Shown here: one piece after another, positions 1 through 64,000 of the stretch
Layout: every line of letters starts with the position of its first letter
How positions within the stretch are numbered: position 1 is the first letter of the stretch
Translations under genes and position numbers: made by a program
Assembly: GCF_000336955.1 (NCBI RefSeq)
Contig: NZ_AOLI01000008.1
Coordinates: 1 to 64,000, forward strand
Direction of reading: 5' to 3'
From: Haloferax larsenii JCM 13917
GTDB lineage: Archaea; Halobacteriota; Halobacteria; Halobacteriales; Haloferacaceae
DNA length: 64,000 nt
The notes under the pieces: model-generated
Databases searched by the model: none
Told to the model about the DNA's origin: nothing
The model's input: the letters and a program-made list of their open reading frames with translations, nothing else

Positions 1-19
1 AGATGTGTATAAGAGACAG
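1..19. other. Tn5/Nextera mosaic-end adapter remnant
   Basis: The first 19 bases read AGATGTGTATAAGAGACAG, the transposase mosaic end used in Nextera libraries. This is library sequence left on a contig end, not genome. The biological sequence starts at base 20. Confidence 0.97.
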
Positions 20-76
20 GAACAACTGTCCACGGTCGTCGGCGGCGAACGTTTCTCGTGGGGTTACATCCGCCAT
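20..76 (-). CDS. N-terminal fragment of a pilus-operon protein, cut by the contig edge
   Basis: An ATG at 76-74 opens a frame of 19 codons (ending DDRGQLF) that reaches the adapter. It overlaps the end of the upstream gene (stop at 66-64) by 13 bases, as is usual inside the tightly packed pilus operon. The start of a charged N-terminus followed by RGQLF resembles the N-terminus of haloarchaeal pilin-like proteins just before their hydrophobic helix, but too little is present to name the family. The rest of the gene is missing because the contig ends here. Confidence 0.55.
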
Positions 77-675
77 ACGACCACCTCCACCTCCACCGGA
101 GCCCAGAGTGGTCCGGAGTTCCGGTCGCCCACGTAGAACGACGTATTCGGGTCGCTCTCGACCGCGCTGAGGTTCTTCCCCGTCGGAATCGCTGCCCCGT
201 CGATTGGTTCGTGAAGCTCGTCGCTGTCGGAGAGCGTGACGAGCGACGTTCCGGAGACCGCGTGGTCACTCGGAGAACCCATGTACACGAGCGTCTTCGA
301 CCGTCGGCTCTTGCTCCCCTCGAAGTAGTGGATGTGAACGTTAAATGCGATTCCGCGGTCGAGGAACGTCTCGTTGAGCATCGTTCCGAATGCGGTTGGT
401 GGGCCACCAGTGACGAACCGGTCTTCTTCGCCCACGCCGTAGAACGTCTCGCTACTCCCGTTGTAGAGAAGCACGGTCCGTTCGAGCGTTCCGTTCTCGG
501 CCGCGGCATCGAGGAGCCCCTGCACGACAGCGGCTTGCTGATTTTCGATGTGCTGGCTCGACGTACTGGCGGTCAGTGGCGTGACCGCAGTCACCTGTAA
601 GGCGAACGTGACACTCGCGAGGAGGACCGTCGCGGCGACGAACGCTTCCAAGGCGTATGCTTGCCCACGCGACAT
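64..675 (-). CDS. pilin-like secreted/membrane protein of the pilus operon
   Basis: A 203-residue protein starting MSRGQAYALEAF. Residues 4-30 form a pilin-type entry: polar GQ followed by a hydrophobic helix containing the conserved Glu of class III signal regions. The remainder is an exported-looking domain rich in Asn-X-Thr/Ser sites. The ATG at 675 was chosen over the longer open frame because it lies 2 bases after the upstream stop and begins the pilin-like helix; the upstream extension is Arg-rich shadow sequence. It is the fourth gene of the operon after the ATPase and membrane platform, so a minor pilin or assembly factor is likely. No characterised family is claimed. Confidence 0.7.
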   Translation of the reverse strand: MSRGQAYALEAFVAATVLLASVTFALQVTAVTPLTASTSSQHIENQQAAVVQGLLDAAAENGTLERTVLLYNGSSETFYGVGEEDRFVTGGPPTAFGTMLNETFLDRGIAFNVHIHYFEGSKSRRSKTLVYMGSPSDHAVSGTSLVTLSDSDELHEPIDGAAIPTGKNLSAVESDPNTSFYVGDRNSGPLWAPVEVEVVVWRM

Positions 676-677
676 CG

Positions 678-1163
678 TTACCACACCCTCACGAGGAGCT
701 GATGCACCCTCCCGTCGATGAGGACGGTCCGCCGAGCAGCGATAGCTCGACCGCTCGATGGAACGACGTCCCCACGGCTCTCGACCACCGCCTCGTTCTG
801 GAGCAGTGTGACGTTCACGTCGTACCGGTCGCTCACACCGACCGCCTCCGCTACTGGGCCAGTGTCGTATCGGCAGTCGGCAGGCGGTGTCGCGTTGTCG
901 AAGAAGCCATCGACGCACTCCGAGTCGAGAACGGTTCGCTCACCAGAGGTCGAGAGGACGTCGCCCGCGAGTCTGTCGGCGGCGCGGTTGGCGACGAGCG
1001 GACGGTCCTGCGTGTCGTCGAACGGCTGGACGACCTGTGGAACCGTACTGATGACCCACGCGACAGCGAGGAGAAAGATACCGACGCCGATAGCGTAGTC
1101 GATGGTCGTTTGCGCGCGGCTTCGACGTCGCTCGCGTCCCGAAGAACGGTCACGACGGTCCAT
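678..1163 (-). CDS. pilin-like membrane-anchored protein of the pilus operon
   Basis: About 161 residues with an Arg-rich start (MDRRDRSSGRERR), then RAQTTIDYAIGVGIFLLAVAWVI, a typical archaeal pilin-type hydrophobic helix preceded by a basic patch. It then has an acidic external domain with two cysteines that could form a disulfide (VLDSECVDG and PPADCRYD). The ATG at 1163 overlaps the stop of the platform gene by one base (TGATG), and a start six codons earlier is also possible. It sits between the TadC-like gene and another pilin-like gene, which points to a minor pilin. The two pilin-like genes are separated by 2 bases. Confidence 0.75.
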   Translation of the reverse strand: MDRRDRSSGRERRRSRAQTTIDYAIGVGIFLLAVAWVISTVPQVVQPFDDTQDRPLVANRAADRLAGDVLSTSGERTVLDSECVDGFFDNATPPADCRYDTGPVAEAVGVSDRYDVNVTLLQNEAVVESRGDVVPSSGRAIAARRTVLIDGRVHQLLVRVW

Positions 1164-3205
1164 CAGCCGACCACCGTCCACACGGCCAACGCGAGCGTCT
1201 GGAGGATGACGACGAACTTGACACCTGCCAGCAGGTCGGCGTTGCGGATGTACCCGCTGATGAACCCAGAGAGCACTGCCTGCAACGTGACGCCGTGGAA
1301 GAACAGCAGTGAGAGCAGGTCGGAGTCGATAGCGCCACCGAAACTCGGACCACCACTGACGCCACCGCTACTTCCCGACGCCTGCGAGGTGAGCCCGGAC
1401 ATCACGTCGAGGAACTGCGTCTTCAGAATCGCCATCACGGCCAAGAGCGTCACGTAGGTCATGAGGATGATGGCGACCTGCATGCGCGTCCGGGCGATGC
1501 GCTCGCGCTCGATGTCGTCTTGGTTCTCGGAGGTCTGTGCAGCGGTGGTCAGCACCTCCGTAATCTGACTCGACGCCTCCTGTGCCTTGGTGATGAGCTT
1601 CACCGTCCGGGCGAGTCGCGGGATGTGGTACTTGTTGTTGAACTCGACGAGCGCCTCTTTGAGGCTCATCCCGTAGTGAACCTTCGCGTGCATCACGTCG
1701 AACTCGTCGGCGAGTTTTCCGGACGACGTATCGGAGACGGTCTTGATCGATTCGAGGAGGGTCTGTCCCGTGTCGTTCGCGCTCGAAAGCTTCCGAAGGT
1801 TGTCCGAGAGCTTTCCGGTGATGGCCGTCCGCGAGTGAACGTTCCAGCCGTGGAAGATGGCCAACGGAGTCGCGACAAGGTACACCGGGACGTAGAACCA
1901 GATGAACGTCCCCCAGACGGGTCGGTTGACCATTCCGTCCCACGAAGTCGGCGCAGACCCGCCGAGGGCCGCGACGGTGACGATGACTGCCGCGGTGGGG
2001 ACCGTGAGTACGAGCGTGAAAAGCGGGTTTTGCTTGAAGAAGATGTGCGGTCGCCGCAGCAACTGCTTCGTCTTGAACGTCCCCTCGCGGTTCTTGATGC
2101 GCGAGAAGATGCTGAACTCGCCGATGTACGTTTCGACGAGTCCCATGTGAACGAGCCCCTCCCGCTGTGACCCTTCGAGTCGGTCGCTCCCATCCCCTGG
2201 TGAGAGGTAGCCGTCGCCGATTTCGTCTTGCTTGACCGTCGAGACGAGCACGAGGAACCCGACACCGGTGAGTGGAATGAGACCGTACACGGTCGCATAG
2301 AGGAGTTCCTGCTGTGCCTTTCCGAGCATGCTCATGATGACGAGGATGATGATGAGAAGCAGCGGGAACAGAGAGAGCGTCATGTACATCTCTCCGAACA
2401 GTTCCATCGTATCCAGCGTCTGCTCTTGCTGCTGTTTCGCCGTCCGCAGGTGCTTGTCTTTCTTGTCGTCGAGGAACCCTTCCATGTCACCGCCGGAGTT
2501 GACGATAGAGAGCATGTCCGTCAGGAACTGCGAGAGTTCGTGTGAGGGCGTGATGAGTGCCTGCTGGCGAATCGCGTTTCGGTAGTCGGTGCCGAAGTAC
2601 TCCGTCTCTTGGACGATACTCTGGAACTCGCGGGCGACTTCCCCGTAGGTGTCGTCCGCCTTGGCCATCGCCTCCAGAATTTCGAGTTGGTTGAGTCCAC
2701 CGACCGAGAGGGCGTACATGAACGAGATGGCGTCCGAGAGCAGCATGTTTATCTCGCGTTTCCGCGCGGACGCCGTCGAATACGGAATCGCAACGAGCGT
2801 CCCGAAGCCCATCGCGAATCCGAGGGTGCCGAAGACGAGACCCGAGATGACGACTGCGGCAGGCATCGCGAGCGAGCGGAGCAGGTTCGCGGTCGATTCG
2901 CTCGCAACGGGAATGCCGAGGCTCAGTTCCGACGCGGAGAGGATGCCCAAGGCGAAGATACCGTAGCCGACGAGCATCCCGACGAGCCACAAAAACAGGC
3001 CGACGAGGACGCCGACTGCGAGTGCGCGTGAGAGATACAGCTCGACGGTGTCGGGCATTCGGGCCTGTTTGAGTTTCTCTTCGACGTCGGCGACGAACTC
3101 TCCATCCTCGTCGAACAGAATCTTGAAAAGCGGATAGAACGCGTCGCCGAGCGTGTCGGTGTCCCGGTCGAGCCCTGACGAAGAGTTTGCGTCGAGACTG
3201 CTCAT
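1163..3205 (-). CDS. pilC: TadC/PilC-like type IV pilus membrane platform protein
   Basis: A 680-residue polytopic protein of the type II secretion F / TadC family, roughly twice the length of bacterial TadC because it carries two F domains. Hydrophobic clusters lie near residues 60-90, 115-145, 275-325, 395-465 and 590-680, with cytosolic helical F domains between them (each with the pattern NSGGDMEGFL... or TAAQTSENQ...). It is expected to anchor the pilus assembly ATPase and pilins in the cytoplasmic membrane. The ATG directly follows the TAG of the ATPase gene with no gap, so the two are surely one operon. ArlJ at 55961 in this window is a paralogue of similar size. Confidence 0.92.
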   Translation of the reverse strand: MSSLDANSSSGLDRDTDTLGDAFYPLFKILFDEDGEFVADVEEKLKQARMPDTVELYLSRALAVGVLVGLFLWLVGMLVGYGIFALGILSASELSLGIPVASESTANLLRSLAMPAAVVISGLVFGTLGFAMGFGTLVAIPYSTASARKREINMLLSDAISFMYALSVGGLNQLEILEAMAKADDTYGEVAREFQSIVQETEYFGTDYRNAIRQQALITPSHELSQFLTDMLSIVNSGGDMEGFLDDKKDKHLRTAKQQQEQTLDTMELFGEMYMTLSLFPLLLIIILVIMSMLGKAQQELLYATVYGLIPLTGVGFLVLVSTVKQDEIGDGYLSPGDGSDRLEGSQREGLVHMGLVETYIGEFSIFSRIKNREGTFKTKQLLRRPHIFFKQNPLFTLVLTVPTAAVIVTVAALGGSAPTSWDGMVNRPVWGTFIWFYVPVYLVATPLAIFHGWNVHSRTAITGKLSDNLRKLSSANDTGQTLLESIKTVSDTSSGKLADEFDVMHAKVHYGMSLKEALVEFNNKYHIPRLARTVKLITKAQEASSQITEVLTTAAQTSENQDDIERERIARTRMQVAIILMTYVTLLAVMAILKTQFLDVMSGLTSQASGSSGGVSGGPSFGGAIDSDLLSLLFFHGVTLQAVLSGFISGYIRNADLLAGVKFVVILQTLALAVWTVVG

Positions 3206-6200
3206 CTACTCACCTTCCCTGGGTTCGTCGTCTGACTCGGACTCCGATTCAGACGCTTCTTCTGAATCATCCGACGAAGGGCTGGTCTCCGCGAATTCGA
3301 ACTCGCCGAACACGTCGTCGCGCTCGTTGCCAGCGGATTTGCCGGGGGCGTCGTTGGTGTCGTTGGCGTCGTCTACATTATCGGTATCCGGTGACGAGTC
3401 CGACTCGCTCGCGTCGGAGACTGTCTCCCCACCATCGGCATCGACAGGCGTGTCCGCATTGTCTCCGGCCGCCTGCGACCCACCACTACTCGCAGGTGGC
3501 TGATTCACGTCGAACGCACCCAAGAAGTCCTCAAGGTCGACATCGTCGGTGTCGAGGTCCGGGAAGTGTGCACCGTCCGGGATGTCGATTCCGGCTTCGT
3601 CAGCAGCGTCTTCCAACTCGTCGCTCGTGAGCGCGTCGAAGAAGTCGTCCGGGCCATCGCTGTCGGCCGGGACACTGCTGTCGGCCGGGCTATCTCTGTC
3701 CTCGTCGTCGCCGTCAGCCCCGGCTTCGAGCGCCGGCGTCTCCGACTCGCCTTCGAGAGAGGACGGCCCGTCGTCTTCGTCGAGCGCGGGCGTCTCGTCG
3801 CCACTTTCGAGTTCGTTTCGGTCGGTGCCCTCGTCGAGCGCCGGCGCGTCGAGACGGTCATCGAGCGTGTCGACTTCGGCTCGGTCGCCCGGTTCCGCCT
3901 CGATGTCGGGTTCGCTCCGCATGTGTGAGAGCGCTTCTGCGACGTCGCCCACGTCGCGCCCGCGATAGTCGGGGAAGAGTTCCTCTTCGGCCCGTTTGAG
4001 AATCTCCTTGGCGAGCTTTCGGACGTGTTCTGGTGGGTCGGGCCGCGGAACCATCTCCTCGCTTTCGGGGTCGATGTTGATGTGAACCGACTCCATCTCG
4101 CGGAGGTCTTCGAGACTGCGTTCGAGGTCGTCGGTCGCCATCAGGCCGAGGATGGTATCCTGGTCGTTGATGAACGCCTGGAACGTCGCGGCGACCTGCG
4201 TGTACGTGTTGAGACCGCGGTCGATGAGGTACGCGAGGACGACCTGTCGCTTGAACATCTCCAAGTCGAGCGTCTCTTGGTTCCACCCGCGGTCGAACTT
4301 GATTTCTTCGAGCGTGTTCGACGACCCCATCTGGAGGAACTCGTCGGCCTCCGCTTGCCACTGGTAGATGTCCTGAACGTTGATTTCGTCGTTCTCGGGG
4401 TCGTAGTGGTTGATTTCGGTGAGCGACTTGTTCCGGCGGACCTTGTTGCCGCCGACCCGCGTCGACGTCTGAATCGACACGAGGTCGAGCGCCGTGAACA
4501 TCGTCTTCGAGACGTTGATGGGCGCGGTCGTAAAGCGCTTGAGCACCTCGCCGACGGAGTCCGCGTGGAACGTCGTGTAGGTGGTGTGCCCCGTGGACAT
4601 GACCTGAAAGAGCGTCCGCCCTTCCTCACCGCGAATCTCGCCCATGACGATGTAGTCGGGGCGTTGACGGAGCGCCGCTTCGAGCAGGTCGAACTCGTCG
4701 ACGTCGCCTTTGTCGTCGTCAGCGAACGAGGGGCGCGTGACCGACGCAATCCAGTTTCGCTGCGGGAGTTCGACCTCGCGGGTGTCCTCGATAGAGACGA
4801 TTTTCGTGTTCGACGGGATGAAAAGCGACACCGCGTTGAGCGACGTGGTCTTCCCGGACGCAGTGCCCCCGGCGAAGATGAGGCTCTTGTCGTTCTCGAT
4901 ACAGAGCCAGAGGAACGCCATCTCTTCGAGCGAGAAGGTCGACCAGTTGATGAGGTCGATTGGCGTAAACGGCACGTCCTTGAACTGCCGGATGGTGTAG
5001 TTCGTCCCGTGGTCGGACACCTCGCGTCCGAGGGTCAACTGCGCGCGTGACCCGTCCGGGAGCGTCGCGTCGACCTGCGGGCGTCGCTTCGAGATGCCCT
5101 TCCCGGAGCGCTGGGCGAGTTTGACGACGAAGTCGTCGAGTTCGGTCTCGCCGTGGTAGACGTTCGAAATAATCTGCTCGTAGTCGGAGTGGTAGACGAA
5201 CACCGGCGAGTTGTAGCCGTCACACGAGATGTCTTCGACGTTGATGTCGTGTTTGATGCCGTCGATTCGCTCGTAGCCGATGAAGTCGCGCCGAAGGTAG
5301 TACTGGAGCTTCTTGACCTGGTAGTCGTTGAGTTCTGCGGTGTCGTCGGCGAGGACCGCCGGTTCGGGGCGTGCAGCGATACCCTCGATTCCCCCGAGTG
5401 GTTCTTCATCACTCCGGTGTTCGGGACGACCCCCGAACAGTCCGCCGAGGCCGAGGCGGTTTGCGACACCACCGAGAAGTGGTGAGCCGGAGTCTTTGCT
5501 CGACGATGTACTGGCGGGCGTGTCGTCGGCTTCCGTCACAGGGTCGCTTTCACTTTCGTCTTCCTGCGATGCGTCTGCATCCTTCGGGGGCGTTGCACCT
5601 TCTTCGACGGGGTCGGCCGTCTTGCTCCCGCCGAAGAGCCCACCCAACCCGAGTCGCTCAGCGAGGCTCTCTGCACCGTCGTTCACGCCGTCGGTTGCAG
5701 CGGCACGCTCGGTCGCCGGCGCGTCGTAGAGGTCGTACCGCGACAGCAACTCGTACGTCTGGGCCTCGATGACTCGTCCGCGGTTGTCTTCGCCGCCTTC
5801 GCCACTGACGAGCCCCTCGTCGCCGTATTTGATTGCAGTCCGAAGCTTTCCGGTGAGGAACTCCGTCAAGTCGTCTTCGATGCGGTTGAGGTAGGGTTCG
5901 ACGACGTAGTACTTCTTCTCGTTTTCCTTGATGGAGTGGAAGATGATGACGAACGAGTACGGTTTGTTCACCCAGTAGCGTTCGACCTCTCTGAAGTGCG
6001 TCTTCTTCTCCATCGGGACGGACTTTTCGAGGTCGTATCGGTTCGCGAACGTGGTGGTGCCGTCCACGCTGGTGAAGAACTCGTCCTCGTCGAAATCCTG
6101 CTTGACGTCGACGGTCCGTTCGTCCACGACCTCGTCGAGTTCGCTCGCTCGCTTTCCGCCGCGTGCCAGTGCGTTCTCGATGACCGACGGGTCGAATCCA

Positions 6201-6730
6201 AGGGCGGCTTCGCTGTCGAAGCGCTCGATGTTCCCCTCGGCGTCGCGCGGGCGAGAACCGTCGTCCTCGTAGTAATACTCGCGCTTGTAGTGTTCCCACA
6301 TCCACTCGTCTTTGACGACGGGTGTGGTCTCGGGGTCGCAGAACGCCTCGAACTGCTCGTGGATATCTTTCGCGTGTGCACCTCGCTTGCCGACGAATTC
6401 GCTGACCTCGACCGGGTGGAAGTCGAGGTACGTCTCGGGGTCGAGACTGACTTCGGTCCAATCGTCGCGGTCAGGAGTCGGGATGTCTCGCTCTTCGCCG
6501 TCTTCCCAGCGAGAACTTCCCGGAACGTCGGCACGGGTGCGAGGGTCGAATCCGTAGAGAGCTTCGACATCGCCATCGTCACCGAACTCGTCGAGGAAAT
6601 CGGCCCACGTGTACTCACCGACGCGGGCGTTCGACCCCTCCTGCGTTGAATCGGCGTCGCTCTCGATAGGCGACTCCGCGTCCCCCTCCAACGCCTTGGG
6701 TTCGGTTCCATCGGCGTCCTCGGTTGCCAT
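3206..6730 (-). CDS. pilB: PilB-like type II/IV secretion system ATPase with long acidic tails
   Basis: A 1174-residue ATPase, about twice the usual PilB/TadA length. The core (about residues 450-930) has Walker A GGTASGKTTS (Lys627), the Walker B region VMGEIRGEEGR, and the His box STGHTTYTTFHAD. Residues 1-150 and the last 230 or so are very acidic and probably disordered. A linker at about 355-440 holds two copies of the motif RLGLGGLFGG. It powers pilin extrusion by the TadC-like platform encoded immediately downstream. The start MATEDADG at 6730 is preferred because the 17-codon extension is basic and lies in the AT-rich promoter region. It is distinct from ArlI at 54292. Confidence 0.92.
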   Translation of the reverse strand: MATEDADGTEPKALEGDAESPIESDADSTQEGSNARVGEYTWADFLDEFGDDGDVEALYGFDPRTRADVPGSSRWEDGEERDIPTPDRDDWTEVSLDPETYLDFHPVEVSEFVGKRGAHAKDIHEQFEAFCDPETTPVVKDEWMWEHYKREYYYEDDGSRPRDAEGNIERFDSEAALGFDPSVIENALARGGKRASELDEVVDERTVDVKQDFDEDEFFTSVDGTTTFANRYDLEKSVPMEKKTHFREVERYWVNKPYSFVIIFHSIKENEKKYYVVEPYLNRIEDDLTEFLTGKLRTAIKYGDEGLVSGEGGEDNRGRVIEAQTYELLSRYDLYDAPATERAAATDGVNDGAESLAERLGLGGLFGGSKTADPVEEGATPPKDADASQEDESESDPVTEADDTPASTSSSKDSGSPLLGGVANRLGLGGLFGGRPEHRSDEEPLGGIEGIAARPEPAVLADDTAELNDYQVKKLQYYLRRDFIGYERIDGIKHDINVEDISCDGYNSPVFVYHSDYEQIISNVYHGETELDDFVVKLAQRSGKGISKRRPQVDATLPDGSRAQLTLGREVSDHGTNYTIRQFKDVPFTPIDLINWSTFSLEEMAFLWLCIENDKSLIFAGGTASGKTTSLNAVSLFIPSNTKIVSIEDTREVELPQRNWIASVTRPSFADDDKGDVDEFDLLEAALRQRPDYIVMGEIRGEEGRTLFQVMSTGHTTYTTFHADSVGEVLKRFTTAPINVSKTMFTALDLVSIQTSTRVGGNKVRRNKSLTEINHYDPENDEINVQDIYQWQAEADEFLQMGSSNTLEEIKFDRGWNQETLDLEMFKRQVVLAYLIDRGLNTYTQVAATFQAFINDQDTILGLMATDDLERSLEDLREMESVHINIDPESEEMVPRPDPPEHVRKLAKEILKRAEEELFPDYRGRDVGDVAEALSHMRSEPDIEAEPGDRAEVDTLDDRLDAPALDEGTDRNELESGDETPALDEDDGPSSLEGESETPALEAGADGDDEDRDSPADSSVPADSDGPDDFFDALTSDELEDAADEAGIDIPDGAHFPDLDTDDVDLEDFLGAFDVNQPPASSGGSQAAGDNADTPVDADGGETVSDASESDSSPDTDNVDDANDTNDAPGKSAGNERDDVFGEFEFAETSPSSDDSEEASESESESDDEPREGE

Positions 6731-7046
6731 TGTGGTCCGGTATCCGGGGTGATGGAAAAGTCTTTTTCTCAGATAATCCACAATTTAAGCACGTTTAAGT
6801 GTCTTTTTTATAACCATTTATTAGTGGCCCAGTCGCTCGAAGACGGATATTTCAGTCGTTTAATTGGATGTTTACCGGGAGTAATCGAGAGACCCCAACC
6901 ACGTATAAACAGCGATAAATTGTCTTTGGGTTGTTACTTCGACCACTCGCTGTGTTAAGACTTGTCACAACCTCTGTCGAGTGGTCCGGCTCATCACTTT
7001 CGAGCTGGTGCGAATAACTATGATATCTCTCTGAGATGACTCTGCC
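6731..7046. promoter_or_regulatory. divergent promoter region between pilB and a membrane-protein gene
   Basis: 316 AT-rich bases without a gene. Seen here: two TTTAAG boxes spaced 10 bases apart (6784-6799), several TATA-like tracts (6803-6816, 6905-6920), a 9-base inverted repeat GACCACTCG (6941-6949) / CGAGTGGTC (6978-6986), and a TATA-like CTATGATAT (about 7019-7027) at the right distance for leaderless transcription of the gene at 7047. Nothing coding is apparent. Confidence 0.6.
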
Positions 7047-7577
7047 ATGGACCAACTTGCACTCGTCGTCCTTCAGCAGACGCCAATCGCACCGCCGACA
7101 GACCCCAGTGCATTCACCCGCTTTTTCGGCTCCACGATATCCGCCGCAGGGACGTTCCTCGGAACCCTCGTCCTCGGGGCACTCTTGCTCGTACTCGCAC
7201 CGGACTTCACCGAGAACGTAATCGACACAGTCGAAGAGAAGCCCGGTCCGTCGTTCCTCTGGGGACTCGGTGTCTTCGTCGCGTTCATCTTCGTCATCAT
7301 CGCTCTCGTCATCACCTTGATCGGCATCTTCCTCGCCATCCCGCTCGTCATCGTGATGATATTCGTCTCGTTGTTCGGCGGCGCAATCGTGTTCATCTTC
7401 GTCGGTGAGCGACTCCTCGACGCCGCAAACGTCGACACGTCCCGCTGGGGACACCTCGGTGTTGGTGCGTTTGCCGCGACTGTGCTCGCTGCCATCCCCG
7501 TCGTCGGCGGCATCACGAACTTCGTCGTCAACACCGTCGGTGTCGGTGCACTCGTCTACTACTGGCGCAACAACTAG
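7047..7577 (+). CDS. four-helix integral membrane protein of unknown function
   Basis: 176 residues with hydrophobic segments at about 35-55, 72-98, 100-125 and 145-172. Small glycine-rich loops and a Ser/Thr-Pro-rich N-terminal leader precede them. It resembles the C-terminal membrane module found with bactofilin-like proteins in haloarchaea, but that link is weak and I do not assign a role. The ATG at 7047 has a TATA-like box about 25 bases upstream, so the transcript is probably leaderless. It is transcribed away from the pilus operon and converges on the EamA transporter gene with 11 bases between stops. Confidence 0.8.
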   Translation: MDQLALVVLQQTPIAPPTDPSAFTRFFGSTISAAGTFLGTLVLGALLLVLAPDFTENVIDTVEEKPGPSFLWGLGVFVAFIFVIIALVITLIGIFLAIPLVIVMIFVSLFGGAIVFIFVGERLLDAANVDTSRWGHLGVGAFAATVLAAIPVVGGITNFVVNTVGVGALVYYWRNN

Positions 7578-7588
7578 TTCGAAGCTTT

Positions 7589-8482
7589 TCACCCACTCAG
7601 TTCCGTACGAATCGCGTTCCGTTTTACGAGCAGGAACCCGACGACGATAATCGCGAACCCAACTGCGACCGAGGGTGCGAGCGCCTCGTCGAGTGCTGCC
7701 CACCCGACGACCGCCGCGAAGACCGGCGAGACGTAGCCGACGAGGTTGATTTCTATCGGGCCGAGTCGGTCGAGTAACTCGAAGTAGAGTAGGTACCCTG
7801 CCGCACCTGCGAAGGGGACGAGATACACGTACGCGGCGACGACTGTCGGCGTCAGGTCGACGTGCTGTGGCTCGCCTCGAACGAGACTCATCACGTGGAG
7901 CAGCCCGCCACCGAGGAGCATCAGCCAACCCTGGTACGCCGCTACCGGAAGCGTCGTTCGGAGCGGGCGGGTGACGACGCCACCGAGGGCGAACGCCGAC
8001 GCCGACAGCACCAGAATTCCGACTCCGAGCGGATTCGGTGAACTCACAGCGTTGGGGTCGGGGTTGGCGACGACGACCACGCCGACCAGCCCGAGTAGGA
8101 TACCTGCGAGCGCAATTGGACTGAGTCGCTCGTCGGGGAGCACCGGACGGGCGAACCCAGCCGAGAGTACCGGAATCGAACTCAGGACCACGGCGCTGAC
8201 GGCAGAGGTGACGTAGCCCTGTCCGATGAACAGAAGACCGTTGTGGACGGCGATAAAGAGCGTCCCGCCCGCGACGACACTCGGGAGGTCCGAGCGGCTG
8301 AGTCGCCACCGCTGGTTTCGAGCCGCACCGTATCCGAGGACCAGCAGTCCGACGAGGTCGAAGCGAAGCGCGGCAAAGAGCAACGGTGGGATGCCGGCTA
8401 AGCCAGCTTTGACCGCCGGATACGATGCACCCCAGAGCGCGGCGAGAAGGAGAAAGGCAGCAGCGTTTCGGTACCGGGTCAC
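7589..8482 (-). CDS. EamA/DMT-family drug/metabolite transporter
   Basis: A 297-residue protein with about ten transmembrane helices arranged as two EamA repeats (about 10-140 and 150-285). The N-terminus RYRNAAAFLLLAALWGASYPAVKAG is the standard first helix of the family, with the conserved WG and P. Such proteins export or import small metabolites, and the substrate cannot be told from sequence. The gene stands alone, facing the 7047 membrane gene and separated from the tRNA by 122 bases. Confidence 0.88.
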   Translation of the reverse strand: MTRYRNAAAFLLLAALWGASYPAVKAGLAGIPPLLFAALRFDLVGLLVLGYGAARNQRWRLSRSDLPSVVAGGTLFIAVHNGLLFIGQGYVTSAVSAVVLSSIPVLSAGFARPVLPDERLSPIALAGILLGLVGVVVVANPDPNAVSSPNPLGVGILVLSASAFALGGVVTRPLRTTLPVAAYQGWLMLLGGGLLHVMSLVRGEPQHVDLTPTVVAAYVYLVPFAGAAGYLLYFELLDRLGPIEINLVGYVSPVFAAVVGWAALDEALAPSVAVGFAIIVVGFLLVKRNAIRTELSG

Positions 8483-8604
8483 ACAAGGTGTCGTCGGGTG
8501 TGGGTGGTGAGCGTATCGGTTCGGGCAGTTGCGACCGGTTCGTCATCCCTGTGCCGTTTTCACTGCTCACTGCCGTTCGCCCGTGAAGGAGCAACGCGAC
8601 TGAA

Positions 8605-8677
8605 CGGGCGTGACGGGATTCGAACCCGCGATCGAGAGGTTAGGAACCTCTCGCCCTGTCCACTAGGCCACACGCCC
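8605..8677 (-). tRNA. tRNA-Arg (anticodon CCU)
   Basis: On the minus strand the sequence folds as a full cloverleaf: acceptor GGGCGTG/CACGCCC, D arm GCCT...AGGGC, anticodon stem AGAGG/CCTCT enclosing loop TTCCTAA (anticodon CCT, reading AGG), a 5-base variable loop, and T arm GCGGG-TTCGAAT-CCCGT. The discriminator is G at 8605, no CCA is encoded, and there is no intron. Confidence 0.96.
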
Positions 8678-8703
8678 TCCCGTGATTTCTCTCAGGGCTG
8701 GAC

Positions 8704-8736
8704 AAAAATCGCGTGGTTCGCCCCCCCTGTGGGGGG
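8704..8736 (-). terminator. terminator-like hairpin and T tract after tatA
   Basis: CCCCCC (8722-8727), loop TGT, GGGGGG (8731-8736), followed on the minus strand by TTTTT at 8708-8704. It lies between the end of tatA (8770) and the tRNA 5' end (8677), so it probably separates the two transcripts. Confidence 0.6.
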
Positions 8737-8769
8737 TTAGACGGAGCAGATGAAGAAGAGCTGCAGTGA

Positions 8770-9033
8770 CTACTCGGACGTGGTAGTCGACTCGGTCGCC
8801 GTCTCGGTCTTCGTTTCGGTGACGTCTTCGTCGTCTTCGTCGCCTTCCATCTGCTTCAGTTCTTCTTCGATTTCGTTGCGTCCTCGCTGGAACTCGCCCA
8901 TGGCCTGCCCGGTAGAGCGCGCAAGTTTCGGAATCTTGTTCGCGCCGAACAGCAGGACGAGCACGAGGAGGACGATGAGCAGCTCCGGCCCGCCCGGGAG
9001 TCCCGGGAACAGGGGGGTGATGGTCTCGAACAT
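8770..9033 (-). CDS. tatA: TatA/E-type twin-arginine translocase subunit
   Basis: 87 residues: a short N-terminus, one transmembrane helix (about 16-32, PELLIVLLVLVLLFGANKIP), the hinge FGANKIPKLARS, an amphipathic helix (about 33-60), and an acidic Thr-rich tail. It forms the size-variable pore of the Tat pathway, the main export route in haloarchaea, with TatC partners that are not in this window. On the minus strand a TATA box CCTATAATTAA (9067-9057) sits 24-34 bases before the ATG, fitting a leaderless message. Confidence 0.95.
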   Translation of the reverse strand: MFETITPLFPGLPGGPELLIVLLVLVLLFGANKIPKLARSTGQAMGEFQRGRNEIEEELKQMEGDEDDEDVTETKTETATESTTTSE

Positions 9034-9289
9034 CGCTGTTTCTGCCTAACCCTGTGTTAATTATAGGCTTTTTGCCTTCACTGACCTCACGAACGGACGA
9101 ATGTCGGGCATTCGGACGTACCGTGTGCCGTGCGCTGAGGGCCGAACGACCCCGAAATGCGTAAAATATCTTCTGGCCAGACTCTGTTGTGAATGATGGT
9201 AGCATATGGCACAAATAAGTCACGATTAATCAGTCTCGAAGACCGCATGCCGTAGCTGTAAAGTAGGTGCCGTCAATCCCCTCTATTGT
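9034..9289. other. intergenic region between tatA and the peroxiredoxin gene
   Basis: 256 bases with no supported gene. It contains the tatA TATA box (9057-9067, minus strand) and AT-rich stretches near 9160-9225. A TATA-like tract CTGTAAAGTAGG (about 9257-9268) precedes the peroxiredoxin start. Confidence 0.5.
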
Positions 9290-9796
9290 ATGGTATCTGT
9301 CGGCGACACTGCACCTGACTTTACGGCACCGAAAACGGACATCGACGGCGACATCGAGGAGTTCACGCTCTCTGAAAACCTCGACGACGCACCCATCGTC
9401 CTCGCGTTCTTCCCCGCCGCGTTCACCGGGGTCTGCACCACCGAGATGTGCACCTTCCGCGACCAGATGGCGAACTTCGACGACGTCGGCGCGACGGTCT
9501 ACGGCATCAGCATCGACACGCCCTTTACGCTCTCCGAGTTCGCGGAGAAGAACGACCTCAACTTCGACCTCATCAGCGACACCAACCGCAACATCATCGA
9601 TGCGTTCGGCATCGACATGGACTTCGCGGACCTCGGCGTCTACAACGTCGCAAAGCGTGCTGTCTTCGTCGTGAACGCGGACGGCGAAGTCACCTACGAG
9701 TGGGTCAGTGACGACCCCGGCGTCGAACCGGACTACGACGAAGTCGAAGCGGCGGCCTCTGAGGCAGAAGCCGAAGCCCCCGTTGACTCGGCGTAA
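9290..9796 (+). CDS. peroxiredoxin (AhpC/BCP-type)
   Basis: 168 residues with a thioredoxin fold. The peroxidatic site is PAAFTGVC (Pro42, Thr46, Cys49), and a nearby Cys54 (TEMC) could be the resolving cysteine, as in atypical two-cysteine BCP proteins. The C-terminus has a haloarchaeal acidic tail (EAEAEAPVDSA). It reduces peroxides in the cytosol. It stands alone, with tatA diverging upstream and an HD hydrolase gene 75 bases downstream. Confidence 0.94.
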   Translation: MVSVGDTAPDFTAPKTDIDGDIEEFTLSENLDDAPIVLAFFPAAFTGVCTTEMCTFRDQMANFDDVGATVYGISIDTPFTLSEFAEKNDLNFDLISDTNRNIIDAFGIDMDFADLGVYNVAKRAVFVVNADGEVTYEWVSDDPGVEPDYDEVEAAASEAEAEAPVDSA

Positions 9797-9871
9797 GCTC
9801 CCCTGAGATACGCTGTCGTACGTACTTCACAGCCCAAGTCCTTTTTTGGTCGTAGCGCTATCGTAGGGCGC

Positions 9872-10684
9872 ATGAGTCATTCTGAAGAGGCCATCAATGG
9901 CGGCCGGGTATACGACCCTGATGCAGACCACGCGTTCCCCGACGAGAAACTCAACGAAGTCCTCCCCGTACTCCTCGAAGACGAAGAGGTAAACGCGCTT
10001 CTCGAAGCCCAGAACATCAACGCAGTCACGCGGAAGGGCTACAACGACCACGGACCCAAACACATCGAAATCGTTCTCAATCGCGCACTTCGACTCTACG
10101 ACCTGCTCAAACGTGGCGGCTGTGAGTTCAACGGCGCAGCCGACCACGGGCTGGACGAAGCAGACGAGGCGGTCATCGTCGCACTCGCTGCCCGACTCCA
10201 CGACATCGGCCACATCGTCCACCGCGACAATCACGCGTACTACTCGATTCCGCTGGCCTCGGACGTACTCGACCGCTTCCTCCCGGAGTTTTACGACACC
10301 GTCGAGGCCGTTCGGATGAAATCAGAGGTCCTCCACGCGATTCTCTGTCACCACCGTGAGGAAGACCCACTCACGCTCGAAGCGGGCGTCATCCGCGTCG
10401 CCGACGCGCTCGACATGGAACACGGTCGGTCGCGTATCCCGTACGAGAAGGGTGGTCGCGGCATCAACACGCTCTCCAGCCAGGCAATCAGCAACGTCAC
10501 GCTGAAGGAAGGCGACAAATCACCAGTGCTCGTCGAAATCGAGATGGTCAACGCCGCCGGCGTCTACCAGGTCGACAACCTACTGAAGGCGAAGCTCGAC
10601 GGCTCCGGGCTCGAAGAGCACGTGCGAATCGTCGCCGTCAACACGCGGTCTGAAGACCAACTGGTCGAGCGTATCGAACTGTAA
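9872..10684 (+). CDS. HD-domain metal-dependent phosphohydrolase
   Basis: 270 residues. HD motif residues are visible: an early His (NDHGPKHIEIV), then ARLHDIGHIVHRDNHAYYS (the HD pair plus further metal-ligand histidines), and CHHREEDP and RVADALDMEHGR, the last Asp being the usual final ligand. The C-terminal 80 residues look like a separate alpha/beta domain. HD proteins of this group act on nucleotides or phosphodiesters, and the substrate is unknown. It is probably monocistronic, with a T-rich TATA-like tract (CTTTTTTGG, about 9841-9849) upstream of the ATG. Confidence 0.9.
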   Translation: MSHSEEAINGGRVYDPDADHAFPDEKLNEVLPVLLEDEEVNALLEAQNINAVTRKGYNDHGPKHIEIVLNRALRLYDLLKRGGCEFNGAADHGLDEADEAVIVALAARLHDIGHIVHRDNHAYYSIPLASDVLDRFLPEFYDTVEAVRMKSEVLHAILCHHREEDPLTLEAGVIRVADALDMEHGRSRIPYEKGGRGINTLSSQAISNVTLKEGDKSPVLVEIEMVNAAGVYQVDNLLKAKLDGSGLEEHVRIVAVNTRSEDQLVERIEL

Positions 10685-10746
10685 CCCGCGTACTGCTGCA
10701 CCGGAAAAAGATTCGACCGATTGGGTGTCGCTCCGGCGGGAGCGCC

Positions 10747-11655
10747 TCAGTCGTTCGACTGCACGACTCGGTCCATCCCGGCGACGGAGAGTTCGCCACT
10801 GAGGGTCCGGTTCGGGTAGGGGAAGTCGATGCCCTCTTCGTCGAACCGCTTTTTCACTGCCGTCACGTACTCGCCGCGCGTCTTGACGAAGTCCGCGCGG
10901 CTCGGGTTTGCAATCCAGATACGGGACTTCAGGACCACAGCCGAGTCCCCGAGTTCCGTCAGGCGGACCGACGGTTCAGGGGCGTCCATGATGCCGTCGT
11001 GCGCCTGTGCTTCTTCGAGGATGATGTCAGTCGCCTGCTGGATGTCGTCGTCGTAGCCGATGCCGAACGGCACCTGCAGACGAAGCTTGTCCTTGGCGAC
11101 GGGGTTCTTGATGACCCCGTCGGTGAGCTGCGAGTTCGGGACCGTGAGCAGTTCGTTGTCGAAGGTCCGAACACGGGTCACGCGGAACGAGATGTCCTCG
11201 ACGATGCCGGAGTGGCCGTCCCATTCGATCCAGTCGTTGATGCGGAAGGGACGGTCGGTGAAGATGAAGATACCAGCGACGAAGTTCGAGATGGTATCCT
11301 GCATCGCAAAGCCAATCGCCAGCGTCCCGGCCGCCGCAATCGTCGCGAGCGACTGGAGGATGTTGGGAAAGCCCGCCATCCTGAACCCGGCCGCGATAGC
11401 GACGAACGCGACCACGACGGTGACGAGCTTCATCAGGGGCTTCTTGGCGTGTTCGTCGGCCCCGCGCCGGTCGAGATACCGAGAGACGACCGACGAGAGG
11501 ACGGCCTTCCCGACGATGTAGACGACGAGGAAGGTGACGAAAAAGCTCAGAACCGAGCCAAGAAGCTGTGCGTACGGGATGTTCGCTTCCGCGAGGAAGC
11601 GACCGATAGCGCCACCGTCTCCCTGCAGTTGGAGTGGAAGCGCAGCGAGGGTCAT
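10747..11655 (-). CDS. MscS-family small-conductance mechanosensitive channel
   Basis: 302 residues. Three N-terminal membrane helices (about 22-45, 65-85 and 93-120) lead into the MscS beta domain with the hallmark VAGIFIFTDRPFRINDWIEWDG and VPNSQL. A C-terminal alpha/beta domain ends in YPNRTLSG. It releases solutes on hypo-osmotic shock, which suits a halophile. Its ATG overlaps the YhbY stop (ATGA), so it is the distal gene of an rnp4-yhbY-mscS unit. Confidence 0.92.
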   Translation of the reverse strand: MTLAALPLQLQGDGGAIGRFLAEANIPYAQLLGSVLSFFVTFLVVYIVGKAVLSSVVSRYLDRRGADEHAKKPLMKLVTVVVAFVAIAAGFRMAGFPNILQSLATIAAAGTLAIGFAMQDTISNFVAGIFIFTDRPFRINDWIEWDGHSGIVEDISFRVTRVRTFDNELLTVPNSQLTDGVIKNPVAKDKLRLQVPFGIGYDDDIQQATDIILEEAQAHDGIMDAPEPSVRLTELGDSAVVLKSRIWIANPSRADFVKTRGEYVTAVKKRFDEEGIDFPYPNRTLSGELSVAGMDRVVQSND

Positions 11656-11900
11656 CGATGGAAGACGGCCGTCTTCCCTCGTGTCTCGATAAGGTCGGCA
11701 TTCACTCGCTCTGCGAGGTCCGCGGCGGCGTCGTCGATAGTCGTGCCACCGAGGGCCGCGCGGAGGAACTTCGCCTTGACGAGGTTCCGTTCGGCCAGTT
11801 GGTCGTTCAGTTCGCCGGTGACGGCTTCGATTCCACTCTTGCCAACCCAGACGGTGACGTCGAGGTCGTGAGCTTCTTTCCGCAGCTCTTGGGTGTCCAT
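11652..11900 (-). CDS. YhbY/CRM-domain RNA-binding protein
   Basis: 82 residues covering one complete CRM (YhbY) fold: LRKEAHDLDVTVWVGKSGIEAVTGELNDQL with the GKSG loop (the GxxG equivalent), then LVKAKFLRAALGG and IETRGKTAVFHR. Archaeal members are thought to bind ribosome precursor RNA. The gene follows the RNase P component gene, a conserved neighbourhood in haloarchaea that supports an RNA-processing role, and it overlaps the channel gene by four bases. Confidence 0.92.
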   Translation of the reverse strand: MDTQELRKEAHDLDVTVWVGKSGIEAVTGELNDQLAERNLVKAKFLRAALGGTTIDDAAADLAERVNADLIETRGKTAVFHR

Positions 11901-12019
11901 TGTGGACTCTACTACGTGTGAGAGACCTTCAATAGTAAGGCTTTGACGGCCGTATGGGTATCCGAACCACGATTTGCGGACGGTTCGGCCGATTTTGGGG
12001 CTGCTCGGGTGGGTCGGAA

Positions 12020-12298
12020 TCAGTACGGGTAGCGTTTCGTCGCCCCGCAGTGTTCACACCGGATGACGACGTGGCCGCCTGCTCGCGTCCGAACGCGGGC
12101 GTCGACGCCCGGCCGGAGATAGGCGTCGCACTCGTCGCAGGTGAATCGGCGGAACTCCGTGGGAAGGCCGCATCGGTTACGCTCTGCGACACGGCGAGCG
12201 AGACGCACGTACTCGCGCGCGAGGTCGGTGTCGCGCTCGGCGGCCGCCTCGCTGGCGAGTTGGTGGAGTCTCTCGATGCGCTCTTCCGCGATGGTCAT
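12020..12298 (-). CDS. rnp4: ribonuclease P protein component 4 (Rpr2/Rpp21)
   Basis: 92 residues. An N-terminal pair of helices (residues 1-40) is followed by a zinc ribbon with Cys54-x2-Cys57 and Cys81-x2-Cys84. It is one of the archaeal RNase P protein subunits that mature tRNA 5' ends. The ATG at 12298 (MTIAEERIERL) was chosen because the 27-codon upstream extension is not conserved-looking. It lies 119 bases before yhbY on the same strand. Confidence 0.93.
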   Translation of the reverse strand: MTIAEERIERLHQLASEAAAERDTDLAREYVRLARRVAERNRCGLPTEFRRFTCDECDAYLRPGVDARVRTRAGGHVVIRCEHCGATKRYPY

Positions 12299-12404
12299 GA
12301 TAGGTGGGGAGAGGGGGCGAGACAAAGACGTTCCGAACTCCGGGAGTGAATCGGACGACCGAGAAGCCGGTAGCGTCAAATCCCACCCGAAAGAAACGCC
12401 GACC

Positions 12405-13466
12405 GTGCGCGTACTGAACTACCTCGAACTCGCCTCGCAGCTCGACCGGAGCGGCATCGGGACCGCGACCGACCAACAGCGAGCGGCGTTGGCGACCACC
12501 GACGTCGAGGTTGTCACCTCGCCGTGGCCGGATTCACCAGTCGACGCGGCCGCAGCGCTGGCCAACGGTGGGGGCGTCTTCCGCGACTACGACATCGCCC
12601 ACTGCAACCTCATCGGCCCCGGCTCAGTCGCCGTCGCGCGGCACGCCAAGCGAAACGACATCCCACTCGTCCTCCACTCGCACGTCACCCGCGAGGACTT
12701 CGCCGAGAGCTTCCGTGGCTCGAACGCTGTCGCACCCGCCCTCGGGAAGTACCTCAAGTGGTTCTACTCGCAAGCCGACGTGGTTCTCTGCCCGTCGGAG
12801 TACACGAAGGGCGTCCTCGAATCGTACCCCGTCGACGCGCCGATTCGGCCGATGTCGAACGGCGTCGACATCGACTCCTTGGACGGCTTCGAGGACTTCC
12901 GCGACGAATATCGCGAGAAGTACGATTTGGACGGAATGACAGTGTTCGCAGTCGGAAACGTCTTCGAGCGGAAGGGGCTGACAACGTTCTGTACACTCGC
13001 CCAAGAGACGGACTTCGACTTCGCGTGGTTCGGCCCGTACGACACCGGCCCGCACGCCTCGAAGACGGTGAAACACTGGGTCGAAAACCCACCGGAGAAC
13101 GTCACGTTTACCGGGTGGATAGACGACATCCGCGGCGCGTTCGGTGCTGGCGACGTGTATCTCTTCCCGACGAAAAACGAGAATCAGGGCATCGCCGTCC
13201 TCGAAGCGATGGCGTGCGGAAAGGCGGTCGTCATCCGCGACATCCCCGTGTTCGAGGAGTTCTACACCCACGGCCACGACTGCCTGAAGTGCTCGACGAA
13301 AGAGGAGTTCCGGCGGGCGCTGGAACTGCTCGAACGCGACCCGGACCTCCGCCGCCGTCTCGGAGAGAACGCCAAGGAGACGGCCGCAGAGCACAGTCTC
13401 GACCGTGTCGGCGACCGCCTCGTCGAGACGTACGAGGAACTTCTCGACGGCACTCTCGCGAACTGA
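12405..13466 (+). CDS. family-4 glycosyltransferase
   Basis: 353 residues from a GTG start (VRVLNYLELASQL), the first residues of the usual GT4 strand. GT-B fold features: VVLCPSEYTKGVL and FAVGNVFERKGL in the middle, then the nucleotide-sugar site NQGIAVLEAMACGKAVV (the E-x7-E motif region). It transfers an activated sugar to an unknown acceptor such as a lipid or surface glycan. The GTG was chosen because the open frame upstream overlaps the divergent rnp4 gene. A second GT4 gene follows 97 bases later. Confidence 0.9.
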   Translation: MRVLNYLELASQLDRSGIGTATDQQRAALATTDVEVVTSPWPDSPVDAAAALANGGGVFRDYDIAHCNLIGPGSVAVARHAKRNDIPLVLHSHVTREDFAESFRGSNAVAPALGKYLKWFYSQADVVLCPSEYTKGVLESYPVDAPIRPMSNGVDIDSLDGFEDFRDEYREKYDLDGMTVFAVGNVFERKGLTTFCTLAQETDFDFAWFGPYDTGPHASKTVKHWVENPPENVTFTGWIDDIRGAFGAGDVYLFPTKNENQGIAVLEAMACGKAVVIRDIPVFEEFYTHGHDCLKCSTKEEFRRALELLERDPDLRRRLGENAKETAAEHSLDRVGDRLVETYEELLDGTLAN

Positions 13467-13534
13467 TTCGCTGTCGGCAGTCGCTTTTATCCGACTGTGT
13501 CACAAACTGACATACTGGCGGGAAGTCACAACGG

Positions 13535-13540
13535 TTTATC
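13535..13540 (+). promoter_or_regulatory. TATA box of the second glycosyltransferase gene
   Basis: TTTATC placed 24-29 bases before the ATG at 13564, as expected for a leaderless haloarchaeal transcript. It also supports that start over the longer frame. Confidence 0.6.
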
Positions 13541-13563
13541 CCGTTCGGGTAGCAGAACCCGCT

Positions 13564-14691
13564 ATGCAGTCGGTCGCCGCGTTCACCGACACGTACCTGC
13601 CGACCGTCAACGGCGTCACCTACACCATTCAGACGTGGCGCGAGCGGTGGCACCGTCGCGGCGGTCGGATGGACGTCGTCTTCCCGCGCGACGACGAGTA
13701 CACGCCAGAACCCGGCGAGTACGGGGTTCGAAGCCTTCCGTTCCCGTTCTACGAAGGACTCCGAATCGGCGCGCCGCGCGTCCCGAAGGCCGTCGAGGAC
13801 GCCGATATCGTGCACGCCCACACGCCGTTCGGACTCGGACTGGCAGGCTTACGGCTCGCTCGCCGCAAGAACATCCCGCTGGTTGCGACGTATCACACGC
13901 CCACCGCCGAGTACGCGGAGTACCTCAGCTCTATCGGGGCCATCGAGCGCGGTGTCGAACGGACGGCAGAGCGCTACGAACGCTGGTTCTTCGACCGCGC
14001 GGACGCCGTCATCGTCCCGAGTGAGGACGCGAAGCGTCGCCTCCGTCACGTCCTCGGCGTCGATTCGGACGTGGTCGTCCTCTCGAACGGCATCGACGTC
14101 GAACAGTTTTCGCCGGTCGCAGGCGACGACTTCCGCGAGCGATACGACCTCGGCAGTGGCCCGCTCGTCGGATACACCGGGCGACACGGTTACGAGAAGG
14201 AACTCGACGAACTCGTCCGCGCAGCAGCCGACCTCGACGCGACGCTCGTGTTCGGTGGGGACGGCCCCGCCCGCGACGACCTCGAAGCGTTGGCCGCGGA
14301 CCTCGACGTTGACGCGCGGTTCCTCGGCTTCCTCGACCGCGAGGAACTCCCGGCGTTCTACTCCGCGCTCGACGTGTTCGGTTTCCCGAGCCCGGTCGAG
14401 ACACAGGGACTCGTCGCGCTGGAGGCCAACGCCTGCGGTACTCCTGTCGTCGGCGTCGACGCCGGCGCACTCGAAGATACGGTCGTGGACGGGCGGACTG
14501 GTTACCACTACGAGCAAGGAGACACAGAGGGGTTCAGCCGTGCGATTCGGCGCGCACTCGACGAGCGCGAGACACTCAGTTCGAACTGTCTCGACCGGCG
14601 CGACGAGGTGAGCGTCGAACACTCGGTCGACCGACTGGCGACGCTCTACGACCGATTGACGGCGAATAAGAAGGCGCGTCGAAAGCGTTAG
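13564..14691 (+). CDS. family-4 glycosyltransferase (PimB/GPI-GlcNAc-transferase-like)
   Basis: 375 residues beginning MQSVAAFTDTYLPTVNGV, the typical N-terminal loop with the TVNG donor/acceptor motif of GT4 mannosyl- or glucosyltransferases. The motifs HAHTPFGLGLAG, TYHTP, LSNGIDVEQF, FGGDGPARDDLE and SPVETQGLVALEANACGTPVV are all intact. It likely builds glycolipid or glycan chains at the cytoplasmic face of the membrane. It is a paralogue of the preceding gene, and its stop overlaps that of the convergent Gly/Met-rich gene by four bases. Confidence 0.92.
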   Translation: MQSVAAFTDTYLPTVNGVTYTIQTWRERWHRRGGRMDVVFPRDDEYTPEPGEYGVRSLPFPFYEGLRIGAPRVPKAVEDADIVHAHTPFGLGLAGLRLARRKNIPLVATYHTPTAEYAEYLSSIGAIERGVERTAERYERWFFDRADAVIVPSEDAKRRLRHVLGVDSDVVVLSNGIDVEQFSPVAGDDFRERYDLGSGPLVGYTGRHGYEKELDELVRAAADLDATLVFGGDGPARDDLEALAADLDVDARFLGFLDREELPAFYSALDVFGFPSPVETQGLVALEANACGTPVVGVDAGALEDTVVDGRTGYHYEQGDTEGFSRAIRRALDERETLSSNCLDRRDEVSVEHSVDRLATLYDRLTANKKARRKR

Positions 14692-15119
14692 TCGCGGTCT
14701 TCGAGCGCGTCGGCGATGCGGCGCAGTTCGCGGTTTACGTCACGAACTTCGTCTCGGAGCTGTCGAACCTCGCGGACGAGCTGTTCGTCGCTGCCGCTTC
14801 CCTGTTCGGGGTCGCGCGGGCCGGCGCTCGGGCCGCCACCCATACCGCCTGGGCCGCCGCCCATTCCGCCGGGGCCGCCACCGCCGCCCATCATACCGCT
14901 CATCATCTGTGCGAAGGGGTTGCCGCCGCCGCCCATGCCACCGGGGCCGCCACCGCCGCCCATCATTTCTTCGGGACTCGGTCGGTCGCCCTCTTCTCGT
15001 TCCTTCTCGCGGCGCTTGCGAATCTCTTCGACCCGCTCGCGGAACGACTTTTCTTCTTCTTCGCCCTCTTCACCCTCGTCGGGAGCCTGCGTCTCGTCTG
15101 CGGGTTCGTCGTCTGCCAT
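14688..15119 (-). CDS. Gly/Met-rich low-complexity acidic protein with terminal coiled coil
   Basis: 143 residues from MADDEPA. The layout is an acidic start (1-25), a charged helix FRERVEEIRKRREKEREE (about 27-48), a central block made of GGMGGG/GGPGG repeats (about 55-105) with FAQMMSGMM, and a C-terminal coiled-coil segment LVREVRQLRDEVRDVNRELRR (about 115-135). I do not recognise the family. Gly/Met-rich spacers with a coiled coil suggest a self-associating or scaffold-like protein. The start at 15119 was preferred to one seven codons upstream. Confidence 0.7.
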   Translation of the reverse strand: MADDEPADETQAPDEGEEGEEEEKSFRERVEEIRKRREKEREEGDRPSPEEMMGGGGGPGGMGGGGNPFAQMMSGMMGGGGGPGGMGGGPGGMGGGPSAGPRDPEQGSGSDEQLVREVRQLRDEVRDVNRELRRIADALEDRD

Positions 15120-15218
15120 GGGGGCGGATTGGCCGTCCACGCGGAAAGTGCTGACGGTCTCTGAAGATTCCGAGACGAGAGTCGGACGCGAGCCACCCGA
15201 CCGGCGTCTGCCGGTCTC

Positions 15219-15965
15219 TCACCCGAACGACCCGAGACTCGACTGCAGTGCCCGTTCGGTCCCGCCCTCGGCGAGTTCGTAACCGACGAGGTCGCGCATG
15301 TCGACCGCGTAGGTCGTGCCCCCATTGTCGAGCAGGAGGACGCGACCTTTCACGCCGCGGACGGTTCCGGTGGCGATGGTTTCGGCGACCGGGGCCTCCC
15401 GGAGGTCGACCCCGTAGTCGAAGTCGTAGGTATCGAGAGGGTCGAACTCCGCGAGGAGCGCGTCCCACGCCTCGGCGTCGACCCGTCGACCGAGGCCGTC
15501 GATTTTGGTCGGGACGCGGATTCGGTCGGGAATCTCCGACGCGAGTTCGGCTTCGTACTCCCGAGCGACGCGGCCGTCCGAGAAGGTTCGAATGTGAGCA
15601 CCGCTGTCTGCGCCCTGCTCGCGGAGGCGTGTTTCCAGACGCCACTCGCGGGTGACGCCGACTTTGAACGTATCGGGGGCGAAGGCCGCGAGATACACGG
15701 CGTGGTCCTCGAAGCAGTCCATCTCGTCTTTCAGACACGTCCCGGTACACTTCGCACAGACCCACGTGCTCCGGTGGTCGGGACAGTACGGCGCGCCCTC
15801 GTTCTCGCAGGCGACGTGGCGGTCGTCGTGAATCGTCCCCGCGCAGTGGCGGTCTTCGAGGCGGTAGTCGAGGTCGGTCCCCGATTCGAGCGTCACCGAA
15901 TCGAGGCCGTCGCTCGTGCTCACGAACAGCGCGGGGGTTCCGGTATCGTAGCCGACGACCTGCAC
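15219..15965 (-). CDS. DUF2797 family protein (zinc-binding plus GIY-YIG-like core)
   Basis: 248 residues. A Cys-rich segment (about 40-90: CAG, CENEGAPYCPDH, CAKCTGTC, DC) is a likely zinc cluster. It is followed by AVYLAAFAPDTFKVGVTREWRLETRLREQGA, which has the shape of a GIY-YIG nuclease core (Y...F KVGVT...R). The C-terminal domain is beta-rich. The family is widespread but uncharacterised, and nuclease activity is only inferred. It stands alone between the Gly/Met-rich gene and the epimerase. Confidence 0.85.
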   Translation of the reverse strand: MQVVGYDTGTPALFVSTSDGLDSVTLESGTDLDYRLEDRHCAGTIHDDRHVACENEGAPYCPDHRSTWVCAKCTGTCLKDEMDCFEDHAVYLAAFAPDTFKVGVTREWRLETRLREQGADSGAHIRTFSDGRVAREYEAELASEIPDRIRVPTKIDGLGRRVDAEAWDALLAEFDPLDTYDFDYGVDLREAPVAETIATGTVRGVKGRVLLLDNGGTTYAVDMRDLVGYELAEGGTERALQSSLGSFG

Positions 15966-16025
15966 GACACGGGATAGGAATCGGTGGTAAAAAGATGGCT
16001 CGCTCGCGGCCGGTTCGAGTACGGA

Positions 16026-16973
16026 CTACTCGTACTCGGCTTGCAGTTCAGCGTAGAGTTCTTCGGCCGCCCGACGAACTGCGTCGTCGCTGGAGGCGGT
16101 CGGTTCCCACCCGAGCGCGGACAGCTTCTCGATAGAGAGACGCATCTTCGGCACGTCGCCGGTCCACCCGCGGTCGCCACCGGTGTACTCGTAGTCGGGG
16201 TCGAGACCCATCACGTCGGCGACGATGTTCGCGATGGTCGTCACCGAGGTGGTCGTCCGCGTGCCGAGGTTGTAGACGTTGTACTCGCGGTCGGCGTTCT
16301 CGACGACGTGGCACATCGCGTCCACGCAGTCTTCGACGTGGAGGTAGGACTTCTCCTGTCGGCCGTTTCCGAGGATTTCGAGTGTGTCGGGACTCTCCAG
16401 CAACTTCTCGATGAAGTCCGGGATGACGTTGCCGCGCTGTTTCGGGCCGACGATGTTGGCGAAGCGGTACATGTAGACCGTGAAGTCGTAGGAGTGGGCG
16501 AACGTCGAGAGCAGGCCTTCGTCTGCGAGTTTCGACGACCCGTAGATGCTGATTGGTTCGAGCGGGGCGTAATCTTCCGGCGTCGGACGCGGAGCCTCGC
16601 CGTAAATCGTCGAAGAGGACGTGAAGGCGATTTCGCTCACGCCGACTTCCTGCATCCGTTCGAGGACGTTGTACGTCATCTCGGTGTTCTCCTCGAACAG
16701 TTGGCGAGGGTTCCCGTAGTTCGTGTCCGTGTAGGCGGCGAAGTGGAAGACGATATCGAGGTCTTCGGTGACGACTTCGGCCACGTCGTCGGGGTCGCAC
16801 ATGTCCGCCTGCGCGAACTCGACGCCCTCGGGGACGCGCTCACGTGTCCCTTTCGAGAGGTCGTCCGCGACGAGAACGTCGTTGTCGGCGGCGAGGCGGG
16901 CCGCGAGGTGAGAGCCGACCAGACCCGCACCCCCGGTCACGAGGATGCGCTTGTCGGAGAGTTCCAGAGACAT
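16026..16973 (-). CDS. NAD-dependent sugar epimerase/dehydratase (extended SDR)
   Basis: 315 residues. Rossmann motif VTGGAGLVGSHL (the GxxGxxG pattern) at about 12-23, FHFAAYTD in the middle, and an SSSTIYGE...YGSSK active site with the Tyr-x3-Lys pair. It ends with a C-terminal substrate domain like that of GalE/UDP-glucose epimerases. It interconverts nucleotide sugars for glycan synthesis, consistent with the two glycosyltransferases nearby. The ATG at 16973 was chosen over an in-frame TTG two codons earlier. Confidence 0.9.
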   Translation of the reverse strand: MSLELSDKRILVTGGAGLVGSHLAARLAADNDVLVADDLSKGTRERVPEGVEFAQADMCDPDDVAEVVTEDLDIVFHFAAYTDTNYGNPRQLFEENTEMTYNVLERMQEVGVSEIAFTSSSTIYGEAPRPTPEDYAPLEPISIYGSSKLADEGLLSTFAHSYDFTVYMYRFANIVGPKQRGNVIPDFIEKLLESPDTLEILGNGRQEKSYLHVEDCVDAMCHVVENADREYNVYNLGTRTTTSVTTIANIVADVMGLDPDYEYTGGDRGWTGDVPKMRLSIEKLSALGWEPTASSDDAVRRAAEELYAELQAEYE

Positions 16974-17039
16974 ACCCAAGATGAGTCTGCCGAGTGGTAA
17001 GTCCGTTTCCCCATCCTCTCGCTCACACTGACTCGCCCC

Positions 17040-17936
17040 TCACGGCCACGAGACTCCGGTCAAGTCCTCGCTCGACTGCCAGAGCTTCCGAGCACGTGTG
17101 TCGTCGCGGGCGGTCGAAGACGGCTCTGCACGCTCGCAGGCCGAGAAGTACGCGCCCCGGACGGTGTCGACTTCGGGCGACGCCGCGAGATAGACCGACG
17201 TTTCTGCGCCTTCCGCAGGGGAGTTTACGAAGCCACTGGTGAGGAATCGCGGCAGTCGAGCGAGCACGCCGACGCCCAGCCGAACCCGAAGCGACGCGTC
17301 GCGCCAGAGACCACTCGACGGGACGAATCCGGGGTGACAGCAGTTCGCCGTCGGGCCGTCGAGTCTACGCGCGAGTTCCCTCGTAAAGAGAATATTCGCT
17401 ACCTTCGACCGGGCGTACGCGCCGAGGCCGTCGTAGTCGCCGATTTCGGTCACGTCGAACGCGCCATCAGCGCGCCGATGGACTTCCGAGGCGACGGTCA
17501 CGACGCGGCCGTCTCTCGGAAGGTGGTCGTGTAGGTCGTGCGTGAGGACGAACGGTGCGAGGTGGTTGACGGCGAAGGTCTTCTCGACGCCGTCGCTGGT
17601 GAGTTCTCCGGTCGGGAAGTGCCCACCGGCGTTGTTGACGAGGACGTCCAGACGCTCGGTTCGGTCGCGAACTTCGTCGGCGAGTCGGTGAACTCGCTCC
17701 ATCTCGGCGAGGTCGGCGCTGAAGAACACCGACTCGCCGCCCGAGTCGTCGATTTCGCTGGCGACGCGCCGACCCGCGTCGCGGTCGCGCCCGTGGACGA
17801 AGACGGTCGCCCCGAGTCGTCCGAGTGCGAGCGCGGTCTCCCGGCCGACACCCGAGGTCGCGCCGGTGACGAGAGCTGTCTCCCCCGTGAGGTCGCAGTC
17901 TTCGACTCCGGCTTCGACTTCCGGTCTGTGACCCAT
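17040..17936 (-). CDS. short-chain dehydrogenase/reductase (retinol dehydrogenase-like)
   Basis: 298 residues. TGxxxGxG cofactor motif TGATSGVGRETA at about 22-33, NNAGG, a YARSK active site (Tyr-x3-Lys) at about 170, and CCHPGFVPS in the position of the PG motif. Arg residues after beta-2 (HGRDRDAGR) suggest NADP preference. The substrate is unknown. The ATG at 17936 (MGHRPEV) was chosen because a TATA-like GTTTATCA on the minus strand (about 17959-17966) lies some 25 bases before it, and the 79-codon extension overlaps the divergent trm56 gene. Confidence 0.88.
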   Translation of the reverse strand: MGHRPEVEAGVEDCDLTGETALVTGATSGVGRETALALGRLGATVFVHGRDRDAGRRVASEIDDSGGESVFFSADLAEMERVHRLADEVRDRTERLDVLVNNAGGHFPTGELTSDGVEKTFAVNHLAPFVLTHDLHDHLPRDGRVVTVASEVHRRADGAFDVTEIGDYDGLGAYARSKVANILFTRELARRLDGPTANCCHPGFVPSSGLWRDASLRVRLGVGVLARLPRFLTSGFVNSPAEGAETSVYLAASPEVDTVRGAYFSACERAEPSSTARDDTRARKLWQSSEDLTGVSWP

Positions 17937-18035
17937 GGGAGGTGGTGGAGCGTCGTCGGTGATAAACTTCAGTAGGATGAAACACCGCGCCCGCGTTCCG
18001 AAAGCACCACTTTCCTCGGCCATCTCCGGGACAGT

Positions 18036-18578
18036 ATGCAAGACGAACCCGAAGTCGCCGTCCTCCGGTACGGGCACCGGCCGGGACGCGACGACCGGAT
18101 GACGACGCACGTCGGCTTGACTGCGCGCGCGCTCGGTGCAGACCGGGTCATCTTCCCGGACAACGCCGGCCACTCACAGGAGACAGTCGAAGACATCACC
18201 GGGCGATTCGGCGGCCCGTTCGACGTCGAACTCACCGAGGGCCTCAACGGCGTCATCAGAAACTGGACGGGGAAAATCGTCCACCTGACGATGTACGGCG
18301 AACGCGTGCAGGATGTCGAAAAAGACATCCGCGATGCGCACACCGAGGAACCGATTCTCGTCGTCGTCGGTGGCGAGAAGGTTCCCTTCGAAGTGTACGA
18401 CGAAGCAGATTGGAACGTCGGCGTCACGAACCAACCGCACTCCGAGGTCGCGGGCCTCGCGGTCTTCCTCGACCGCCTGTTCGACGGTCGTGAACTCGAC
18501 CGCGAGTGGGAAGACGCCGAGAACCGCGTCGTTCCGATGGAGACGGGCAAGAAGGTCGTTCCCGCCGAAGACGAGTAG
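18036..18578 (+). CDS. trm56: tRNA (cytidine-56-2'-O)-methyltransferase, SPOUT class
   Basis: 180 residues beginning with a short strand AVLRYGHRPGRDDRMTTHVGLTARALGAD, the signature of archaeal aTrm56. It continues with VVVGGEKVPFEVYDEADWNVGVTNQPHSEVAGLAVFLDRLF, the trefoil knot that binds S-adenosylmethionine. It methylates C56 in the T loop of tRNA. Its last codons and stop fall in a 16-base perfect tandem duplication (18570-18601). It diverges from the SDR gene. Confidence 0.94.
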   Translation: MQDEPEVAVLRYGHRPGRDDRMTTHVGLTARALGADRVIFPDNAGHSQETVEDITGRFGGPFDVELTEGLNGVIRNWTGKIVHLTMYGERVQDVEKDIRDAHTEEPILVVVGGEKVPFEVYDEADWNVGVTNQPHSEVAGLAVFLDRLFDGRELDREWEDAENRVVPMETGKKVVPAEDE

Positions 18579-18601
18579 CCGAGTAGACGAGTAGCCGAGT
18601 A
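18570..18601. repeat. 16-base perfect tandem duplication over the trm56 stop
   Basis: GACGAGTAGCCGAGTA occurs at 18570-18585 and again directly at 18586-18601. The first copy contains the Asp-Glu-stop end of trm56. Confidence 0.95.
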
Positions 18602-18723
18602 AGTCGCCGGTGGTGCCACACGGCACGAACCGTCGGCGTGCAACGCGTTCGGCACGGGGCGACTCGTCGGCGTATTGGCACACGGCGCGGGTCCCACGCG
18701 TGCGGGGGAGTGATAAGACTTAA

Positions 18724-18740
18724 TGGCGTTCCTGACGCCA
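18724..18740. promoter_or_regulatory. small inverted repeat before tfe
   Basis: TGGCGT (18724-18729), 5-base spacer, ACGCCA (18735-18740). It lies between the TATA-like AGACTTAATGG and the TFE start at 18750, so it is around the likely transcription start. It could be an operator or a short leader hairpin. Confidence 0.4.
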
Positions 18741-18749
18741 ATTTCGACA

Positions 18750-19280
18750 ATGGCTTTTGAGGAGCTGCTGAACGACCCTGTCATCCAAAAGTACCTCCAC
18801 GAGTTGGTCGGACCGACGGGGATGCCTGTTGCTGCGGCACCCCCGGACGGTGAGGTAACCGACGAGGAACTCGCCGAAGAGCTCGGTCTCGAGCTTAACG
18901 ACGTTCGTCGCGCACTCTTTATTCTCTACGAGAACGACCTCGCCTCCTACCGGCGCGTTCGTGACGAGGACTCTGGGTGGCTCACCTATCTCTGGACCTT
19001 CCACTACGAGAACATCCCGGAGAACCTCGAAGAGGAGATGTACCGCCTGCTGGAGGCGCTCGAAGACCGCCTCGAATACGAACGGAACCACGAGTTCTAC
19101 CTCTCCGAACCGGCGGGTATCCGTTTCGAGTTCTCCGAGGCGATGGAACTCGGCTTCCAGTGTCCCGAGACCGGCGCACCGCTCGAACCGATGGATAACG
19201 ACGACCTCGTCGACGCGATGGAGCACCGAATCACGGAACTCCGAGACGAGCTTAACGTCGAAGTGACGGGTACAAACTAA
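18750..19280 (+). CDS. tfe: transcription initiation factor E alpha subunit (TFE)
   Basis: 176 residues. The N-terminal winged helix (about 1-85, with GEVTDEELAEELGLELNDVRRALFILYENDLASYRRVRD) stabilises the open promoter complex with RNA polymerase. The C-terminal region where other archaea have a four-Cys zinc ribbon keeps only Cys138 (FQCPETG), so zinc binding is lost. ATG 18750 (MAFEELL) is preferred over a start nine codons upstream. DUF2110 follows after 3 bases, the usual haloarchaeal pairing. Confidence 0.95.
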   Translation: MAFEELLNDPVIQKYLHELVGPTGMPVAAAPPDGEVTDEELAEELGLELNDVRRALFILYENDLASYRRVRDEDSGWLTYLWTFHYENIPENLEEEMYRLLEALEDRLEYERNHEFYLSEPAGIRFEFSEAMELGFQCPETGAPLEPMDNDDLVDAMEHRITELRDELNVEVTGTN

Positions 19281-19283
19281 TCG

Positions 19284-19961
19284 ATGGTCGTACTCGCAAC
19301 GAAGTGCTACATCGACGGCGACGCACGGAACCGTGCGCTCGACAGTCTCCAATCGCTCGTCGCCAACGACATCGGCGACCTCGACGTAGACTACGACATC
19401 GGCGTGCGCGACGACGACTTCATCTCGGTCACCATCACGGGCGACGACGCGACTGTCGCGCGGAACGTCCTGCGTGAGACGTGGGGCGAGGTGACGCCAC
19501 ACCTCTCTGCGGGTGAAGAGTACGTCGGAACGCTCGAACACTGGGACGACGACGGTATCGTCCTCGACGCGGGCCAAGAGGTTCGCGTCCCGACCGACGA
19601 ACTCGGTCTCGGACGCGGGTCCGCGACACAGGTCCGCGACAGGTTCGGACTCGTCCAGCACGTCCCGCTTCGGTTCGTCTACGGCGGCGAGGACGAACCC
19701 TCGCGGCTCGCGGACGACGAAATCGACCGCCTCTACGAGTGGACACGCGGCACTGACCGCGTCAACGTCAACAGTGCCACCCGCGGCGAGGTTCGCGCCA
19801 CGGTGAACCGCGCCGGCCACGCGAACGACATCGTGACCGTCGAGCGACTCGGACTGCTCGAACAGAGCATCATCTGCCGCGACGAGACGGACGGGCCGGG
19901 ACTCCTCGCGAGTATCGGCTCGTACCTGCCGGCAGAACTCAAGTGCGTCATCGGCCAGTAG
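19284..19961 (+). CDS. DUF2110 family protein linked to TFE
   Basis: 225 residues, uncharacterised. The central stretch VGTLEHWDDDGIVLDAGQEVRVPTDELGLG looks like a small beta-barrel (S1/KOW-like) region. The C-terminus (VTVERLGLLEQSIICRDETDGPGLLASIG) is well structured with two cysteines. It is encoded 3 bases after tfe, and this neighbourhood is conserved across haloarchaea, so a role with transcription or RNA is a reasonable guess. A lipoprotein gene follows 4 bases later. Confidence 0.88.
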   Translation: MVVLATKCYIDGDARNRALDSLQSLVANDIGDLDVDYDIGVRDDDFISVTITGDDATVARNVLRETWGEVTPHLSAGEEYVGTLEHWDDDGIVLDAGQEVRVPTDELGLGRGSATQVRDRFGLVQHVPLRFVYGGEDEPSRLADDEIDRLYEWTRGTDRVNVNSATRGEVRATVNRAGHANDIVTVERLGLLEQSIICRDETDGPGLLASIGSYLPAELKCVIGQ

Positions 19962-19965
19962 GACG

Positions 19966-20751
19966 ATGAACAAGCGACTCCTCGTCGGTTTCGCCGGGCT
20001 TGCCCTCCTCCTCGTCACCGCCGGGTGTCTCGGGGGCACAAGTAGCGTCGCGAGCGACCGCCTCGACGCAGACCCGGCCGAGACCTACGCGTGGGAATCC
20101 GACGCCGACGCGCACATCACCGTCCAAGACAACGGTCGCTTCCGCGCCGTCTACGACGTGAACGCCTCGTCGCTCGAACTGTACCGGTTCGACGGCTTCG
20201 GCAGTCGAACGCCGCTGTCGGTCGAGGCACTCCGGTACAGATACGAAAATGGGACCGTCGTCAACGGGACGGAACTCCGCGCCCGCGGCGGCGACGTGAC
20301 GCGAAACAACCGCATCACGAACGTCACGCTTCCGGCAGATGCGAACGGCGACGGAAAGCTCGCGTTCACCTCGTCGTCGACGCCGAAGCGGTTCGCGCTC
20401 CCGGTGCTCGTCGAGGGGTCCTACGAGGTGGTCTTACCGCCAAACCGCCGCGTCGACTTCCCAATCTTCGGCTCCGTCCAACCGAGCGGCTACGAGACGG
20501 AAGTCGTCGGCGACCAACTCCACATCGAGTGGACGAACGTCACCACGCGGAACGTCGTCGTGCAGTTCTACCTGCAGCGTGACCTCGGCATCTTCGCGGT
20601 CATCGCCGCCGTCTCGATACTCGTCGGCGGGGCTGGGATGCTCTACTACCGCCGGCAGATAGAGGCGCTTCGTGAACGGCGCGAAGAACTCGGTCTCGAC
20701 GTCGAGGTCGACGAAGACGACCGACGCGGGCCGCCGCCGGGAATGGGCTGA
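19966..20751 (+). CDS. DUF5803 family membrane lipoprotein
   Basis: 261 residues. The signal peptide MNKRLLVGFAGLALLLVTAGC has a lipobox ending at Cys21. An exported beta-rich domain with several Asn-X-Ser/Thr sites follows. A C-terminal transmembrane helix (about 205-227) leads to a charged cytosolic tail REELGLDVEVDEDDRRGPPPG. Having both a lipid anchor and a C-terminal helix is a notable topology. The function is unknown. It is third in the tfe-DUF2110 operon, and a T-rich tract near 20789 may end the message. Confidence 0.85.
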   Translation: MNKRLLVGFAGLALLLVTAGCLGGTSSVASDRLDADPAETYAWESDADAHITVQDNGRFRAVYDVNASSLELYRFDGFGSRTPLSVEALRYRYENGTVVNGTELRARGGDVTRNNRITNVTLPADANGDGKLAFTSSSTPKRFALPVLVEGSYEVVLPPNRRVDFPIFGSVQPSGYETEVVGDQLHIEWTNVTTRNVVVQFYLQRDLGIFAVIAAVSILVGGAGMLYYRRQIEALRERREELGLDVEVDEDDRRGPPPGMG

Positions 20752-20820
20752 GACAGCTCGCTTTCTCCACCCCTCGCCGGGGCGGACGCCTTTTTGCTCG
20801 TCACTCCCTTACCGCGGGGT

Positions 20821-21513
20821 ATGAAGGCTGCTGTGGTTACTGTCGGAGACGAACTCCTCGCCGGTGACACCGTCGACACGAACGCGACGTGGCTGTGTAC
20901 GCAGTTGACCGAGCGCGGCGTCGCCGTCGAGCGCGTGACGACGCTCCCGGACCGCGTCGACGCCATCGCCCGCGTCGTCAACGAATATCACGCCGAATAC
21001 GACGCTGTCATCGTCACCGGTGGTCTCGGACCGACCCACGACGACGTGACCATGGACGCTGTCGCTGCCGCCTTCGGTCGGGAGTTGGAACCCCACGAGG
21101 AAGCAGCGACGTGGCTGGAGACGAACGGTGGCTACTCTGCGGCGGACTTGGTGAAGGGAACGACAGACCTCCCCGCAGGGGCGCGGATGCTTCCGAACGA
21201 GGCGGGTGTCGCGCCGGGCGCTGTCGTCGGCTCAGTCTACGTGCTTCCGGGCGTTCCAGACGAGATGAAGACCATGTTCGGTCGTATCGCCGACGAGTTC
21301 GCTGGCGAAACCAACCACGTCCGGTTCGTCCACACGTCGGAGCCCGAGAGTTCACTCATCGAGCGATTCGAAGCGTTACAGTCCGAGTTCGACGTGCGGG
21401 TCGGCAGCTACCCCGGCGACCACGTCCGAGTGAAGCTTGCAGCCACAGACGAATCGACGGTGGAAGCGGCGGTCGCGTGGCTCGAAGAGCGTGTAGAGTC
21501 TCACGAAGAGTAG
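20821..21513 (+). CDS. CinA-like molybdopterin-binding domain protein
   Basis: 230 residues. The fold signature is at the start (VVTVGDELLAGDTVDTNATWL) and in VIVTGGLGPTHDDVTMDAVAAAFG, followed by PNEAGVAPGAVVG and LPGVPDEMKTMF. These are the classic MoCF_biosynth/CinA N-terminal motifs, so it could act as a nucleotide or molybdopterin-binding enzyme. The CinA amidohydrolase domain is absent. ATG 20821 is preferred because the nine upstream codons overlap the T-rich promoter. It is probably monocistronic. Confidence 0.9.
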   Translation: MKAAVVTVGDELLAGDTVDTNATWLCTQLTERGVAVERVTTLPDRVDAIARVVNEYHAEYDAVIVTGGLGPTHDDVTMDAVAAAFGRELEPHEEAATWLETNGGYSAADLVKGTTDLPAGARMLPNEAGVAPGAVVGSVYVLPGVPDEMKTMFGRIADEFAGETNHVRFVHTSEPESSLIERFEALQSEFDVRVGSYPGDHVRVKLAATDESTVEAAVAWLEERVESHEE

Positions 21514-21551
21514 TCGGCAGGGTGGTCCGTCGCGAAAATCGGTCGCCTGCG

Positions 21552-21665
21552 TTAGCGCTGGAGGTACCAGAGCCACCCAGCGGTCAAGACAACGCTCGCA
21601 AGGAGGACGACACCGGCCGTCTCCGAGGTCGGTAACACCTGCTCGGCTGCTTCTAACGGAATCAT
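21552..21665 (-). CDS. 37-residue single-helix membrane protein
   Basis: MIPLEAAEQVLPTSETAGVV opens a 37-residue protein whose residues 18-34 are a clean transmembrane helix (VVLLASVVLTAGWLWYL) ending in QR. Codon use resembles real genes. It lies between the CinA-like and NAD-kinase-like genes on the opposite strand. No family is recognised, and a role as a small subunit or regulator of a membrane complex is only a guess. Confidence 0.6.
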   Translation of the reverse strand: MIPLEAAEQVLPTSETAGVVLLASVVLTAGWLWYLQR

Positions 21666-21795
21666 ACGTGACAGTTGCCGCTGCGGCCCCCTTAAACAGT
21701 GAGGTTCCGGCGACAGTCGACTTCGAGTGAGTGTGCCGACAGCGCGGACCACCGTGCATCGCGGTATTTTTCTCCGCCCCGCCGTTGGATCCGGT

Positions 21796-22860
21796 ATGCG
21801 AATCGGTGTCGTCGTCAACCCCGTGGCAGGCATGGGCGGTCGAGTCGGACTGAAGGGGACCGACGGGAAGGTCGACGAGGCCCGCGCCCGCGGTGCCGAG
21901 CCCAGAGCGCCCGAACGGGCACGTCGCGCTCTCTCTCGCCTCGCCGACCTCGCCCCCGAAACGACCCTCCTCGCGTGGGGCGACCCGATGGGTACATCAC
22001 TCGCGCGCGAGGCGGGCTTCGACCCCGACGTGCTCGGCGAGCCAGCGAGCGAGGAGACCACCGCCGCTGACACCATGACGGCTGTCGAAGCCTTCGTCGA
22101 GGCGGGCGTCGACCTCGTCCTGTTCGTCGGCGGCGACGGAACCGCAGCAGATGTCGCAGACGCACTCGATGACCACGACGTGCCGATGCTCGGCGTCCCG
22201 GCGGGAGTGAAAGTCTATTCTTCGGTCTTTGCTGTCTCACCTGAGGATGCCGCCGTCGCGGCCACGACGTTCGAACGAACCGAAGCGCGAGAGGTCATGG
22301 ACATCGACGAAGACGACTACCGCTCGGGCGAGGTCCGCCCGGAACTCCGGGCCGTCGCGCACGTCCCGGTCGCCGAGGACCTCCAATCGTCGAAACAGAC
22401 CGGCGGCGGGACGGTCGAAGCACTCGCCGCGGGCGTCGCAGACGACATCCGAGGGGGCGACGGAGTCACCTACGTCCTCGGTCCCGGCAGCACCGTCGGC
22501 GCGGTGAAAACCGAACTCGGAATCGACGGCTCACCGCTGGGCGTCGACCTCTACCGCGACGGAGAGGTGCTCGTCCGCGACGCCACCGAGGCCGAGATTC
22601 TGGCGAACCTCGGCGAGAAAAACGTCATCGTCGTCACGCCAATCGGCGGGCAGGGATTCGTCTTCGGTCGCGGAAACCCGCAGCTCTCACCGGACGTGAT
22701 TCGCCGCTGTGACGTGCGAGTCGTCGCCTCGCGGTCGAAACTCGATACGATACCCGTGCTCCGCGTCGACACCGACGACCCCGACCTCGACGAGGAACTC
22801 CGCGGGTGGACCAAAGTTCGCGTCGGCCGGGTCGAGCGCCGGATGATGAAAATCGTGTGA
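21796..22860 (+). CDS. ATP-NAD kinase-like protein (COG3199 type)
   Basis: 354 residues. It opens with VVVNPVAGMGGRVGLKGTDG, has the diagnostic FVGGDGTAADVADAL, then LGVPAGVKVYSSVFA, and a C-terminal beta domain. It resembles NAD kinase but belongs to the longer COG3199/AcoX-linked group, whose substrate is not certain. A TATA-like TATTTTTC at 21765-21772 lies 24-31 bases before the ATG, which supports a leaderless start at 21796 and not the longer frame. Confidence 0.88.
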   Translation: MRIGVVVNPVAGMGGRVGLKGTDGKVDEARARGAEPRAPERARRALSRLADLAPETTLLAWGDPMGTSLAREAGFDPDVLGEPASEETTAADTMTAVEAFVEAGVDLVLFVGGDGTAADVADALDDHDVPMLGVPAGVKVYSSVFAVSPEDAAVAATTFERTEAREVMDIDEDDYRSGEVRPELRAVAHVPVAEDLQSSKQTGGGTVEALAAGVADDIRGGDGVTYVLGPGSTVGAVKTELGIDGSPLGVDLYRDGEVLVRDATEAEILANLGEKNVIVVTPIGGQGFVFGRGNPQLSPDVIRRCDVRVVASRSKLDTIPVLRVDTDDPDLDEELRGWTKVRVGRVERRMMKIV

Positions 22861-22972
22861 GTTCCGGGCGAAGAGTGAATCTTCGTGTGTCGAAGCGAGC
22901 GAAAAGAGGACAGTTTCACGCTGACCAATCTCATCCCCATACATTATTCATCGAGGTTGGCGTATAGTGGGG

Positions 22973-22978
22973 TTTAAG
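22973..22978 (+). promoter_or_regulatory. TATA box of the PhoU-like gene
   Basis: TTTAAG lies 25-30 bases before the ATG at 23003, fitting a leaderless start there. It is too close to the alternative ATG at 22994 for a leaderless message. Confidence 0.6.
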
Positions 22979-23002
22979 GTCATAGAAAGGGTGATGACTC
23001 GC

Positions 23003-24034
23003 ATGGAGACAAGGAAAGTCCAGCGTCTCGGGCCGTCGACGCTGGCGATGACACTCCCAGCGGAGTGGGCACGGGAACACGACGTCGAGAAAGGCGACGA
23101 AGTTTCCATACGAACGAGCGGGAAAGGAACGCTGACCGTTCTTCCCGAGTCGGTGAGCACCGAAGATTCGACCGCGACGATTCGAGCGGACAAACTCAAC
23201 GCAGAGGCGCTCGAACGGGCTATCGTCGCACAGTACGTACTCGGACGCCGCGTCATCCACATCGAAAAGAGCGAAGGCGCACTCGACTCAGACCACATCA
23301 ACGCCGTCTACAAAGCCGAAACACAGCTTATGGGACTCGGCGTCATCGAGGAGACGCCGGAGCGAATCGCCATCCGGTGTTCGGTCGATGCGGAGGACTT
23401 CACGCTCGACAACCTGCTCGAACGACTGGAGAACACGGGCAGTACGATGCGCGGCGAGGCCGTGAAGGCACTCGCTCACGGGAATCCTGACCTCGCACAA
23501 CGCGCACTCAACCGTGAGCGACAGGCGAACAAGATTTTCGTCCTGTTGCTCCGTCTCATCTTCACGTCGTACCAGAACCCCAACCTCGCGAGAGCGGTCG
23601 GTCTCCACTCCGGGTTCCCGCTCATCGGCTACCGGTCGGTGGCAAAGAACCTCGAACTGACCGCCGACAACGCCGAGGACATCGCGAACATCGTCATGGA
23701 CGCCGAGGGCCACAGTATCGACGTGGACCAGTCGACCATGCGGCGCATCCGCGAGTTCACGGACCACGTGGACGAAATCACGACCACCGCCGTTCGCGCG
23801 GTCGTCGAACGCGACTACGACCTCACCATCGAGTGCCGCGAACTCTTCCGGGAGATTCGTGACCGCGAGCGCGACATCCTCAACGACCTCCCCGAGATGG
23901 AAAACCAGAAACTTCTCCAGATTCGGGAGGTCCTCGTCAGTCTCCAGCAGACTGCACAGTACGCGATGCGGAACGCCGAAATCGCGGCGAACCTGTCGCT
24001 CAACAAAGAGTCTGAGCACGTGACGCTTCACTGA
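23003..24034 (+). CDS. AbrB-PhoU fusion regulator (phosphate uptake regulator-like)
   Basis: 343 residues. The N-terminal METRKVQRLGPSTLAMTLPAEWAREHDVEKGDEVSI is a SpoVT/AbrB swapped-hairpin DNA-binding domain. Residues about 115-330 are PhoU-type helical repeats (EAVKALAHGNPDLAQRALNRERQANKIF). Haloarchaeal proteins of this layout occur beside phosphate ABC transporters or alone, and they probably sense phosphate status and repress transport genes. No Pst genes are near here. The start was set by the TATA box position, with ATG 22994 as the alternative. Confidence 0.9.
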   Translation: METRKVQRLGPSTLAMTLPAEWAREHDVEKGDEVSIRTSGKGTLTVLPESVSTEDSTATIRADKLNAEALERAIVAQYVLGRRVIHIEKSEGALDSDHINAVYKAETQLMGLGVIEETPERIAIRCSVDAEDFTLDNLLERLENTGSTMRGEAVKALAHGNPDLAQRALNRERQANKIFVLLLRLIFTSYQNPNLARAVGLHSGFPLIGYRSVAKNLELTADNAEDIANIVMDAEGHSIDVDQSTMRRIREFTDHVDEITTTAVRAVVERDYDLTIECRELFREIRDRERDILNDLPEMENQKLLQIREVLVSLQQTAQYAMRNAEIAANLSLNKESEHVTLH

Positions 24035-24081
24035 GTCGGTCGCAAGTCGCCGAGTCGGTCACCGACTCGGCCGCCGCAGAC

Positions 24082-24459
24082 TCAGTCAGCGACCAACTCG
24101 ACTTCGGTATTTTGCTCCGGCGACTCCTTCTCGCCGGTCAGGGGATTTCGACGGGCGATTCGGCAGTCGAACGCCGGGTGTTCGCCGAAGTGTCTGATTA
24201 TCATGTGTCGCCGTGAGCCAGTGATACCGGTTCGCCCGACATCTTCGGCCGTAAACGTCTCCGGCAGTCGGTCGTACAGACGGCGCAGTTCCTCGAAACT
24301 CGCGAACACCTTCGCGTTGCCGGTCGAGTCGGCACCGCGCCGGGAGACGACGTAGCTGCCGTCCTGTCGGTACTCGCCAGCAGTTCGGAAGAACTCTCGT
24401 TTCTCTGTCAACGCCGAGCCGATAGCGTCTTGCAAGTCGGCAGCGGCGTCTCGGGACAA
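24082..24459 (-). CDS. small haloarchaeal protein of unknown function (DUF7528-like), start unresolved
   Basis: 125 residues from the only available start codon, a TTG. The body GADSTGNAKVFASFEELRRLYDRLP and VGRTGITGSRRHMIIRHFGEHPAFDC is regular and gene-like. Protein-like sequence continues in frame for 37 codons upstream to a TGA at 24573-24571 (including VESDDERIVVSIDGQTCE, which looks like the missing first beta strands) yet contains no ATG or GTG. Either an unusual start such as CTG is used, or the gene has lost its start. It is the last gene before the LEA-type gene on the same strand. Confidence 0.7.
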   Translation of the reverse strand: MSRDAAADLQDAIGSALTEKREFFRTAGEYRQDGSYVVSRRGADSTGNAKVFASFEELRRLYDRLPETFTAEDVGRTGITGSRRHMIIRHFGEHPAFDCRIARRNPLTGEKESPEQNTEVELVAD

Positions 24460-24684
24460 TTCACAGGTCTGACCATCGATGGAGACGACGATGCGTTCGT
24501 CGTCGCTTTCGACGGTTACGGGGTTCTCATCACGGGAGAAGAACTCGATCAGGAGCGTGGGTACTCCGTGTCATACACACTGCTATTGCGGCCCACTGTA
24601 AAGAACTATCGACCGGGACAGGATTGGCCGACGAATAGTAGGCAAATCGCAGATAGTGGTGAGAGTGTGACGATTCGAGGGGAG

Positions 24685-25875
24685 TTACAACAACCCGTCG
24701 TCAGTCGTAGTCGTTCCCGAGTCGGACTCCGTGGTCGTCGCCGTAGGCGTCGGTTCGGTGGTTGGGGTTGGAGTCGCAGTTGGCGAGTCAGTCGGCGACG
24801 ACGTGGTCTGCCCCTCGGCCATCGTCGTTTGCGTATCAGTCTCCGAGTCGGTCGTCGTCTGTTCCGAGTCGCCCGTCTCGGTCGTCTCCGAGTCAGTCGT
24901 CGCCGACTCGCCAGACTCAGAGGCTGCCTTGTTACCGAAGATGTCGGTCTCGAACGTCTTCTCGTAGGTTAGCGCGTCGAGCGGGACAGAGAACGTCGTG
25001 CCCGCGGCGTCAATCTTCGCGTCGAACTCGATGCGGAGGTCGGTCGTCTGGTTGCGTTGGATGTGGGTCACCCACCAATCGTCGAGGTTCTCGTTGTCGA
25101 TGTAGGTGGTCGCCTCGATTGTCTCGGTCGATTCGGGCGGGATGACGTACTCGGATTCGGTCGTTCCGTTGCCCACCGTCACGTCGTTCATCGAGATTCC
25201 GTAGCCGAGTTCGGAGATTGCGACAGGGTACGGCTTGGGGTTGTGGACGACGAACGTGAGGTCGAGTGCGGTCTGCTCGTCGGTCGTCTCGCCCCATTCG
25301 GCGCGCGTCTCGTTGATGTAGAGCACCGGGTCGGAGACGACGGGCGCACTCGCGTTTACCTCGCGCGTCTCCGTGGAGTTGAACGCCGAGAGCAGGTCGG
25401 TGTCGATAGACCGGGTAATCTCGGGTGCTTCGAACGACTGGCCGAGCGTCGAGGACGTGACCGTGGCGTTCACCGCGAGGTCGGTGTGCTCGCCGTTCTG
25501 AATGTGCGACACCCACCAGTCGGGGATGCGCTCGTTCGAGAGCGCGGTCCGGAGGGGTACTGCGGTGGTTCCCTGCCCGATAGAGACGCCGTCTTTCGAG
25601 CCGTCGGCCATTCGAATGTCGTTCATCGACACCGAGTAGTCGACCGAAATCCCGGAGAGGTTGGCCGAAATCGGATTCGGGTTCGAGACGCGGATGTCGG
25701 TCTCGATGACGGTCGCCGTCTCGTTGACGCCGGCGAATCGGTTGTCGACGCCGTCGACGCTCGGTGCGCCGATGATTCCCATCGCGTACGCGCCGCCGAT
25801 ACCGCCGGCGACGACGAGAAGTGCGACGAGGACGATACGAATGCGTCCGCCGAGTACTGCTGACACAAGTCCCAT
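24685..25875 (-). CDS. membrane-anchored protein with two LEA-14/WHy domains and a Thr-rich stalk
   Basis: 396 residues. An N-terminal membrane anchor (about 10-32) is followed by two homologous water-stress/LEA-14 domains (about 45-165 and 180-315). Each has an NPNP or NPKPYP strand, an SVSMNDI or GISMNDVTVGNG strand, and a WWVSHIQ/WWVTHIQ motif. The tail (about 320-396) is almost only Ser, Thr, Glu, Asp and Pro and may be a glycosylated stalk. The duplication is clear at the protein level. An external role at the cell surface is inferred. Confidence 0.88.
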   Translation of the reverse strand: MGLVSAVLGGRIRIVLVALLVVAGGIGGAYAMGIIGAPSVDGVDNRFAGVNETATVIETDIRVSNPNPISANLSGISVDYSVSMNDIRMADGSKDGVSIGQGTTAVPLRTALSNERIPDWWVSHIQNGEHTDLAVNATVTSSTLGQSFEAPEITRSIDTDLLSAFNSTETREVNASAPVVSDPVLYINETRAEWGETTDEQTALDLTFVVHNPKPYPVAISELGYGISMNDVTVGNGTTESEYVIPPESTETIEATTYIDNENLDDWWVTHIQRNQTTDLRIEFDAKIDAAGTTFSVPLDALTYEKTFETDIFGNKAASESGESATTDSETTETGDSEQTTTDSETDTQTTMAEGQTTSSPTDSPTATPTPTTEPTPTATTTESDSGTTTTDDGLL

Positions 25876-25995
25876 TGTACTGTCTCACACAGACGGTGGT
25901 ACAAAGGTCGAACGGCCGACGACGCATTTGCTCCGTGCCCACACGACGCACGGAGTGTCGAATGAACTAAGTGGGCACCCACGAACGTCGGGATT

Positions 25996-26178
25996 ATGGA
26001 GACGAAGACGGTGCAATCGGACAAGTCCATCGGCTTTGCAGCACTCTTCAGCGTGCTCACGCTCGTCGGTGCTGGGCTGATGGTCGCTGGACCCGACCAA
26101 CTGACCAAAGCAGCCGGATTCGCTGTGGCTATCGTCGCCGCCTCGCTCGCGGTGTCGGGAGCCCACATGTTCAAGTAA
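25996..26178 (+). CDS. 60-residue two-helix membrane protein
   Basis: A short cytosolic start (METKTVQSDKSIG) is followed by two transmembrane helices (about 14-32 and 38-56) and ends in FK. Gene-like codon use, plus a TATA-like AACTAAGTG about 30 bases upstream, support expression. Similar tiny membrane proteins are common in haloarchaea. No function is known. Confidence 0.7.
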   Translation: METKTVQSDKSIGFAALFSVLTLVGAGLMVAGPDQLTKAAGFAVAIVAASLAVSGAHMFK

Positions 26179-26248
26179 AGCGCATTCGGGCGGCCGGTCG
26201 CTCTGACGGGTAATCGTTAAGAAGTCACGTTCCCTAGGCGAGTCGAGG

Positions 26249-26473
26249 ATGAACGAGTTCACCGACGAGGAAAAGCGCATTCTCACGTACCTCCAAGAGA
26301 GTGTTAGTCGCGGAGAGAGCTACTTCCGTGCAAAGAACATCGCAGAGGCCATCGGGCTGACGGCTAAACAGGTCGGTGTTCGGCTGCCGCGACTCGCAGA
26401 GAAGTCCGAAGACGTCGAAATCGAAAAGTGGGGTCGCGCCCGCTCGACGACGTGGCGCGTCACCCTCAGCTAG
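26249..26473 (+). CDS. DUF7123-like winged-helix protein
   Basis: 74 residues: MNEFTDEEKRILTYLQESVSRGESYFRAKNIAEAIGLTAKQVGVRL has helix-turn-helix spacing, and the C-terminal EIEKWGRARSTTWRVTL looks like the wing. It is very likely a small DNA-binding protein. It follows the small membrane gene and precedes an SRPBCC gene, all on the same strand with 43-70 bases between. Confidence 0.8.
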   Translation: MNEFTDEEKRILTYLQESVSRGESYFRAKNIAEAIGLTAKQVGVRLPRLAEKSEDVEIEKWGRARSTTWRVTLS

Positions 26474-26516
26474 GTCGATTCCGCGGTTTTTTACTTTGGA
26501 GTAACGAGGGTAACCC

Positions 26517-26951
26517 ATGACCGTCCGCGTGAAACGAACGTTCGAGTTCGACGCCCCCGGTGAGCGCGTGTGGGAATTCATCTCCGACCCCGCGAAGCGA
26601 GCAGGCTCGATAAGTGTCGTCGACCGGTACGACATCTCCGACGACGGTCGGCGTGCGACTTGGTATCTCGAACTTCCGATTCCCCTCGTTCGCTCGACGG
26701 TGACGGTCGAGACCGAAGACGTCGACGTCGAACCACCGACCCACGTCCGGTTCGTCGGGCGGTCGCGCGTCATGCACGTCTCCGGCGAGCACACCATCGA
26801 GTCCGACGGCGACGACGGCTGCCGGTTAGTCAACGAATTCGTCGTCGACGGCCGTCTGCCGGGCGTCGAGACGTTCTTCGAGCGGAACCTGGACCGCGAG
26901 CTACAGAACCTCGAAGCGGCGCTCCGCGAGGAACTCGAAGCGACCGCCTGA
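26517..26951 (+). CDS. SRPBCC/CoxG-like START-fold protein
   Basis: 144 residues spanning one SRPBCC fold: RVKRTFEFDAPGERVWEFISDPAKRAG at the start, beta strands with YLELPIPLV, and a long C-terminal helix FFERNLDRELQNLEAALREELEATA. These proteins hold hydrophobic ligands in a cavity, and the ligand is unknown. It is preceded by a T-rich TATA-like tract (TTTTTTACTTT, about 26489-26499). Confidence 0.88.
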   Translation: MTVRVKRTFEFDAPGERVWEFISDPAKRAGSISVVDRYDISDDGRRATWYLELPIPLVRSTVTVETEDVDVEPPTHVRFVGRSRVMHVSGEHTIESDGDDGCRLVNEFVVDGRLPGVETFFERNLDRELQNLEAALREELEATA

Positions 26952-27140
26952 GTCCGGACGACCCGCAAAATTCACGCGGTACGGATTGGCATGCGGCACG
27001 TGATGGGGTGTTGCGGTGGGTTTATCAACATTCACTCCTAACCGATATTCGCCGACGCAACAGGCGCTTTTCTCGCCAGACGTCGGCGACTCCACATCCG
27101 CCGCACCCGCCGCAACGTATCGGGGTCCGTTGTGGCATCC

Positions 27141-27160
27141 AACGACGTGGCCACGTCGTT
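27141..27160. repeat. 20-base perfect palindrome
   Basis: AACGACGTGG directly followed by its exact reverse complement CCACGTCGTT, with no spacer. Confidence 0.95.
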
Positions 27161-27163
27161 TCA

Positions 27164-27186
27164 CGCCCCCAAGCCCGGTGGGGGCG
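27164..27186. repeat. hairpin with 7-base stem
   Basis: CGCCCCC (27164-27170), 9-base loop, GGGGGCG (27180-27186). It starts 3 bases after the 20-base palindrome. Confidence 0.85.
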
Positions 27187-27206
27187 TTCCCACCCCTCGT
27201 CTCTCC

Positions 27207-27300
27207 TCACCTCGCCAACGGGTGACCTGAGACCACAGGGCTTCCTCCTCCGCCCTTTCGATGTCGTCTCTGTCGTTTTCGGTACTGTCTCTGTGGTGAG
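27207..27300 (-). pseudogene. possible relic of an IS1341-type tnpB 3' end
   Basis: On the minus strand the frame ending at 27207 reads ...GGGSPVVSGHPLAR-stop, similar in spacing and ending to the intact TnpB in this window (VETGSPTLKREPLGER-stop). The DNA shares the GGGCTTCCT core on the plus strand at matching places. Hairpins follow downstream, as at the right end of such elements. The match is short, so this is tentative. Confidence 0.35.
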
Positions 27301-27402
27301 CGACGCGTCTCGCGTGTGAGTTGGCGTCGGCGTTCCGGTCGAGTCGTCACTCGCCGTCGAGCGTCGAAGAAAGAAAGTGCGGGGCCGTGAGTGAACGCCG
27401 TG

Positions 27403-28926
27403 TTAGTCGTCTTTGGTCTTGATGTCCGCGGAGAGGCCCTGTGCCATGCGGATTTCCTTGGAGTTGTTGAGCGTCCACGCGGTGCGCTCGGTGACCGCTT
27501 CGATGATTTCGCGGGCCGACGGGTAGCCGTTGCCGGACTTCTTGACGCCACCGAACGGGAGGTGGACCTCGGCACCGATACACGGGAGGTTCCCGTAGGC
27601 GAGACCGACTTCCGCGTTGTCGCGGAAGTAGTTAATCTGGCGGTAGTCCTCGGAGATGACGGCACCGGCGAGACCGTAGTCGGTGTCGTTCTGAATCTCG
27701 ACGGCCTCTTCGATGTCACCGGAGTATTTCAGGAGCGCGACGTGCGGACCGAAGACCTCCTCGTGCGTACAGCGGAGGTCTTCCTTGGCGTCGGCTTCGT
27801 AGACGAACGGGCCGACCCAGTGACCGTCTTCGTGGCCGTCGGGAATCTCGTCGTCGTCGAGTTCCGTGCGGTCGACGAGGACGTTCACGCCTTCCTTTTG
27901 TGCGAGTTCAGCGTAGCTGCGGACCTTTTCGAGGTGGCCCTCTTCGATGAGGGGGCCCATGAAGGTGTCTTCGCGAAGCGGGTCGCCGACGGAGACGTCC
28001 TTCGCGAGTTCGACGAAGCGCTCTTTGAACTCGTCGTAGACGTCCTCGTGAACGACGAGGCGCTCGGAGGAGACACAGCGCTGACCGGTCGTCTTGAACG
28101 ACGACATGACCGCGGAGTGGACCGCGATGTCGAGGTCTGCCTTCTCGGTGATGACGATGTTGTTCTTACCACCCATCTCACACGCCGCGAGCGTGCCGGG
28201 CTGCTGGGCGACCTTCGCGGCGACTTCGTGGCCGACTTCGGCGGACCCCGTAAAGAGGACCGTGTCGGTGCGCTCGTCGTCGACGATGGAGGCACCGGTG
28301 TCGCCGAAGCCCTGCACCATGTTGAACACGCCGTCCGGGATACCGGCGTCTTCGAACATCTCGGCGATAATCTGGCCACACCACGGCGTCTGCTCGGCGG
28401 GCTTCCAGACGACGGTGTTGCCCTCGACGAGCGCGACGGCCATGTGCCAGAACGGGATTGCGACCGGGAAGTTCCACGGGGTGATACAGCCGACGACGCC
28501 GCGGGGCTTGCGGCGCATGTAGGCGTCCTTGCTCGGGATTTCGCTTGGGATGACGTCGCCCTTGGGGTGGCGGGCGTCGCCTGCGGCCCACTCGACCATG
28601 TGGTAGGCTTCGATGACGTCGGCGCGGCCTTCGGAAATCTCCTTGCCACACTCTTTGGTCACGATTTCGGCGAGTTCCTCGGTTCGCTCGCGCAGTTCGT
28701 GGTAGATGTCCCACAGGTACTCCGCGCGGTCGATGTGCGAGAGTTCGCGCCACTCCTCGAAGGCTTCGTCGGCCGCCTCCATGGCAACGTCGATGTCTTC
28801 CGGTGTGCCGCGTCGGAACGTCGCCAGCGTCTCACCGGTCGCTGGGTTCTCGCTTTCGAACGTCTCCTCCCCGGAGCCGTCTACCCATTCGCCGTCGATA
28901 TAGTGTTGATATACGTCCTGCGCCAT
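27403..28926 (-). CDS. aldehyde dehydrogenase, probable glutamate-semialdehyde dehydrogenase
   Basis: 507 residues with the full NAD-dependent ALDH set: ITPWNFP (Asn152), FTGSAEVG, general base Glu250 (LAACEMGGKN) and nucleophile Cys284 (TTGQRCVSSERL), and EEVFGPHVALL. The divergent proline dehydrogenase and HTH gene suggest it oxidises glutamate-5-semialdehyde in proline catabolism, although the sequence alone would allow other aldehydes. ATG 28926 (MAQDVYQHYIDGEW) is supported by a TATA box 25-34 bases upstream. The longer frame runs through the promoter. Confidence 0.92.
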   Translation of the reverse strand: MAQDVYQHYIDGEWVDGSGEETFESENPATGETLATFRRGTPEDIDVAMEAADEAFEEWRELSHIDRAEYLWDIYHELRERTEELAEIVTKECGKEISEGRADVIEAYHMVEWAAGDARHPKGDVIPSEIPSKDAYMRRKPRGVVGCITPWNFPVAIPFWHMAVALVEGNTVVWKPAEQTPWCGQIIAEMFEDAGIPDGVFNMVQGFGDTGASIVDDERTDTVLFTGSAEVGHEVAAKVAQQPGTLAACEMGGKNNIVITEKADLDIAVHSAVMSSFKTTGQRCVSSERLVVHEDVYDEFKERFVELAKDVSVGDPLREDTFMGPLIEEGHLEKVRSYAELAQKEGVNVLVDRTELDDDEIPDGHEDGHWVGPFVYEADAKEDLRCTHEEVFGPHVALLKYSGDIEEAVEIQNDTDYGLAGAVISEDYRQINYFRDNAEVGLAYGNLPCIGAEVHLPFGGVKKSGNGYPSAREIIEAVTERTAWTLNNSKEIRMAQGLSADIKTKDD

Positions 28927-28950
28927 AGTGGTGATATTTGCGGAACTTAC

Positions 28951-28960
28951 ATTAATAACC
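28951..28960 (-). promoter_or_regulatory. TATA box of the ALDH gene
   Basis: On the minus strand GGTTATTAAT lies 25-34 bases before the ATG at 28926, consistent with a leaderless transcript. Confidence 0.6.
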
Positions 28961-29101
28961 CCGTCACCGTCCATGGGAGGGAAGTGTTTTCTACTATGAT
29001 GTATTATCGCCATAGTTCGACGAGCGTTCTGTTCGTTCAGCAACTATTCTCCCTCCCTGAGCATAGACAACGTCTTACATCCTCGTCTACAATGCGGCCG
29101 T

Positions 29102-29821
29102 ATGAGCGAGCGCATGGCTGGGCAGGGCACGCGCCTGACGCTCGACCTCTGGCATCCGAACTGTTGGGCGATAGAAGCCACAGAAGAGCACAGAGGCGGC
29201 ATACTGGCACACGCAATCTACGACGCACCGACAGCAGGAATCGAACGGGCAAACGGACTCTTTACGGCGTACGGCGAATCCATCGACGAGGTCGAGACGC
29301 TCTTGGATACGATTGCTGATTCGGAGTTGACGGGCGACGTTCTCGAACTCCAAGAGCGGTTCGACCCCCGCGGCCGACGGGTCGCACCCGGGTCGGTCGC
29401 GCGCGAGTTCTTCCTCGAATACGACCCGAGCGATATGATTTGCCCGCGACTCCTCGAACAGGGGTTCGTCCACAGCGCACCCACACAAATCGAAGGCGGC
29501 CGTGAGAAGTGGCAGGTCTGGTTCGCCGGCAAGCGCACCGAGATACAGGGTCGCATCGACAAGGTGATGGACCGCACGGACGCCGACATCCGAGTCGACT
29601 CCATCTCTTCGACAGAAGGCGCAGAGCCCGAGCGGGGTCGGCGATTAGACACGCTCACTCGGAGTCAGCGCGAGGCGTTCGAACTGGCAAGAGAGGAAGG
29701 ATACTACCGGTGGCCCCGCGAGATATCGACCAGGGAACTCGCGTCCAAGATGGACATCTCGAAGACTACGCTACTCGAACATCTCAGGAAAGCGGAAGCG
29801 AAGTTACTGGACCCCCAGTAA
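29102..29821 (+). CDS. bacterio-opsin-activator-type HTH regulator, probable proline catabolism regulator
   Basis: 239 residues. The N-terminal 150 residues form a sensor-like domain with no clear ligand motif. The C-terminus LTRSQREAFELAREEGYYRWPREISTRELASKMDISKTTLLEHLRKAEAKLL is a complete HTH_10 DNA-binding domain as in Bat-type activators. It lies between the divergent ALDH gene and the convergent proline dehydrogenase gene, so it probably controls both. Two ATGs four codons apart are possible, and the first is used here. Confidence 0.88.
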   Translation: MSERMAGQGTRLTLDLWHPNCWAIEATEEHRGGILAHAIYDAPTAGIERANGLFTAYGESIDEVETLLDTIADSELTGDVLELQERFDPRGRRVAPGSVAREFFLEYDPSDMICPRLLEQGFVHSAPTQIEGGREKWQVWFAGKRTEIQGRIDKVMDRTDADIRVDSISSTEGAEPERGRRLDTLTRSQREAFELAREEGYYRWPREISTRELASKMDISKTTLLEHLRKAEAKLLDPQ

Positions 29822-29836
29822 AGCCGGCTCGCCCGG

Positions 29837-30676
29837 TTAAATACCGGTGACTGCGCGCAGCGCGAACAGCGCGTTTTCCTTGCGTTCGCGCACGCGGCGG
29901 TAGAAGTACTGGAACCACTTGTCACCGTAGGGGACGTACTGCCACATCTCGACGTCGTCGGCGACGAGGTTACGCTGTGCGTCTTCGCGGACGCCCATCA
30001 GCATCTGGACCTCGTACGGCGTTCCGTACTGGCCGTGGAGGTCGCGCGCGTGCGACAACATCGATGGGTCGTGGCTGCCGACGGCGATGCCGTCGTCGAA
30101 CTCGGTGAACATGTATTCGAGCAGTTCTTTGTACACCTCGTCGACCTTCGCTTTCTTCTTGTAAGCGACCGACGCCGGTTCGTTGTACGCGCCTTTGACG
30201 AGGCGGACCTTGCCGGGGACGTCTGCCAGACGTTCGAGGTCGTCGGGCGTTCGCTTCAGGTTCGCCTGCACACAGACGCCGACGCTGCCGTCGGTCTGGT
30301 GTCCGAGGTCGTCGACCGCGTCGAGCGTTACGTCAGTCGTCGTATAATCTTCCATGTCGACCCAGACGAAGACGTCGTCCGCCGCGGCAGCGTCGACGAT
30401 GCGGTCGAGATTTTCGCGGAACACGTCGTCGCCGACGTCCAGACCAATCTGCGATGGCTTGACGGAGATACAACCGTCGAGGTCACTTGCTCCGAGTTGT
30501 TCGACGAGCGAGACGTATGCGGCCGCGTCCTCGTCGGCCCCTTGGCGAACACTGTAGTGTTCACCGAGGAGGTTCAGTATTCCACAGATACCGTCACGGT
30601 TCAGCGACTCGACGTGCGAGAGCGCGTCGTCGGCCGTCTCACCCGCCACGAAATTGTTCGCGATGGGGGGAATCAT
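29837..30676 (-). CDS. proline dehydrogenase
   Basis: 279 residues forming a ProDH TIM barrel. Visible motifs are SVKPSQIGLDVG, VWVDMEDYTTTDVTL, VQANLKRTPDDLERL, VRLVKGAYNEPASVAY and VGSHDPSMLSHA, ending with YVPYGDKWFQYFYRRVRERKEN, the conserved substrate and FAD-site helix of PutA-type enzymes. It oxidises proline to pyrroline-5-carboxylate and passes electrons to FAD. With the ALDH at 27403 it would complete proline to glutamate. Confidence 0.94.
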   Translation of the reverse strand: MIPPIANNFVAGETADDALSHVESLNRDGICGILNLLGEHYSVRQGADEDAAAYVSLVEQLGASDLDGCISVKPSQIGLDVGDDVFRENLDRIVDAAAADDVFVWVDMEDYTTTDVTLDAVDDLGHQTDGSVGVCVQANLKRTPDDLERLADVPGKVRLVKGAYNEPASVAYKKKAKVDEVYKELLEYMFTEFDDGIAVGSHDPSMLSHARDLHGQYGTPYEVQMLMGVREDAQRNLVADDVEMWQYVPYGDKWFQYFYRRVRERKENALFALRAVTGI

Positions 30677-30844
30677 CGAATCGGTCTACTTTGAGTATGT
30701 GCCTAAAGGGTGACCCTACCAAATTATTCTGCCCGAAAATTACCGAATCAAAACACGTAATCGGCCGACATAGCTCTGCTTCGGCCAGTACCGACCATGG
30801 ACGGTTACAGGTATATCTACGACAATCGTTGAGAACTCCTTGTT

Positions 30845-32173
30845 ATGACACCGCAAGACATGGATCGTAGAACACTGCTTAAGCTGTCAGGTCTTTCACT
30901 TGTCGGCGCAACCGCGGGCTGTCTCGAAAGCGACGAGGAATCGACACCCACCGAGTCGAACGGCGGCGGTGGCGGTGGCGGCAGTGATGGCGGCGAGGAC
31001 ACCACGACCGCAAGCGACGACAGCGGAAGCATGTCTTCCTACACCATCGGGATGGTCGACTCGCTCACGGGGTCGCTCGCACCGTATGGTGAGCGGAACA
31101 CGCGCGGTCGCAAGCTGGCAGTCGAAGCCATCAACGAAGTCGGTATCGGCGAAGACGAGACGCCACTCAACATCGCCGTCGAGGACGACGAGAGTACGAA
31201 TCAAGGCGGCGTCAGCGCAGCACAGAAGCTCGTCAACCAAAACGGCGTCCCACTCCTTATCGGGTCTGTCGGGTCCGGCGTCTCCATCGCCATCCACGAC
31301 AGTGTCGCGAAGGACGCTGGTGTCGTCCAAATCAGCCAGAACAGTACGAGTCCCGAACTGACGACACGCCCGGAGCTGCTCCGTATGAGTCCGTCCGGTG
31401 CAGCCAAGGGACAGGCGCTCGCCAACCTCGTCAACGACGACGGCCACGACACCGTCGCCGTGACGTGGATTAACAACGACTACGGGACCGGCCTCTCGGA
31501 CGTGTTCGCCGAGACGTTCGAATCCGACCTCGGCGGGACCGTCGAATACAACCAACCCCACGACCAGGGACAGTCGTCGTACAGTGGGATTCTCACCGAG
31601 ATGGCCTCGACGGACGCCTCCGCGTGGGTGTTCATCACCTACGCGAACGAGTTCACCGTGATGGCCAACGAAGGGTTCGACCAGGGCTACAACACGCAAG
31701 TCGACTACTACGGTGCCGAGTCGACCATCGCCGACTCCATCATCGAGAACACTCCGGCAGGCAGCATGGATGGCATGAAGGGTATCACCGAGAGCGCCCC
31801 GAGTGACCAGGACAACTACCAGAACTTCGTCTCCGAGTTCGAATCGTCCTACGACGCGTCGCCGACGGTGTGGTCCGCGTACGCCTACGACGCCGTCACC
31901 GTCGCCGCACTCGCCATCGAGGCCGCTAGCGAATTCTCGAGTGACGCACTCGCGGAAGTCGTCCGCGACGTGACCCGCCCAGAAGGCGAGGAAGTCTTCA
32001 ACTTCGCCGAGGCCGTCGAGATACTCCGCGACGGAGGCTCGGCGAGCGACATCAACTACCAGGGAGTCAGCGGTCCTGTCGACCTCGACGAGAACGGCGA
32101 CCCGCCGGGCTTCTACCAGGTCTACAGCGTCGCGGACCACAACTACGAGTTCGGCGACTACATCACCAGCTAG
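30845..32173 (+). CDS. livJ: Tat-exported lipoprotein, Liv-type ABC substrate-binding protein
   Basis: 442 residues. The Tat signal DRRTLLKLSGLSLVGATAGC has a lipobox ending at Cys26. A Gly-rich linker (about 40-50) and a periplasmic-binding type I fold follow (YTIGMVDSLTGSLAPYG through SADSIIENTP), the family binding branched-chain amino acids, urea or amides. A TATA-like GGTATATCTA near 30806-30815 precedes the ATG, leaving a short leader; a second ATG lies five codons in. It is the first gene of a five-gene operon, and the ligand is not certain. Confidence 0.92.
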   Translation: MTPQDMDRRTLLKLSGLSLVGATAGCLESDEESTPTESNGGGGGGGSDGGEDTTTASDDSGSMSSYTIGMVDSLTGSLAPYGERNTRGRKLAVEAINEVGIGEDETPLNIAVEDDESTNQGGVSAAQKLVNQNGVPLLIGSVGSGVSIAIHDSVAKDAGVVQISQNSTSPELTTRPELLRMSPSGAAKGQALANLVNDDGHDTVAVTWINNDYGTGLSDVFAETFESDLGGTVEYNQPHDQGQSSYSGILTEMASTDASAWVFITYANEFTVMANEGFDQGYNTQVDYYGAESTIADSIIENTPAGSMDGMKGITESAPSDQDNYQNFVSEFESSYDASPTVWSAYAYDAVTVAALAIEAASEFSSDALAEVVRDVTRPEGEEVFNFAEAVEILRDGGSASDINYQGVSGPVDLDENGDPPGFYQVYSVADHNYEFGDYITS

Positions 32174-32225
32174 ACATGCACGTAGGGACCGAGCGCCAAC
32201 TGACCGATGTCGGAGGGGGAGCGCA

Positions 32226-33167
32226 GTGATACCACTTCAAATCAGCCCCTTCCAGTATATCGTCAACGGCGTGGTGTTTTCGAGCATCATCGTGCTCGCG
32301 GCCATCGGCCTGTCGTTAGTCTACAGCATCGCCGACTTCGCGAACTTCGCTCACGGAGACCTGATGACCGTCGGGGCGTTCTCCGGACTGTTCTCGGTGG
32401 CTATCTTCCGCCCCATGCTCGGCGATATGGGTCTGTTCGGCCTCCCGTTGTGGTTCTTCCTCGCGCTCGCGTTCGGGATGGTCGCCGCAGCAGTCATCGC
32501 CGTCGTCACCGACCGCATCATCTACCAACCGATGAACGACTCGGGGTCCATCGGGTTGCTCATCACGAGTATCGGTGTGGCGCTCGTCTATCGGGCGTCG
32601 ATATTCCTGTCGTTCGGGTCCGACTCCGAGCGCTACGGCGTCGCCCGACAGGGACCGATTCCGTGGATTCGCGAGTCGTTCGGCGTCGCGGTCACGCCGC
32701 GGAACCTCGTCGTCGTCATCCTCGCGACGGTGCTCGTGACCGGACTCCACCTGACGCTGACGCGAACCACGCTGGGACGGAAGATGCGCGCGACCGCCGA
32801 CAACGCGGACCTCGCACGAGTCAGTGGGATTCGAACCGACGAGGTCATCATCGCGATGTGGCTCATCGGTGGCGCACTCGCCGCCGCGGGCGGCGTCTTC
32901 CTCGGATTGGAAGAACTCGTCCGGCCGCGCATGGGCTTCGACATCCTGCTCATCGTGTTCGCGGCCGTCATCCTCGGTGGCATCGGGTCGGTCTACGGCG
33001 CGATGCTCGGCGGCCTCGTCATCGGGATGGTCCACGAACTCGTCCCCCTGTTCAACCAGTGGGGCATCATCCCGGTCGGGTCGCGGTACGCCGCTGCAGT
33101 TGCATTCGTCATCATGGTCGCAATCTTGCTCGTCAAACCGAGCGGAATCGTGGGTGAGAGCGGATGA
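32226..33167 (+). CDS. livH: branched-chain amino acid-type ABC permease LivH
   Basis: 313 residues with about eight transmembrane helices. LSLVYSIADFANFAHGDLMTVGAF is the classic LivH start. TTLGRKMRATADNADLARVSGI is the cytosolic coupling (EAA-like) loop, and VFAAVILGGIGSVYGAMLGGLVIG the conserved C-terminal pair. It uses a GTG start at 32226, 52 bases after the binding-protein gene. The next permease gene overlaps its stop (ATGA). Confidence 0.93.
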   Translation: MIPLQISPFQYIVNGVVFSSIIVLAAIGLSLVYSIADFANFAHGDLMTVGAFSGLFSVAIFRPMLGDMGLFGLPLWFFLALAFGMVAAAVIAVVTDRIIYQPMNDSGSIGLLITSIGVALVYRASIFLSFGSDSERYGVARQGPIPWIRESFGVAVTPRNLVVVILATVLVTGLHLTLTRTTLGRKMRATADNADLARVSGIRTDEVIIAMWLIGGALAAAGGVFLGLEELVRPRMGFDILLIVFAAVILGGIGSVYGAMLGGLVIGMVHELVPLFNQWGIIPVGSRYAAAVAFVIMVAILLVKPSGIVGESG

Positions 33168-34306
33168 GCGTCGCAACCTGGGTGAACGACACCCTCATTC
33201 GTGACCCGACAGAGCGGCGCATCTTCGCGGCGCTCGCCGTCATTACGGCACTGCTCGTCGTCGGCGTCTTCGCCGGCGTCATCGGCCCGCGGTTCCTGTT
33301 GTTCCAGGTCGCACTGGTTGGCATGTACGCGCTGCTCTCGTTGGGCCTCAACGTCCAGTGGGGGTACGCGGGTCTCATCAACTTCAGTGTCGCCGCGTTC
33401 TGGGGGCTGGGTGCCTACAGCGCCGCGCTCTTGACCGCGCCGAACTCGCCGCTCGGAATGGGACTGCACCCGGTCTTCGGTTTCCTCGCGGCAATCGTCG
33501 TGAGCGCGCTCGTCGCGATACTCATCGGTATTCCGACGCTGCGCCTGCGTGAGGACTACCTCGCCATCGCCAGTCTCGGACTGGCGGAGGTCATCCGTCT
33601 CATCATCCTGAACGAACGCCAATGGACCGCGGGGTCCAGCGGTATCAGCGGTATCCCGTCACTCCTCGAGTGGCTTCCGCTGACCGGTGCCGCGACGACG
33701 GCGAGTATCATCGTCGTCCTCCTCGCGGTCAGCTACCTGTTCCTCCGGCGCATCCATCGGTCGCCGTGGGGGCGCGTTCTCAGGACCATCCGGTCCGACG
33801 AGGACCTCGCGAAGGCGCTCGGCAAGGACACCTACCGGTTCAAGATGCAGGCGTTCGTCGTCGGCAGCGTCGTCATGGCAATCGCCGGCGCGTTCTACGC
33901 GCATCTGAACCTCTACATCGACCCCTCCGACCTCGTCCCCCTGACGACGTTCTACATCTGGATTGCCGTCATCCTCGGCGGGACCGGGTCGAACCGCGGG
34001 GCAGTCGTCGGCGCGGCCGTCGTCATCGCCATCCGCGAGGGGACGCGCTTCCTCAACGACATCGCCTTCATCGGCAACTTGGGACTCGACGTGGCACCGC
34101 TTCGGTTGCTGTTCGTCGGCGTCCTCATCATCCTCATCATGCGCTACCGGCAGGATGGGCTCCTCCCACCGAAGGACGAACTCATCTGGCCGTCGGCGCA
34201 GAAGGAATCGAGTGCAGCTAGCCGCGGTGCCGCGGCGTCCGACGGAGGTGTCGTCACAGACGGCACCACGTCGGGCGGACCGTCCGACGGAGGGAAGGAC
34301 CAATGA
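33164..34306 (+). CDS. livM: branched-chain amino acid-type ABC permease LivM
   Basis: 380 residues. Family motifs: MYALLSLGLNVQWGYAGLINFSVAAFWGLGAYSAA, the coupling loop SPWGRVLRTIRSDEDLAKALGKD, and AVILGGTGSNRGAVVGAAVV. The last 60 residues are a Ser/Gly/Asp-rich cytosolic tail. It pairs with LivH in the membrane channel. Its ATG overlaps the livH stop, and its stop overlaps the livG start. Confidence 0.93.
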   Translation: MSVATWVNDTLIRDPTERRIFAALAVITALLVVGVFAGVIGPRFLLFQVALVGMYALLSLGLNVQWGYAGLINFSVAAFWGLGAYSAALLTAPNSPLGMGLHPVFGFLAAIVVSALVAILIGIPTLRLREDYLAIASLGLAEVIRLIILNERQWTAGSSGISGIPSLLEWLPLTGAATTASIIVVLLAVSYLFLRRIHRSPWGRVLRTIRSDEDLAKALGKDTYRFKMQAFVVGSVVMAIAGAFYAHLNLYIDPSDLVPLTTFYIWIAVILGGTGSNRGAVVGAAVVIAIREGTRFLNDIAFIGNLGLDVAPLRLLFVGVLIILIMRYRQDGLLPPKDELIWPSAQKESSAASRGAAASDGGVVTDGTTSGGPSDGGKDQ

Positions 34307-35112
34307 GCAACGACGGCGTCTACGAGGGCGCACACCTCGACAAAGACGACCCGGTATTGAAGACGAGAGGACTGGAGAAAGCGTTCGGTGGGCTCGTCGC
34401 CACCGACGACGTCTCCATCGAAATCGAGCGCGGAACCATCACGGGGATGATTGGCCCGAACGGCGCGGGGAAGTCCACGCTGTTCAACCTCATCTCCGGG
34501 TTCTACGAGGCTGACGCGGGCAGCGTGTTCGTCAACGAGACCGACGTAAGCGACATGACGCCGCCCGAGCGCGCCCACGAAGGGCTCGTTCGGACGTTCC
34601 AGACGCCACGTCGCCTCGAAGGGATGAGCGTCCGCGAAGCGATGCTCGTCGGCCCCGGTCCACAGACCGGCGAGTCGATTCTCCCGCTTTTCTTCTCGGC
34701 TGACGACGTGACCCGAGAAGAGCGTGCGAACATCGAACAGGCCGAAGAACTGCTCGAACGCTTCGAAATCTCCCACCTCATCGACCAGCCATCGACCGAC
34801 CTCTCCGGTGGGCAGTTGAAGCTCGTCGAGTTGGCGCGGGCGTTCACGACGAACCCCGACATCCTGCTCCTCGACGAGCCTGTCGCCGGTGTCAACCCGA
34901 CGCTCGCAAACGACATCAAGCGGTTCATCCGCGAACTCAACGAGGAGGGTCAGACCTTCCTCATCATCGAACACGACATGCCATTCATCATGGACCTCGC
35001 CGACCCCATCATCGTCCTCGACCAAGGACGAGTGCTGATGGAAGGCTCGCCGAAGGAGGTTCGCACGGACGACCGCGTTATCGAGGCGTACCTCGGAGGT
35101 GCTGGCCCATGA
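34303..35112 (+). CDS. livG: ABC ATPase LivG
   Basis: 269 residues. Walker A GPNGAGKST at about 53-61, Q loop RTFQTPRRLEGMSVREAML, signature LSGGQLKLVELARA, Walker B DILLLDEPVAGVN and His switch IIEHDM. The first 20 residues are a charged extension. It energises the permease pair, and its start overlaps the livM stop while its end overlaps livF (ATGA). Confidence 0.95.
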   Translation: MSNDGVYEGAHLDKDDPVLKTRGLEKAFGGLVATDDVSIEIERGTITGMIGPNGAGKSTLFNLISGFYEADAGSVFVNETDVSDMTPPERAHEGLVRTFQTPRRLEGMSVREAMLVGPGPQTGESILPLFFSADDVTREERANIEQAEELLERFEISHLIDQPSTDLSGGQLKLVELARAFTTNPDILLLDEPVAGVNPTLANDIKRFIRELNEEGQTFLIIEHDMPFIMDLADPIIVLDQGRVLMEGSPKEVRTDDRVIEAYLGGAGP

Positions 35113-35846
35113 CGGAGCGAGCACTCGACGTGAGCGGCGTCGACAGCGGGTACGGAGAAGTGCAGGTCCTCCGCGACCTCAATCTCCACCTCAACGACGA
35201 CGAAATCGTCTGTATCATCGGCCCGAACGGTGCCGGGAAGTCGACGGTCCTCAAGACCGTCTTCGGCCTCCTGAAGCCGTGGACCGGGTCGGTCGACCTC
35301 TCCGGAAAAGACATCACCGGCGAGGACCCTGCGGACCTCGTCCGAACCGGCATGGGCTACGTCCCGCAGGTCGACAACGTCTTCTCGTCGCTCACTATCG
35401 AGGAGAACCTCCGGATGGGCGGCGTCGCCCGCCCCTCGGGACTCGACGAGCGAATCGCCGAACTGTACGACCAGTTCCCGATTCTCGACGAGAAGCGGAC
35501 CGCGAAGGCAAAGACGCTCTCGGGTGGGCAACGACAGGTGCTCGCGTTCGCGCGTGCGCTCGTCATGGAACCCGAAGTGCTCCTCATCGACGAGCCGTCC
35601 GCCGGCCTCGCACCGAACATCGTGCAGTCGGTGTTCGAAGACGTACAGAAGGTGAACGAACTCGGGACGGCGGTCCTCATGGTCGAGCAGAACGCTCGCG
35701 AGGGCCTCGGTATCTCCGACCGCGGCTACGTCCTCGACCAGGGGACGGTCGCCTACGAGGGCGACGCAGACGGTCTCCTCGACGACCCCGAAGTCTCGCG
35801 CCTCTACATGGGTGGTGCGGACTACGAGGGCGCCGAAGACCTGTAG
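35109..35846 (+). CDS. livF: ABC ATPase LivF
   Basis: 245 residues. Walker A GPNGAGKST at about 39-47, YVPQVDNVFSSLTIEENLRMG as the Q loop, signature LSGGQRQVLAFARALV, Walker B EVLLIDEPSAGLAP and MVEQNAREGL as the switch region. It is the partner of LivG and last gene of the operon. It converges on the kinase-like gene with 86 bases between stops. Confidence 0.95.
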   Translation: MTERALDVSGVDSGYGEVQVLRDLNLHLNDDEIVCIIGPNGAGKSTVLKTVFGLLKPWTGSVDLSGKDITGEDPADLVRTGMGYVPQVDNVFSSLTIEENLRMGGVARPSGLDERIAELYDQFPILDEKRTAKAKTLSGGQRQVLAFARALVMEPEVLLIDEPSAGLAPNIVQSVFEDVQKVNELGTAVLMVEQNAREGLGISDRGYVLDQGTVAYEGDADGLLDDPEVSRLYMGGADYEGAEDL

Positions 35847-35932
35847 AGAACGTTCCGGCCGCGACCACTTTTTCTATCGGACGTGCGTGCTGCTCCCACT
35901 GAGACATGCGTGCTGCTGCCTCCCCCGAGTTG

Positions 35933-36730
35933 TCAGGACGCGCGCGTCTCTATCTGCCCTTTGAGCGCCGCGGCGTCGAAGTCGTGGTCGGGGCGGATGT
36001 TGACGAAATCGAGGAAGTCGACCGCATCGAGCAGCGCGTCTGTTCCGTACGACGCTGCGGCCGCGTCGACCGCTTCCTTCGGGCCGATGAGCGGTTCCAG
36101 CGCGGCGAGCGCGCACGCGAGGTCGTACGACCGCGCGTCGTGCATCCCCTCGTCGTTGACGTTCGTCGCGTCGATGAAGTAGATACCATCGTCGCGGACG
36201 AGAACGTTCTCGGCTCGAAGGTCGCCGTGAGCGAGATGGTTGTCGTGCATCCGGCGGAGCGACGCGAACAGCTCAGGAGCCAACGAGACAATCTCGTCTC
36301 GCGGGGCCGAATCGAGGGTGTGGAAGTTCGGGAGGTATTCGAGGACGAGGACGCCCAACCCCTCGACTTCGAAGGCTTCGACCGGAGCCGGTGCCTGGAG
36401 GCCGATGTCTCTGAGGTGCTTCGTCGCTTCGAGTTCGTGTTTGGCCATCTGCAGGGGCGTCCCGAAGTGCTCGAAGAAGCCTTCTGTCCCGCTGGAGAAC
36501 GCACCGAGATTCCGCCCCGTGGTGAAAAGCGAGTGAACGAGCGAGTTCTGTCGTGAGATGACTTTCACGAACCACTCGTCGTTGACGACCATCGGGGTCG
36601 AAAGCCAGTTGTCCGCCTCCAGAAAGCGGATGGAGAGAGTGTCTCGGTCGTACCGCCGTGCGAGTTCGCGGGCGACCGCCTCCAGACGGGGCCACCCCAC
36701 ACGGCCGCGGACGAGCCGGCGGAGGTCCAT
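35933..36730 (-). CDS. RIO/WaaP-like protein kinase
   Basis: 265 residues with a degenerate kinase fold. The P-loop region is not obvious, VKVIS carries the ATP-binding Lys (about 58), LEYLPNFHTLD is the hinge, HGDLRAENVLVRD is the catalytic loop (Asp and Asn present), and FIDATN carries the metal-binding Asp in place of DFG. Such short kinases in haloarchaea are grouped with RIO1 or Bud32-type kinases. The target is unknown. It lies 38 bases after the UspA gene on the same strand. Confidence 0.78.
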   Translation of the reverse strand: MDLRRLVRGRVGWPRLEAVARELARRYDRDTLSIRFLEADNWLSTPMVVNDEWFVKVISRQNSLVHSLFTTGRNLGAFSSGTEGFFEHFGTPLQMAKHELEATKHLRDIGLQAPAPVEAFEVEGLGVLVLEYLPNFHTLDSAPRDEIVSLAPELFASLRRMHDNHLAHGDLRAENVLVRDDGIYFIDATNVNDEGMHDARSYDLACALAALEPLIGPKEAVDAAAASYGTDALLDAVDFLDFVNIRPDHDFDAAALKGQIETRAS

Positions 36731-36768
36731 GCACCCTCGTAAGACGAGGGGTGGCTTAAGAGCGTGGG

Positions 36769-37206
36769 CTATTCGTCGGCTTGTCTCACCGTCAGCACGG
36801 GGACCGAAGACCCTCTGACGACACGCTCGGCGACGCTGCCCAGCAGGTATCGGTCGAGTCCGCTCCGGCCGTGGGTCCCCATCACGACGAGGTCGACCTC
36901 GTCGCGCTCGGTGTGGTCGAGGATGACGCTGGCTGGCGTCCCCTCGGCGATTGTGGTCTCGATGTCCGCGCCCTCGGCTCGCGCCTTGCTCGCGACGTCT
37001 TCGAGGACGTTGTTCGCTGTGTCGTACAGCGCGTCTTTGATTCGGTCGGGTGAGAGCGCGGGTGCGGTGTGTCCGACCTCGCGGACGTCGGCGACGTAGA
37101 GTGCGTGCAACGTTGCATCGTACTGGAGTGCGTGCTCGATTGCGTGTTCGAGCGCCTCGTCGGCACAGTCACTCCCGTCTGTCGGAAAGAGGATGTGGTC
37201 GTACAT
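36769..37206 (-). CDS. universal stress protein (UspA), ATP-binding type
   Basis: 145 residues: HILFPTDGSDCADEALEHAI at the start and VVMGTHGRSGLDRYLLGSVAERVVRGSSVPVLTVR at the end, containing the GxxG-x9-GS ATP-binding motif. It is a cytosolic stress regulator. Its promoter region is shared with the divergent acyl-CoA dehydrogenase gene, and it is probably cotranscribed with the kinase-like gene downstream. Confidence 0.94.
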   Translation of the reverse strand: MYDHILFPTDGSDCADEALEHAIEHALQYDATLHALYVADVREVGHTAPALSPDRIKDALYDTANNVLEDVASKARAEGADIETTIAEGTPASVILDHTERDEVDLVVMGTHGRSGLDRYLLGSVAERVVRGSSVPVLTVRQADE

Positions 37207-37340
37207 ACGAGTACATCCGGGAGTGATTCAAAAGAGCCATTTGGCCGTTCCCACGGAGTGGGACTTACTGCCCGACTGGTCGAAGCGCACTCGGTCCCGA
37301 GCGTGGACGTCCTCGGAATCCTACATGGTCGTTCGATTAC

Positions 37341-37346
37341 TTTATG
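37341..37346 (+). promoter_or_regulatory. TATA box of the acyl-CoA dehydrogenase gene
   Basis: TTTATG lies 24-29 bases before the ATG at 37370, fitting a leaderless start. Confidence 0.6.
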
Positions 37347-37369
37347 TCTCGGACGCGAAAATTGCCACC

Positions 37370-38512
37370 ATGGATTTCGACATTCCGGACGAGCACCGGA
37401 TGATTCGTGACACCGTCCGCGAGTTCTGTGAGGAGGAGATTGCCCCAATCGCACAGGATATCGAGGACGAACACCGGTTCCCACAGGAGATTTTCGACCA
37501 GCTGGCCGAACTGGACGTCATGGGTGTCCCCGTCGACGCCGAGTACGGTGGGCTCGGCGGCGACCAGTTGATGTACGCGCTCGTCGTCGAGGAACTGGGC
37601 CGCGTCTCCGGCGGTATCGGTCTCTCCTACGCCGCCCACGTCAGCCTCGCGTCGAAGCCACTCGACATGTTCGGGACGCCGGAACAGAAAGAAAAGTGGC
37701 TCCGCCCCCTCGCGACGGGCGAGCACATGGGTGCGTGGGCACTCACCGAACCCGGTTCCGGCAGCGACGCGAGCGACATGGACACCGTCGCCGAGCGCGA
37801 GGGGGACGGCTACGTCCTCAACGGAACGAAGCAGTTCATCACGAACGCGAACGTCGCGGGCTCGGTGCTCGTGAAGGCGGTCACCGAACCCGGCGCGGGG
37901 TACGACGGTATCTCGACGTTCATCGTCGACCCGGAGAACGACGACGGCTTCGAGGTGACGACCGTCTGGGACAAACTGGGTCTGAACTGCTCGCCGACCT
38001 GTGAACTGTCGTTCGACGACTGCTGGATTCCCGAAGACAGACTCCTCGGCGAGGAAGGCGAAGGCTGGAAGCAGACGATGAAGACGCTCGACGGCGGCCG
38101 TATCTCCATCGCGGCGCTTTCGGTCGGCCTCGCACAGGGTGCGTACGACCACGCAAAGGAGTACGCCGGAGAGCGCGAGCAGTTCGGGCAGTCTATCTCC
38201 GAGTTCGACGCCATCCGCGACAAACTCGTCTCGATGTACCGAAAGACCGAGCGCGCCCGCCTGCTCACCCACAAGGCCGCGACGAAGTACGACCAAGGCG
38301 AGCGCGTCTCACTCGAATCCGCGCTCGCAAAGCTCGACGGGAGTGAGGCGGCACGCGAAGTCGCCGAAGACGCAGTGCAGGTTCTCGGTGGATACGGTTA
38401 CACGACGGACTTCGCCCCGCAGCGGTTCTACCGCGACGCGAAGCTCATGGAGATTGGAGAGGGAACGAGCGAAATACAGCATCTAGTCATCGGCCGCAAC
38501 CTCGGCCTTTAG
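37370..38512 (+). CDS. acyl-CoA dehydrogenase
   Basis: 380 residues with the ACAD fold: AWALTEPGSGSDASD (FAD/substrate loop), FITNANVAGSVLV, KLGLNCSPTCELSFDDCWIP, REQFGQSISEFDAIRDKLV and RDAKLMEIGEGTSEIQHLVIGR, where the Glu of EGTSE is the usual catalytic base. It oxidises short or medium-chain acyl-CoA in fatty or branched-chain acid breakdown, the latter fitting the Liv transporter upstream. ATG 37370 is supported by the TATA box. The long upstream frame overlaps uspA. Confidence 0.93.
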   Translation: MDFDIPDEHRMIRDTVREFCEEEIAPIAQDIEDEHRFPQEIFDQLAELDVMGVPVDAEYGGLGGDQLMYALVVEELGRVSGGIGLSYAAHVSLASKPLDMFGTPEQKEKWLRPLATGEHMGAWALTEPGSGSDASDMDTVAEREGDGYVLNGTKQFITNANVAGSVLVKAVTEPGAGYDGISTFIVDPENDDGFEVTTVWDKLGLNCSPTCELSFDDCWIPEDRLLGEEGEGWKQTMKTLDGGRISIAALSVGLAQGAYDHAKEYAGEREQFGQSISEFDAIRDKLVSMYRKTERARLLTHKAATKYDQGERVSLESALAKLDGSEAAREVAEDAVQVLGGYGYTTDFAPQRFYRDAKLMEIGEGTSEIQHLVIGRNLGL

Positions 38513-38536
38513 GCGGCTCGAACCGCACGCTTCGGT

Positions 38537-38980
38537 TTACTCGTCGTCCATCGACGACAAGCGAACCACGTACGAGAGGCTCTGTACGTGGTCTTCTTCT
38601 GTCGGTGCGTCCTCGAAGTCCGTCGGAGTCGTAAACGAGAGAATGCGCTCTCGAATCGTATCGTGGGCGTCGTCGCCGACCCACCCGATGTCTCGGTAGT
38701 ACGAGACCATTTCGAGTGAGCCGCGCCCACCGAGTCGTTCGACGAGGTGGACACACCAATCGAGGAGTACCTGCTCCGCATTCGGGGTGTGCGGTATCGA
38801 ATCGAGATACGGACGACCGTCAGATGCGACCTCTGCCGTCGCTGCGAGAAGTCGTTGGTACGCGACGTCGTTCCACTCCTTGTCGACTGGTGCGTCGACC
38901 CAATCGAACTCCGCTGGGTTCCGACCGTGAGCGGCGTGACGGAGTTCGTTGACATTATATCGACGCGGGTCGAGCGGCAT
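38537..38980 (-). CDS. stand-alone FlaD/E (ArlD/E)-domain protein 1
   Basis: 147 residues. After an N-terminal motif MPLDPRRYNVNELRHAAHG, the C-terminal half (PYLDSIPHTPNAEQVLLDWCVHLVERLGG ... YYRDIGWVG ... HVQSLSYVVRLSS) aligns with the C-terminus of ArlCE in this window and with the gene at 44165. That domain is the part of ArlD/E that makes the archaellum switch complex. ATG 38980 has a TATA-like CTTAATTC on the minus strand 23-30 bases upstream. It diverges from the histidine kinase gene, with the shared operator-like element between them. Confidence 0.82.
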   Translation of the reverse strand: MPLDPRRYNVNELRHAAHGRNPAEFDWVDAPVDKEWNDVAYQRLLAATAEVASDGRPYLDSIPHTPNAEQVLLDWCVHLVERLGGRGSLEMVSYYRDIGWVGDDAHDTIRERILSFTTPTDFEDAPTEEDHVQSLSYVVRLSSMDDE

Positions 38981-39246
38981 ACAGGTCGATGTGCGTTTCT
39001 CCGAATTAAGCGTTCGGGCTACCGCGAGTGGCGGTTTCGACGCCTCGTTGACGGTTCTCACGTCCGAACGTGGCCGAACGTGATGCAAAGCCGACGCTGT
39101 TTGTCGAATGAGGTGATATCAATTTTGATACTAGGGGCGAACCGCTTAAGTCACACTCTAGAGACAGCTTCGATATCGTCCCGGTGTGAGGTACACCGGA
39201 TTATCGAAATCGTACCAGACACTGCTATGCATCGCACGACCCACCC
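38981..39246. promoter_or_regulatory. divergent promoter region of FlaD/E-like 1 and the histidine kinase
   Basis: 266 bases. On the minus strand a TATA-like CTTAATTC at about 39003-39010 serves the FlaD/E-like gene. On the plus strand GGATTATCGAAA near 39198-39209 and CTTAAG near 39144 are candidates for the kinase. The 17-base operator-like motif lies at 39114-39130. Confidence 0.5.
39114..39130 (+). promoter_or_regulatory. shared motility operator-like site 1
   Basis: TGATATCAATTTTGATA, whose core TATCAA-TT-TTGATA is a perfect 6-2-6 inverted repeat. Copies lie at 44811 and 48524, and a weak one at 51026. It is 134 bases from the FlaD/E-like start and 117 from the kinase start. Confidence 0.7.
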
Positions 39247-41337
39247 ATGACCAACCTCGAACAGTCGCCATTTTTGTACGCACTGTTCACCTCTGGCGTC
39301 CTCGCTGGGGTGGTCACTATCGTCGTGTTGGGGCGCTTCCGTCTGTACTCTCGTCGCGTTAGAATACCGTTTGCCCTCCTCTCTCTTTCCGGTGCGCTCT
39401 GGGTGACTGCGTACGGATTCCAGTTGCTTTCGACGTCACCGGCGGGTGAACTCTTCTACGCGCGAATCGCCTGGGTCGGCGCAGCGACGCTTCCGACGTT
39501 TTGGCTCGTGTTCTCGCTCGTCTACGCGGGCGAAGACCAACTGCTCACGCGTCGAGTCGTCGCCTTCCTGTCAGTCGAACCGGCACTGGCTATCGCGCTC
39601 GCCTTGACGAGCGACTCACACGGGCTGTTCGTCCCGCCCGAGTTGCTTCGCTCGGGCATGCTGGTCAGACTCACGACCGATGCAGACCCACTGTTGGTCG
39701 GGCACGTCAGCTACGTCGCCGCGGCTTCCATCATCGGCGTGAGCGTCATCGGAAAGACCTTCCTGAGCAGCGACGGCGTCCACCAACGCCAAGCAGCGAT
39801 TCTCGTTGGGACGGGTGTGATTCCGATTTCGGCGTTGGCGTGGAAACTGTTCTGGGACCCATCGCTGCCAATCGACCCGGTTCCGCTGTCACTCGGCGTC
39901 AGCGCTGGCATCATCCTGTGGGCGCTGTATCGGTACCGCCTCTTCGACGTGACGCCCATCGCCCGGGATGCCATCATCTCCGAGATGCGTGATGCCGTCG
40001 TCGTCCTCGACGACCACCACAGGGTCGTCGAATCGAACGGGTCCGCGGCGTCGGTCCTCGAACACCCCGCAGCCGAGTGCATCGGCCAACCCGTCCTCGA
40101 CGTCATCAAGAGCCCCGACGTGGTCCAAAAGGTCCTCGACGGGCGTGACCGACTCGAAGCCGCGGTCGGCGACGGGACAGACAAGCGCTACTTCGAGATT
40201 CGCTCCGGGGCGGTGAGCGAACAGTCGCAAAACCGGGCGAAGCTTCTCGTCTTCCACGACGTGACCGAACGGCGGCAGACCGAAGAGGAGTTCCGCGCGC
40301 TCATCGAGAACTCGCGGGACATCATCACGGTTCTCGACGAGGATGGTGTTCGGCAGTACACGAGCCCGTCTATGGAAGACGTCCTCGGATTCTGTCCGGA
40401 GTCACTCGTCGGTGAGCCTGTGTTCTCTCTGGTCCATCCCGACGACCGAGAGCACGTCCGAGAGGACTTCGAACAAGTAATGGAGGGCGACTCACCCGTC
40501 CGTTCCGAGTTCCGTATTCGCCACAAAAACGGCACGTGGCGACGGTTCGAGACGGTCGGCGTCAACCTCCTCGACGACCCCTCGGTCAACGGAATCGTTC
40601 TCAACTCGCGTGACGTGACGAACCGGTATCGGTACGAACAGCGTCTCCGCGTGCTCAACCGTGTGCTTCGCCACGACCTGCGGAACGACATGAACGTCAT
40701 CCTCGGCCACGCCGACTTGCTGCTCGACGAGCGCATCCCCGCCGAGTCGAAAGACCACGCCCGCACGATAAAGCGAAAGGCGTCGTCACTGGTCGAACTC
40801 GGCGAGCAGACGCGGCACATCGACACGACGCTCGACCGTGGAACCGCTGAACTCGAACAAGTCGAGGTCATCCAACGAATCGAGAAGGAACTCGACGGCA
40901 TCGACGCCAACTATCCGCGGGCAATCGTACATCGGGACCTCCCCGACGAGCAGTGGGTCTACGCCGACGACCTCATCGAGTCGGCCATCAAGAACCTCAT
41001 CGACAACGCCATCGAACACAACGATAGGGTGCTCCCGGAAGTGAGTGTCTCCGTCGAGCCGGCAGCGCCATCGGACGACTTCGTCGAGATTCACATCGAA
41101 GACAACGGCCCAGGGATTCCCGACGCCGAACTCTCGGTGCTCGAATCGGGAATCGAGACGCCGCTTCAGCACATCAGCGGCCTCGGCCTGTGGCTCGTTC
41201 GCTGGATCGTCGACCGGTCTCACGGGCGACTCAGGTTCGTCGAGAACGAACCCAGAGGCACTGTCGCCATCGTCAGCCTCCGGAGCGTCGACGGGAAGGC
41301 GACGGTACGGGAAACGGCGTCGGTCGAGTCTGATTAG
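39247..41337 (+). CDS. 7TM-PAS-PAS histidine kinase
   Basis: 696 residues. Seven N-terminal membrane helices (about 1-230) form a histidine-kinase 7TM sensor. Two PAS domains follow (about 245-345 and 350-460, with the PAC-like WRRFETVGVNLLDD). The phosphoacceptor is His476 in VLRHDLRND, and the HATPase motifs are NLIDNAIEHN, EDNGPGIP and HISGLGLWLV. No receiver is attached and no response regulator gene adjoins, as is common for haloarchaeal kinases. Its place beside FlaD/E-like 1 in the motility island suggests a link to taxis or archaellum control, which is inference. Confidence 0.92.
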   Translation: MTNLEQSPFLYALFTSGVLAGVVTIVVLGRFRLYSRRVRIPFALLSLSGALWVTAYGFQLLSTSPAGELFYARIAWVGAATLPTFWLVFSLVYAGEDQLLTRRVVAFLSVEPALAIALALTSDSHGLFVPPELLRSGMLVRLTTDADPLLVGHVSYVAAASIIGVSVIGKTFLSSDGVHQRQAAILVGTGVIPISALAWKLFWDPSLPIDPVPLSLGVSAGIILWALYRYRLFDVTPIARDAIISEMRDAVVVLDDHHRVVESNGSAASVLEHPAAECIGQPVLDVIKSPDVVQKVLDGRDRLEAAVGDGTDKRYFEIRSGAVSEQSQNRAKLLVFHDVTERRQTEEEFRALIENSRDIITVLDEDGVRQYTSPSMEDVLGFCPESLVGEPVFSLVHPDDREHVREDFEQVMEGDSPVRSEFRIRHKNGTWRRFETVGVNLLDDPSVNGIVLNSRDVTNRYRYEQRLRVLNRVLRHDLRNDMNVILGHADLLLDERIPAESKDHARTIKRKASSLVELGEQTRHIDTTLDRGTAELEQVEVIQRIEKELDGIDANYPRAIVHRDLPDEQWVYADDLIESAIKNLIDNAIEHNDRVLPEVSVSVEPAAPSDDFVEIHIEDNGPGIPDAELSVLESGIETPLQHISGLGLWLVRWIVDRSHGRLRFVENEPRGTVAIVSLRSVDGKATVRETASVESD

Positions 41338-41344
41338 TGAACTA

Positions 41345-41388
41345 CCCCACCCTACCGCTCGCCTAACGGCTCGCGCTTGAGGGTGGGG
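41345..41388. repeat. right-end hairpin of the TnpB element
   Basis: A 9-base stem, CCCCACCCT and AGGGTGGGG, with a 26-base loop that contains the tnpB stop and last codons. Its place is that of the subterminal hairpin and guide-RNA end in IS200/IS605 elements. Confidence 0.75.
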
Positions 41389-42632
41389 CTTCCTGTTTCC
41401 ACGACGCGCTTTGCAGACACCGAGGTATCCACAGGGAGCGCAGTCTCCACAGGCGTTAACGAGAGCGAAGCTCTCGTTCGCACATCAGAATCGCTCTGCG
41501 ATTCTGAGGACGTTGATTCGGAGCGTCCCGCTCCTAACCGCTTTTTGATACCGCGAGAAAAAATATTCCACGCCGCGTTCGCGTCTCTATCCGCCTCGAA
41601 CCCACACGACGGACACGAGTGTTCGCGCACCCACAGCGGCTTGTCTGTCTTGACACCACAGGACGCACACTCCTTGGTCGTCCCGCGTGGATTGACGGCA
41701 ACGAAGTGCGTTCCTTCCCGTTCGCACTTGTATTCGAGCATTCGTAGGAACGTTCCCCACGCCGCGCCTGCGCGGTTCCGAGAGTTGCCCGGGAGTTCGA
41801 CTAACCCCTTCGAGTCAAGGTCTTCGACCGCCACGAGGTCGTACTCGCAGGCGTAGTAGTTCGACAACTTGTGAAGGAAGTCCCGACGCTTTCGCTTGAG
41901 GTCGGCGTGTCGTTCGGCCACAACCTGCCGTTGTTTCTCCCAATTCGCAGAGCCATGTTCCTTTCGCGAGAGGTCGCGTTGAGAGCGTTCCAATCGTTCG
42001 CGCTCGTCGGACAGGTCAAGGGATTCAACGGCGGTTCCGTCGGTGTCGTGGGCGTACTTGAGAATCCCCACGTCGATGCCGACGCACTTCTCGGGATTCT
42101 CCGGTTTCTCCGGCGGGTCGTCGGGAGTCTCGACGCCGAGGATGGCGAACCACTTCCCAGTCGGTTCGCGTTTGACCGTGACGGTCTTGATTTCGGCGTC
42201 GTCGGGAAGGTCGCGGTGGAATGTGAGTGGGATTTCTCCGAGTTTCGAGAGCCACAGTCGGGTCTGGCCACTCGTGTTCTTGAGCTTGAAGCCAGATTGA
42301 CTGTAGGTGAAACTGCGGTACTCGCCCGGTGCTTTCCACTTGAGCGTCCCGACGCGGTAGCCGTTCTCTTTGCGTCCGCGAAGCGTCGAGAGGTTGTCGT
42401 ACAGCCTTTGAACGACTTTCTGAAGAACCTTCGAGTGAACGTTTTTCAGGTCGTTCCACCACTTCTTGAGGCTCGGCAGGAGTCTCTGTTCGCTGTATGC
42501 CGAGGTGTCGTCGTTCCGATTAAGTCGGTGCAGGAAGTGGTTGTAGACTTGTCTACAGGTATCGACAGTCCACGCTAATTGTTCTTCGAGAGCGTCGGAC
42601 GGTCGAAGTCGATACCTGTAGTTGTAGTTCAC
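41352..42632 (-). CDS. tnpB: RNA-guided endonuclease TnpB (IS1341-type)
   Basis: 426 residues from a GTG that overlaps the companion gene stop (GTGA). The wedge/REC region is at 1-180. The RuvC triad is intact: Asp187 (CVGIDVGILKYA), Glu270 (LVAVEDLDSKGL) and Asp350 (ADRDANAAWN). The zinc finger has Cys322-x2-Cys325 and Cys340-x2-Cys343. The last 65 residues are a Ser/Thr-rich tail encoded over two strong DNA hairpins. TnpB cuts DNA next to a short target motif using a guide RNA made from the element's right end. Nothing suggests inactivation. Confidence 0.95.
   Translation of the reverse strand: MNYNYRYRLRPSDALEEQLAWTVDTCRQVYNHFLHRLNRNDDTSAYSEQRLLPSLKKWWNDLKNVHSKVLQKVVQRLYDNLSTLRGRKENGYRVGTLKWKAPGEYRSFTYSQSGFKLKNTSGQTRLWLSKLGEIPLTFHRDLPDDAEIKTVTVKREPTGKWFAILGVETPDDPPEKPENPEKCVGIDVGILKYAHDTDGTAVESLDLSDERERLERSQRDLSRKEHGSANWEKQRQVVAERHADLKRKRRDFLHKLSNYYACEYDLVAVEDLDSKGLVELPGNSRNRAGAAWGTFLRMLEYKCEREGTHFVAVNPRGTTKECASCGVKTDKPLWVREHSCPSCGFEADRDANAAWNIFSRGIKKRLGAGRSESTSSESQSDSDVRTRASLSLTPVETALPVDTSVSAKRVVETGSPTLKREPLGER
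41458..41507 (-). repeat. two adjacent hairpins inside the tnpB 3' end
   Basis: Hairpin A: AACGAGAGC (41458-41466), loop GAA, GCTCTCGTT (41470-41478). Hairpin B: a 10-base stem TCAGAATCGC (41485-41494), loop TCT, GCGATTCTGA (41498-41507). They are 6 bases apart. They lie in the part of tnpB that usually also encodes the guide RNA scaffold. Confidence 0.9.
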
Positions 42633-42748
42633 GAGCGTTCTTCAATGAGGTCGTCAAGTTTTCCGCGAACGAACGATGAGAGGTTGAGGTGGTTCTCCTC
42701 GACCCACTCGGCTTGGTCTTCGCGGATGGTGATGTTCTTCCGTCTCAC
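42629..42748 (-). CDS. 39-residue ribbon-helix-helix-like companion of TnpB
   Basis: Read from a GTG at 42748: VRRKNITIREDQAEWVEENH then LNLSSFVRGKLDDLIEERS. The strand-helix-helix spacing (ITIRE ... WVEEN ... SSFVRGKLDDLIEE) matches CopG-type ribbon-helix-helix DNA-binding proteins. Its TGA overlaps the tnpB start (GTGA), so the two are translationally coupled. It may repress or guide expression of the element. Confidence 0.8.
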   Translation of the reverse strand: MRRKNITIREDQAEWVEENHLNLSSFVRGKLDDLIEERS

Positions 42749-42842
42749 TACATACACACTATGCGCATCTGTACGCATAATTGTTGCGATTGCGTGGGCC
42801 TGTGTGCCGAGCGACGAACGTGTTTGCTACTCGTGCGGCGTT

Positions 42843-42889
42843 GACGAGACGCTTGCGTCTCGTCCGCACACAAGAGCAGGGCTCTTGTG
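42843..42889. repeat. two adjacent hairpins upstream of the companion gene
   Basis: Hairpin C: GACGAGACG (42843-42851), 4-base loop, CGTCTCGTC (42856-42864). Hairpin D: CACAAGAGC (42869-42877), loop AGG, GCTCTTGTG (42881-42889). They are 4 bases apart. The layout matches the pair inside tnpB. Confidence 0.9.
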
Positions 42890-42930
42890 AACGCTGTATC
42901 CTCTCCCTACTCACTCGCTTCGCTCGTTCG

Positions 42931-42956
42931 TTGAGGAAGGGGCCTTAGCGCCTCAA
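42931..42956. repeat. hairpin at the probable left end of the TnpB element
   Basis: TTGAGG (42931-42936) and CCTCAA (42951-42956) enclose an inner AAGG-GG-CCTT stem. It lies 36 bases from the end of the next gene and is a candidate left boundary structure. Confidence 0.5.
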
Positions 42957-42992
42957 TTCAGGTAAAAAACCGGGGTCCCTAGAGACGCGGTG

Positions 42993-44060
42993 TCAGCGGT
43001 TCCGAGCCAGTTGCCCCGCGATACGGTACGCGCCATCGGCCGCAGCGAGGTCGGGACGCTCCGCGGTGGTCGCGTCGATATCACGACCCAGTTCCTCGCT
43101 CAGGCGCGTCTCGAACTCTTCGACGAGGCCGGGGATACACGTCATCCCGCCCGTGAGGACGATTGGGCGAGAGAGCGCGAGTTGGTACGGCTTCATGTGG
43201 GTGTTGGCGAGTTCGGACAGGAAGTTGTTGGCGAGTTCGTCGACCACCTGGTCGAGGTAGTCGTCGAGCGGCTCCATGACACTCCGTTCGATGGTGAACT
43301 CGTGGGAGCCTCCACCGGGCTGTTGGATGATGTCGGTGAACGCCTCGAACGAGTTGAAGTCGGCGTGTTCTTCTTTGTACTCCCGTGCCGTGGTGCGGTC
43401 GATGTTGACGCGACCTTGCGTCTCTTCTTCGACCGCATTCGCGATTTGGCGGTCGACCTCGTTTCCGGTCGCCGCCCCGGAGACGAAGGGAGACAGCTGT
43501 TCGCCGTGACGGTACGCGCACGCTTCCAGGTTGGTCGAACCCAGGTTGACGGAGATGAAGATTTCGTCGACCGCTTCGAGGTCATCGCCCATCGCGGGGA
43601 TGGCCCCACAGAGCGATTCGGGGAAGCTTCGGACGAGCGCACCACCGATGCTACTCCCCTCGATGACGTCGTTGAGGTTCGAGAGGCCGCGCGCGTTGTC
43701 GATAGTCGGAATCGCGTACACGACCGCGCTGTCTTCTGGGAGGTCCCGACTGCGACAGAGTTCTTCGAAGAACTGCTTCGTGAGTTCCGCCCGGTCGGCG
43801 TCCTCTGGGAGTCCAGACCGGAGCATGAACTGGACGCGGTCTGGGTACTGCCGTGCTGCCTCCTCGCCGTACAGGACGCGCTCGTCGCCGGTGAGCGCAT
43901 CCTCGTACGTCGCGAGACAGGTGAGTGTCCGAACTGTCTCGACTTCCCCGTCTTCGTCGGGGTAGGCGAGCACAGTTCGCGTGCTTCCAAGTTTCACACC
44001 GATTGGGACCGGTCCCGATTCGGTGTCGAATGCATCAGATTGTTCGGATTCCTCTGGCAT
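42993..44060 (-). CDS. actin-superfamily ATPase (MreB/Hsp70 fold)
   Basis: 355 residues. Phosphate-1 motif VPIGVKLGSTRTVLAY (about 18-33), phosphate-2 motif EIFISVNLGSTNLEACAY (about 165-182), and adenosine motif PIVLTGGMTCIPGL (about 305-318). The protein lacks an Hsp70 substrate domain, so a filament-forming or scaffold actin homologue is likelier. Dynamic actin homologues called salactin and volactin are known from haloarchaea, but whether this is one of them cannot be told here. It lies inside the motility island, 104 bases downstream of a FlaD/E-like gene on the same strand. Confidence 0.82.
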   Translation of the reverse strand: MPEESEQSDAFDTESGPVPIGVKLGSTRTVLAYPDEDGEVETVRTLTCLATYEDALTGDERVLYGEEAARQYPDRVQFMLRSGLPEDADRAELTKQFFEELCRSRDLPEDSAVVYAIPTIDNARGLSNLNDVIEGSSIGGALVRSFPESLCGAIPAMGDDLEAVDEIFISVNLGSTNLEACAYRHGEQLSPFVSGAATGNEVDRQIANAVEEETQGRVNIDRTTAREYKEEHADFNSFEAFTDIIQQPGGGSHEFTIERSVMEPLDDYLDQVVDELANNFLSELANTHMKPYQLALSRPIVLTGGMTCIPGLVEEFETRLSEELGRDIDATTAERPDLAAADGAYRIAGQLARNR

Positions 44061-44164
44061 ACGTTATCACCCAGACGCAACTGTCAAAGATGTATCGGTG
44101 AGCCGAAAAATGATAGATTGCTATCTATTTGGACGAGGGAATACACTGGGCCCGGTCCAGTAAC

Positions 44165-44665
44165 TCAGACCATCGACGCGAGCCGTGCGACGTACACCAG
44201 GCTGAGAAGGTGGTCGTCGACGTCGAGTTCAGTGGGGTCTTCGACCTCCGCAGAGAACCCAAGGAGGTAGTCACGGAGCCGTTCTTCGACGTCGTCGGTG
44301 AGCCAGCCGACAGTCTGGTAGTACTGCAACGCGTCCATCGCGCGCTTGAACCCACCTTTGAGAACGAGGAACTCCAGCCAGTCGAAGACGACGCGCTCTG
44401 CGCCGTATTTGTCTGGCAGGGACTTCAGGTAGGGTTTCGTGACGCTGTCGTCTTCCCCACGCGATTGGTGGAGAAGCAGTTGTTCGAGTTGACTCGAACG
44501 GAGTGCCTCCGACGCCGGTCGTCGACCCTTGTCGAAGAGCGGATTGTCGAATCGGAATGGGCTACGGTCGTCTAGGTGGCCGTCGCTCCGATTACGGGAG
44601 CGTTGCGTGTCACGGGCGATGCGTCGGAGTTCGTGGGCGTCGTAGTCGTCCGGGTCCAGATACAT
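44165..44665 (-). CDS. stand-alone FlaD/E (ArlD/E)-domain protein 2
   Basis: 166 residues. It begins MYLDPDDYDAHELRRIARDT, matching the start of the 38537 protein (PLDPRRYNVNELRHAA). The C-terminal domain PYLKSLPDKYGAERVVFDWLEFLVLKGG ... YYQTVGWLTDDVEE ... HLLSLVYVARLAS aligns with the C-terminus of ArlCE. The middle is Arg/Ser-rich and not conserved. It probably interacts with the archaellum switch complex. It is expressed from its own upstream region, which has a hairpin (44696) and the shared operator-like site (44811). Confidence 0.85.
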   Translation of the reverse strand: MYLDPDDYDAHELRRIARDTQRSRNRSDGHLDDRSPFRFDNPLFDKGRRPASEALRSSQLEQLLLHQSRGEDDSVTKPYLKSLPDKYGAERVVFDWLEFLVLKGGFKRAMDALQYYQTVGWLTDDVEERLRDYLLGFSAEVEDPTELDVDDHLLSLVYVARLASMV

Positions 44666-44695
44666 AGATTACCTCGTACGGCGACGGTACGACCC

Positions 44696-44715
44696 CCCAA
44701 GTCCCCCGACTTGGG
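44696..44715. repeat. 8-base-stem hairpin upstream of FlaD/E-like 2
   Basis: CCCAAGTC (44696-44703), loop CCCC, GACTTGGG (44708-44715), 31-50 bases before the start codon on the minus strand. It could be a leader structure or a binding site. Confidence 0.7.
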
Positions 44716-44810
44716 TTGGAAGGCGCAGCGCGCCGTCCGTGATGTCACACGCGTTCGTCGTACCGTGTCGTTTACCCGATTCGAAGGCGGCGATATAAAA
44801 TTACCCAATC

Positions 44811-44827
44811 TGATATCAATTATGATA
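44811..44827 (+). promoter_or_regulatory. shared motility operator-like site 2
   Basis: TGATATCAATTATGATA, followed by GTGGGGG as at site 1 (CTAGGGG). The core arms TATCAA/ATGATA match at 5 of 6 pairs. It lies 146 bases upstream of the FlaD/E-like 2 start. Confidence 0.7.
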
Positions 44828-44997
44828 GTGGGGGTAGAAATTCTTTTCTGAATGACAGTCTTCGAGAGACGGAAAACGAGAGCACTCTGGTCTCCATGCC
44901 CCTCTATATGTCCACGACCTCGTCAGTACGCGCGAGTACCGCGTCGCTAACCCGTGAACTGACATGAAAATGAGCGTTCGGGTGCCCGGTCGGTACC

Positions 44998-45507
44998 TTA
45001 CAGCGTCTGGTCGCCAGTCTTGGCGCTTCGGACTCGAAGGTCTCCCGTCTTCCCGTCGAGTTCGAGTGAGCGCCCGTGTGAGCCACCGACATCTTCCGCG
45101 ACGATGTCGATACCGTGTTTTTCCAATGTTTTTCGTGCCGCTTCGACATTTCGCTCTCCAATCGACTTCCCGCCGTTACTCGACTCGAAGTCGAACATCG
45201 CGCTTCCTCCTGCGAGTTTGGCGACGATACGAGATGTGTCGGCACCTTCGTCTCGCATCTCGGCCAGAAGTGCCTCGATACCCGTGTCGGCGAACTTCGC
45301 CGGGTCGCCATCAGGGTCTGCTTCCGGAAGCATCGCGTGTGCGAGTCCGGAAACGCCCGCCTCCGCGTCATAAAGGGCGACGCCGATACAGGAACCGAGG
45401 CCGCTCGTGGTCAACGTATTACCGTCGGTACCAAAGGCGTAATCCGCGATTCCCACTTTGATTCGGGCTGAGTGGGTGGACGTCGTGTCCGTGGTGTATA
45501 CTTGCAT
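44998..45507 (-). CDS. cheD: chemotaxis receptor glutamine deamidase CheD
   Basis: 169 residues. The catalytic set is intact: Thr34, Cys40 (GSCIGVALYD) and His57 (GLAHAMLP), at the spacing of Thermotoga CheD Thr21/Cys27/His44. It deamidates glutamines on taxis transducers and interacts with CheC. cheC lies 24 bases upstream on the same strand, so the order is cheY-cheC-cheD in one unit. Confidence 0.96.
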   Translation of the reverse strand: MQVYTTDTTSTHSARIKVGIADYAFGTDGNTLTTSGLGSCIGVALYDAEAGVSGLAHAMLPEADPDGDPAKFADTGIEALLAEMRDEGADTSRIVAKLAGGSAMFDFESSNGGKSIGERNVEAARKTLEKHGIDIVAEDVGGSHGRSLELDGKTGDLRVRSAKTGDQTL

Positions 45508-45531
45508 AACTTGGGGTGCCTCCGCGGCAGT

Positions 45532-46719
45532 TCAGACCGCGGGTGAGAGTTGTTCGAGCGCCTTCCTGAGCTCTTCCTCGTTCGGAAGCGCGTAGATATC
45601 GCAGGTGAACTCGTCGTCGTCCGTTCGGATGGTCGAATCGATGAGGAACGCATACTCCTGTGACTGAGCGAGTTCGGTCGCCAGCGGGTCGACGATGGCC
45701 GAACCGATGTCGTGGACGTGCTTCGGGGGCGAGATGTCTATCGTCGTCCCCAGCGTGTTCGCCCACCCGTCGAGGAAGCCTGACGTCACGATGTTCCCGA
45801 TCTCTTGGATTGCACTCTGTCGCATCGCTTCGTCGCCTTCCATGCCCGGGAGAAGCGAACTTGCGATGTTATCGGCAGAGGGTTCGTCGAACAGGATGGC
45901 GATGTAGCCGCTGGGCGTTCCGAAGAACTCCAAGACGACACCACGGCGGACTGAGTCCGTCAACGACATCGGGACACCCTCGATTGGGACGAAGCTCATC
46001 CGACTCACCTCGACAGTCGTGTCGATGCCAGTCATCGCGGTGATGTCGGCCGACGCTTGGTCTGCACCGTCGGCGATCATATCGGAGAACGCAGCGAACG
46101 ACTGGACTGGCAGCGCACCGTGCTGTCCGCTGGCATCGACGATGGTTTCGATGGAGTCAGGCGACGGGACCATGTAGAGGTCGAACTCGATTGCGTCGTC
46201 GGCGGCTTCGAGTTGGTTTCGGAACACGAGGATGTGTTCGTTGTCGCTTTCGTGTTCGAAGCCGTCGGATTCGAGGTTTTCGAGCGGACCGTCGCTGTCG
46301 TCGTCGACGTACGTGGGCGTCGTGATGTCGATAGTCGTATCGAGGTAGTCGGCCCACCCGTCGATGAACCCGCCGAGCATGATGTTTGCGACCTCTTTCA
46401 GACTGCTGGTCGCGAGTTCGGTCCCGGTCTCGGCACCGTCCATCCCGGGCATCAGCGCGTCGACGAGACGCTCGGCTGATTCGGGGGAGAACGCCAACAC
46501 GGTTCGACCATCCAATCCACCGCTGAAGCCGATGTGAACGCTCACGAGGTCGCGTTCGGCGAACTCCTGTTCGACGTCCGTCTTCGTTCCAAGTTCGACC
46601 TTGGTAACGTTGACGTACGTGTCGATACCGGCGAGCGTCGTCAACGAGCCAGCGGCTTTTTCAGCGCCCGAGTGGGCCAGACGACTAAACGTTCGAAGCG
46701 AACGTACGTCGAGATTCAT
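45532..46719 (-). CDS. cheC: CheC phosphatase, tandem-domain
   Basis: 395 residues with two CheC domains. Each phosphatase helix is intact (KEVANIMLGGFIDGWADYLD and QEIGNIVTSGFLDGWANTLG), giving the Glu and Asn of both sites and the following Pro (TTPTY and SPPKH). Tandem CheC proteins dephosphorylate CheY-P and bind CheD. The start overlaps the cheY stop (ATGA). Archaeal CheC proteins often come in several copies, and only this one is in the window. Confidence 0.95.
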   Translation of the reverse strand: MNLDVRSLRTFSRLAHSGAEKAAGSLTTLAGIDTYVNVTKVELGTKTDVEQEFAERDLVSVHIGFSGGLDGRTVLAFSPESAERLVDALMPGMDGAETGTELATSSLKEVANIMLGGFIDGWADYLDTTIDITTPTYVDDDSDGPLENLESDGFEHESDNEHILVFRNQLEAADDAIEFDLYMVPSPDSIETIVDASGQHGALPVQSFAAFSDMIADGADQASADITAMTGIDTTVEVSRMSFVPIEGVPMSLTDSVRRGVVLEFFGTPSGYIAILFDEPSADNIASSLLPGMEGDEAMRQSAIQEIGNIVTSGFLDGWANTLGTTIDISPPKHVHDIGSAIVDPLATELAQSQEYAFLIDSTIRTDDDEFTCDIYALPNEEELRKALEQLSPAV

Positions 46720-47084
46720 GCCTCAGCCTGAATGACGTCTGCGATAGCCTGGAGCACGTTCGGCTTCTGGAACGGTTTGGTGATGTACCCATCAGCACCC
46801 GCCTCGACGGCTTCGCGCATCTTCTCTTCTTGTCCAACCGACGTACACATGATCACCGACGCGTTCGAGTCCAGAGACTTGATTTCGGAAGTCGCTTCGA
46901 TGCCGTTACGAATCGGCATGACGACGTCCATCGTGACGACGTCGGGTTCGAGTTCACGGTAGAGTTCGACCGCCTCGACGCCGTTTTCGGCCTCGCCGAC
47001 GACTTCGTGTTCGCCCTCAAGAAGCTGTTTCAGGAGGTTCCGCATGAACGCAGAGTCGTCCACGACCAGTACCTTGCTTGCCAT
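46716..47084 (-). CDS. cheY: chemotaxis response regulator CheY
   Basis: 122 residues forming a lone receiver: acidic pair Asp9/Asp10, phosphoacceptor Asp53 (TMDVVMP), switch Thr81 (CTSVG) and Lys103 (TKPFQ). Phosphorylated CheY reaches the archaellum motor through CheF and ArlCDE. ATG 47084 is supported by the TATA box at 47111-47117, 27-33 bases upstream, which makes the long extension unlikely. Confidence 0.96.
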   Translation of the reverse strand: MASKVLVVDDSAFMRNLLKQLLEGEHEVVGEAENGVEAVELYRELEPDVVTMDVVMPIRNGIEATSEIKSLDSNASVIMCTSVGQEEKMREAVEAGADGYITKPFQKPNVLQAIADVIQAEA

Positions 47085-47110
47085 ACCTCCATTTTTCCGA
47101 AAATCACACC

Positions 47111-47117
47111 ATAAACC
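47111..47117 (-). promoter_or_regulatory. TATA box of cheY
   Basis: Minus-strand GGGTTTAT lies 27-33 bases before the cheY ATG, so a leaderless cheY-cheC-cheD transcript probably starts here. Confidence 0.6.
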
Positions 47118-47234
47118 CTTCCACCCCATTATCATCCCTGATACGAAACGCGGGGATTGAGTCGGCGACATCCCTCTCGTCGGGCGATTTACAGGTGTCA
47201 ACTGTCACCGCCGAGTGAGACGGGAGCGAGGTTG

Positions 47235-47897
47235 TCAGGGAGGGAACGACGCGCCAGATTCGTCGACGGCGTCGAGGAGGTCTCCGATAGAGTCAGTTCG
47301 CTTGAGTCCGTTCGCAGCAGCGAGGGCTTCGATTGCTCGCCCGGGGTACGTCACCTGCACCTCCGAGGCGAGAAGGAGGATACCGAGTACTTCGTCTAGT
47401 GGTGTACTGTCGTCGCCAACAACTTCGGCGTACCACAACAAGAGAGACCTGAACACATCAGTCACCTCGTTCGAAACAGATTCGTGTTGTTCGACCGACC
47501 CGTCGACGAGCGCAGTTACGGCGAATGCGTGGTCGGCGTTGGCCGCACCGACTCGCTCGGCGATTAGCTTGCGCGCGACGATTGCTCGCTTGCGCGGGTC
47601 CTTTGGCAGCTTAATTGTCGGTTTACGCTGCTCGCCCGCGACAGGTGCAGCGTCGTCAGTCTCGGGTTCGTCTTCCGGGTGGTCACCCTCGGTATCACGG
47701 TCGGGCGCTGCGTCCGAGTCAGACTCCGTCTCCGATTCGAGTTCGGCGGGGTCTGGCGCTGTAGCGTCCCCAGTGGCGATGACGTATCTCCCAGATTCGA
47801 GCCGAGCAACCCGCTCGTCGCGGTCGATATCCAACTCTTCCGCGGCGACGACTCCTTGCTCGCGTGGGTGTCTTTGCGGACGCTCGTCGTCGGCCAT
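47235..47897 (-). CDS. acidic haloarchaeal protein of unknown function in the che cluster (DUF7500-like)
   Basis: 220 residues. An N-terminal segment (EEQGVVAAEELDIDRDERVARLESGRYVIATG) is followed by an acidic linker (about 55-90) and a helical C-terminus KPTIKLPKDPRKRAIVARKLIAERVGAANADHAFAVTALVDG...VTDVFRSLLLWYAEVVG. I do not know the function. Its place between cheY and the winged-helix gene suggests a motility-related accessory role. It is 150 bases upstream of cheY, so it may share or have its own promoter. Confidence 0.75.
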   Translation of the reverse strand: MADDERPQRHPREQGVVAAEELDIDRDERVARLESGRYVIATGDATAPDPAELESETESDSDAAPDRDTEGDHPEDEPETDDAAPVAGEQRKPTIKLPKDPRKRAIVARKLIAERVGAANADHAFAVTALVDGSVEQHESVSNEVTDVFRSLLLWYAEVVGDDSTPLDEVLGILLLASEVQVTYPGRAIEALAAANGLKRTDSIGDLLDAVDESGASFPP

Positions 47898-47951
47898 CGG
47901 TGGAATGACGATGCGGCGAAATATAATCCCATCGCCACACCCGACGAGACC

Positions 47952-47984
47952 CAGTACTGGTACTGAGAATCTGCCAACTCAGTA
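47952..47984. promoter_or_regulatory. overlapping inverted repeats in the divergent promoter of the winged-helix gene
   Basis: CAGTAC-TG-GTACTG (47952-47965, 6-2-6 arms) overlaps TACTGAG (47961-47967) / CTCAGTA (47978-47984). They lie between the 47897 start and the winged-helix gene and are candidate operators. Confidence 0.45.
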
Positions 47985-48027
47985 ACCAACACATTGACAA
48001 GCCGTGCGTACCGATAAAATTCTATCT

Positions 48028-48366
48028 ATGGAGTCTGACAGGACCCTCTCTGCACTGGGAAACGAGTACAACCCTGATATCCTCCGGGCAGCCGACGAGC
48101 CGCACTCGGCACAAGAGTTCAGTGAAATGCTCGACATTCCTATCGCGACGTGCTACCGTCGCATCGAGGAACTAACGGCAGCGGGGCTACTCGAACTCCA
48201 CGACAGGGTTCTCTCTGACGAGCACCGGCGTACGAACGTCTACCGGCGGGAAGTCGACGAGATTGTGGTCAGATTCGAAGGGGACGACTACACTGTGAGC
48301 GTCACCGAGCGGCCCGAAGTGAAGAACAAGCTCGACGACGTCTGGCGGAAGATTACGCAGGACTAA
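48028..48366 (+). CDS. winged-helix transcription regulator next to archaellin genes
   Basis: 112 residues: ALGNEYNPDILRAADEPHSAQEFSEMLDIPIATCYRRIEELTAAGLLELHDRVLSDEHRRTNVYRREVDEIVVRFEGD is a complete ArsR-like winged helix, with a short C-terminal helical tail. It lies directly upstream of flgA1 in the same direction. Methanococci have a comparable archaellum activator (EarA). Equating the two is inference, but position supports a role in archaellin expression. ATG 48028 is chosen over a GTG eight codons upstream. Confidence 0.82.
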   Translation: MESDRTLSALGNEYNPDILRAADEPHSAQEFSEMLDIPIATCYRRIEELTAAGLLELHDRVLSDEHRRTNVYRREVDEIVVRFEGDDYTVSVTERPEVKNKLDDVWRKITQD

Positions 48367-48523
48367 CTCACTTTTTTGACTCCGTATTCGGGTGGCCGTT
48401 GCGGACGTCTCAGTAGTCCGCCCGTGTGAGAGTCCGTCGCACGTACCTGTCGTGATAGTGGTACGCACACAATCATACGTGCGTGCGTGCGCGAAGAATT
48501 AGGATATTAGGCTCATACAAAAT

Positions 48524-48540
48524 TCTGATATCAGTTCTGA
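48524..48540 (+). promoter_or_regulatory. flgA1: shared motility operator-like site 3, upstream of flgA1
   Basis: TGATATCAGTTCTGATA, with a perfect core TATCAG-TT-CTGATA. Against site 1 the arm pair A:T has changed to G:C on both sides. It lies 92 bases before the flgA1 ATG. Confidence 0.75.
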
Positions 48541-48593
48541 TATTGTGGTCCGTACCGTTATGTACCACCTGCCCAAGTGATTGGACGAAGGTC

Positions 48594-48611
48594 ATCCCTC
48601 TCTTGCGAGAG
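48594..48611 (+). promoter_or_regulatory. flgA1: hairpin in the flgA1 leader
   Basis: CCCTCTC (48594-48600), loop TTGC, GAGAGGG (48605-48611), 22-39 bases before the ATG. It may affect mRNA stability or translation of the abundant archaellin. Confidence 0.6.
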
Positions 48612-48632
48612 GGGGACCGCCCACGACAACCC

Positions 48633-49268
48633 ATGTTCGAAAATATCACTGAAGACCGGGGTCAGGTCGGTATCGGGACCCTCATCGTCTTCATCGCGAT
48701 GGTTTTGGTCGCCGCAATCGCGGCGGGTGTCCTCGTGAACACGGCTGGCTTCTTGCAAGCCACCGCCGAGGACGCCGGACAGCAATCTGTGAACAAGGTC
48801 ACCAACCGCGTTGACGTCGTCAGCGTTCACGGTGTCGTCAACGCGACTTCGTCGCCGTCGACGGTCGACAACGTGAACCTGACCGTCCGCCTGGCGGCCG
48901 GTTCCGGTTCTGTTTCACTGAACAATACGAGTATCAAGTACCTCAGCGCCGACACGGCGACGACGCTGACTAACAACAACTCTGTCACGGCAGACAACAT
49001 CGACTGGGCGAATTCCTCGCCGAACGAGTTCGCCGTCCGCAAGATTGCCGACGACGACACCTCGTTCCCGATTCTCAACGGTCAGGCTGACCGCTTCGAG
49101 GTCGTCATCAACACGTCCGTCGTCGAGGGGACCTCGAAGAACGGTCTCCAGACTGGCGAATCCGTCACGCTCGAAATCACGTCCCGCAACGGCGGAACGT
49201 CGCAAGTCATCCTGACCATGCCGCAGCAGCTGGCTGGTAAGTCTGACGGCGACCCAGTTGCACTCTAA
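48633..49268 (+). CDS. flgA1: archaellin FlgA1 (archaellum filament subunit)
   Basis: 211 residues. The class III signal [10 protein letters not shown] is processed after Gly10, and [20 protein letters not shown] is the start of the polymerising helix. The globular part has at least six Asn-X-Ser/Thr sites (NAT, NLT, NNT, NNS, NSS, NTS), as expected for a glycosylated external filament. The start 48633 is clear because the signal begins there, and the longer frame contains the leader. flgA2 follows 9 bases downstream. Confidence 0.96.
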
Positions 49269-49272
49269 GGAG
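49267..49272 (+). promoter_or_regulatory. flgA2: strong ribosome binding site of flgA2
   Basis: AAGGAG overlaps the last bases of the flgA1 stop and is 5 bases from the flgA2 ATG. A strong Shine-Dalgarno site is notable in a lineage where most genes are leaderless, and it fits an internal operon gene. Confidence 0.7.
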
Positions 49273-49277
49273 AACTA

Positions 49278-49898
49278 ATGTTCGAAAATATTACTAACGA
49301 CAAGCGCGGTCAGGTCGGTATCGGTACGCTCATCGTCTTCATCGCGATGGTCCTCGTTGCGGCTATCGCAGCCGGTGTGCTCGTCAACACTGCGGGCTTC
49401 CTGCAGGCAACTGCTGAAGACGCCGGGCAAGAGTCCGTCGACAAGGTCACGAACCGCGTCGAAGTGCTCAACAGCCACGGTGTGGTCGGTAACAACAGTA
49501 CGATCAAGTACATCAACATGTCCGTTCGCCTGGCTGCCGGTTCCAGCAGCGTCGACATGAACGAGACCTCGATCAAGTACCTCAGTGGTTCCGAGGTCCA
49601 GCAGTTGACCAACAACTCTGCATCTGGAACCGCGGACGGTACGCAGTTCGCTCTCAACGAGATCACCGACGACGACAACTCGTTCGGTGTCCTCAACAGC
49701 ATGAGTGACCGCTACGAAGTCGTCATCAACGCTGGCGCTATCGAAGCAGAGACGCCAGCTGACGACAACGACGGTCTCGAAACGGGCGAGACGGTCCGCC
49801 TCGAAATTACCTCGCGCACTGGCGGCACCACCACGGTCATCCTGACCATGCCGCAGCAGCTGGCTGGCAAGGCTTCCGACAAGCCGGTCAAGCTCTAA
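49278..49898 (+). CDS. flgA2: archaellin FlgA2
   Basis: 206 residues. The signal [11 protein letters not shown] is cleaved before [20 protein letters not shown]. The protein is closely related to FlgA1 at the first 60 residues and the last 20, with a divergent surface-exposed middle ([19 protein letters not shown]). Several Asn-X-Ser/Thr sites are present (NNS, NMS, NET). It is the second gene of the archaellin operon. In Haloferax FlgA2 is the minor archaellin, but that role here is inferred. Confidence 0.96.
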
Positions 49899-49924
49899 GC
49901 GCGACTAACGAACTTCCGTTCGAA

Positions 49925-49938
49925 CTTTTCCTATTTTC
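49925..49938 (+). terminator. T-rich terminator after flgA2
   Basis: CTTTTCCTATTTTC lies 27-40 bases after the flgA2 stop. It is a T tract of the archaeal type without a hairpin. Confidence 0.55.
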
Positions 49939-50135
49939 ACACCAATTAGCGGCAGCACTCGGTAGTACGCTGAACTATGCTGGTTCGGTGGCAGAGCTCA
50001 GTGAGGAACACACACGAGTGCTATAGCCCGCGAGTGAATCAGCGCCGCTTCTCACCGACAGACGAGTTTCCCCTGACACATCCCGGTAGCGAGTCACGCT
50101 GAGCAATAGCTGTCACTGTCGGGGCGCGGGGATAC

Positions 50136-50141
50136 AAAAAA
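50136..50141 (-). terminator. T-tract terminator after the KaiC-like gene
   Basis: TTTTTT on the minus strand (AAAAAA at 50136-50141), 13 bases after the stop at 50154. Confidence 0.5.
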
Positions 50142-50153
50142 TAAGTCGCTACG

Positions 50154-50894
50154 TTATTCGGTCTCTTCGCCGAACCACGGCGGGGACTCCCCGACCATCG
50201 AGAAGCCTGCCGCCTGCTCGTAGACTTTGATTCCACCCTGTGCAATTTCGAGGGGGAACATCGAGTTTTTGATGCTCTGTTTACGCATCTTCGCGACCCA
50301 GATGTACCGGTTGCTCGTCGCACCAGCCGGGCTCTGGATGAGGTAGATGTTCCCGTCGGTGAGGAAGTTTTCGAGACCGATGTCCGTCTCCGGGAAGATG
50401 GCTGATTGCTCGGTGGTCAGAAGCGACGTGAGGCCGCTGTCCTTCAGGATGTCGATGAACTTCAGGAGGTATTGGCGCTGGTCCTTCTCGTCCTCGAAGA
50501 AGAGCTGGAACATCGTAAGCGAGTCGAGCACGAGCCGGTCGTAGTTGGTGTCTCTCAGGTCGTCGAGAATCCGGTCGAGTGTCGAGGAGAAGTCGCCGTC
50601 TCGGAGGAGTGCGTGCTTGTCGTAGACGGTGATTCGTCCCGACTCAACGTACTCCTGCCAGCGGTCGAAGCCGATGGATTCAGCCGCCTGCTGGATGTCG
50701 TCTTCCGTCTCTTCGAACGTCAGGTAGATACCTCCCTCGTCGAACTGGTCGACGCCGTTATACAGGTACTGCAGCCCCAGGATACTCTTTCCCGTCCCGG
50801 GGTTGCCGCTGATGAGTACCGCGGCATTCTTCACGATCCCGCCGTTCAGGATGGAGTCGAGTCCTTCAACACCGGTTTTGACTAGTTCTGTCAT
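50154..50894 (-). CDS. single-domain KaiC-like RecA-fold ATPase
   Basis: 246 residues forming one KaiC/RadA domain: Walker A SGNPGTGKS (Lys36), the acidic pair EETEDD, Walker B DRLVLDSLTMF, and LLTTEQ as the switch strand. The end PPWFGEETE is polar. It lies between flgA2 and arlCE, facing away from the arl operon, and it is separate from ArlH. In Haloferax a KaiC-like protein (CirA) encoded next to the arl genes affects motility. The same role is plausible here but rests on position. Confidence 0.9.
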   Translation of the reverse strand: MTELVKTGVEGLDSILNGGIVKNAAVLISGNPGTGKSILGLQYLYNGVDQFDEGGIYLTFEETEDDIQQAAESIGFDRWQEYVESGRITVYDKHALLRDGDFSSTLDRILDDLRDTNYDRLVLDSLTMFQLFFEDEKDQRQYLLKFIDILKDSGLTSLLTTEQSAIFPETDIGLENFLTDGNIYLIQSPAGATSNRYIWVAKMRKQSIKNSMFPLEIAQGGIKVYEQAAGFSMVGESPPWFGEETE

Positions 50895-51025
50895 GGTTGT
50901 GTTATGGCGAGTGCTGGTTGTCGAACGACCATCCGTTCCGACGCCGGATAATTCTTCTCACCGTTCGTTTGGTCGCCGCAGGATTTATTACAAATCCACT
51001 GAGACAGAAATACACAAGTAGAAAA

Positions 51026-51039
51026 TATCTCGACTGATA
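51026..51039 (+). promoter_or_regulatory. weak match to the shared motility operator-like site
   Basis: TATCTCGACTGATA keeps both half-sites (TATC and CTGATA) of the TATCAG-TT-CTGATA core with the same total length but a changed centre. It lies in the arlCE / KaiC-like promoter region. Confidence 0.4.
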
Positions 51040-51106
51040 ACGGGACGGGAACTTTCTTGTACCAACTCACGTAGGTTGGACTAATGTTACCTGCTCCCCC
51101 GAGTGT

Positions 51107-51171
51107 GTCGGACCGTCCCGGCCTGTCCGACGACCGGAAGGGTGACAGCTCCCTGCTGGTGCGGGTCACCC
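51107..51171 (+). promoter_or_regulatory. arlCE: two hairpins in the arlCE leader
   Basis: GTCGGAC (51107-51113) / GTCCGAC (51125-51131), then GGGTGAC (51140-51146) / GTCACCC (51165-51171). Both have 7-base stems. They would form a structured leader ending about 40 bases before the ATG at 51214. Confidence 0.5.
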
Positions 51172-51213
51172 AGCCCCCAACGCGGAGGTGCGGCAACCAT
51201 CACAATCGAGTGG

Positions 51214-52674
51214 ATGGACGACGAAGACGAGGCAGACGCCGGGGACCAAACGGACACCGAGGAGGAAACTATGTCATCAGATGATGGACTTGGATTTGAG
51301 GACGATATAGACGATCTCTCCGACGAGTTTGGTGACTTCGGCGACGACCTCGACGACGGATTCGAAGACGACGAATTCGGCGGATTCGACGACGGAAACA
51401 ACGAGGAAATCGCAGAGCTCGAGGATCGAATCGGCGAACTCGAGAACGAAGTTAGCGCCATCTCGTCCGGGATGAACACGGTTCGCGAAGAGAACAAACA
51501 AATCGGCGAGACCGTCGAGGAGCTAGACGATACCATTCGGAAGCTTCTCGACATCTATGAGATGGTCACTCGCGGAATCAACCCGTTTGTCGACGACGCC
51601 CGAGAGATGGGCGGACTCGACGCGGGCGGAGCCTTCGGGCTGTTCGAAGGCGAAGAAGAAGACGACGAGCACCTCGACCCCGAGGTTGCGAGTGCCGACG
51701 CCGAGACGTTCTTCGACGACGACTTCGGCGAACTCGATGCGGAAGCCGAAGCAGAAGAAGCCGAACGGGCTGCCGAAGACGAACTGGCAGAATCCGAGCG
51801 GATGAGCCCGGCAGAGGCGCTCGAAGACGATGCGATGGGCGGCGGACTGCCCGAGGAAGACGAAGAGGAAGAAGACGATGCCGGCGGCGGCGGTGCGGGC
51901 GGCGCAAGCTTCGACGACCTCAAAGAGCAGTACGAAGAGGAAGGCGGTTGGGACGAAGAAGAGGAAGAAGCCCTTGAGGAAGAAGCGTTCGAGGAAGAGG
52001 CGGAAGAAGACGAACTCGACGTTGCGGACGAACCGGAACTCGACGAAGTCGAAGACGACTCCCCCGAAGCGGATGTCGTCGAAGAAGTCGACGAGGAACC
52101 CGAAGAAGAAGCAGAACTCGTCGACGAGGAACTCGTTCCCGAACCGGAAGACGAGGTGGAAGAGACGGACGCAGAGTCCGACGACGACGCCGACGACATC
52201 GGCGACGTCAAGAAGACGCTCGACGAGCTGGAAGCGGAGTACGCCTCCGCTGCGATGGCGAAAGAGGAACTCAATTCCGAGCCGGAACCAGAACCGGAGC
52301 CGGAGTCTACGGCTGCCGACGTGGCAGCGTCCGATGCCTACTTGACCCGTCTGCCAGCGAACTACGTCTCGGAAGTACTCGTCCTCGAATGGGTCGAGAC
52401 GCTCGTCGAATCAGGTGGCGCACTCGGTGCGTCGCGCGCGCTCCGCCAGTACAGGGAGCAGGACTGGATTTCGCGCGCCGTCGAGAACGAACTCAACACC
52501 CACGTCGCCCAACTCGCGGCGTCCATCGACGACGTCGAAGAGACCGACCTTCACATCGAGGACCACCAGACGAGTCTCGCCTACATCAGCCGGCTTGCCG
52601 ACGACGGCCCAGACAGACAGCTGTTCGAAGAGTTGGTTGCCTACGGAGGGGGTCTGGATGGGATTCGGTGTTAG
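51214..52674 (+). CDS. arlCE: archaellum switch-complex protein ArlCE (FlaC-FlaE fusion)
   Basis: 486 residues from ATG 51214. An N-terminal acidic/coiled-coil part (about 60-130: EEIAELEDRIGELENEVSAISSGMNTVREENKQIGETVEELDDTIRKLLDIYEM) has the FlaC features. A very acidic linker of about 200 residues follows, and then the C-terminal FlaD/E domain AYLTRLPANYVSEVLVLEWVETLVESGG...HQTSLAYISRLAD. It transmits CheY/CheF signals to the ArlHIJ motor. A second start at 51271 is possible. Its end overlaps the arlF start by 17 bases. Confidence 0.92.
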   Translation: MDDEDEADAGDQTDTEEETMSSDDGLGFEDDIDDLSDEFGDFGDDLDDGFEDDEFGGFDDGNNEEIAELEDRIGELENEVSAISSGMNTVREENKQIGETVEELDDTIRKLLDIYEMVTRGINPFVDDAREMGGLDAGGAFGLFEGEEEDDEHLDPEVASADAETFFDDDFGELDAEAEAEEAERAAEDELAESERMSPAEALEDDAMGGGLPEEDEEEEDDAGGGGAGGASFDDLKEQYEEEGGWDEEEEEALEEEAFEEEAEEDELDVADEPELDEVEDDSPEADVVEEVDEEPEEEAELVDEELVPEPEDEVEETDAESDDDADDIGDVKKTLDELEAEYASAAMAKEELNSEPEPEPEPESTAADVAASDAYLTRLPANYVSEVLVLEWVETLVESGGALGASRALRQYREQDWISRAVENELNTHVAQLAASIDDVEETDLHIEDHQTSLAYISRLADDGPDRQLFEELVAYGGGLDGIRC

Positions 52675-53098
52675 TGGCTCGACGGCGATTATCTTCCTCG
52701 GCGTCCTCATCGCCACGGGGACCCTCTACACGGCGACGTCAAACGCCGCAGAGAACGTCCTCGACGCGCAGGACGCCGAATCTGAGCGCGCCCTTGAGCG
52801 GACGAACACTGAGATTACCATCGTAAACGCGACGTACAACTCGACGAGCGACGTGCTCTCGGTCAACGTCACGAACACCGGAGCCACGACGCTGGAGGTC
52901 GACGAGACGACGTTACTCGTCGACAACGAGTACACGGCCCCCGGGAGTACCAGTGTCGACGGGGATACGACGACGAACCTGTGGTACGCCGGGCAGAACC
53001 TGACGATGAACTACACGACCACGACGACTCCCTCTCGCGTGAAAGTCGTCACCAGTACTGGCGTGGCCGTGACGAACGAAACGGTGGTGGTGAGCTAG
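52658..53098 (+). CDS. arlF: archaellum stator protein ArlF
   Basis: 146 residues: a single N-terminal membrane helix (about 6-25, GSTAIIFLGVLIATGTLYTA), then ANVLDAQDAES and a beta-sandwich external domain with many Asn-X-Thr/Ser sites. ArlF binds the S-layer as part of the stator. The ATG at 52658 overlaps the arlCE end, which is normal in this operon. Confidence 0.9.
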   Translation: MGFGVSGSTAIIFLGVLIATGTLYTATSNAAENVLDAQDAESERALERTNTEITIVNATYNSTSDVLSVNVTNTGATTLEVDETTLLVDNEYTAPGSTSVDGDTTTNLWYAGQNLTMNYTTTTTPSRVKVVTSTGVAVTNETVVVS

Positions 53099-53545
53099 AT
53101 GGCAGACATCTCCGTGCCGAGTCTCATCCTGTTCATCGCCAGTATCGTCGTCGCCGCCGGTGTTGCCGGTGTCCTTATCGACACTGTCACCGGTATCAGC
53201 AGCTCGCTCGACGAGCGCGGCGGCGACGTGAGCAGCGACATCAGAACCGACATCGAAGTCATCAGCGACCCGGAAGGCGGTGGTCTCTACGACGACGGGA
53301 ACGACAACCTCTCCGTGTACGTCAAGAACACCGGTGTCCGGTCGCTCCCCGCGACCAGCGAAGGTTTCGACGTCATCGTAGACTCAGAGTACCAAACCGA
53401 CGTCACTGTCACGGTCGTCGATGGAGCCGAGTGGCGTCCGAGCAACGTAGTGCGAGTCGACATCGGCGTCGCACTCAACTCGGGCGACCACCGTCTGAAA
53501 CTCATCGTCGACGGTGACGAGGAGGTGTTTGAATTCCGAACATGA
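53099..53545 (+). CDS. arlG: archaellum stator protein ArlG
   Basis: 148 residues: an N-terminal membrane helix (about 6-28, [23 protein letters not shown]), then [25 protein letters not shown] and a beta-sandwich domain as in ArlF. ArlG and ArlF together form the pseudo-periplasmic stator. The ATG follows the arlF stop with no gap, and the last codons overlap the arlH start. Confidence 0.9.
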
Positions 53546-54291
53546 GCAGTAATCAATTCTCTCTCGGACTGAACGAGCACGACCGTCTCGAAAAGGAACT
53601 CGGCGGCGGCATTCCAAGCGGCGCTATCGTCCTCATCGAAGGCGACTACGGTGCCGGAAAGAGCGTGCTGTCGCAACGATTTAGCTACGGCTTCTGCGAA
53701 GAGGACGCCATCGTGACGCTCGTCTCTACTGAGTTGGGTGTCAGAGGGTTCCTCGACCAGATGCACTCGCTGTCGTACGACATCGTCAAACACCTGCTGA
53801 ACGAACAAATCGTGTTCCTGCAGGCAGAAATCGACAGCGGCGGGACGCTCTCCGGCAAGAGCGACAAGGAGCGAAAGCAGTTGCTCCGCCGGCTGATGGA
53901 TGCAGAGACGATGTGGGAAGCGGACGTCATCATCATCGACACGTTCGATGCGATTCTCCGCAACGACCCGCAGTTCGAAGCGCTCGTCCGTCAGAACGAA
54001 GAGCGACAGGCAGCCCTCGAAATCATCTCCTTCTTCCGGGAGCTGACGACGAAGGGCAAAACCATCATCCTGACCGTCGACCCCTCGTCGGTCGACGACA
54101 GTTCAATCGGCCCGTTCCGGTCGATTGCCGACGTCTACTTCGAACTCGAAATGGTCGAGGTCGGAAACGACGTTCGCCGGAACATCTTCGTGAAGCGCTT
54201 TGCGGGGATGGGTCAACAGGTCGGTGACCGCGTTGGTTTCTCCGTCCGCTCTGGAATCGGCATCGTCATCGAATCGAGGAGTGTTGCATAA
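53542..54291 (+). CDS. arlH: archaellum motor regulator ArlH (KaiC-like ATPase)
   Basis: 249 residues. Walker A GDYGAGKS (Lys40), Walker [12 protein letters not shown] and the late motif [16 protein letters not shown]. ArlH binds ATP, oligomerises and docks on ArlI/ArlJ; phosphorylation and ATP state control assembly and rotation. It is the second RecA-fold protein in the island. It overlaps arlG by four bases and abuts arlI. Confidence 0.94.
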
Positions 54292-55956
54292 ATGGCGACT
54301 GAACACGGCTCCGCCAAACTCTCGGACGACCTCAAGCGGCTGGCGATGCAGTGGCCGCACCTGCGGGACCACCTGAAGCGGTTCCGCCAGATTACGGGTG
54401 AGTTCCCCATGCTCGTCGATGAGCCGGGAGACTACGAGTCGCGGCGCCCCAACATCATCTACCACCTCGGTGGGCCCGTGTTCTGCCAGATATACGGCAA
54501 CTTCGGGGAGACGACGAAGTACTACACCATCGAACCGGAGATGGAGGACGACGAACTCGAACTCTTCAACCGGGTCAAAGACAAGCTCCTCGAACGGAGT
54601 GTGTCGAAGCCAGCACCCGAAGAGAACGCAGACTACGAGGAGCGAATCGACGAACTCCTCGAAGAAATCGTCCACATCGAGGGCGAAGACCGTGGCCCGC
54701 TCGGGTCGGTCGCCAAGCGCCTTGACGTCGGTGGCATCGAAGTCACCCAGCACGTCTACGACAAGATACGATACCGCCTCGTCCGCGACATCGTCGGGCT
54801 TGGCCCGCTCGAACCCATCATGCGCGACCCGGAGAACGAGGACATTCACGTTATCGGACCCCGCCAGGTCGACGTCGACCACGGGACCTTCGGGTTGCTC
54901 GAAACGAGCGTCGAGTTCGACAACGAAGAGCAGTTCGACAACTGGCTTCGCAACATGGGTGAACGGATGGGTGACCCCGTCTCCGACGCCCACCCCATCG
55001 TCGACTCGACGCTACCGGACGGGTCGCGTATCAACATCATTTACTCCGACGACGTGTCGCTGAAAGGCTCGTCGCTCACCATCCGTCAGGGTGACGACAT
55101 CCCGCTTTCGGTCTTCCAGATTGCGAAGTGGGGGACGCTGTCGCCCGAACTCGCGGCGTATCTCTGGATTGCACTAGAGAACGAGCGCACGATATTCGTG
55201 GTCGGCGAGACGGCGTCGGGGAAGACGACGACGCTCAACGCCATCCTCTCGTTCATCCCGCAAGACTCGAAGATATACACGGCGGAGGACACCGCAGAAG
55301 TGCTGCCGCCGCACGACACGTGGCAGCAGCTCCTCACGCGTGAGGGGCGCGGTTCGGACTCCGAGGTCGACATGTTCGACCTCGTGGCCGCAGCACTGCG
55401 TTCTCGCCCCGACTACATCATCGTGGGGGAGGTTCGTGGTGAGGAAGGTCGGATGGCGTTCCAGGCGGCACAGACCGGTCACCCGGTCATGCTGACGTTC
55501 CACGCTTCCGACATCGTCTCGATGATTCAGCGTTTCACCGGAGATCCCATCAACGTCCCCGAGACGTTCATGAGTAACTGTGACATCGCACTCTTCCAGA
55601 ACCGGGTGAAACGCGGTGACCAGATTCTGCGCCGTGTGACGAGTGTGCAGGAAATCGAAGGGTACTCCAAGGAGATGGGTGGTGTTGTTACTCGTGAGAC
55701 GTTCTACTGGGACCCGGTCAACGACGACATCATCTTCCAGGGGATGAACAACTCCTTCATCATGGAACAGAAGGTTGCGACGCTCCTGGGATACGACGAC
55801 ACGCGGAAAATCTACGACGACATCAAGTTCCGGGCGGAACTCATCCGTCGGGCGATTCAGGAGAACGTCCTCGGGTACCACGAAGTGAACGAACTCATCG
55901 AGGACTTCCAGCGCGACGGCGTGGAAGGTCTCCCATTCGACATGGCGAGGGTGTAA
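54292..55956 (+). CDS. arlI: archaellum motor ATPase ArlI
   Basis: 554 residues. The N-terminal domain is followed by the PilT-type core with Walker A VVGETASGKTTTLNA (Lys311), Walker B IIVGEVRGEEGRMAFQ, the His box AAQTGHPVMLTFHASD and the arginine-rich NRVKRGDQILRRV. It drives both filament assembly and rotation. The start follows the arlH stop directly, and arlJ follows 4 bases later. It is half the length of the PilB-like ATPase at 3206. Confidence 0.95.
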   Translation: MATEHGSAKLSDDLKRLAMQWPHLRDHLKRFRQITGEFPMLVDEPGDYESRRPNIIYHLGGPVFCQIYGNFGETTKYYTIEPEMEDDELELFNRVKDKLLERSVSKPAPEENADYEERIDELLEEIVHIEGEDRGPLGSVAKRLDVGGIEVTQHVYDKIRYRLVRDIVGLGPLEPIMRDPENEDIHVIGPRQVDVDHGTFGLLETSVEFDNEEQFDNWLRNMGERMGDPVSDAHPIVDSTLPDGSRINIIYSDDVSLKGSSLTIRQGDDIPLSVFQIAKWGTLSPELAAYLWIALENERTIFVVGETASGKTTTLNAILSFIPQDSKIYTAEDTAEVLPPHDTWQQLLTREGRGSDSEVDMFDLVAAALRSRPDYIIVGEVRGEEGRMAFQAAQTGHPVMLTFHASDIVSMIQRFTGDPINVPETFMSNCDIALFQNRVKRGDQILRRVTSVQEIEGYSKEMGGVVTRETFYWDPVNDDIIFQGMNNSFIMEQKVATLLGYDDTRKIYDDIKFRAELIRRAIQENVLGYHEVNELIEDFQRDGVEGLPFDMARV

Positions 55957-55960
55957 CGAT

Positions 55961-57703
55961 ATGGCAGAGGAGATGGGCGCAACGGTGCAGGCGATTCAGG
56001 TCCGCGACTTCGTTCGCGACATCATCGAGTCGTACGAAAAGATGCCGATGGAGCTTCCTCGGTACATGCTTTTCGTCCTCGGGCCTGCCGTGCTGTTCTT
56101 CCTCCTCTCTCTCGTCGGAGCGATTGCACTACCGCTTCCCATCCTGGTTCGGATTCCAATCTTCCTCCTCGGCGGGCTGTTGCTCGGGGCTGCGGTGCTT
56201 TACCCGCGACTCCTCGTCGAGCAGACCCGCCGCGGGCTCGAAAACCAACTGCACCTGCTCATCACCCACATGACGGTGCTGTCGACGACCAACATCGACC
56301 GCGTGGCCGTCTTCCGGACGCTGGCGCACGAAGAGGAGTACGGTGAATTGGCGACCGAGATGAATCGCATCGTCCAACTCGTCGACGCGTGGAACCAGTC
56401 GCTCGACGACGCGTGTCAACGGCGGGCGCGCGAAGTGCCGTCGAAGCCGCTTGCGGACTTCCTCGACCGGCTGGCGTACTCCATCAACGCCGGGCAGAGT
56501 ATCGACGACTTCCTGCTCGGTGAGCAGAACGCGATGATTCAGAAGTACATCACGGTCTACGAGAGTGCACTCGGGAACCTGGAGGTCATGAAGGACCTGT
56601 ACCTCTCGATGATTCTCTCGATGACCTTCGCTATCATCAATGCCATCGTGCTTCCCATCCTCACCGGGACGGACGCGACGATGACCATCGGTGCGGTCAT
56701 CGTGCTCTTCGTCTTCGTTCAGTTGGGCTTCTACTTCGTCATTCGGACGATGTCGCCGTACGACCCACTGTGGTACCAGCAAGGCGAGTACCGGACCAAA
56801 GCGGACCGGCAGATAGACATCACGCTCTACGGGGCAGTCGGCCTCTCTATCGTGATGGTGCTCGTCCTCGCGTTAGGGACGTTCAACCTGACCGTGGTCG
56901 GTGAAATCATCCGCCCAATCATGCTCGACCTCCCGATTCCGCTCCTCATTTCGACGCCGCTGACGCCGCTTGCAGTCCCCGGCATCGTCGCTCGGCGACA
57001 CGAGAAGAAGATTCACGAACGCGACGAGGAGTACCCGGGATTCATCCGCGCGCTCGGTGCATCCGAGACGGCGAAGCAGAGCACGACGACGGACGTGCTG
57101 GAGACGCTCAAAAACAAAGACTTCGGCGTTCTCACGCGGGAAATCGACCGGCTGTACACTCGGCTCCGGATGCGTCTCGACCCCGACCTGTCGTGGTTCT
57201 TCTTCACCGCCGAGTCGAGTTCGTACCTCATCCAGAAGTTCAGTGAGATGTACAACGCCGGTCGGTCGATGGGTGGGAAGCCGAAGCAACTCGGTGAGCT
57301 TATCAGCCGGAACATGGCGGAGGTCATCAAACTCCGTCGGCAGCGCAAACAGTCGACGGTCACCCTCATCGGTGTCCTCTACGGCATCACCGCGTCTGCG
57401 TCGTTCGCGTTCTTCATCGGACTCGAAGTCGTCGAGATTCTCGCGTCGTTCTCGACGCAGATGAACCTCGACAGCCTCCAGTTCGGGACGCTCATCTACG
57501 CAGGCGTCTACGACGTCCCGTTCATCGAGTACATGCTTACGCTTATCATCCTGTTCAACGCACTCCTCTCGTCGTTGATGATACGGATGGTTGACGGTGG
57601 TCACAAAGCGAACGCGTACCTCCACTTCGTGATGCTGGTTTGGGTGGGTTCGCTGATGGCCGTTGCGACGTCGTCGCTCGCAGGAGCTCTGATCAGTGTA
57701 TGA
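55961..57703 (+). CDS. arlJ: archaellum membrane platform ArlJ
   Basis: 580 residues with about nine membrane helices (for example 38-60, 65-85, 208-260, 290-345 and 455-580) and two cytosolic F-type domains (FRTLAHEEEYGELATEMNRIV and GRSMGGKPKQLGELISRN). It anchors ArlI/ArlH and the growing filament. The stop overlaps the cheF start (ATGA), so cheF is cotranscribed. Confidence 0.94.
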   Translation: MAEEMGATVQAIQVRDFVRDIIESYEKMPMELPRYMLFVLGPAVLFFLLSLVGAIALPLPILVRIPIFLLGGLLLGAAVLYPRLLVEQTRRGLENQLHLLITHMTVLSTTNIDRVAVFRTLAHEEEYGELATEMNRIVQLVDAWNQSLDDACQRRAREVPSKPLADFLDRLAYSINAGQSIDDFLLGEQNAMIQKYITVYESALGNLEVMKDLYLSMILSMTFAIINAIVLPILTGTDATMTIGAVIVLFVFVQLGFYFVIRTMSPYDPLWYQQGEYRTKADRQIDITLYGAVGLSIVMVLVLALGTFNLTVVGEIIRPIMLDLPIPLLISTPLTPLAVPGIVARRHEKKIHERDEEYPGFIRALGASETAKQSTTTDVLETLKNKDFGVLTREIDRLYTRLRMRLDPDLSWFFFTAESSSYLIQKFSEMYNAGRSMGGKPKQLGELISRNMAEVIKLRRQRKQSTVTLIGVLYGITASASFAFFIGLEVVEILASFSTQMNLDSLQFGTLIYAGVYDVPFIEYMLTLIILFNALLSSLMIRMVDGGHKANAYLHFVMLVWVGSLMAVATSSLAGALISV

Positions 57704-58806
57704 CGGACAAACAAAGGCAGGCAGGACAGTCTAACTCGGGCGAATCGGACGATAAAATGGTCCAAAGTGCGCGTTCTCGCGCGCCAGAAGGTGGCGACGT
57801 CGCGAAGAGCGACCTCCTTCAAGCGTACCGGCGGCAGAAGTCGGAACCCGAGAACGACGAGCAGAACAAGGAACAAAAGAATCGAAAGAAGCCCAAGCGA
57901 ACGTCGAGCGGTGAGTCTATCGTCGTCGACTTCGTCGCGAACTTCGTCGCTGGGGGGAACGCCTCGTTCGAACCGGTCAAAGGCCGGGTGTTGATGAGCG
58001 AGCAGCGACTCATCCTTGCGACGTCGGAGGCGAAGACCAACATACCCATCGTCTCGATATTCGACATCGCCGTGGGGCAGGTCCCACAAGAAGTCGAGGA
58101 GTTCTTCGACTACACGGTGATGGTCGGCTACACCAACGGTCGACGCCGGGCGACGACCGTCATCGGTGGCGACCGCGACACGATAGAGAAGTTCTCGCTG
58201 CTGTTGTTCCGTGCAGTTCTCAACGGGTCGCAAGCGATGGTCAGACATCCCGCCCGTATCGGTGGGCGCGTCCTCGACACCGACCGCAAGCCGACCGGGC
58301 TGCACCTGGATTACGAGGCCGTCACCTTCCCGGACGACGACGGGGCACTCACGGAGAACGGAGAGCCGTTCCACATCGACCTCGCGAGCGTCATCTTCTT
58401 CGAGGTGTTGGAGCGAACCGTCGAAGACGAGTCACGACTTGTCCTCTCGGTGCAGCACGTCAGGGACGGACAGACCGTCACTTCCGAGATATCACTCAAG
58501 TCACGCCGGAAGATGAACATCCTCGGCCGGTATCTCCGGTTGGTCTACCACTGGATCAAATCCGAGGTGCGCAACATCGAACTCACCGAGGAAGGTCTTG
58601 AGGTGCTCGTCGGTCTCTACTCGACCGGTGAGATGGCCGCGGAGGTGGACTTCAGCGAACTGCTCGACGTCGACCAGGCCGTTCTCGACGAGAAACTGGA
58701 GAAACTCTACGACGAAGACCTCATCGACGACGACACGCTGCCGGCCTCGCTCACGCCGCAAGGTCGGTTTATCGTCAACGAGGAAATCGAAGACGTCAAC
58801 GTCTGA
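57700..58806 (+). CDS. cheF1: chemotaxis protein CheF 1
   Basis: 368 residues. A polar, Lys/Glu-rich start (about 1-65) is followed by the CheF/DUF439 domain: VVDFVANFVAGGNASFEPVKGRVLMSEQRLILATSEAKTNIPIVSIFDIAVGQVPQEVEEFF and the helical C-terminus LTEEGLEVLVGLYSTGEMAAEVDFSELLDVDQ. CheF links CheY-P with the archaellum switch. It is the last gene of the arl operon and faces cheF2, whose product is a paralogue (KLGDTRGRFLQVI...TTSGRILLSNKRLILAG). Confidence 0.93.
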   Translation: MTDKQRQAGQSNSGESDDKMVQSARSRAPEGGDVAKSDLLQAYRRQKSEPENDEQNKEQKNRKKPKRTSSGESIVVDFVANFVAGGNASFEPVKGRVLMSEQRLILATSEAKTNIPIVSIFDIAVGQVPQEVEEFFDYTVMVGYTNGRRRATTVIGGDRDTIEKFSLLLFRAVLNGSQAMVRHPARIGGRVLDTDRKPTGLHLDYEAVTFPDDDGALTENGEPFHIDLASVIFFEVLERTVEDESRLVLSVQHVRDGQTVTSEISLKSRRKMNILGRYLRLVYHWIKSEVRNIELTEEGLEVLVGLYSTGEMAAEVDFSELLDVDQAVLDEKLEKLYDEDLIDDDTLPASLTPQGRFIVNEEIEDVNV

Positions 58807-58835
58807 CGGCTTCGAAGCCTGCCTTTTCGGCTCCT

Positions 58836-58879
58836 GGGTTTCCGTTCTGTCTGTGTCGGGTTTCTGTTCTGTCTGTGTT
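58836..58879. repeat. 22-base tandem repeat between the two cheF genes
   Basis: GGGTTTCCGTTCTGTCTGTGTC (58836-58857) and GGGTTTCTGTTCTGTCTGTGTT (58858-58879) differ at two positions. They are followed by more degenerate TGTCTGTG units and T-rich sequence up to about 58940. The region lies between convergent genes and may end both transcripts. Confidence 0.85.
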
Positions 58880-59009
58880 GGTTTTCAGACTGCGCTGTTT
58901 GTGTTGTCTGTGCTGTCCGTGTTCTCTGTCCTGTTCAGTAGAGACGACGAAGGCGTCGTCACTCTCGATACGAAACACGAACACCAGAAACCGATGACCG
59001 GGTGAGTGG

Positions 59010-59876
59010 TTACTGCTCGTTGATGGCGTCAGACGCGATACTGCGGCCACGTGCGTTGAGTTGCACTTCGCGGCGGACTCGAATCTCGTCGACCACGTTG
59101 TGGTCGATGAGTCGCTGAAAGAGTTCTTCGACCTCGTCCACGTCGAGGCCGAGGAAGTCCGGAATGTCGAACGGCGAGACACCGGAGTAGAGTGCGGTGA
59201 GAACCTGCTTGTCGGTCTCGCTCAGTTCGATGGACGTCTCTGAGAGTTCTTCACCCTCTCGGAGAAGCGTATAGAGGAACGTAATCGCCCGCTCGGACCC
59301 GGAGATGTACGTCTGGAGACTCGTCCCCTCGTCGTCCGAGTGTTCGACTTCGATGACGCTTCGAGACTGGTCGATAATCGTCCGCTCGCCGGTCTTGATG
59401 TCGCCGATGTCGTCGAGTCGAATCTCGACGAACTTGCCACCGACGGTCGCCATGCTCACTGCTTCTTCTTCGACTTTCAGCCGAGACTTCTCCCACTCGG
59501 TGTTTTGAACCACACCACCAGCGACCGCTGGGTGCCGAGCGAGGAACTGCTCTGAGTTCAAAAGCGCCCCGAAGAAGTCCACCTCGAACTCGTCGTAATC
59601 GACGGGGGCGAGGAGTAAGACCCCAGAGGGGATGTGGAGGCTGAAGTAGTCCGAGACGGTTGCGATGCGCTGGTTCACGTCGAACCGCCCACCGAGCTTT
59701 TCGATTTTCGGGAGGGGTATCGTCCGCTTCCCGCCGGTCCCTGCCAATATTAGTCGTTTATTTGACAGGAGAATCCGGCCGCTCGTCCAGTTCACGTCGT
59801 GCATCTCCCGGCCGTCTTTTATCACCTGGAGGAAGCGGCCGCGCGTGTCTCCAAGTTTTTGCTCACCGGGTTTCAT
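59010..59876 (-). CDS. cheF2: chemotaxis protein CheF 2
   Basis: 288 residues, CheF/DUF439 family. The sequence FLQVIKDGREMHDVNWTSGRILLSNKRLILAGTGGKRTIPLPKIEKLGGRFDVNQRI aligns with CheF1. The C-terminus (ELSETDKQVLTALYSGVSPFDIPDFLGLDVDEVEELFQRLIDHNVVDEI) resembles a winged-helix module, and CheF1 ends similarly. It is the distal gene of the cheB-cheA-cheR-cheF2 unit, 3 bases after cheR. Confidence 0.92.
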   Translation of the reverse strand: MKPGEQKLGDTRGRFLQVIKDGREMHDVNWTSGRILLSNKRLILAGTGGKRTIPLPKIEKLGGRFDVNQRIATVSDYFSLHIPSGVLLLAPVDYDEFEVDFFGALLNSEQFLARHPAVAGGVVQNTEWEKSRLKVEEEAVSMATVGGKFVEIRLDDIGDIKTGERTIIDQSRSVIEVEHSDDEGTSLQTYISGSERAITFLYTLLREGEELSETSIELSETDKQVLTALYSGVSPFDIPDFLGLDVDEVEELFQRLIDHNVVDEIRVRREVQLNARGRSIASDAINEQ

Positions 59877-59879
59877 CAG

Positions 59880-60719
59880 TCACCTCTCCTGGTCGTCTCG
59901 TGCGCGGTAGATGCGCAAGCGCTTTTCTACCGGTTCGAACTGACCGCGACAGCTGGGTGGAATCGTCTCCGTCATGCCGATGGTCAGGTAGCCGTCCTCT
60001 TTGAGTGCCGACCCGAGCGTCTCGAACACTGCACGTTTTGACTCGGCATTGATGTAAATAAAGAGGTTACGACAGACGACCAAATCGAAGGTCCCCGGCG
60101 GGTCCTGGCGAATGAGGTCGTGGCGTTTGAACTCCACCATGTCGGTGACGGCGTCGGCGACGCGGAACACGTCGTCGTCGCGTTCGACGTAGCGCTCCCA
60201 GTTTCCGATGGGGTCGAGTTGCTCGGCGACGTCGTTCGTCTCCGACGCTCGGTACTCCGCCGCTCTGGCGGCCCGGAGTATCTCACGCTTGATGTCCGTG
60301 CCGGTGATTTCGATGCGACGCTCGTCTATCTGGCTGTCGTCGTGAGCGAGCATGCCCAGCGAGTACGCCTCGCGGCCGTCGGAACAGGCGGCGCTCCAGA
60401 TTTTAATCGGGTCGCGTCTGCTCCCCTTTTTGCTCAAGTCACGGAGCACGTCTCTGAGCGCCTCCCAGACCTCGGGGTTGCGGAAGAAACTCGTGACGTT
60501 CACCGAGAGCGCGTCGAGGAGTTCCTGCTGTTCGTCTTCGTCTTCTTGCAACAGTTCGTGGTACTCGTCGTAGTCGTCGACGCGCCGACGCCGCATCCGC
60601 GCGGAGATGCGCCGGTCGAGGTACGCGTCGTTGTAGGAACTCGTCTGGAAGTGCAGCGAGTTCTCGACGTACTCCAAGAGCGGTTCGAACGACGGGTCGT
60701 CCTCACGTGGAGACGGCAT
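59880..60719 (-). CDS. cheR: chemotaxis methyltransferase CheR
   Basis: 279 residues. The N-terminal CheR helix domain (about 1-85) contains SVNVTSFFRNPEVW; the SAM-binding domain has IKIWSAACSDGREAYSLGML, ITGTDIKREIL and DLVVCRNLFIYINAESKRAVFETLGSAL. It methylates glutamates on taxis transducers for adaptation. Its ATG overlaps the cheA stop by one base (TAATG). Confidence 0.96.
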   Translation of the reverse strand: MPSPREDDPSFEPLLEYVENSLHFQTSSYNDAYLDRRISARMRRRRVDDYDEYHELLQEDEDEQQELLDALSVNVTSFFRNPEVWEALRDVLRDLSKKGSRRDPIKIWSAACSDGREAYSLGMLAHDDSQIDERRIEITGTDIKREILRAARAAEYRASETNDVAEQLDPIGNWERYVERDDDVFRVADAVTDMVEFKRHDLIRQDPPGTFDLVVCRNLFIYINAESKRAVFETLGSALKEDGYLTIGMTETIPPSCRGQFEPVEKRLRIYRARDDQER

Positions 60720-62926
60720 TAGTCCGCTGCCTCCTCGGAACTACCGGGGAGTTCGGTGGGGTCGACTTCGTACATCGCTCGCTTGCCCTCGTCCGGCATC
60801 TCCAGCGTGGAGACGTCGAGAATCGGGATGACGTTCCCGTCACCGATTACCGCCGTGCCGGAGAGTCCGTCGACACCCGAAAGCGGCCCTTGGAGAGGCG
60901 TCACGACGACTTCCTCTTGCTTCGTCACGCCGTCGCAGTGAAGCGCCACCTGTCTGTCGTCGGGGCGGATTCGGACGACCATCCCGCGGTCGGGGTCGGG
61001 AGAGTCGATTTCCAGCGCCTCGCGGAGACGGATGAGCGGGAAGATGGTGTCCTCGTGGACGATGACTTCCGCGCCGTTGACCGTCTGGACGCGGTCGCGG
61101 CGGCTGATTTCGTCGATGTACTTGATTGGGACGCCGAACTCGCGGTCGTCGACCTGCACGAACAGGACCTTGATGATAGCGACCGAGACGGGGAGTCGAA
61201 TCTTGACCGTGCTGCCTTCGCCCGGTTCGCTCTCGACCGACACCGACCCGTCGAGCGATTCGACGGTCGTCTTGACGACGTCCATCCCGACACCGCGGCC
61301 GGAGACGTCGGTAATCTCGTCGTTGGTCGACAGTCCGGGGTGGAAGATGTAGTCGAAGACTTCCGAGTCGGGCATCGCGTTCATCTCTTCGCGCGTCTCG
61401 ACGCCCTCGGAGACGACCTTGTCGCGGACGGCGTCGGCGTCGATACCGCTGCCGTCGTCTTCGACGGTCACGATGACCGTGTCGTGTTGCCGCCGGGCGG
61501 AGAGCTTGATGGTCCCCGTTCGTGACTTCCCGTTTGCCTCACGCACGTCCGGTTCTTCGATGCCGTGGTCGACGGCGTTCCGAAGGACGTGCATCAGCGG
61601 GTCCGAAATCTCGTCGAGGATGGTGCGGTCGAGTTCGATGTCCTCGCCCTCCACCTTGAACGACACCCGCTTGTCCTGTTCGCGAGCGAGGTCGCGGACG
61701 AGACGCGGGAACTTGTCGAACACCTTCTTCAGCGGGATGAGCCGCATGTCCATGACGGTGTTCTGGAGGTTCGAGGATATCTTGTCCAGCTCGTCGAGGG
61801 TGTCGAGCGCCGTGTGTTTCTCCTCGTCGATAGCGTTTCGAAGCTTGATTCGACTCGTCACCAGTTGCTCGACGAGTTCGTGGAGTTCGTCGAGTTGGTC
61901 GACGTCGACGCGGACGGACTTGACGGCGGATATCGACCGCGTCTCTTCTTTCTTGTCACCGTCGTCGTCGGACTTCTTGGTCTTCGAACCGCTCTTCGTA
62001 GAGGAAGACGACGACCCCGACTCGTCGGTGGAACCGCTCTCCGGCGAGTCGCCATCGTCTGCGCTCTCGTCGTCTGCGCCCTCGCCGTCTGCGTCTTCGG
62101 ACGAGTCGGTCGCGTCCTCTGCTGTCTCGCTCGCGTCTGCGTCCGTGCCTGCCTCGGCTTCGACGTCGATGTCACCGTCGAGAGCCTCTGAAACGTCCGT
62201 CGCTTCGATAGCGGAGAGCTTCCAGAGCCCCTGGAAGTCGCTCTCGACGCTCTCCGGCGAGTCGTCGGCGATGAACAGGTCGAATCCGTCGTCGAACTCG
62301 CCGTTTTCGATAGCGTCACGCGGGGGATTCATCCCGGCGACGTCGATTTCTTCCGGGATACCGCTGAGGAAGATACCGGCGTCGACGCCAGCCATGTCGC
62401 CCGCGTCGAGTTCGATGCGGGCGTGGGTTAGCTGTGTAGCCTCGACAGCATCGACGTCGACGGTTTCGGCGGCGAGTGCGACGAGGTCGACTTCGGTATC
62501 GTCGTCGGCTTCGTCAGGTGCCGCCGCGTTCGAGTTTCCCTCCTCAGCTCCCGATTCGACGGCCGCCCGAATCTCGTCGACCGTGTCGGTCGGGTCGATA
62601 GTGGACTCGCCGTTTTCTTCGATGTCGTGGAGAATCTCGACGATGAGGTCCATCCCGTCGAAGACGAGGTCCATCCGCTCGGGCGTCACGTCGAGTCGCC
62701 CGTGGCGAATCTCGTCGAGGAGGTCCTCGACGGCGTGTGCGACCGTCGCGGCGTTGTCGAAGCCCATCGCGCCGAAGTTCCCCTTCAGCGTGTGGGCCTG
62801 CCGGAAGATGTCGTCTATCGCTTCCGTGTCGTCCGGATTCGACTCCAGCGACAGAAGCGAGTTGTTCAGTTGCGTGATGCTCTCTTCGCTTTCCGTGATG
62901 AATGCTTGGTAGAGTTCTTCGTCCAT
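60719..62926 (-). CDS. cheA: chemotaxis histidine kinase CheA
   Basis: 735 residues. P1 Hpt domain with phospho-His45 (AHTLKGNFGAMG), a CheY-binding-like region (about 150-250), an acidic Ser/Asp linker (about 255-335), dimerisation helices, HATPase (HVLRNAVDHGIEEP, VEDDGSGIDADAVRDKVVSEG, SGRGVGMDVVKTTVE) and a CheW-like P5 domain ending near 720. It phosphorylates CheY and CheB in response to transducers. ATG 62926 is preferred to a start 23 codons upstream. The stop overlaps the cheR start. Confidence 0.96.
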   Translation of the reverse strand: MDEELYQAFITESEESITQLNNSLLSLESNPDDTEAIDDIFRQAHTLKGNFGAMGFDNAATVAHAVEDLLDEIRHGRLDVTPERMDLVFDGMDLIVEILHDIEENGESTIDPTDTVDEIRAAVESGAEEGNSNAAAPDEADDDTEVDLVALAAETVDVDAVEATQLTHARIELDAGDMAGVDAGIFLSGIPEEIDVAGMNPPRDAIENGEFDDGFDLFIADDSPESVESDFQGLWKLSAIEATDVSEALDGDIDVEAEAGTDADASETAEDATDSSEDADGEGADDESADDGDSPESGSTDESGSSSSSTKSGSKTKKSDDDGDKKEETRSISAVKSVRVDVDQLDELHELVEQLVTSRIKLRNAIDEEKHTALDTLDELDKISSNLQNTVMDMRLIPLKKVFDKFPRLVRDLAREQDKRVSFKVEGEDIELDRTILDEISDPLMHVLRNAVDHGIEEPDVREANGKSRTGTIKLSARRQHDTVIVTVEDDGSGIDADAVRDKVVSEGVETREEMNAMPDSEVFDYIFHPGLSTNDEITDVSGRGVGMDVVKTTVESLDGSVSVESEPGEGSTVKIRLPVSVAIIKVLFVQVDDREFGVPIKYIDEISRRDRVQTVNGAEVIVHEDTIFPLIRLREALEIDSPDPDRGMVVRIRPDDRQVALHCDGVTKQEEVVVTPLQGPLSGVDGLSGTAVIGDGNVIPILDVSTLEMPDEGKRAMYEVDPTELPGSSEEAAD

Positions 62927-62928
62927 GG

Positions 62929-64000
62929 TCAGGTAGTAAGGCCTCGGAGTGCTTCGTCGGTGATGCGGTCGTCGGGTGCGACAGTGTCGACACACCCTGC
63001 CTCGATGGCGCGCTTCGGCATCCCGAAGATAGCTGACGTTTCTTCGTCCTGTGCGACCGTGTGGCCGCCCGCGCGGCTGATGCGGGACATGCCTTCGACA
63101 CCGTCGCGGCCCATCCCCGTCAGGAGGACGCCCGCGAGTGGCGCGTCGACCACCTCTGCGGCCGACGACATCGTGAGGTCGATTGCCGGTTTGACACCGT
63201 GAAGTGGGTCATCGTCGGAGAGCTCGAGTTTCAGGCGGCCGGCGCGGTCACCCGTCACGAGGAGGTGTGACCCGCCGGGCGCGATTCTGATTTCGCCCGG
63301 GCCGATTCGCTCGCCGTCGGTCGCCTCTTCGACGTTGTATTCACATCGCGCGTCGAGGCGAGCCGCGAATCGCTTCGTGAATCCCGCGGGCATGTGCTGG
63401 ACGACGATTGCGCGCAATCCGGCCTCCTTCGGGAGCGCAGCGAGGACGCGCTCGACGACGTTCGGCCCGCCGGTCGATGCACCGATGATGAGTGTCGAAC
63501 CCTCTTCGGGAAGCTGTTCTGTGTCCCCCTTCGACGACGCCGGTGACGCACTGGTTGCGGTCGACGTCGACGCCGACGCCGATGTCGACGCGGATGCTGT
63601 CGTCGTCGGAGATGGCCGCGACTTGTTGGCCGCCGAGAGGTCCACTGCCGCAGCGGACTGAATCTTCTCGACGAGTTCGCGCTTGACACGCGGCATCTCG
63701 GAGGTAACTTCACCACCAGGTTTCGTCACGAAGTCGACCGCGCCTCGGTCGAGTGCTTCGAACGTCACGTCCGCGTCCTCCTCGGCGTGTGCCGAGAGCA
63801 TCAAGATGGGAGTCGGACACTCGTCCATGATGGCCTCGACGGCGTCGAGACCGTTCATCTCCGGCATCTCGATGTCCATCGTCACGACATCGGGGCTGTG
63901 TTCTTGGACCACGTCGATAGCCTCGCGTCCGTTTCCGGCCTCGGCGATTACCTCGACGTTAGCGTCTTCGAGGAGGGTCCGAATCAGCGTCCGCATGAAT
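62929..64000 (-). CDS. cheB: chemotaxis methylesterase CheB (5' end outside the window)
   Basis: The in-window part covers most of CheB: the receiver with VVTMDIEMPEMNG (phosphoacceptor Asp) and TPILMLSAHA, an Ser/Ala/Thr-rich linker, and the methylesterase domain with LIIGASTGGP, VVQHMPAGFTKRFAARLD, EIRIAPGGSH and GVLLTGMGRDGVEGM, carrying the Ser-His-Asp triad region. The last in-window codons read FMRTLIR, so the true start, normally about 13 codons earlier, lies beyond base 64000. It demethylates transducers for adaptation. It is 2 bases upstream of cheA. Confidence 0.95.
   Translation of the reverse strand, partial: FMRTLIRTLLEDANVEVIAEAGNGREAIDVVQEHSPDVVTMDIEMPEMNGLDAVEAIMDECPTPILMLSAHAEEDADVTFEALDRGAVDFVTKPGGEVTSEMPRVKRELVEKIQSAAAVDLSAANKSRPSPTTTASASTSASASTSTATSASPASSKGDTEQLPEEGSTLIIGASTGGPNVVERVLAALPKEAGLRAIVVQHMPAGFTKRFAARLDARCEYNVEEATDGERIGPGEIRIAPGGSHLLVTGDRAGRLKLELSDDDPLHGVKPAIDLTMSSAAEVVDAPLAGVLLTGMGRDGVEGMSRISRAGGHTVAQDEETSAIFGMPKRAIEAGCVDTVAPDDRITDEALRGLTT

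Follow-up and report, generated by a model that had tools for sequence, protein, structure and literature searches.

Salactin is known from Halobacterium salinarum, where this actin forms dynamically unstable filaments that grow from the cell poles; its deletion left cell shape and motility normal, and DNA distribution and viability were disturbed at low phosphate (PMC10746226). For the Halobacterium gene, poor synteny and a neighbourhood of DNA replication and repair genes were reported (PMC10746226). In Haloferax volcanii, ArlD-GFP is polar and marks the archaellum motors (PMC11588486), and an 'ArlD/HVO_1202' transcription unit was raised together with the archaellum and chemotaxis units in a csmR mutant, the nature of HVO_1202 not being stated in that 2026 paper (PMC13286277). 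A literature search covering salactin, volactin, HVO_1202 and ArlD found no paper linking ArlD to an actin, and the conserved ArlD-salactin partnership presented here does not appear to have been described so far.

The window (the whole stretch of 64,000 nucleotides of Haloferax larsenii JCM 13917 that was analysed) encodes a 355-aa protein matching the Pfam salactin family PF25229 with 602.7 bits (E=2e-181, cut-off 27.1) and the NCBIfam salactin equivalog NF053533 with 601 bits against a cut-off of 400. The actin is salactin, the recognised family known from Halobacterium. Matches above cut-off to both models ruled out an unknown actin family; volactin was discarded at only 22.9 bits for PF25216 (cut-off 35), MamK at 38.3 bits for NF040964 (cut-off 400) and MreB because its model scored far under the cut-off. 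The PHOSPHATE-1 (GVKLGSTRTV), PHOSPHATE-2 (VNLGSTNLEA) and ADENOSINE (TGGMTCIPG) motifs show almost no variation across 20 salactin orthologues, and no Hsp70 substrate-binding domain was found in the 355-aa protein. The AlphaFold model (pLDDT 89.4, pTM 0.86, disordered N-terminus) has its best structural matches in MreB and MamK. The ORF, the motifs and the model therefore bear out what had been proposed from the letters, a 355-residue actin-fold ATPase lacking a chaperone domain. In a tree with Methanocella-like and Archaeoglobi-like outgroups the protein falls inside the haloarchaeal salactin clade. Its identity is the one point on which the sequence-only reading needs correction, the actin being a member of a known family.

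The salactin gene is present in all 15 Haloferax genomes. The window protein shares 99% identity with its H. elongans counterpart. Both keep canonical PHOSPHATE motifs, unlike the che-island salactin of most Haloferax species, which is fast-evolving with altered PHOSPHATE-1/2 (L163-L174; GAKLGSARTA in L071) and may be losing ATPase or polymer function. H. mucosum carries a second, canonical salactin outside the che island (L033, 10001-11583), and 56 nt downstream of it lies a FlaD/E gene that belongs to the second-paralogue type of Haloferax.

Table 1. Features of the window around the salactin gene
Feature	Coordinates	Strand	Description and evidence
Salactin	42993..44060	(-)	355 aa, actin-fold ATPase; PF25229, NF053533
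ArlD, FlaD/E-domain protein	44165..44665	(-)	166 aa; PF04659 94.3 bits; N-terminal motif LDPDDYDAHELR
Second small FlaD/E protein, Haloferax ArlD paralogue	38537..38980	(-)	PF04659 75.6 bits; start MPLDPRRYNVNELR
CheD	44998..45507	(-)	PF03975 113 bits
CheC-type protein	45532..46719	(-)	PF04509 and PF13690
CheY	46716..47084	(-)	ORF; start MASKVLVVDD from sequence; motility element 47130-47143 upstream
Two archaellin genes	48483..49898	(+)	PF01917 at 48660-49199 and 49308-49838
ArlCE (FlaC + FlaD/E domains)	51103..52674	(+)	PF05377 81.8 bits, PF04659 79.5 bits
Motility palindrome TATCATAATTGATA	44814..44827	(-)	Upstream of ArlD-salactin; exact match
TATA-like box TTTATAT	44793..44799	(-)	Downstream of the palindrome; coordinate from sequence
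Motility element at second FlaD/E gene	39117-39130		
Motility element at archaellins	48529-48542		
Motility element at ArlCE	51026-51039		

ArlD and the downstream salactin are separated by 104 nt, a gap in which no motility palindrome was found. The exact pattern TATCNNNNNTGATA occurs at five window sites (39117, 44814, 47130, 48529 and 51026) versus 0.01 expected by chance, and these sites precede the second FlaD/E gene, ArlD-salactin, CheY, the archaellins and ArlCE. The TTTAT core is kept in an alignment of 14 upstream sequences. An adjoining FlaD/E gene with a motility element upstream had also been proposed, and the PF04659 match and the exact palindrome at 44814 agree with it. The palindrome upstream of arlD is kept in Haloferax, Halogeometricum and Halobellus; the arlD-salactin pair of Haloarcula and Halorubrum mostly goes without it, and motility co-regulation is therefore a property of the Haloferax group. 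The H. volcanii genome, used as a control, matches PF25229, and we infer that HVO_1202 is a salactin homologue, since the order CheY, CheC, CheD, ArlD, HVO_1202 equals that of the window, with the gene order of 14 other Haloferax genomes as a further ground.

Directly behind salactin (41352-42632) lies a gene for a TnpB-type RNA-guided nuclease (IS200/IS605), probably a recent insertion, because the corresponding interval of H. elongans (L032) holds about 1.6 kb less DNA than that of the window. Behind the salactin gene of Haloarcula, two motility palindromes about 63 bp apart (L053, 11400-11476; L126, 11346-11422) precede a gene for a TPR-like protein of about 600 aa, a possible member of the motility regulon.

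The window ArlD has PF04659 without PF05377, that is, a FlaD/E domain and no FlaC, and scores 206.7 bits with the ArlD profile. A tree built from 106 FlaD/E domains places it beside the ArlD of the Halobacterium archaellum operon, together with almost every other salactin partner and separately from ArlCE; the ArlD side has a support of 92, and the ArlCE side includes both Natrialbaceae-like proteins. ArlD, which is small and mostly helical, combines the N-terminal signature [ND]PxxYDxxELR with a variable linker and the FlaD/E domain. The signature marks ArlD, and none of the 23 proteins assigned to ArlCE has it. Searching the PDB for folds like that of the ArlD model yielded no usable match (best E 1.7), and the profile search returned no solved relative. 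The second small FlaD/E protein of the window is fast-evolving and forms its own clade with the other Haloferax copies (support 100); its gene adjoins that of a 7TM-PAS histidine kinase (39247-41337). Natrialbaceae-like genomes (L184-L189) have no true ArlD, their second FlaD/E protein grouping with ArlCE, and in family f11 (L175-L178) ArlD adjoins a very large PAS-domain kinase-like gene.

A neighbourhood survey that covered the salactin loci of 122 genomes in the order, with genes counted on the same strand at no more than 1.1 kb, revealed a FlaD/E gene upstream of salactin in 99 genomes, belonging to 28 of the 32 genera. The neighbourhood on whose conservation the sequence-only reading depended is thus a conserved one. 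The exceptions are Halobacterium (8/8), in which salactin and arlD are unlinked, g52, g6 and some genomes of Natronomonas, Halapricum, g46 and g63; about 5 kb separates the two genes in Halosimplex and g70. The pair has more than ten different flanking gene contexts, including the che island (Haloferax, Halogeometricum and part of Halobellus), CheW and ParA genes (Haloarcula, Halomicrobium and relatives) and unrelated genes (Halorubrum, Halohasta, Haloplanus, Natronomonas, Haloglomus and g72), which rules out a link made by the che island only. At 25 linked loci, Halorubrum, f8 and g80 among them, the ArlD stop overlaps a possible salactin start by 4 nt (ATGA). Inside the archaellum operon of two g63 genomes (L160, 4355-15925, and L146), tandem salactin copies alternate with duplicated arlCE and arlH genes in the order cheC-cheD-arlCE-arlF-arlG-salactin-arlCE-arlH-salactin-arlCE-arlH; these names come from sequence and domain calls, with arlF, arlG and arlH assigned by sequence resemblance. 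In Haloarculaceae (L047, 7396-9251, and relatives) a CheW-domain gene and a ParA gene overlap each other and run divergently from arlD-salactin, an arrangement reminiscent of the ParA-guided placement of chemosensory arrays.

The pairing could also be a frozen ancestral gene order, inherited without any functional link. Haloarchaeal salactins form one clade that roughly tracks descent, so that the 99 cases include many without independence; the sampled genomes are related, and the 99 linked loci among 122 do not amount to 99 events. The change of flanks, in more than ten ways, round a constant pair is the stronger argument, and it speaks against a frozen order, as do the recurrence of the start-stop overlap in Halorubrum, f8 and g80 and the joint absence of both genes in many lineages. 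We regard this explanation as quite improbable.

Co-occurrence was analysed in 391 genomes of the order. Salactin scored above cut-off in 171 of them and a FlaD/E protein in 311; every one of the 171 salactin genomes has a FlaD/E protein (Fisher p 5e-24, uncorrected for kinship), and none of the 80 genomes lacking a FlaD/E protein has salactin. With the ArlD profile, 161 of the 171 score below 1e-29, and in all ten weak-scoring genomes a divergent FlaD/E gene adjoins salactin. Archaellated lineages that lack ArlD contain no salactin; those with ArlCE and no ArlD-type score are Natrialbaceae-like f5, g4, g5, g7, g10, G203, g40 and g58. ArlD without salactin was found in family f11, four Halobacterium genomes, g29, G052 and two Halobellus genomes, and the dependence would therefore be one-way. 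The two Halobellus genomes keep the archaellum, the che genes and ArlD and have lost salactin, which is missing between arlD and the next che-island gene. This asymmetry, with haloarchaeal salactin always accompanied by a FlaD/E protein and ArlD often present without salactin, fits an ArlD-dependent filament.

Eight genomes (six g72, G302 and G368) keep the pair without an archaellum. No archaellin and no FlaC or CheA dimer domain scored above cut-off in them, and their sole FlaD/E gene is the salactin neighbour, with a degraded ArlD signature in five of the six g72 salactin partners. The pair therefore serves some purpose where archaella are lacking. ArlD is kept without salactin in five archaellum-less f11 genomes, which lack FlaC; ArlD therefore has a further role, and the proposal that archaellum-less genomes retain ArlD only alongside salactin is ruled out. 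G315 and G277 look like exceptions, probably because of their assemblies (a contig edge in L209; 180 contigs in a genome that does have archaellins).

Outside haloarchaea, full-length salactins also occur in Methanocella-like (f19) and Archaeoglobi-like (f15, f16 and f33) genomes, with no FlaD/E gene next to salactin at these loci, which rules out ArlD as the salactin partner in all archaea. Eleven of the 13 Archaeoglobi-like loci encode salactin together with a coiled-coil protein and a MinD/ParA ATPase, all in one direction; one of the other two has the coiled-coil protein only and one ends at a contig end. Type IV pilus genes (ATPase, platform or pilin) flank the set at five Archaeoglobi-like loci. 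This set, located at L225 (5131-12326) and L219-L231 and with a coiled-coil protein ending in ESKSPRIL, resembles an undescribed positioning or partition set.

These genomic contexts bear on what salactin may move. One use, along the lines of the sequence-only reading, would be to position or partition, at the poles, the motors of archaella and the chemosensory arrays. Such a role would agree with the ArlD partnership, the che-island and archaellum-operon contexts, the common regulon, the CheW-ParA neighbours in Haloarculaceae and the pilus genes beside salactin in five Archaeoglobi loci. However, the pair is kept without archaella or CheA, two Halobellus genomes with an archaellum have lost salactin, and the effect of deletion on motility that this role would lead one to expect was not seen in the published Halobacterium mutant (PMC10746226); the literature yielded no counterpart from species with the linked pair. 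What stands of the proposal is that the genes are conserved with motility genes, although the pair is not confined to archaellated genomes and some motile lineages lost salactin; we hold this role to be possible but doubtful, and the positioning of archaella is one candidate use of salactin.

Alternatively, salactin may be a chromosome-partitioning filament, as proposed for Halobacterium, with ArlD only a polar landmark or borrowed adaptor and with neither archaella nor chemotaxis as cargo. The Halobacterium deletion mutant, in which motility is normal and both DNA distribution and viability are affected at low phosphate (PMC10746226), points in this direction, together with the retention of the pair without archaellin, FlaC or CheA and the MinD/ParA ATPases that adjoin salactin in Archaeoglobi and Haloarculaceae. 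We consider this alternative rather unlikely: it leaves unexplained why ArlD is the partner, why the Haloferax salactin has a motility element, why g63 carries salactin in the archaellum operon and why the ParA gene of Haloarculaceae lies next to a CheW-domain gene.

On balance, we lean slightly towards ArlD and salactin being a two-gene unit in which ArlD would act as polar anchor, nucleator or adaptor of the filament. This proposal is based on the pairing across contexts, the co-occurrence and the joint absence in ArlCE-only lineages; on the archaellum-less genomes that keep the pair and the g63 salactins in the archaellum operon; and on the single Haloferax motility element that serves both genes and the rise of ArlD/HVO_1202 in the csmR mutant. 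The polar location of ArlD-GFP in Haloferax and of salactin filaments in Halobacterium argues for the anchor role. Against the unit stand the unlinked genes of Halobacterium, ArlD without salactin, the degraded g72 signature and the other partners outside haloarchaea. ArlD sits at the cell pole, where it also belongs to the archaellum switch, and in the proposed mechanism salactin filaments would contact it there; physical contact, anchoring and cargo are all things we infer. The anchored filaments would grow out from the poles and collapse by ATP-driven dynamic instability, organising or partitioning whatever is tied to the pole, which could be archaellum and chemosensory assemblies in motile lineages and possibly also chromosomes at low copy number. 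The anchor role, to which we give the same narrow preference, is compatible with polar motility machines, DNA or both as cargo, and confidence in it overlaps with that in each cargo. With respect to the 'undescribed positioning module' suggested earlier, the conserved pair, the shared Haloferax motility element and the g63 operon favour a module, but its actin is an already known one.

A broader and more tentative proposal, which we hold below an even chance, is that ArlD is a bifunctional polar hub, at once archaellum switch and anchor or control of actin filaments, for an actin-based placement or partition of polar machines whose older form would be the Archaeoglobi operon. If true, a protein of the archaellum switch would have a further task that does not depend on archaella. 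The conserved ArlD partner suggests what polar salactin filaments are anchored to; the sole in-depth study of salactin had no informative gene neighbours because it was made in Halobacterium, where the link is broken. ArlD is a concrete candidate anchor in Haloferax, the main archaeal model, for which ArlD-GFP, delta-arlD strains and swim plates exist.

Among known systems, the nearest is the H. salinarum salactin VNG0153C, which shares with the window protein the equivalog-level family, the ATPase motifs, the length and the acidic disordered N-terminus; VNG0153C is unlinked to arlD, whereas the window gene lies in an arlD operon with a motility element within a che/archaellum island. Volactin (Haloferax volcanii HVO_2015, PF25216), whose role is in disk shape, is also a dynamic actin of haloarchaea but belongs to a separate family. 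MamK, which positions an organelle, and MreB are the nearest structures to the salactin model, yet with 14-23% identity, and no magnetosome or rod-shape genes accompany the window salactin. MinD4 and MinD2 of Haloferax likewise concern polar ArlD and CheW foci and the placement of archaella and arrays, but they are MinD ATPases and not actins, and a genetic link to salactin is not known. Partition systems of the ParM type likewise combine an unstable filament and a small partner gene in one operon; unlike them, the salactin unit is chromosomal, has no known centromere and has as partner ArlD, a component of the archaellum switch.
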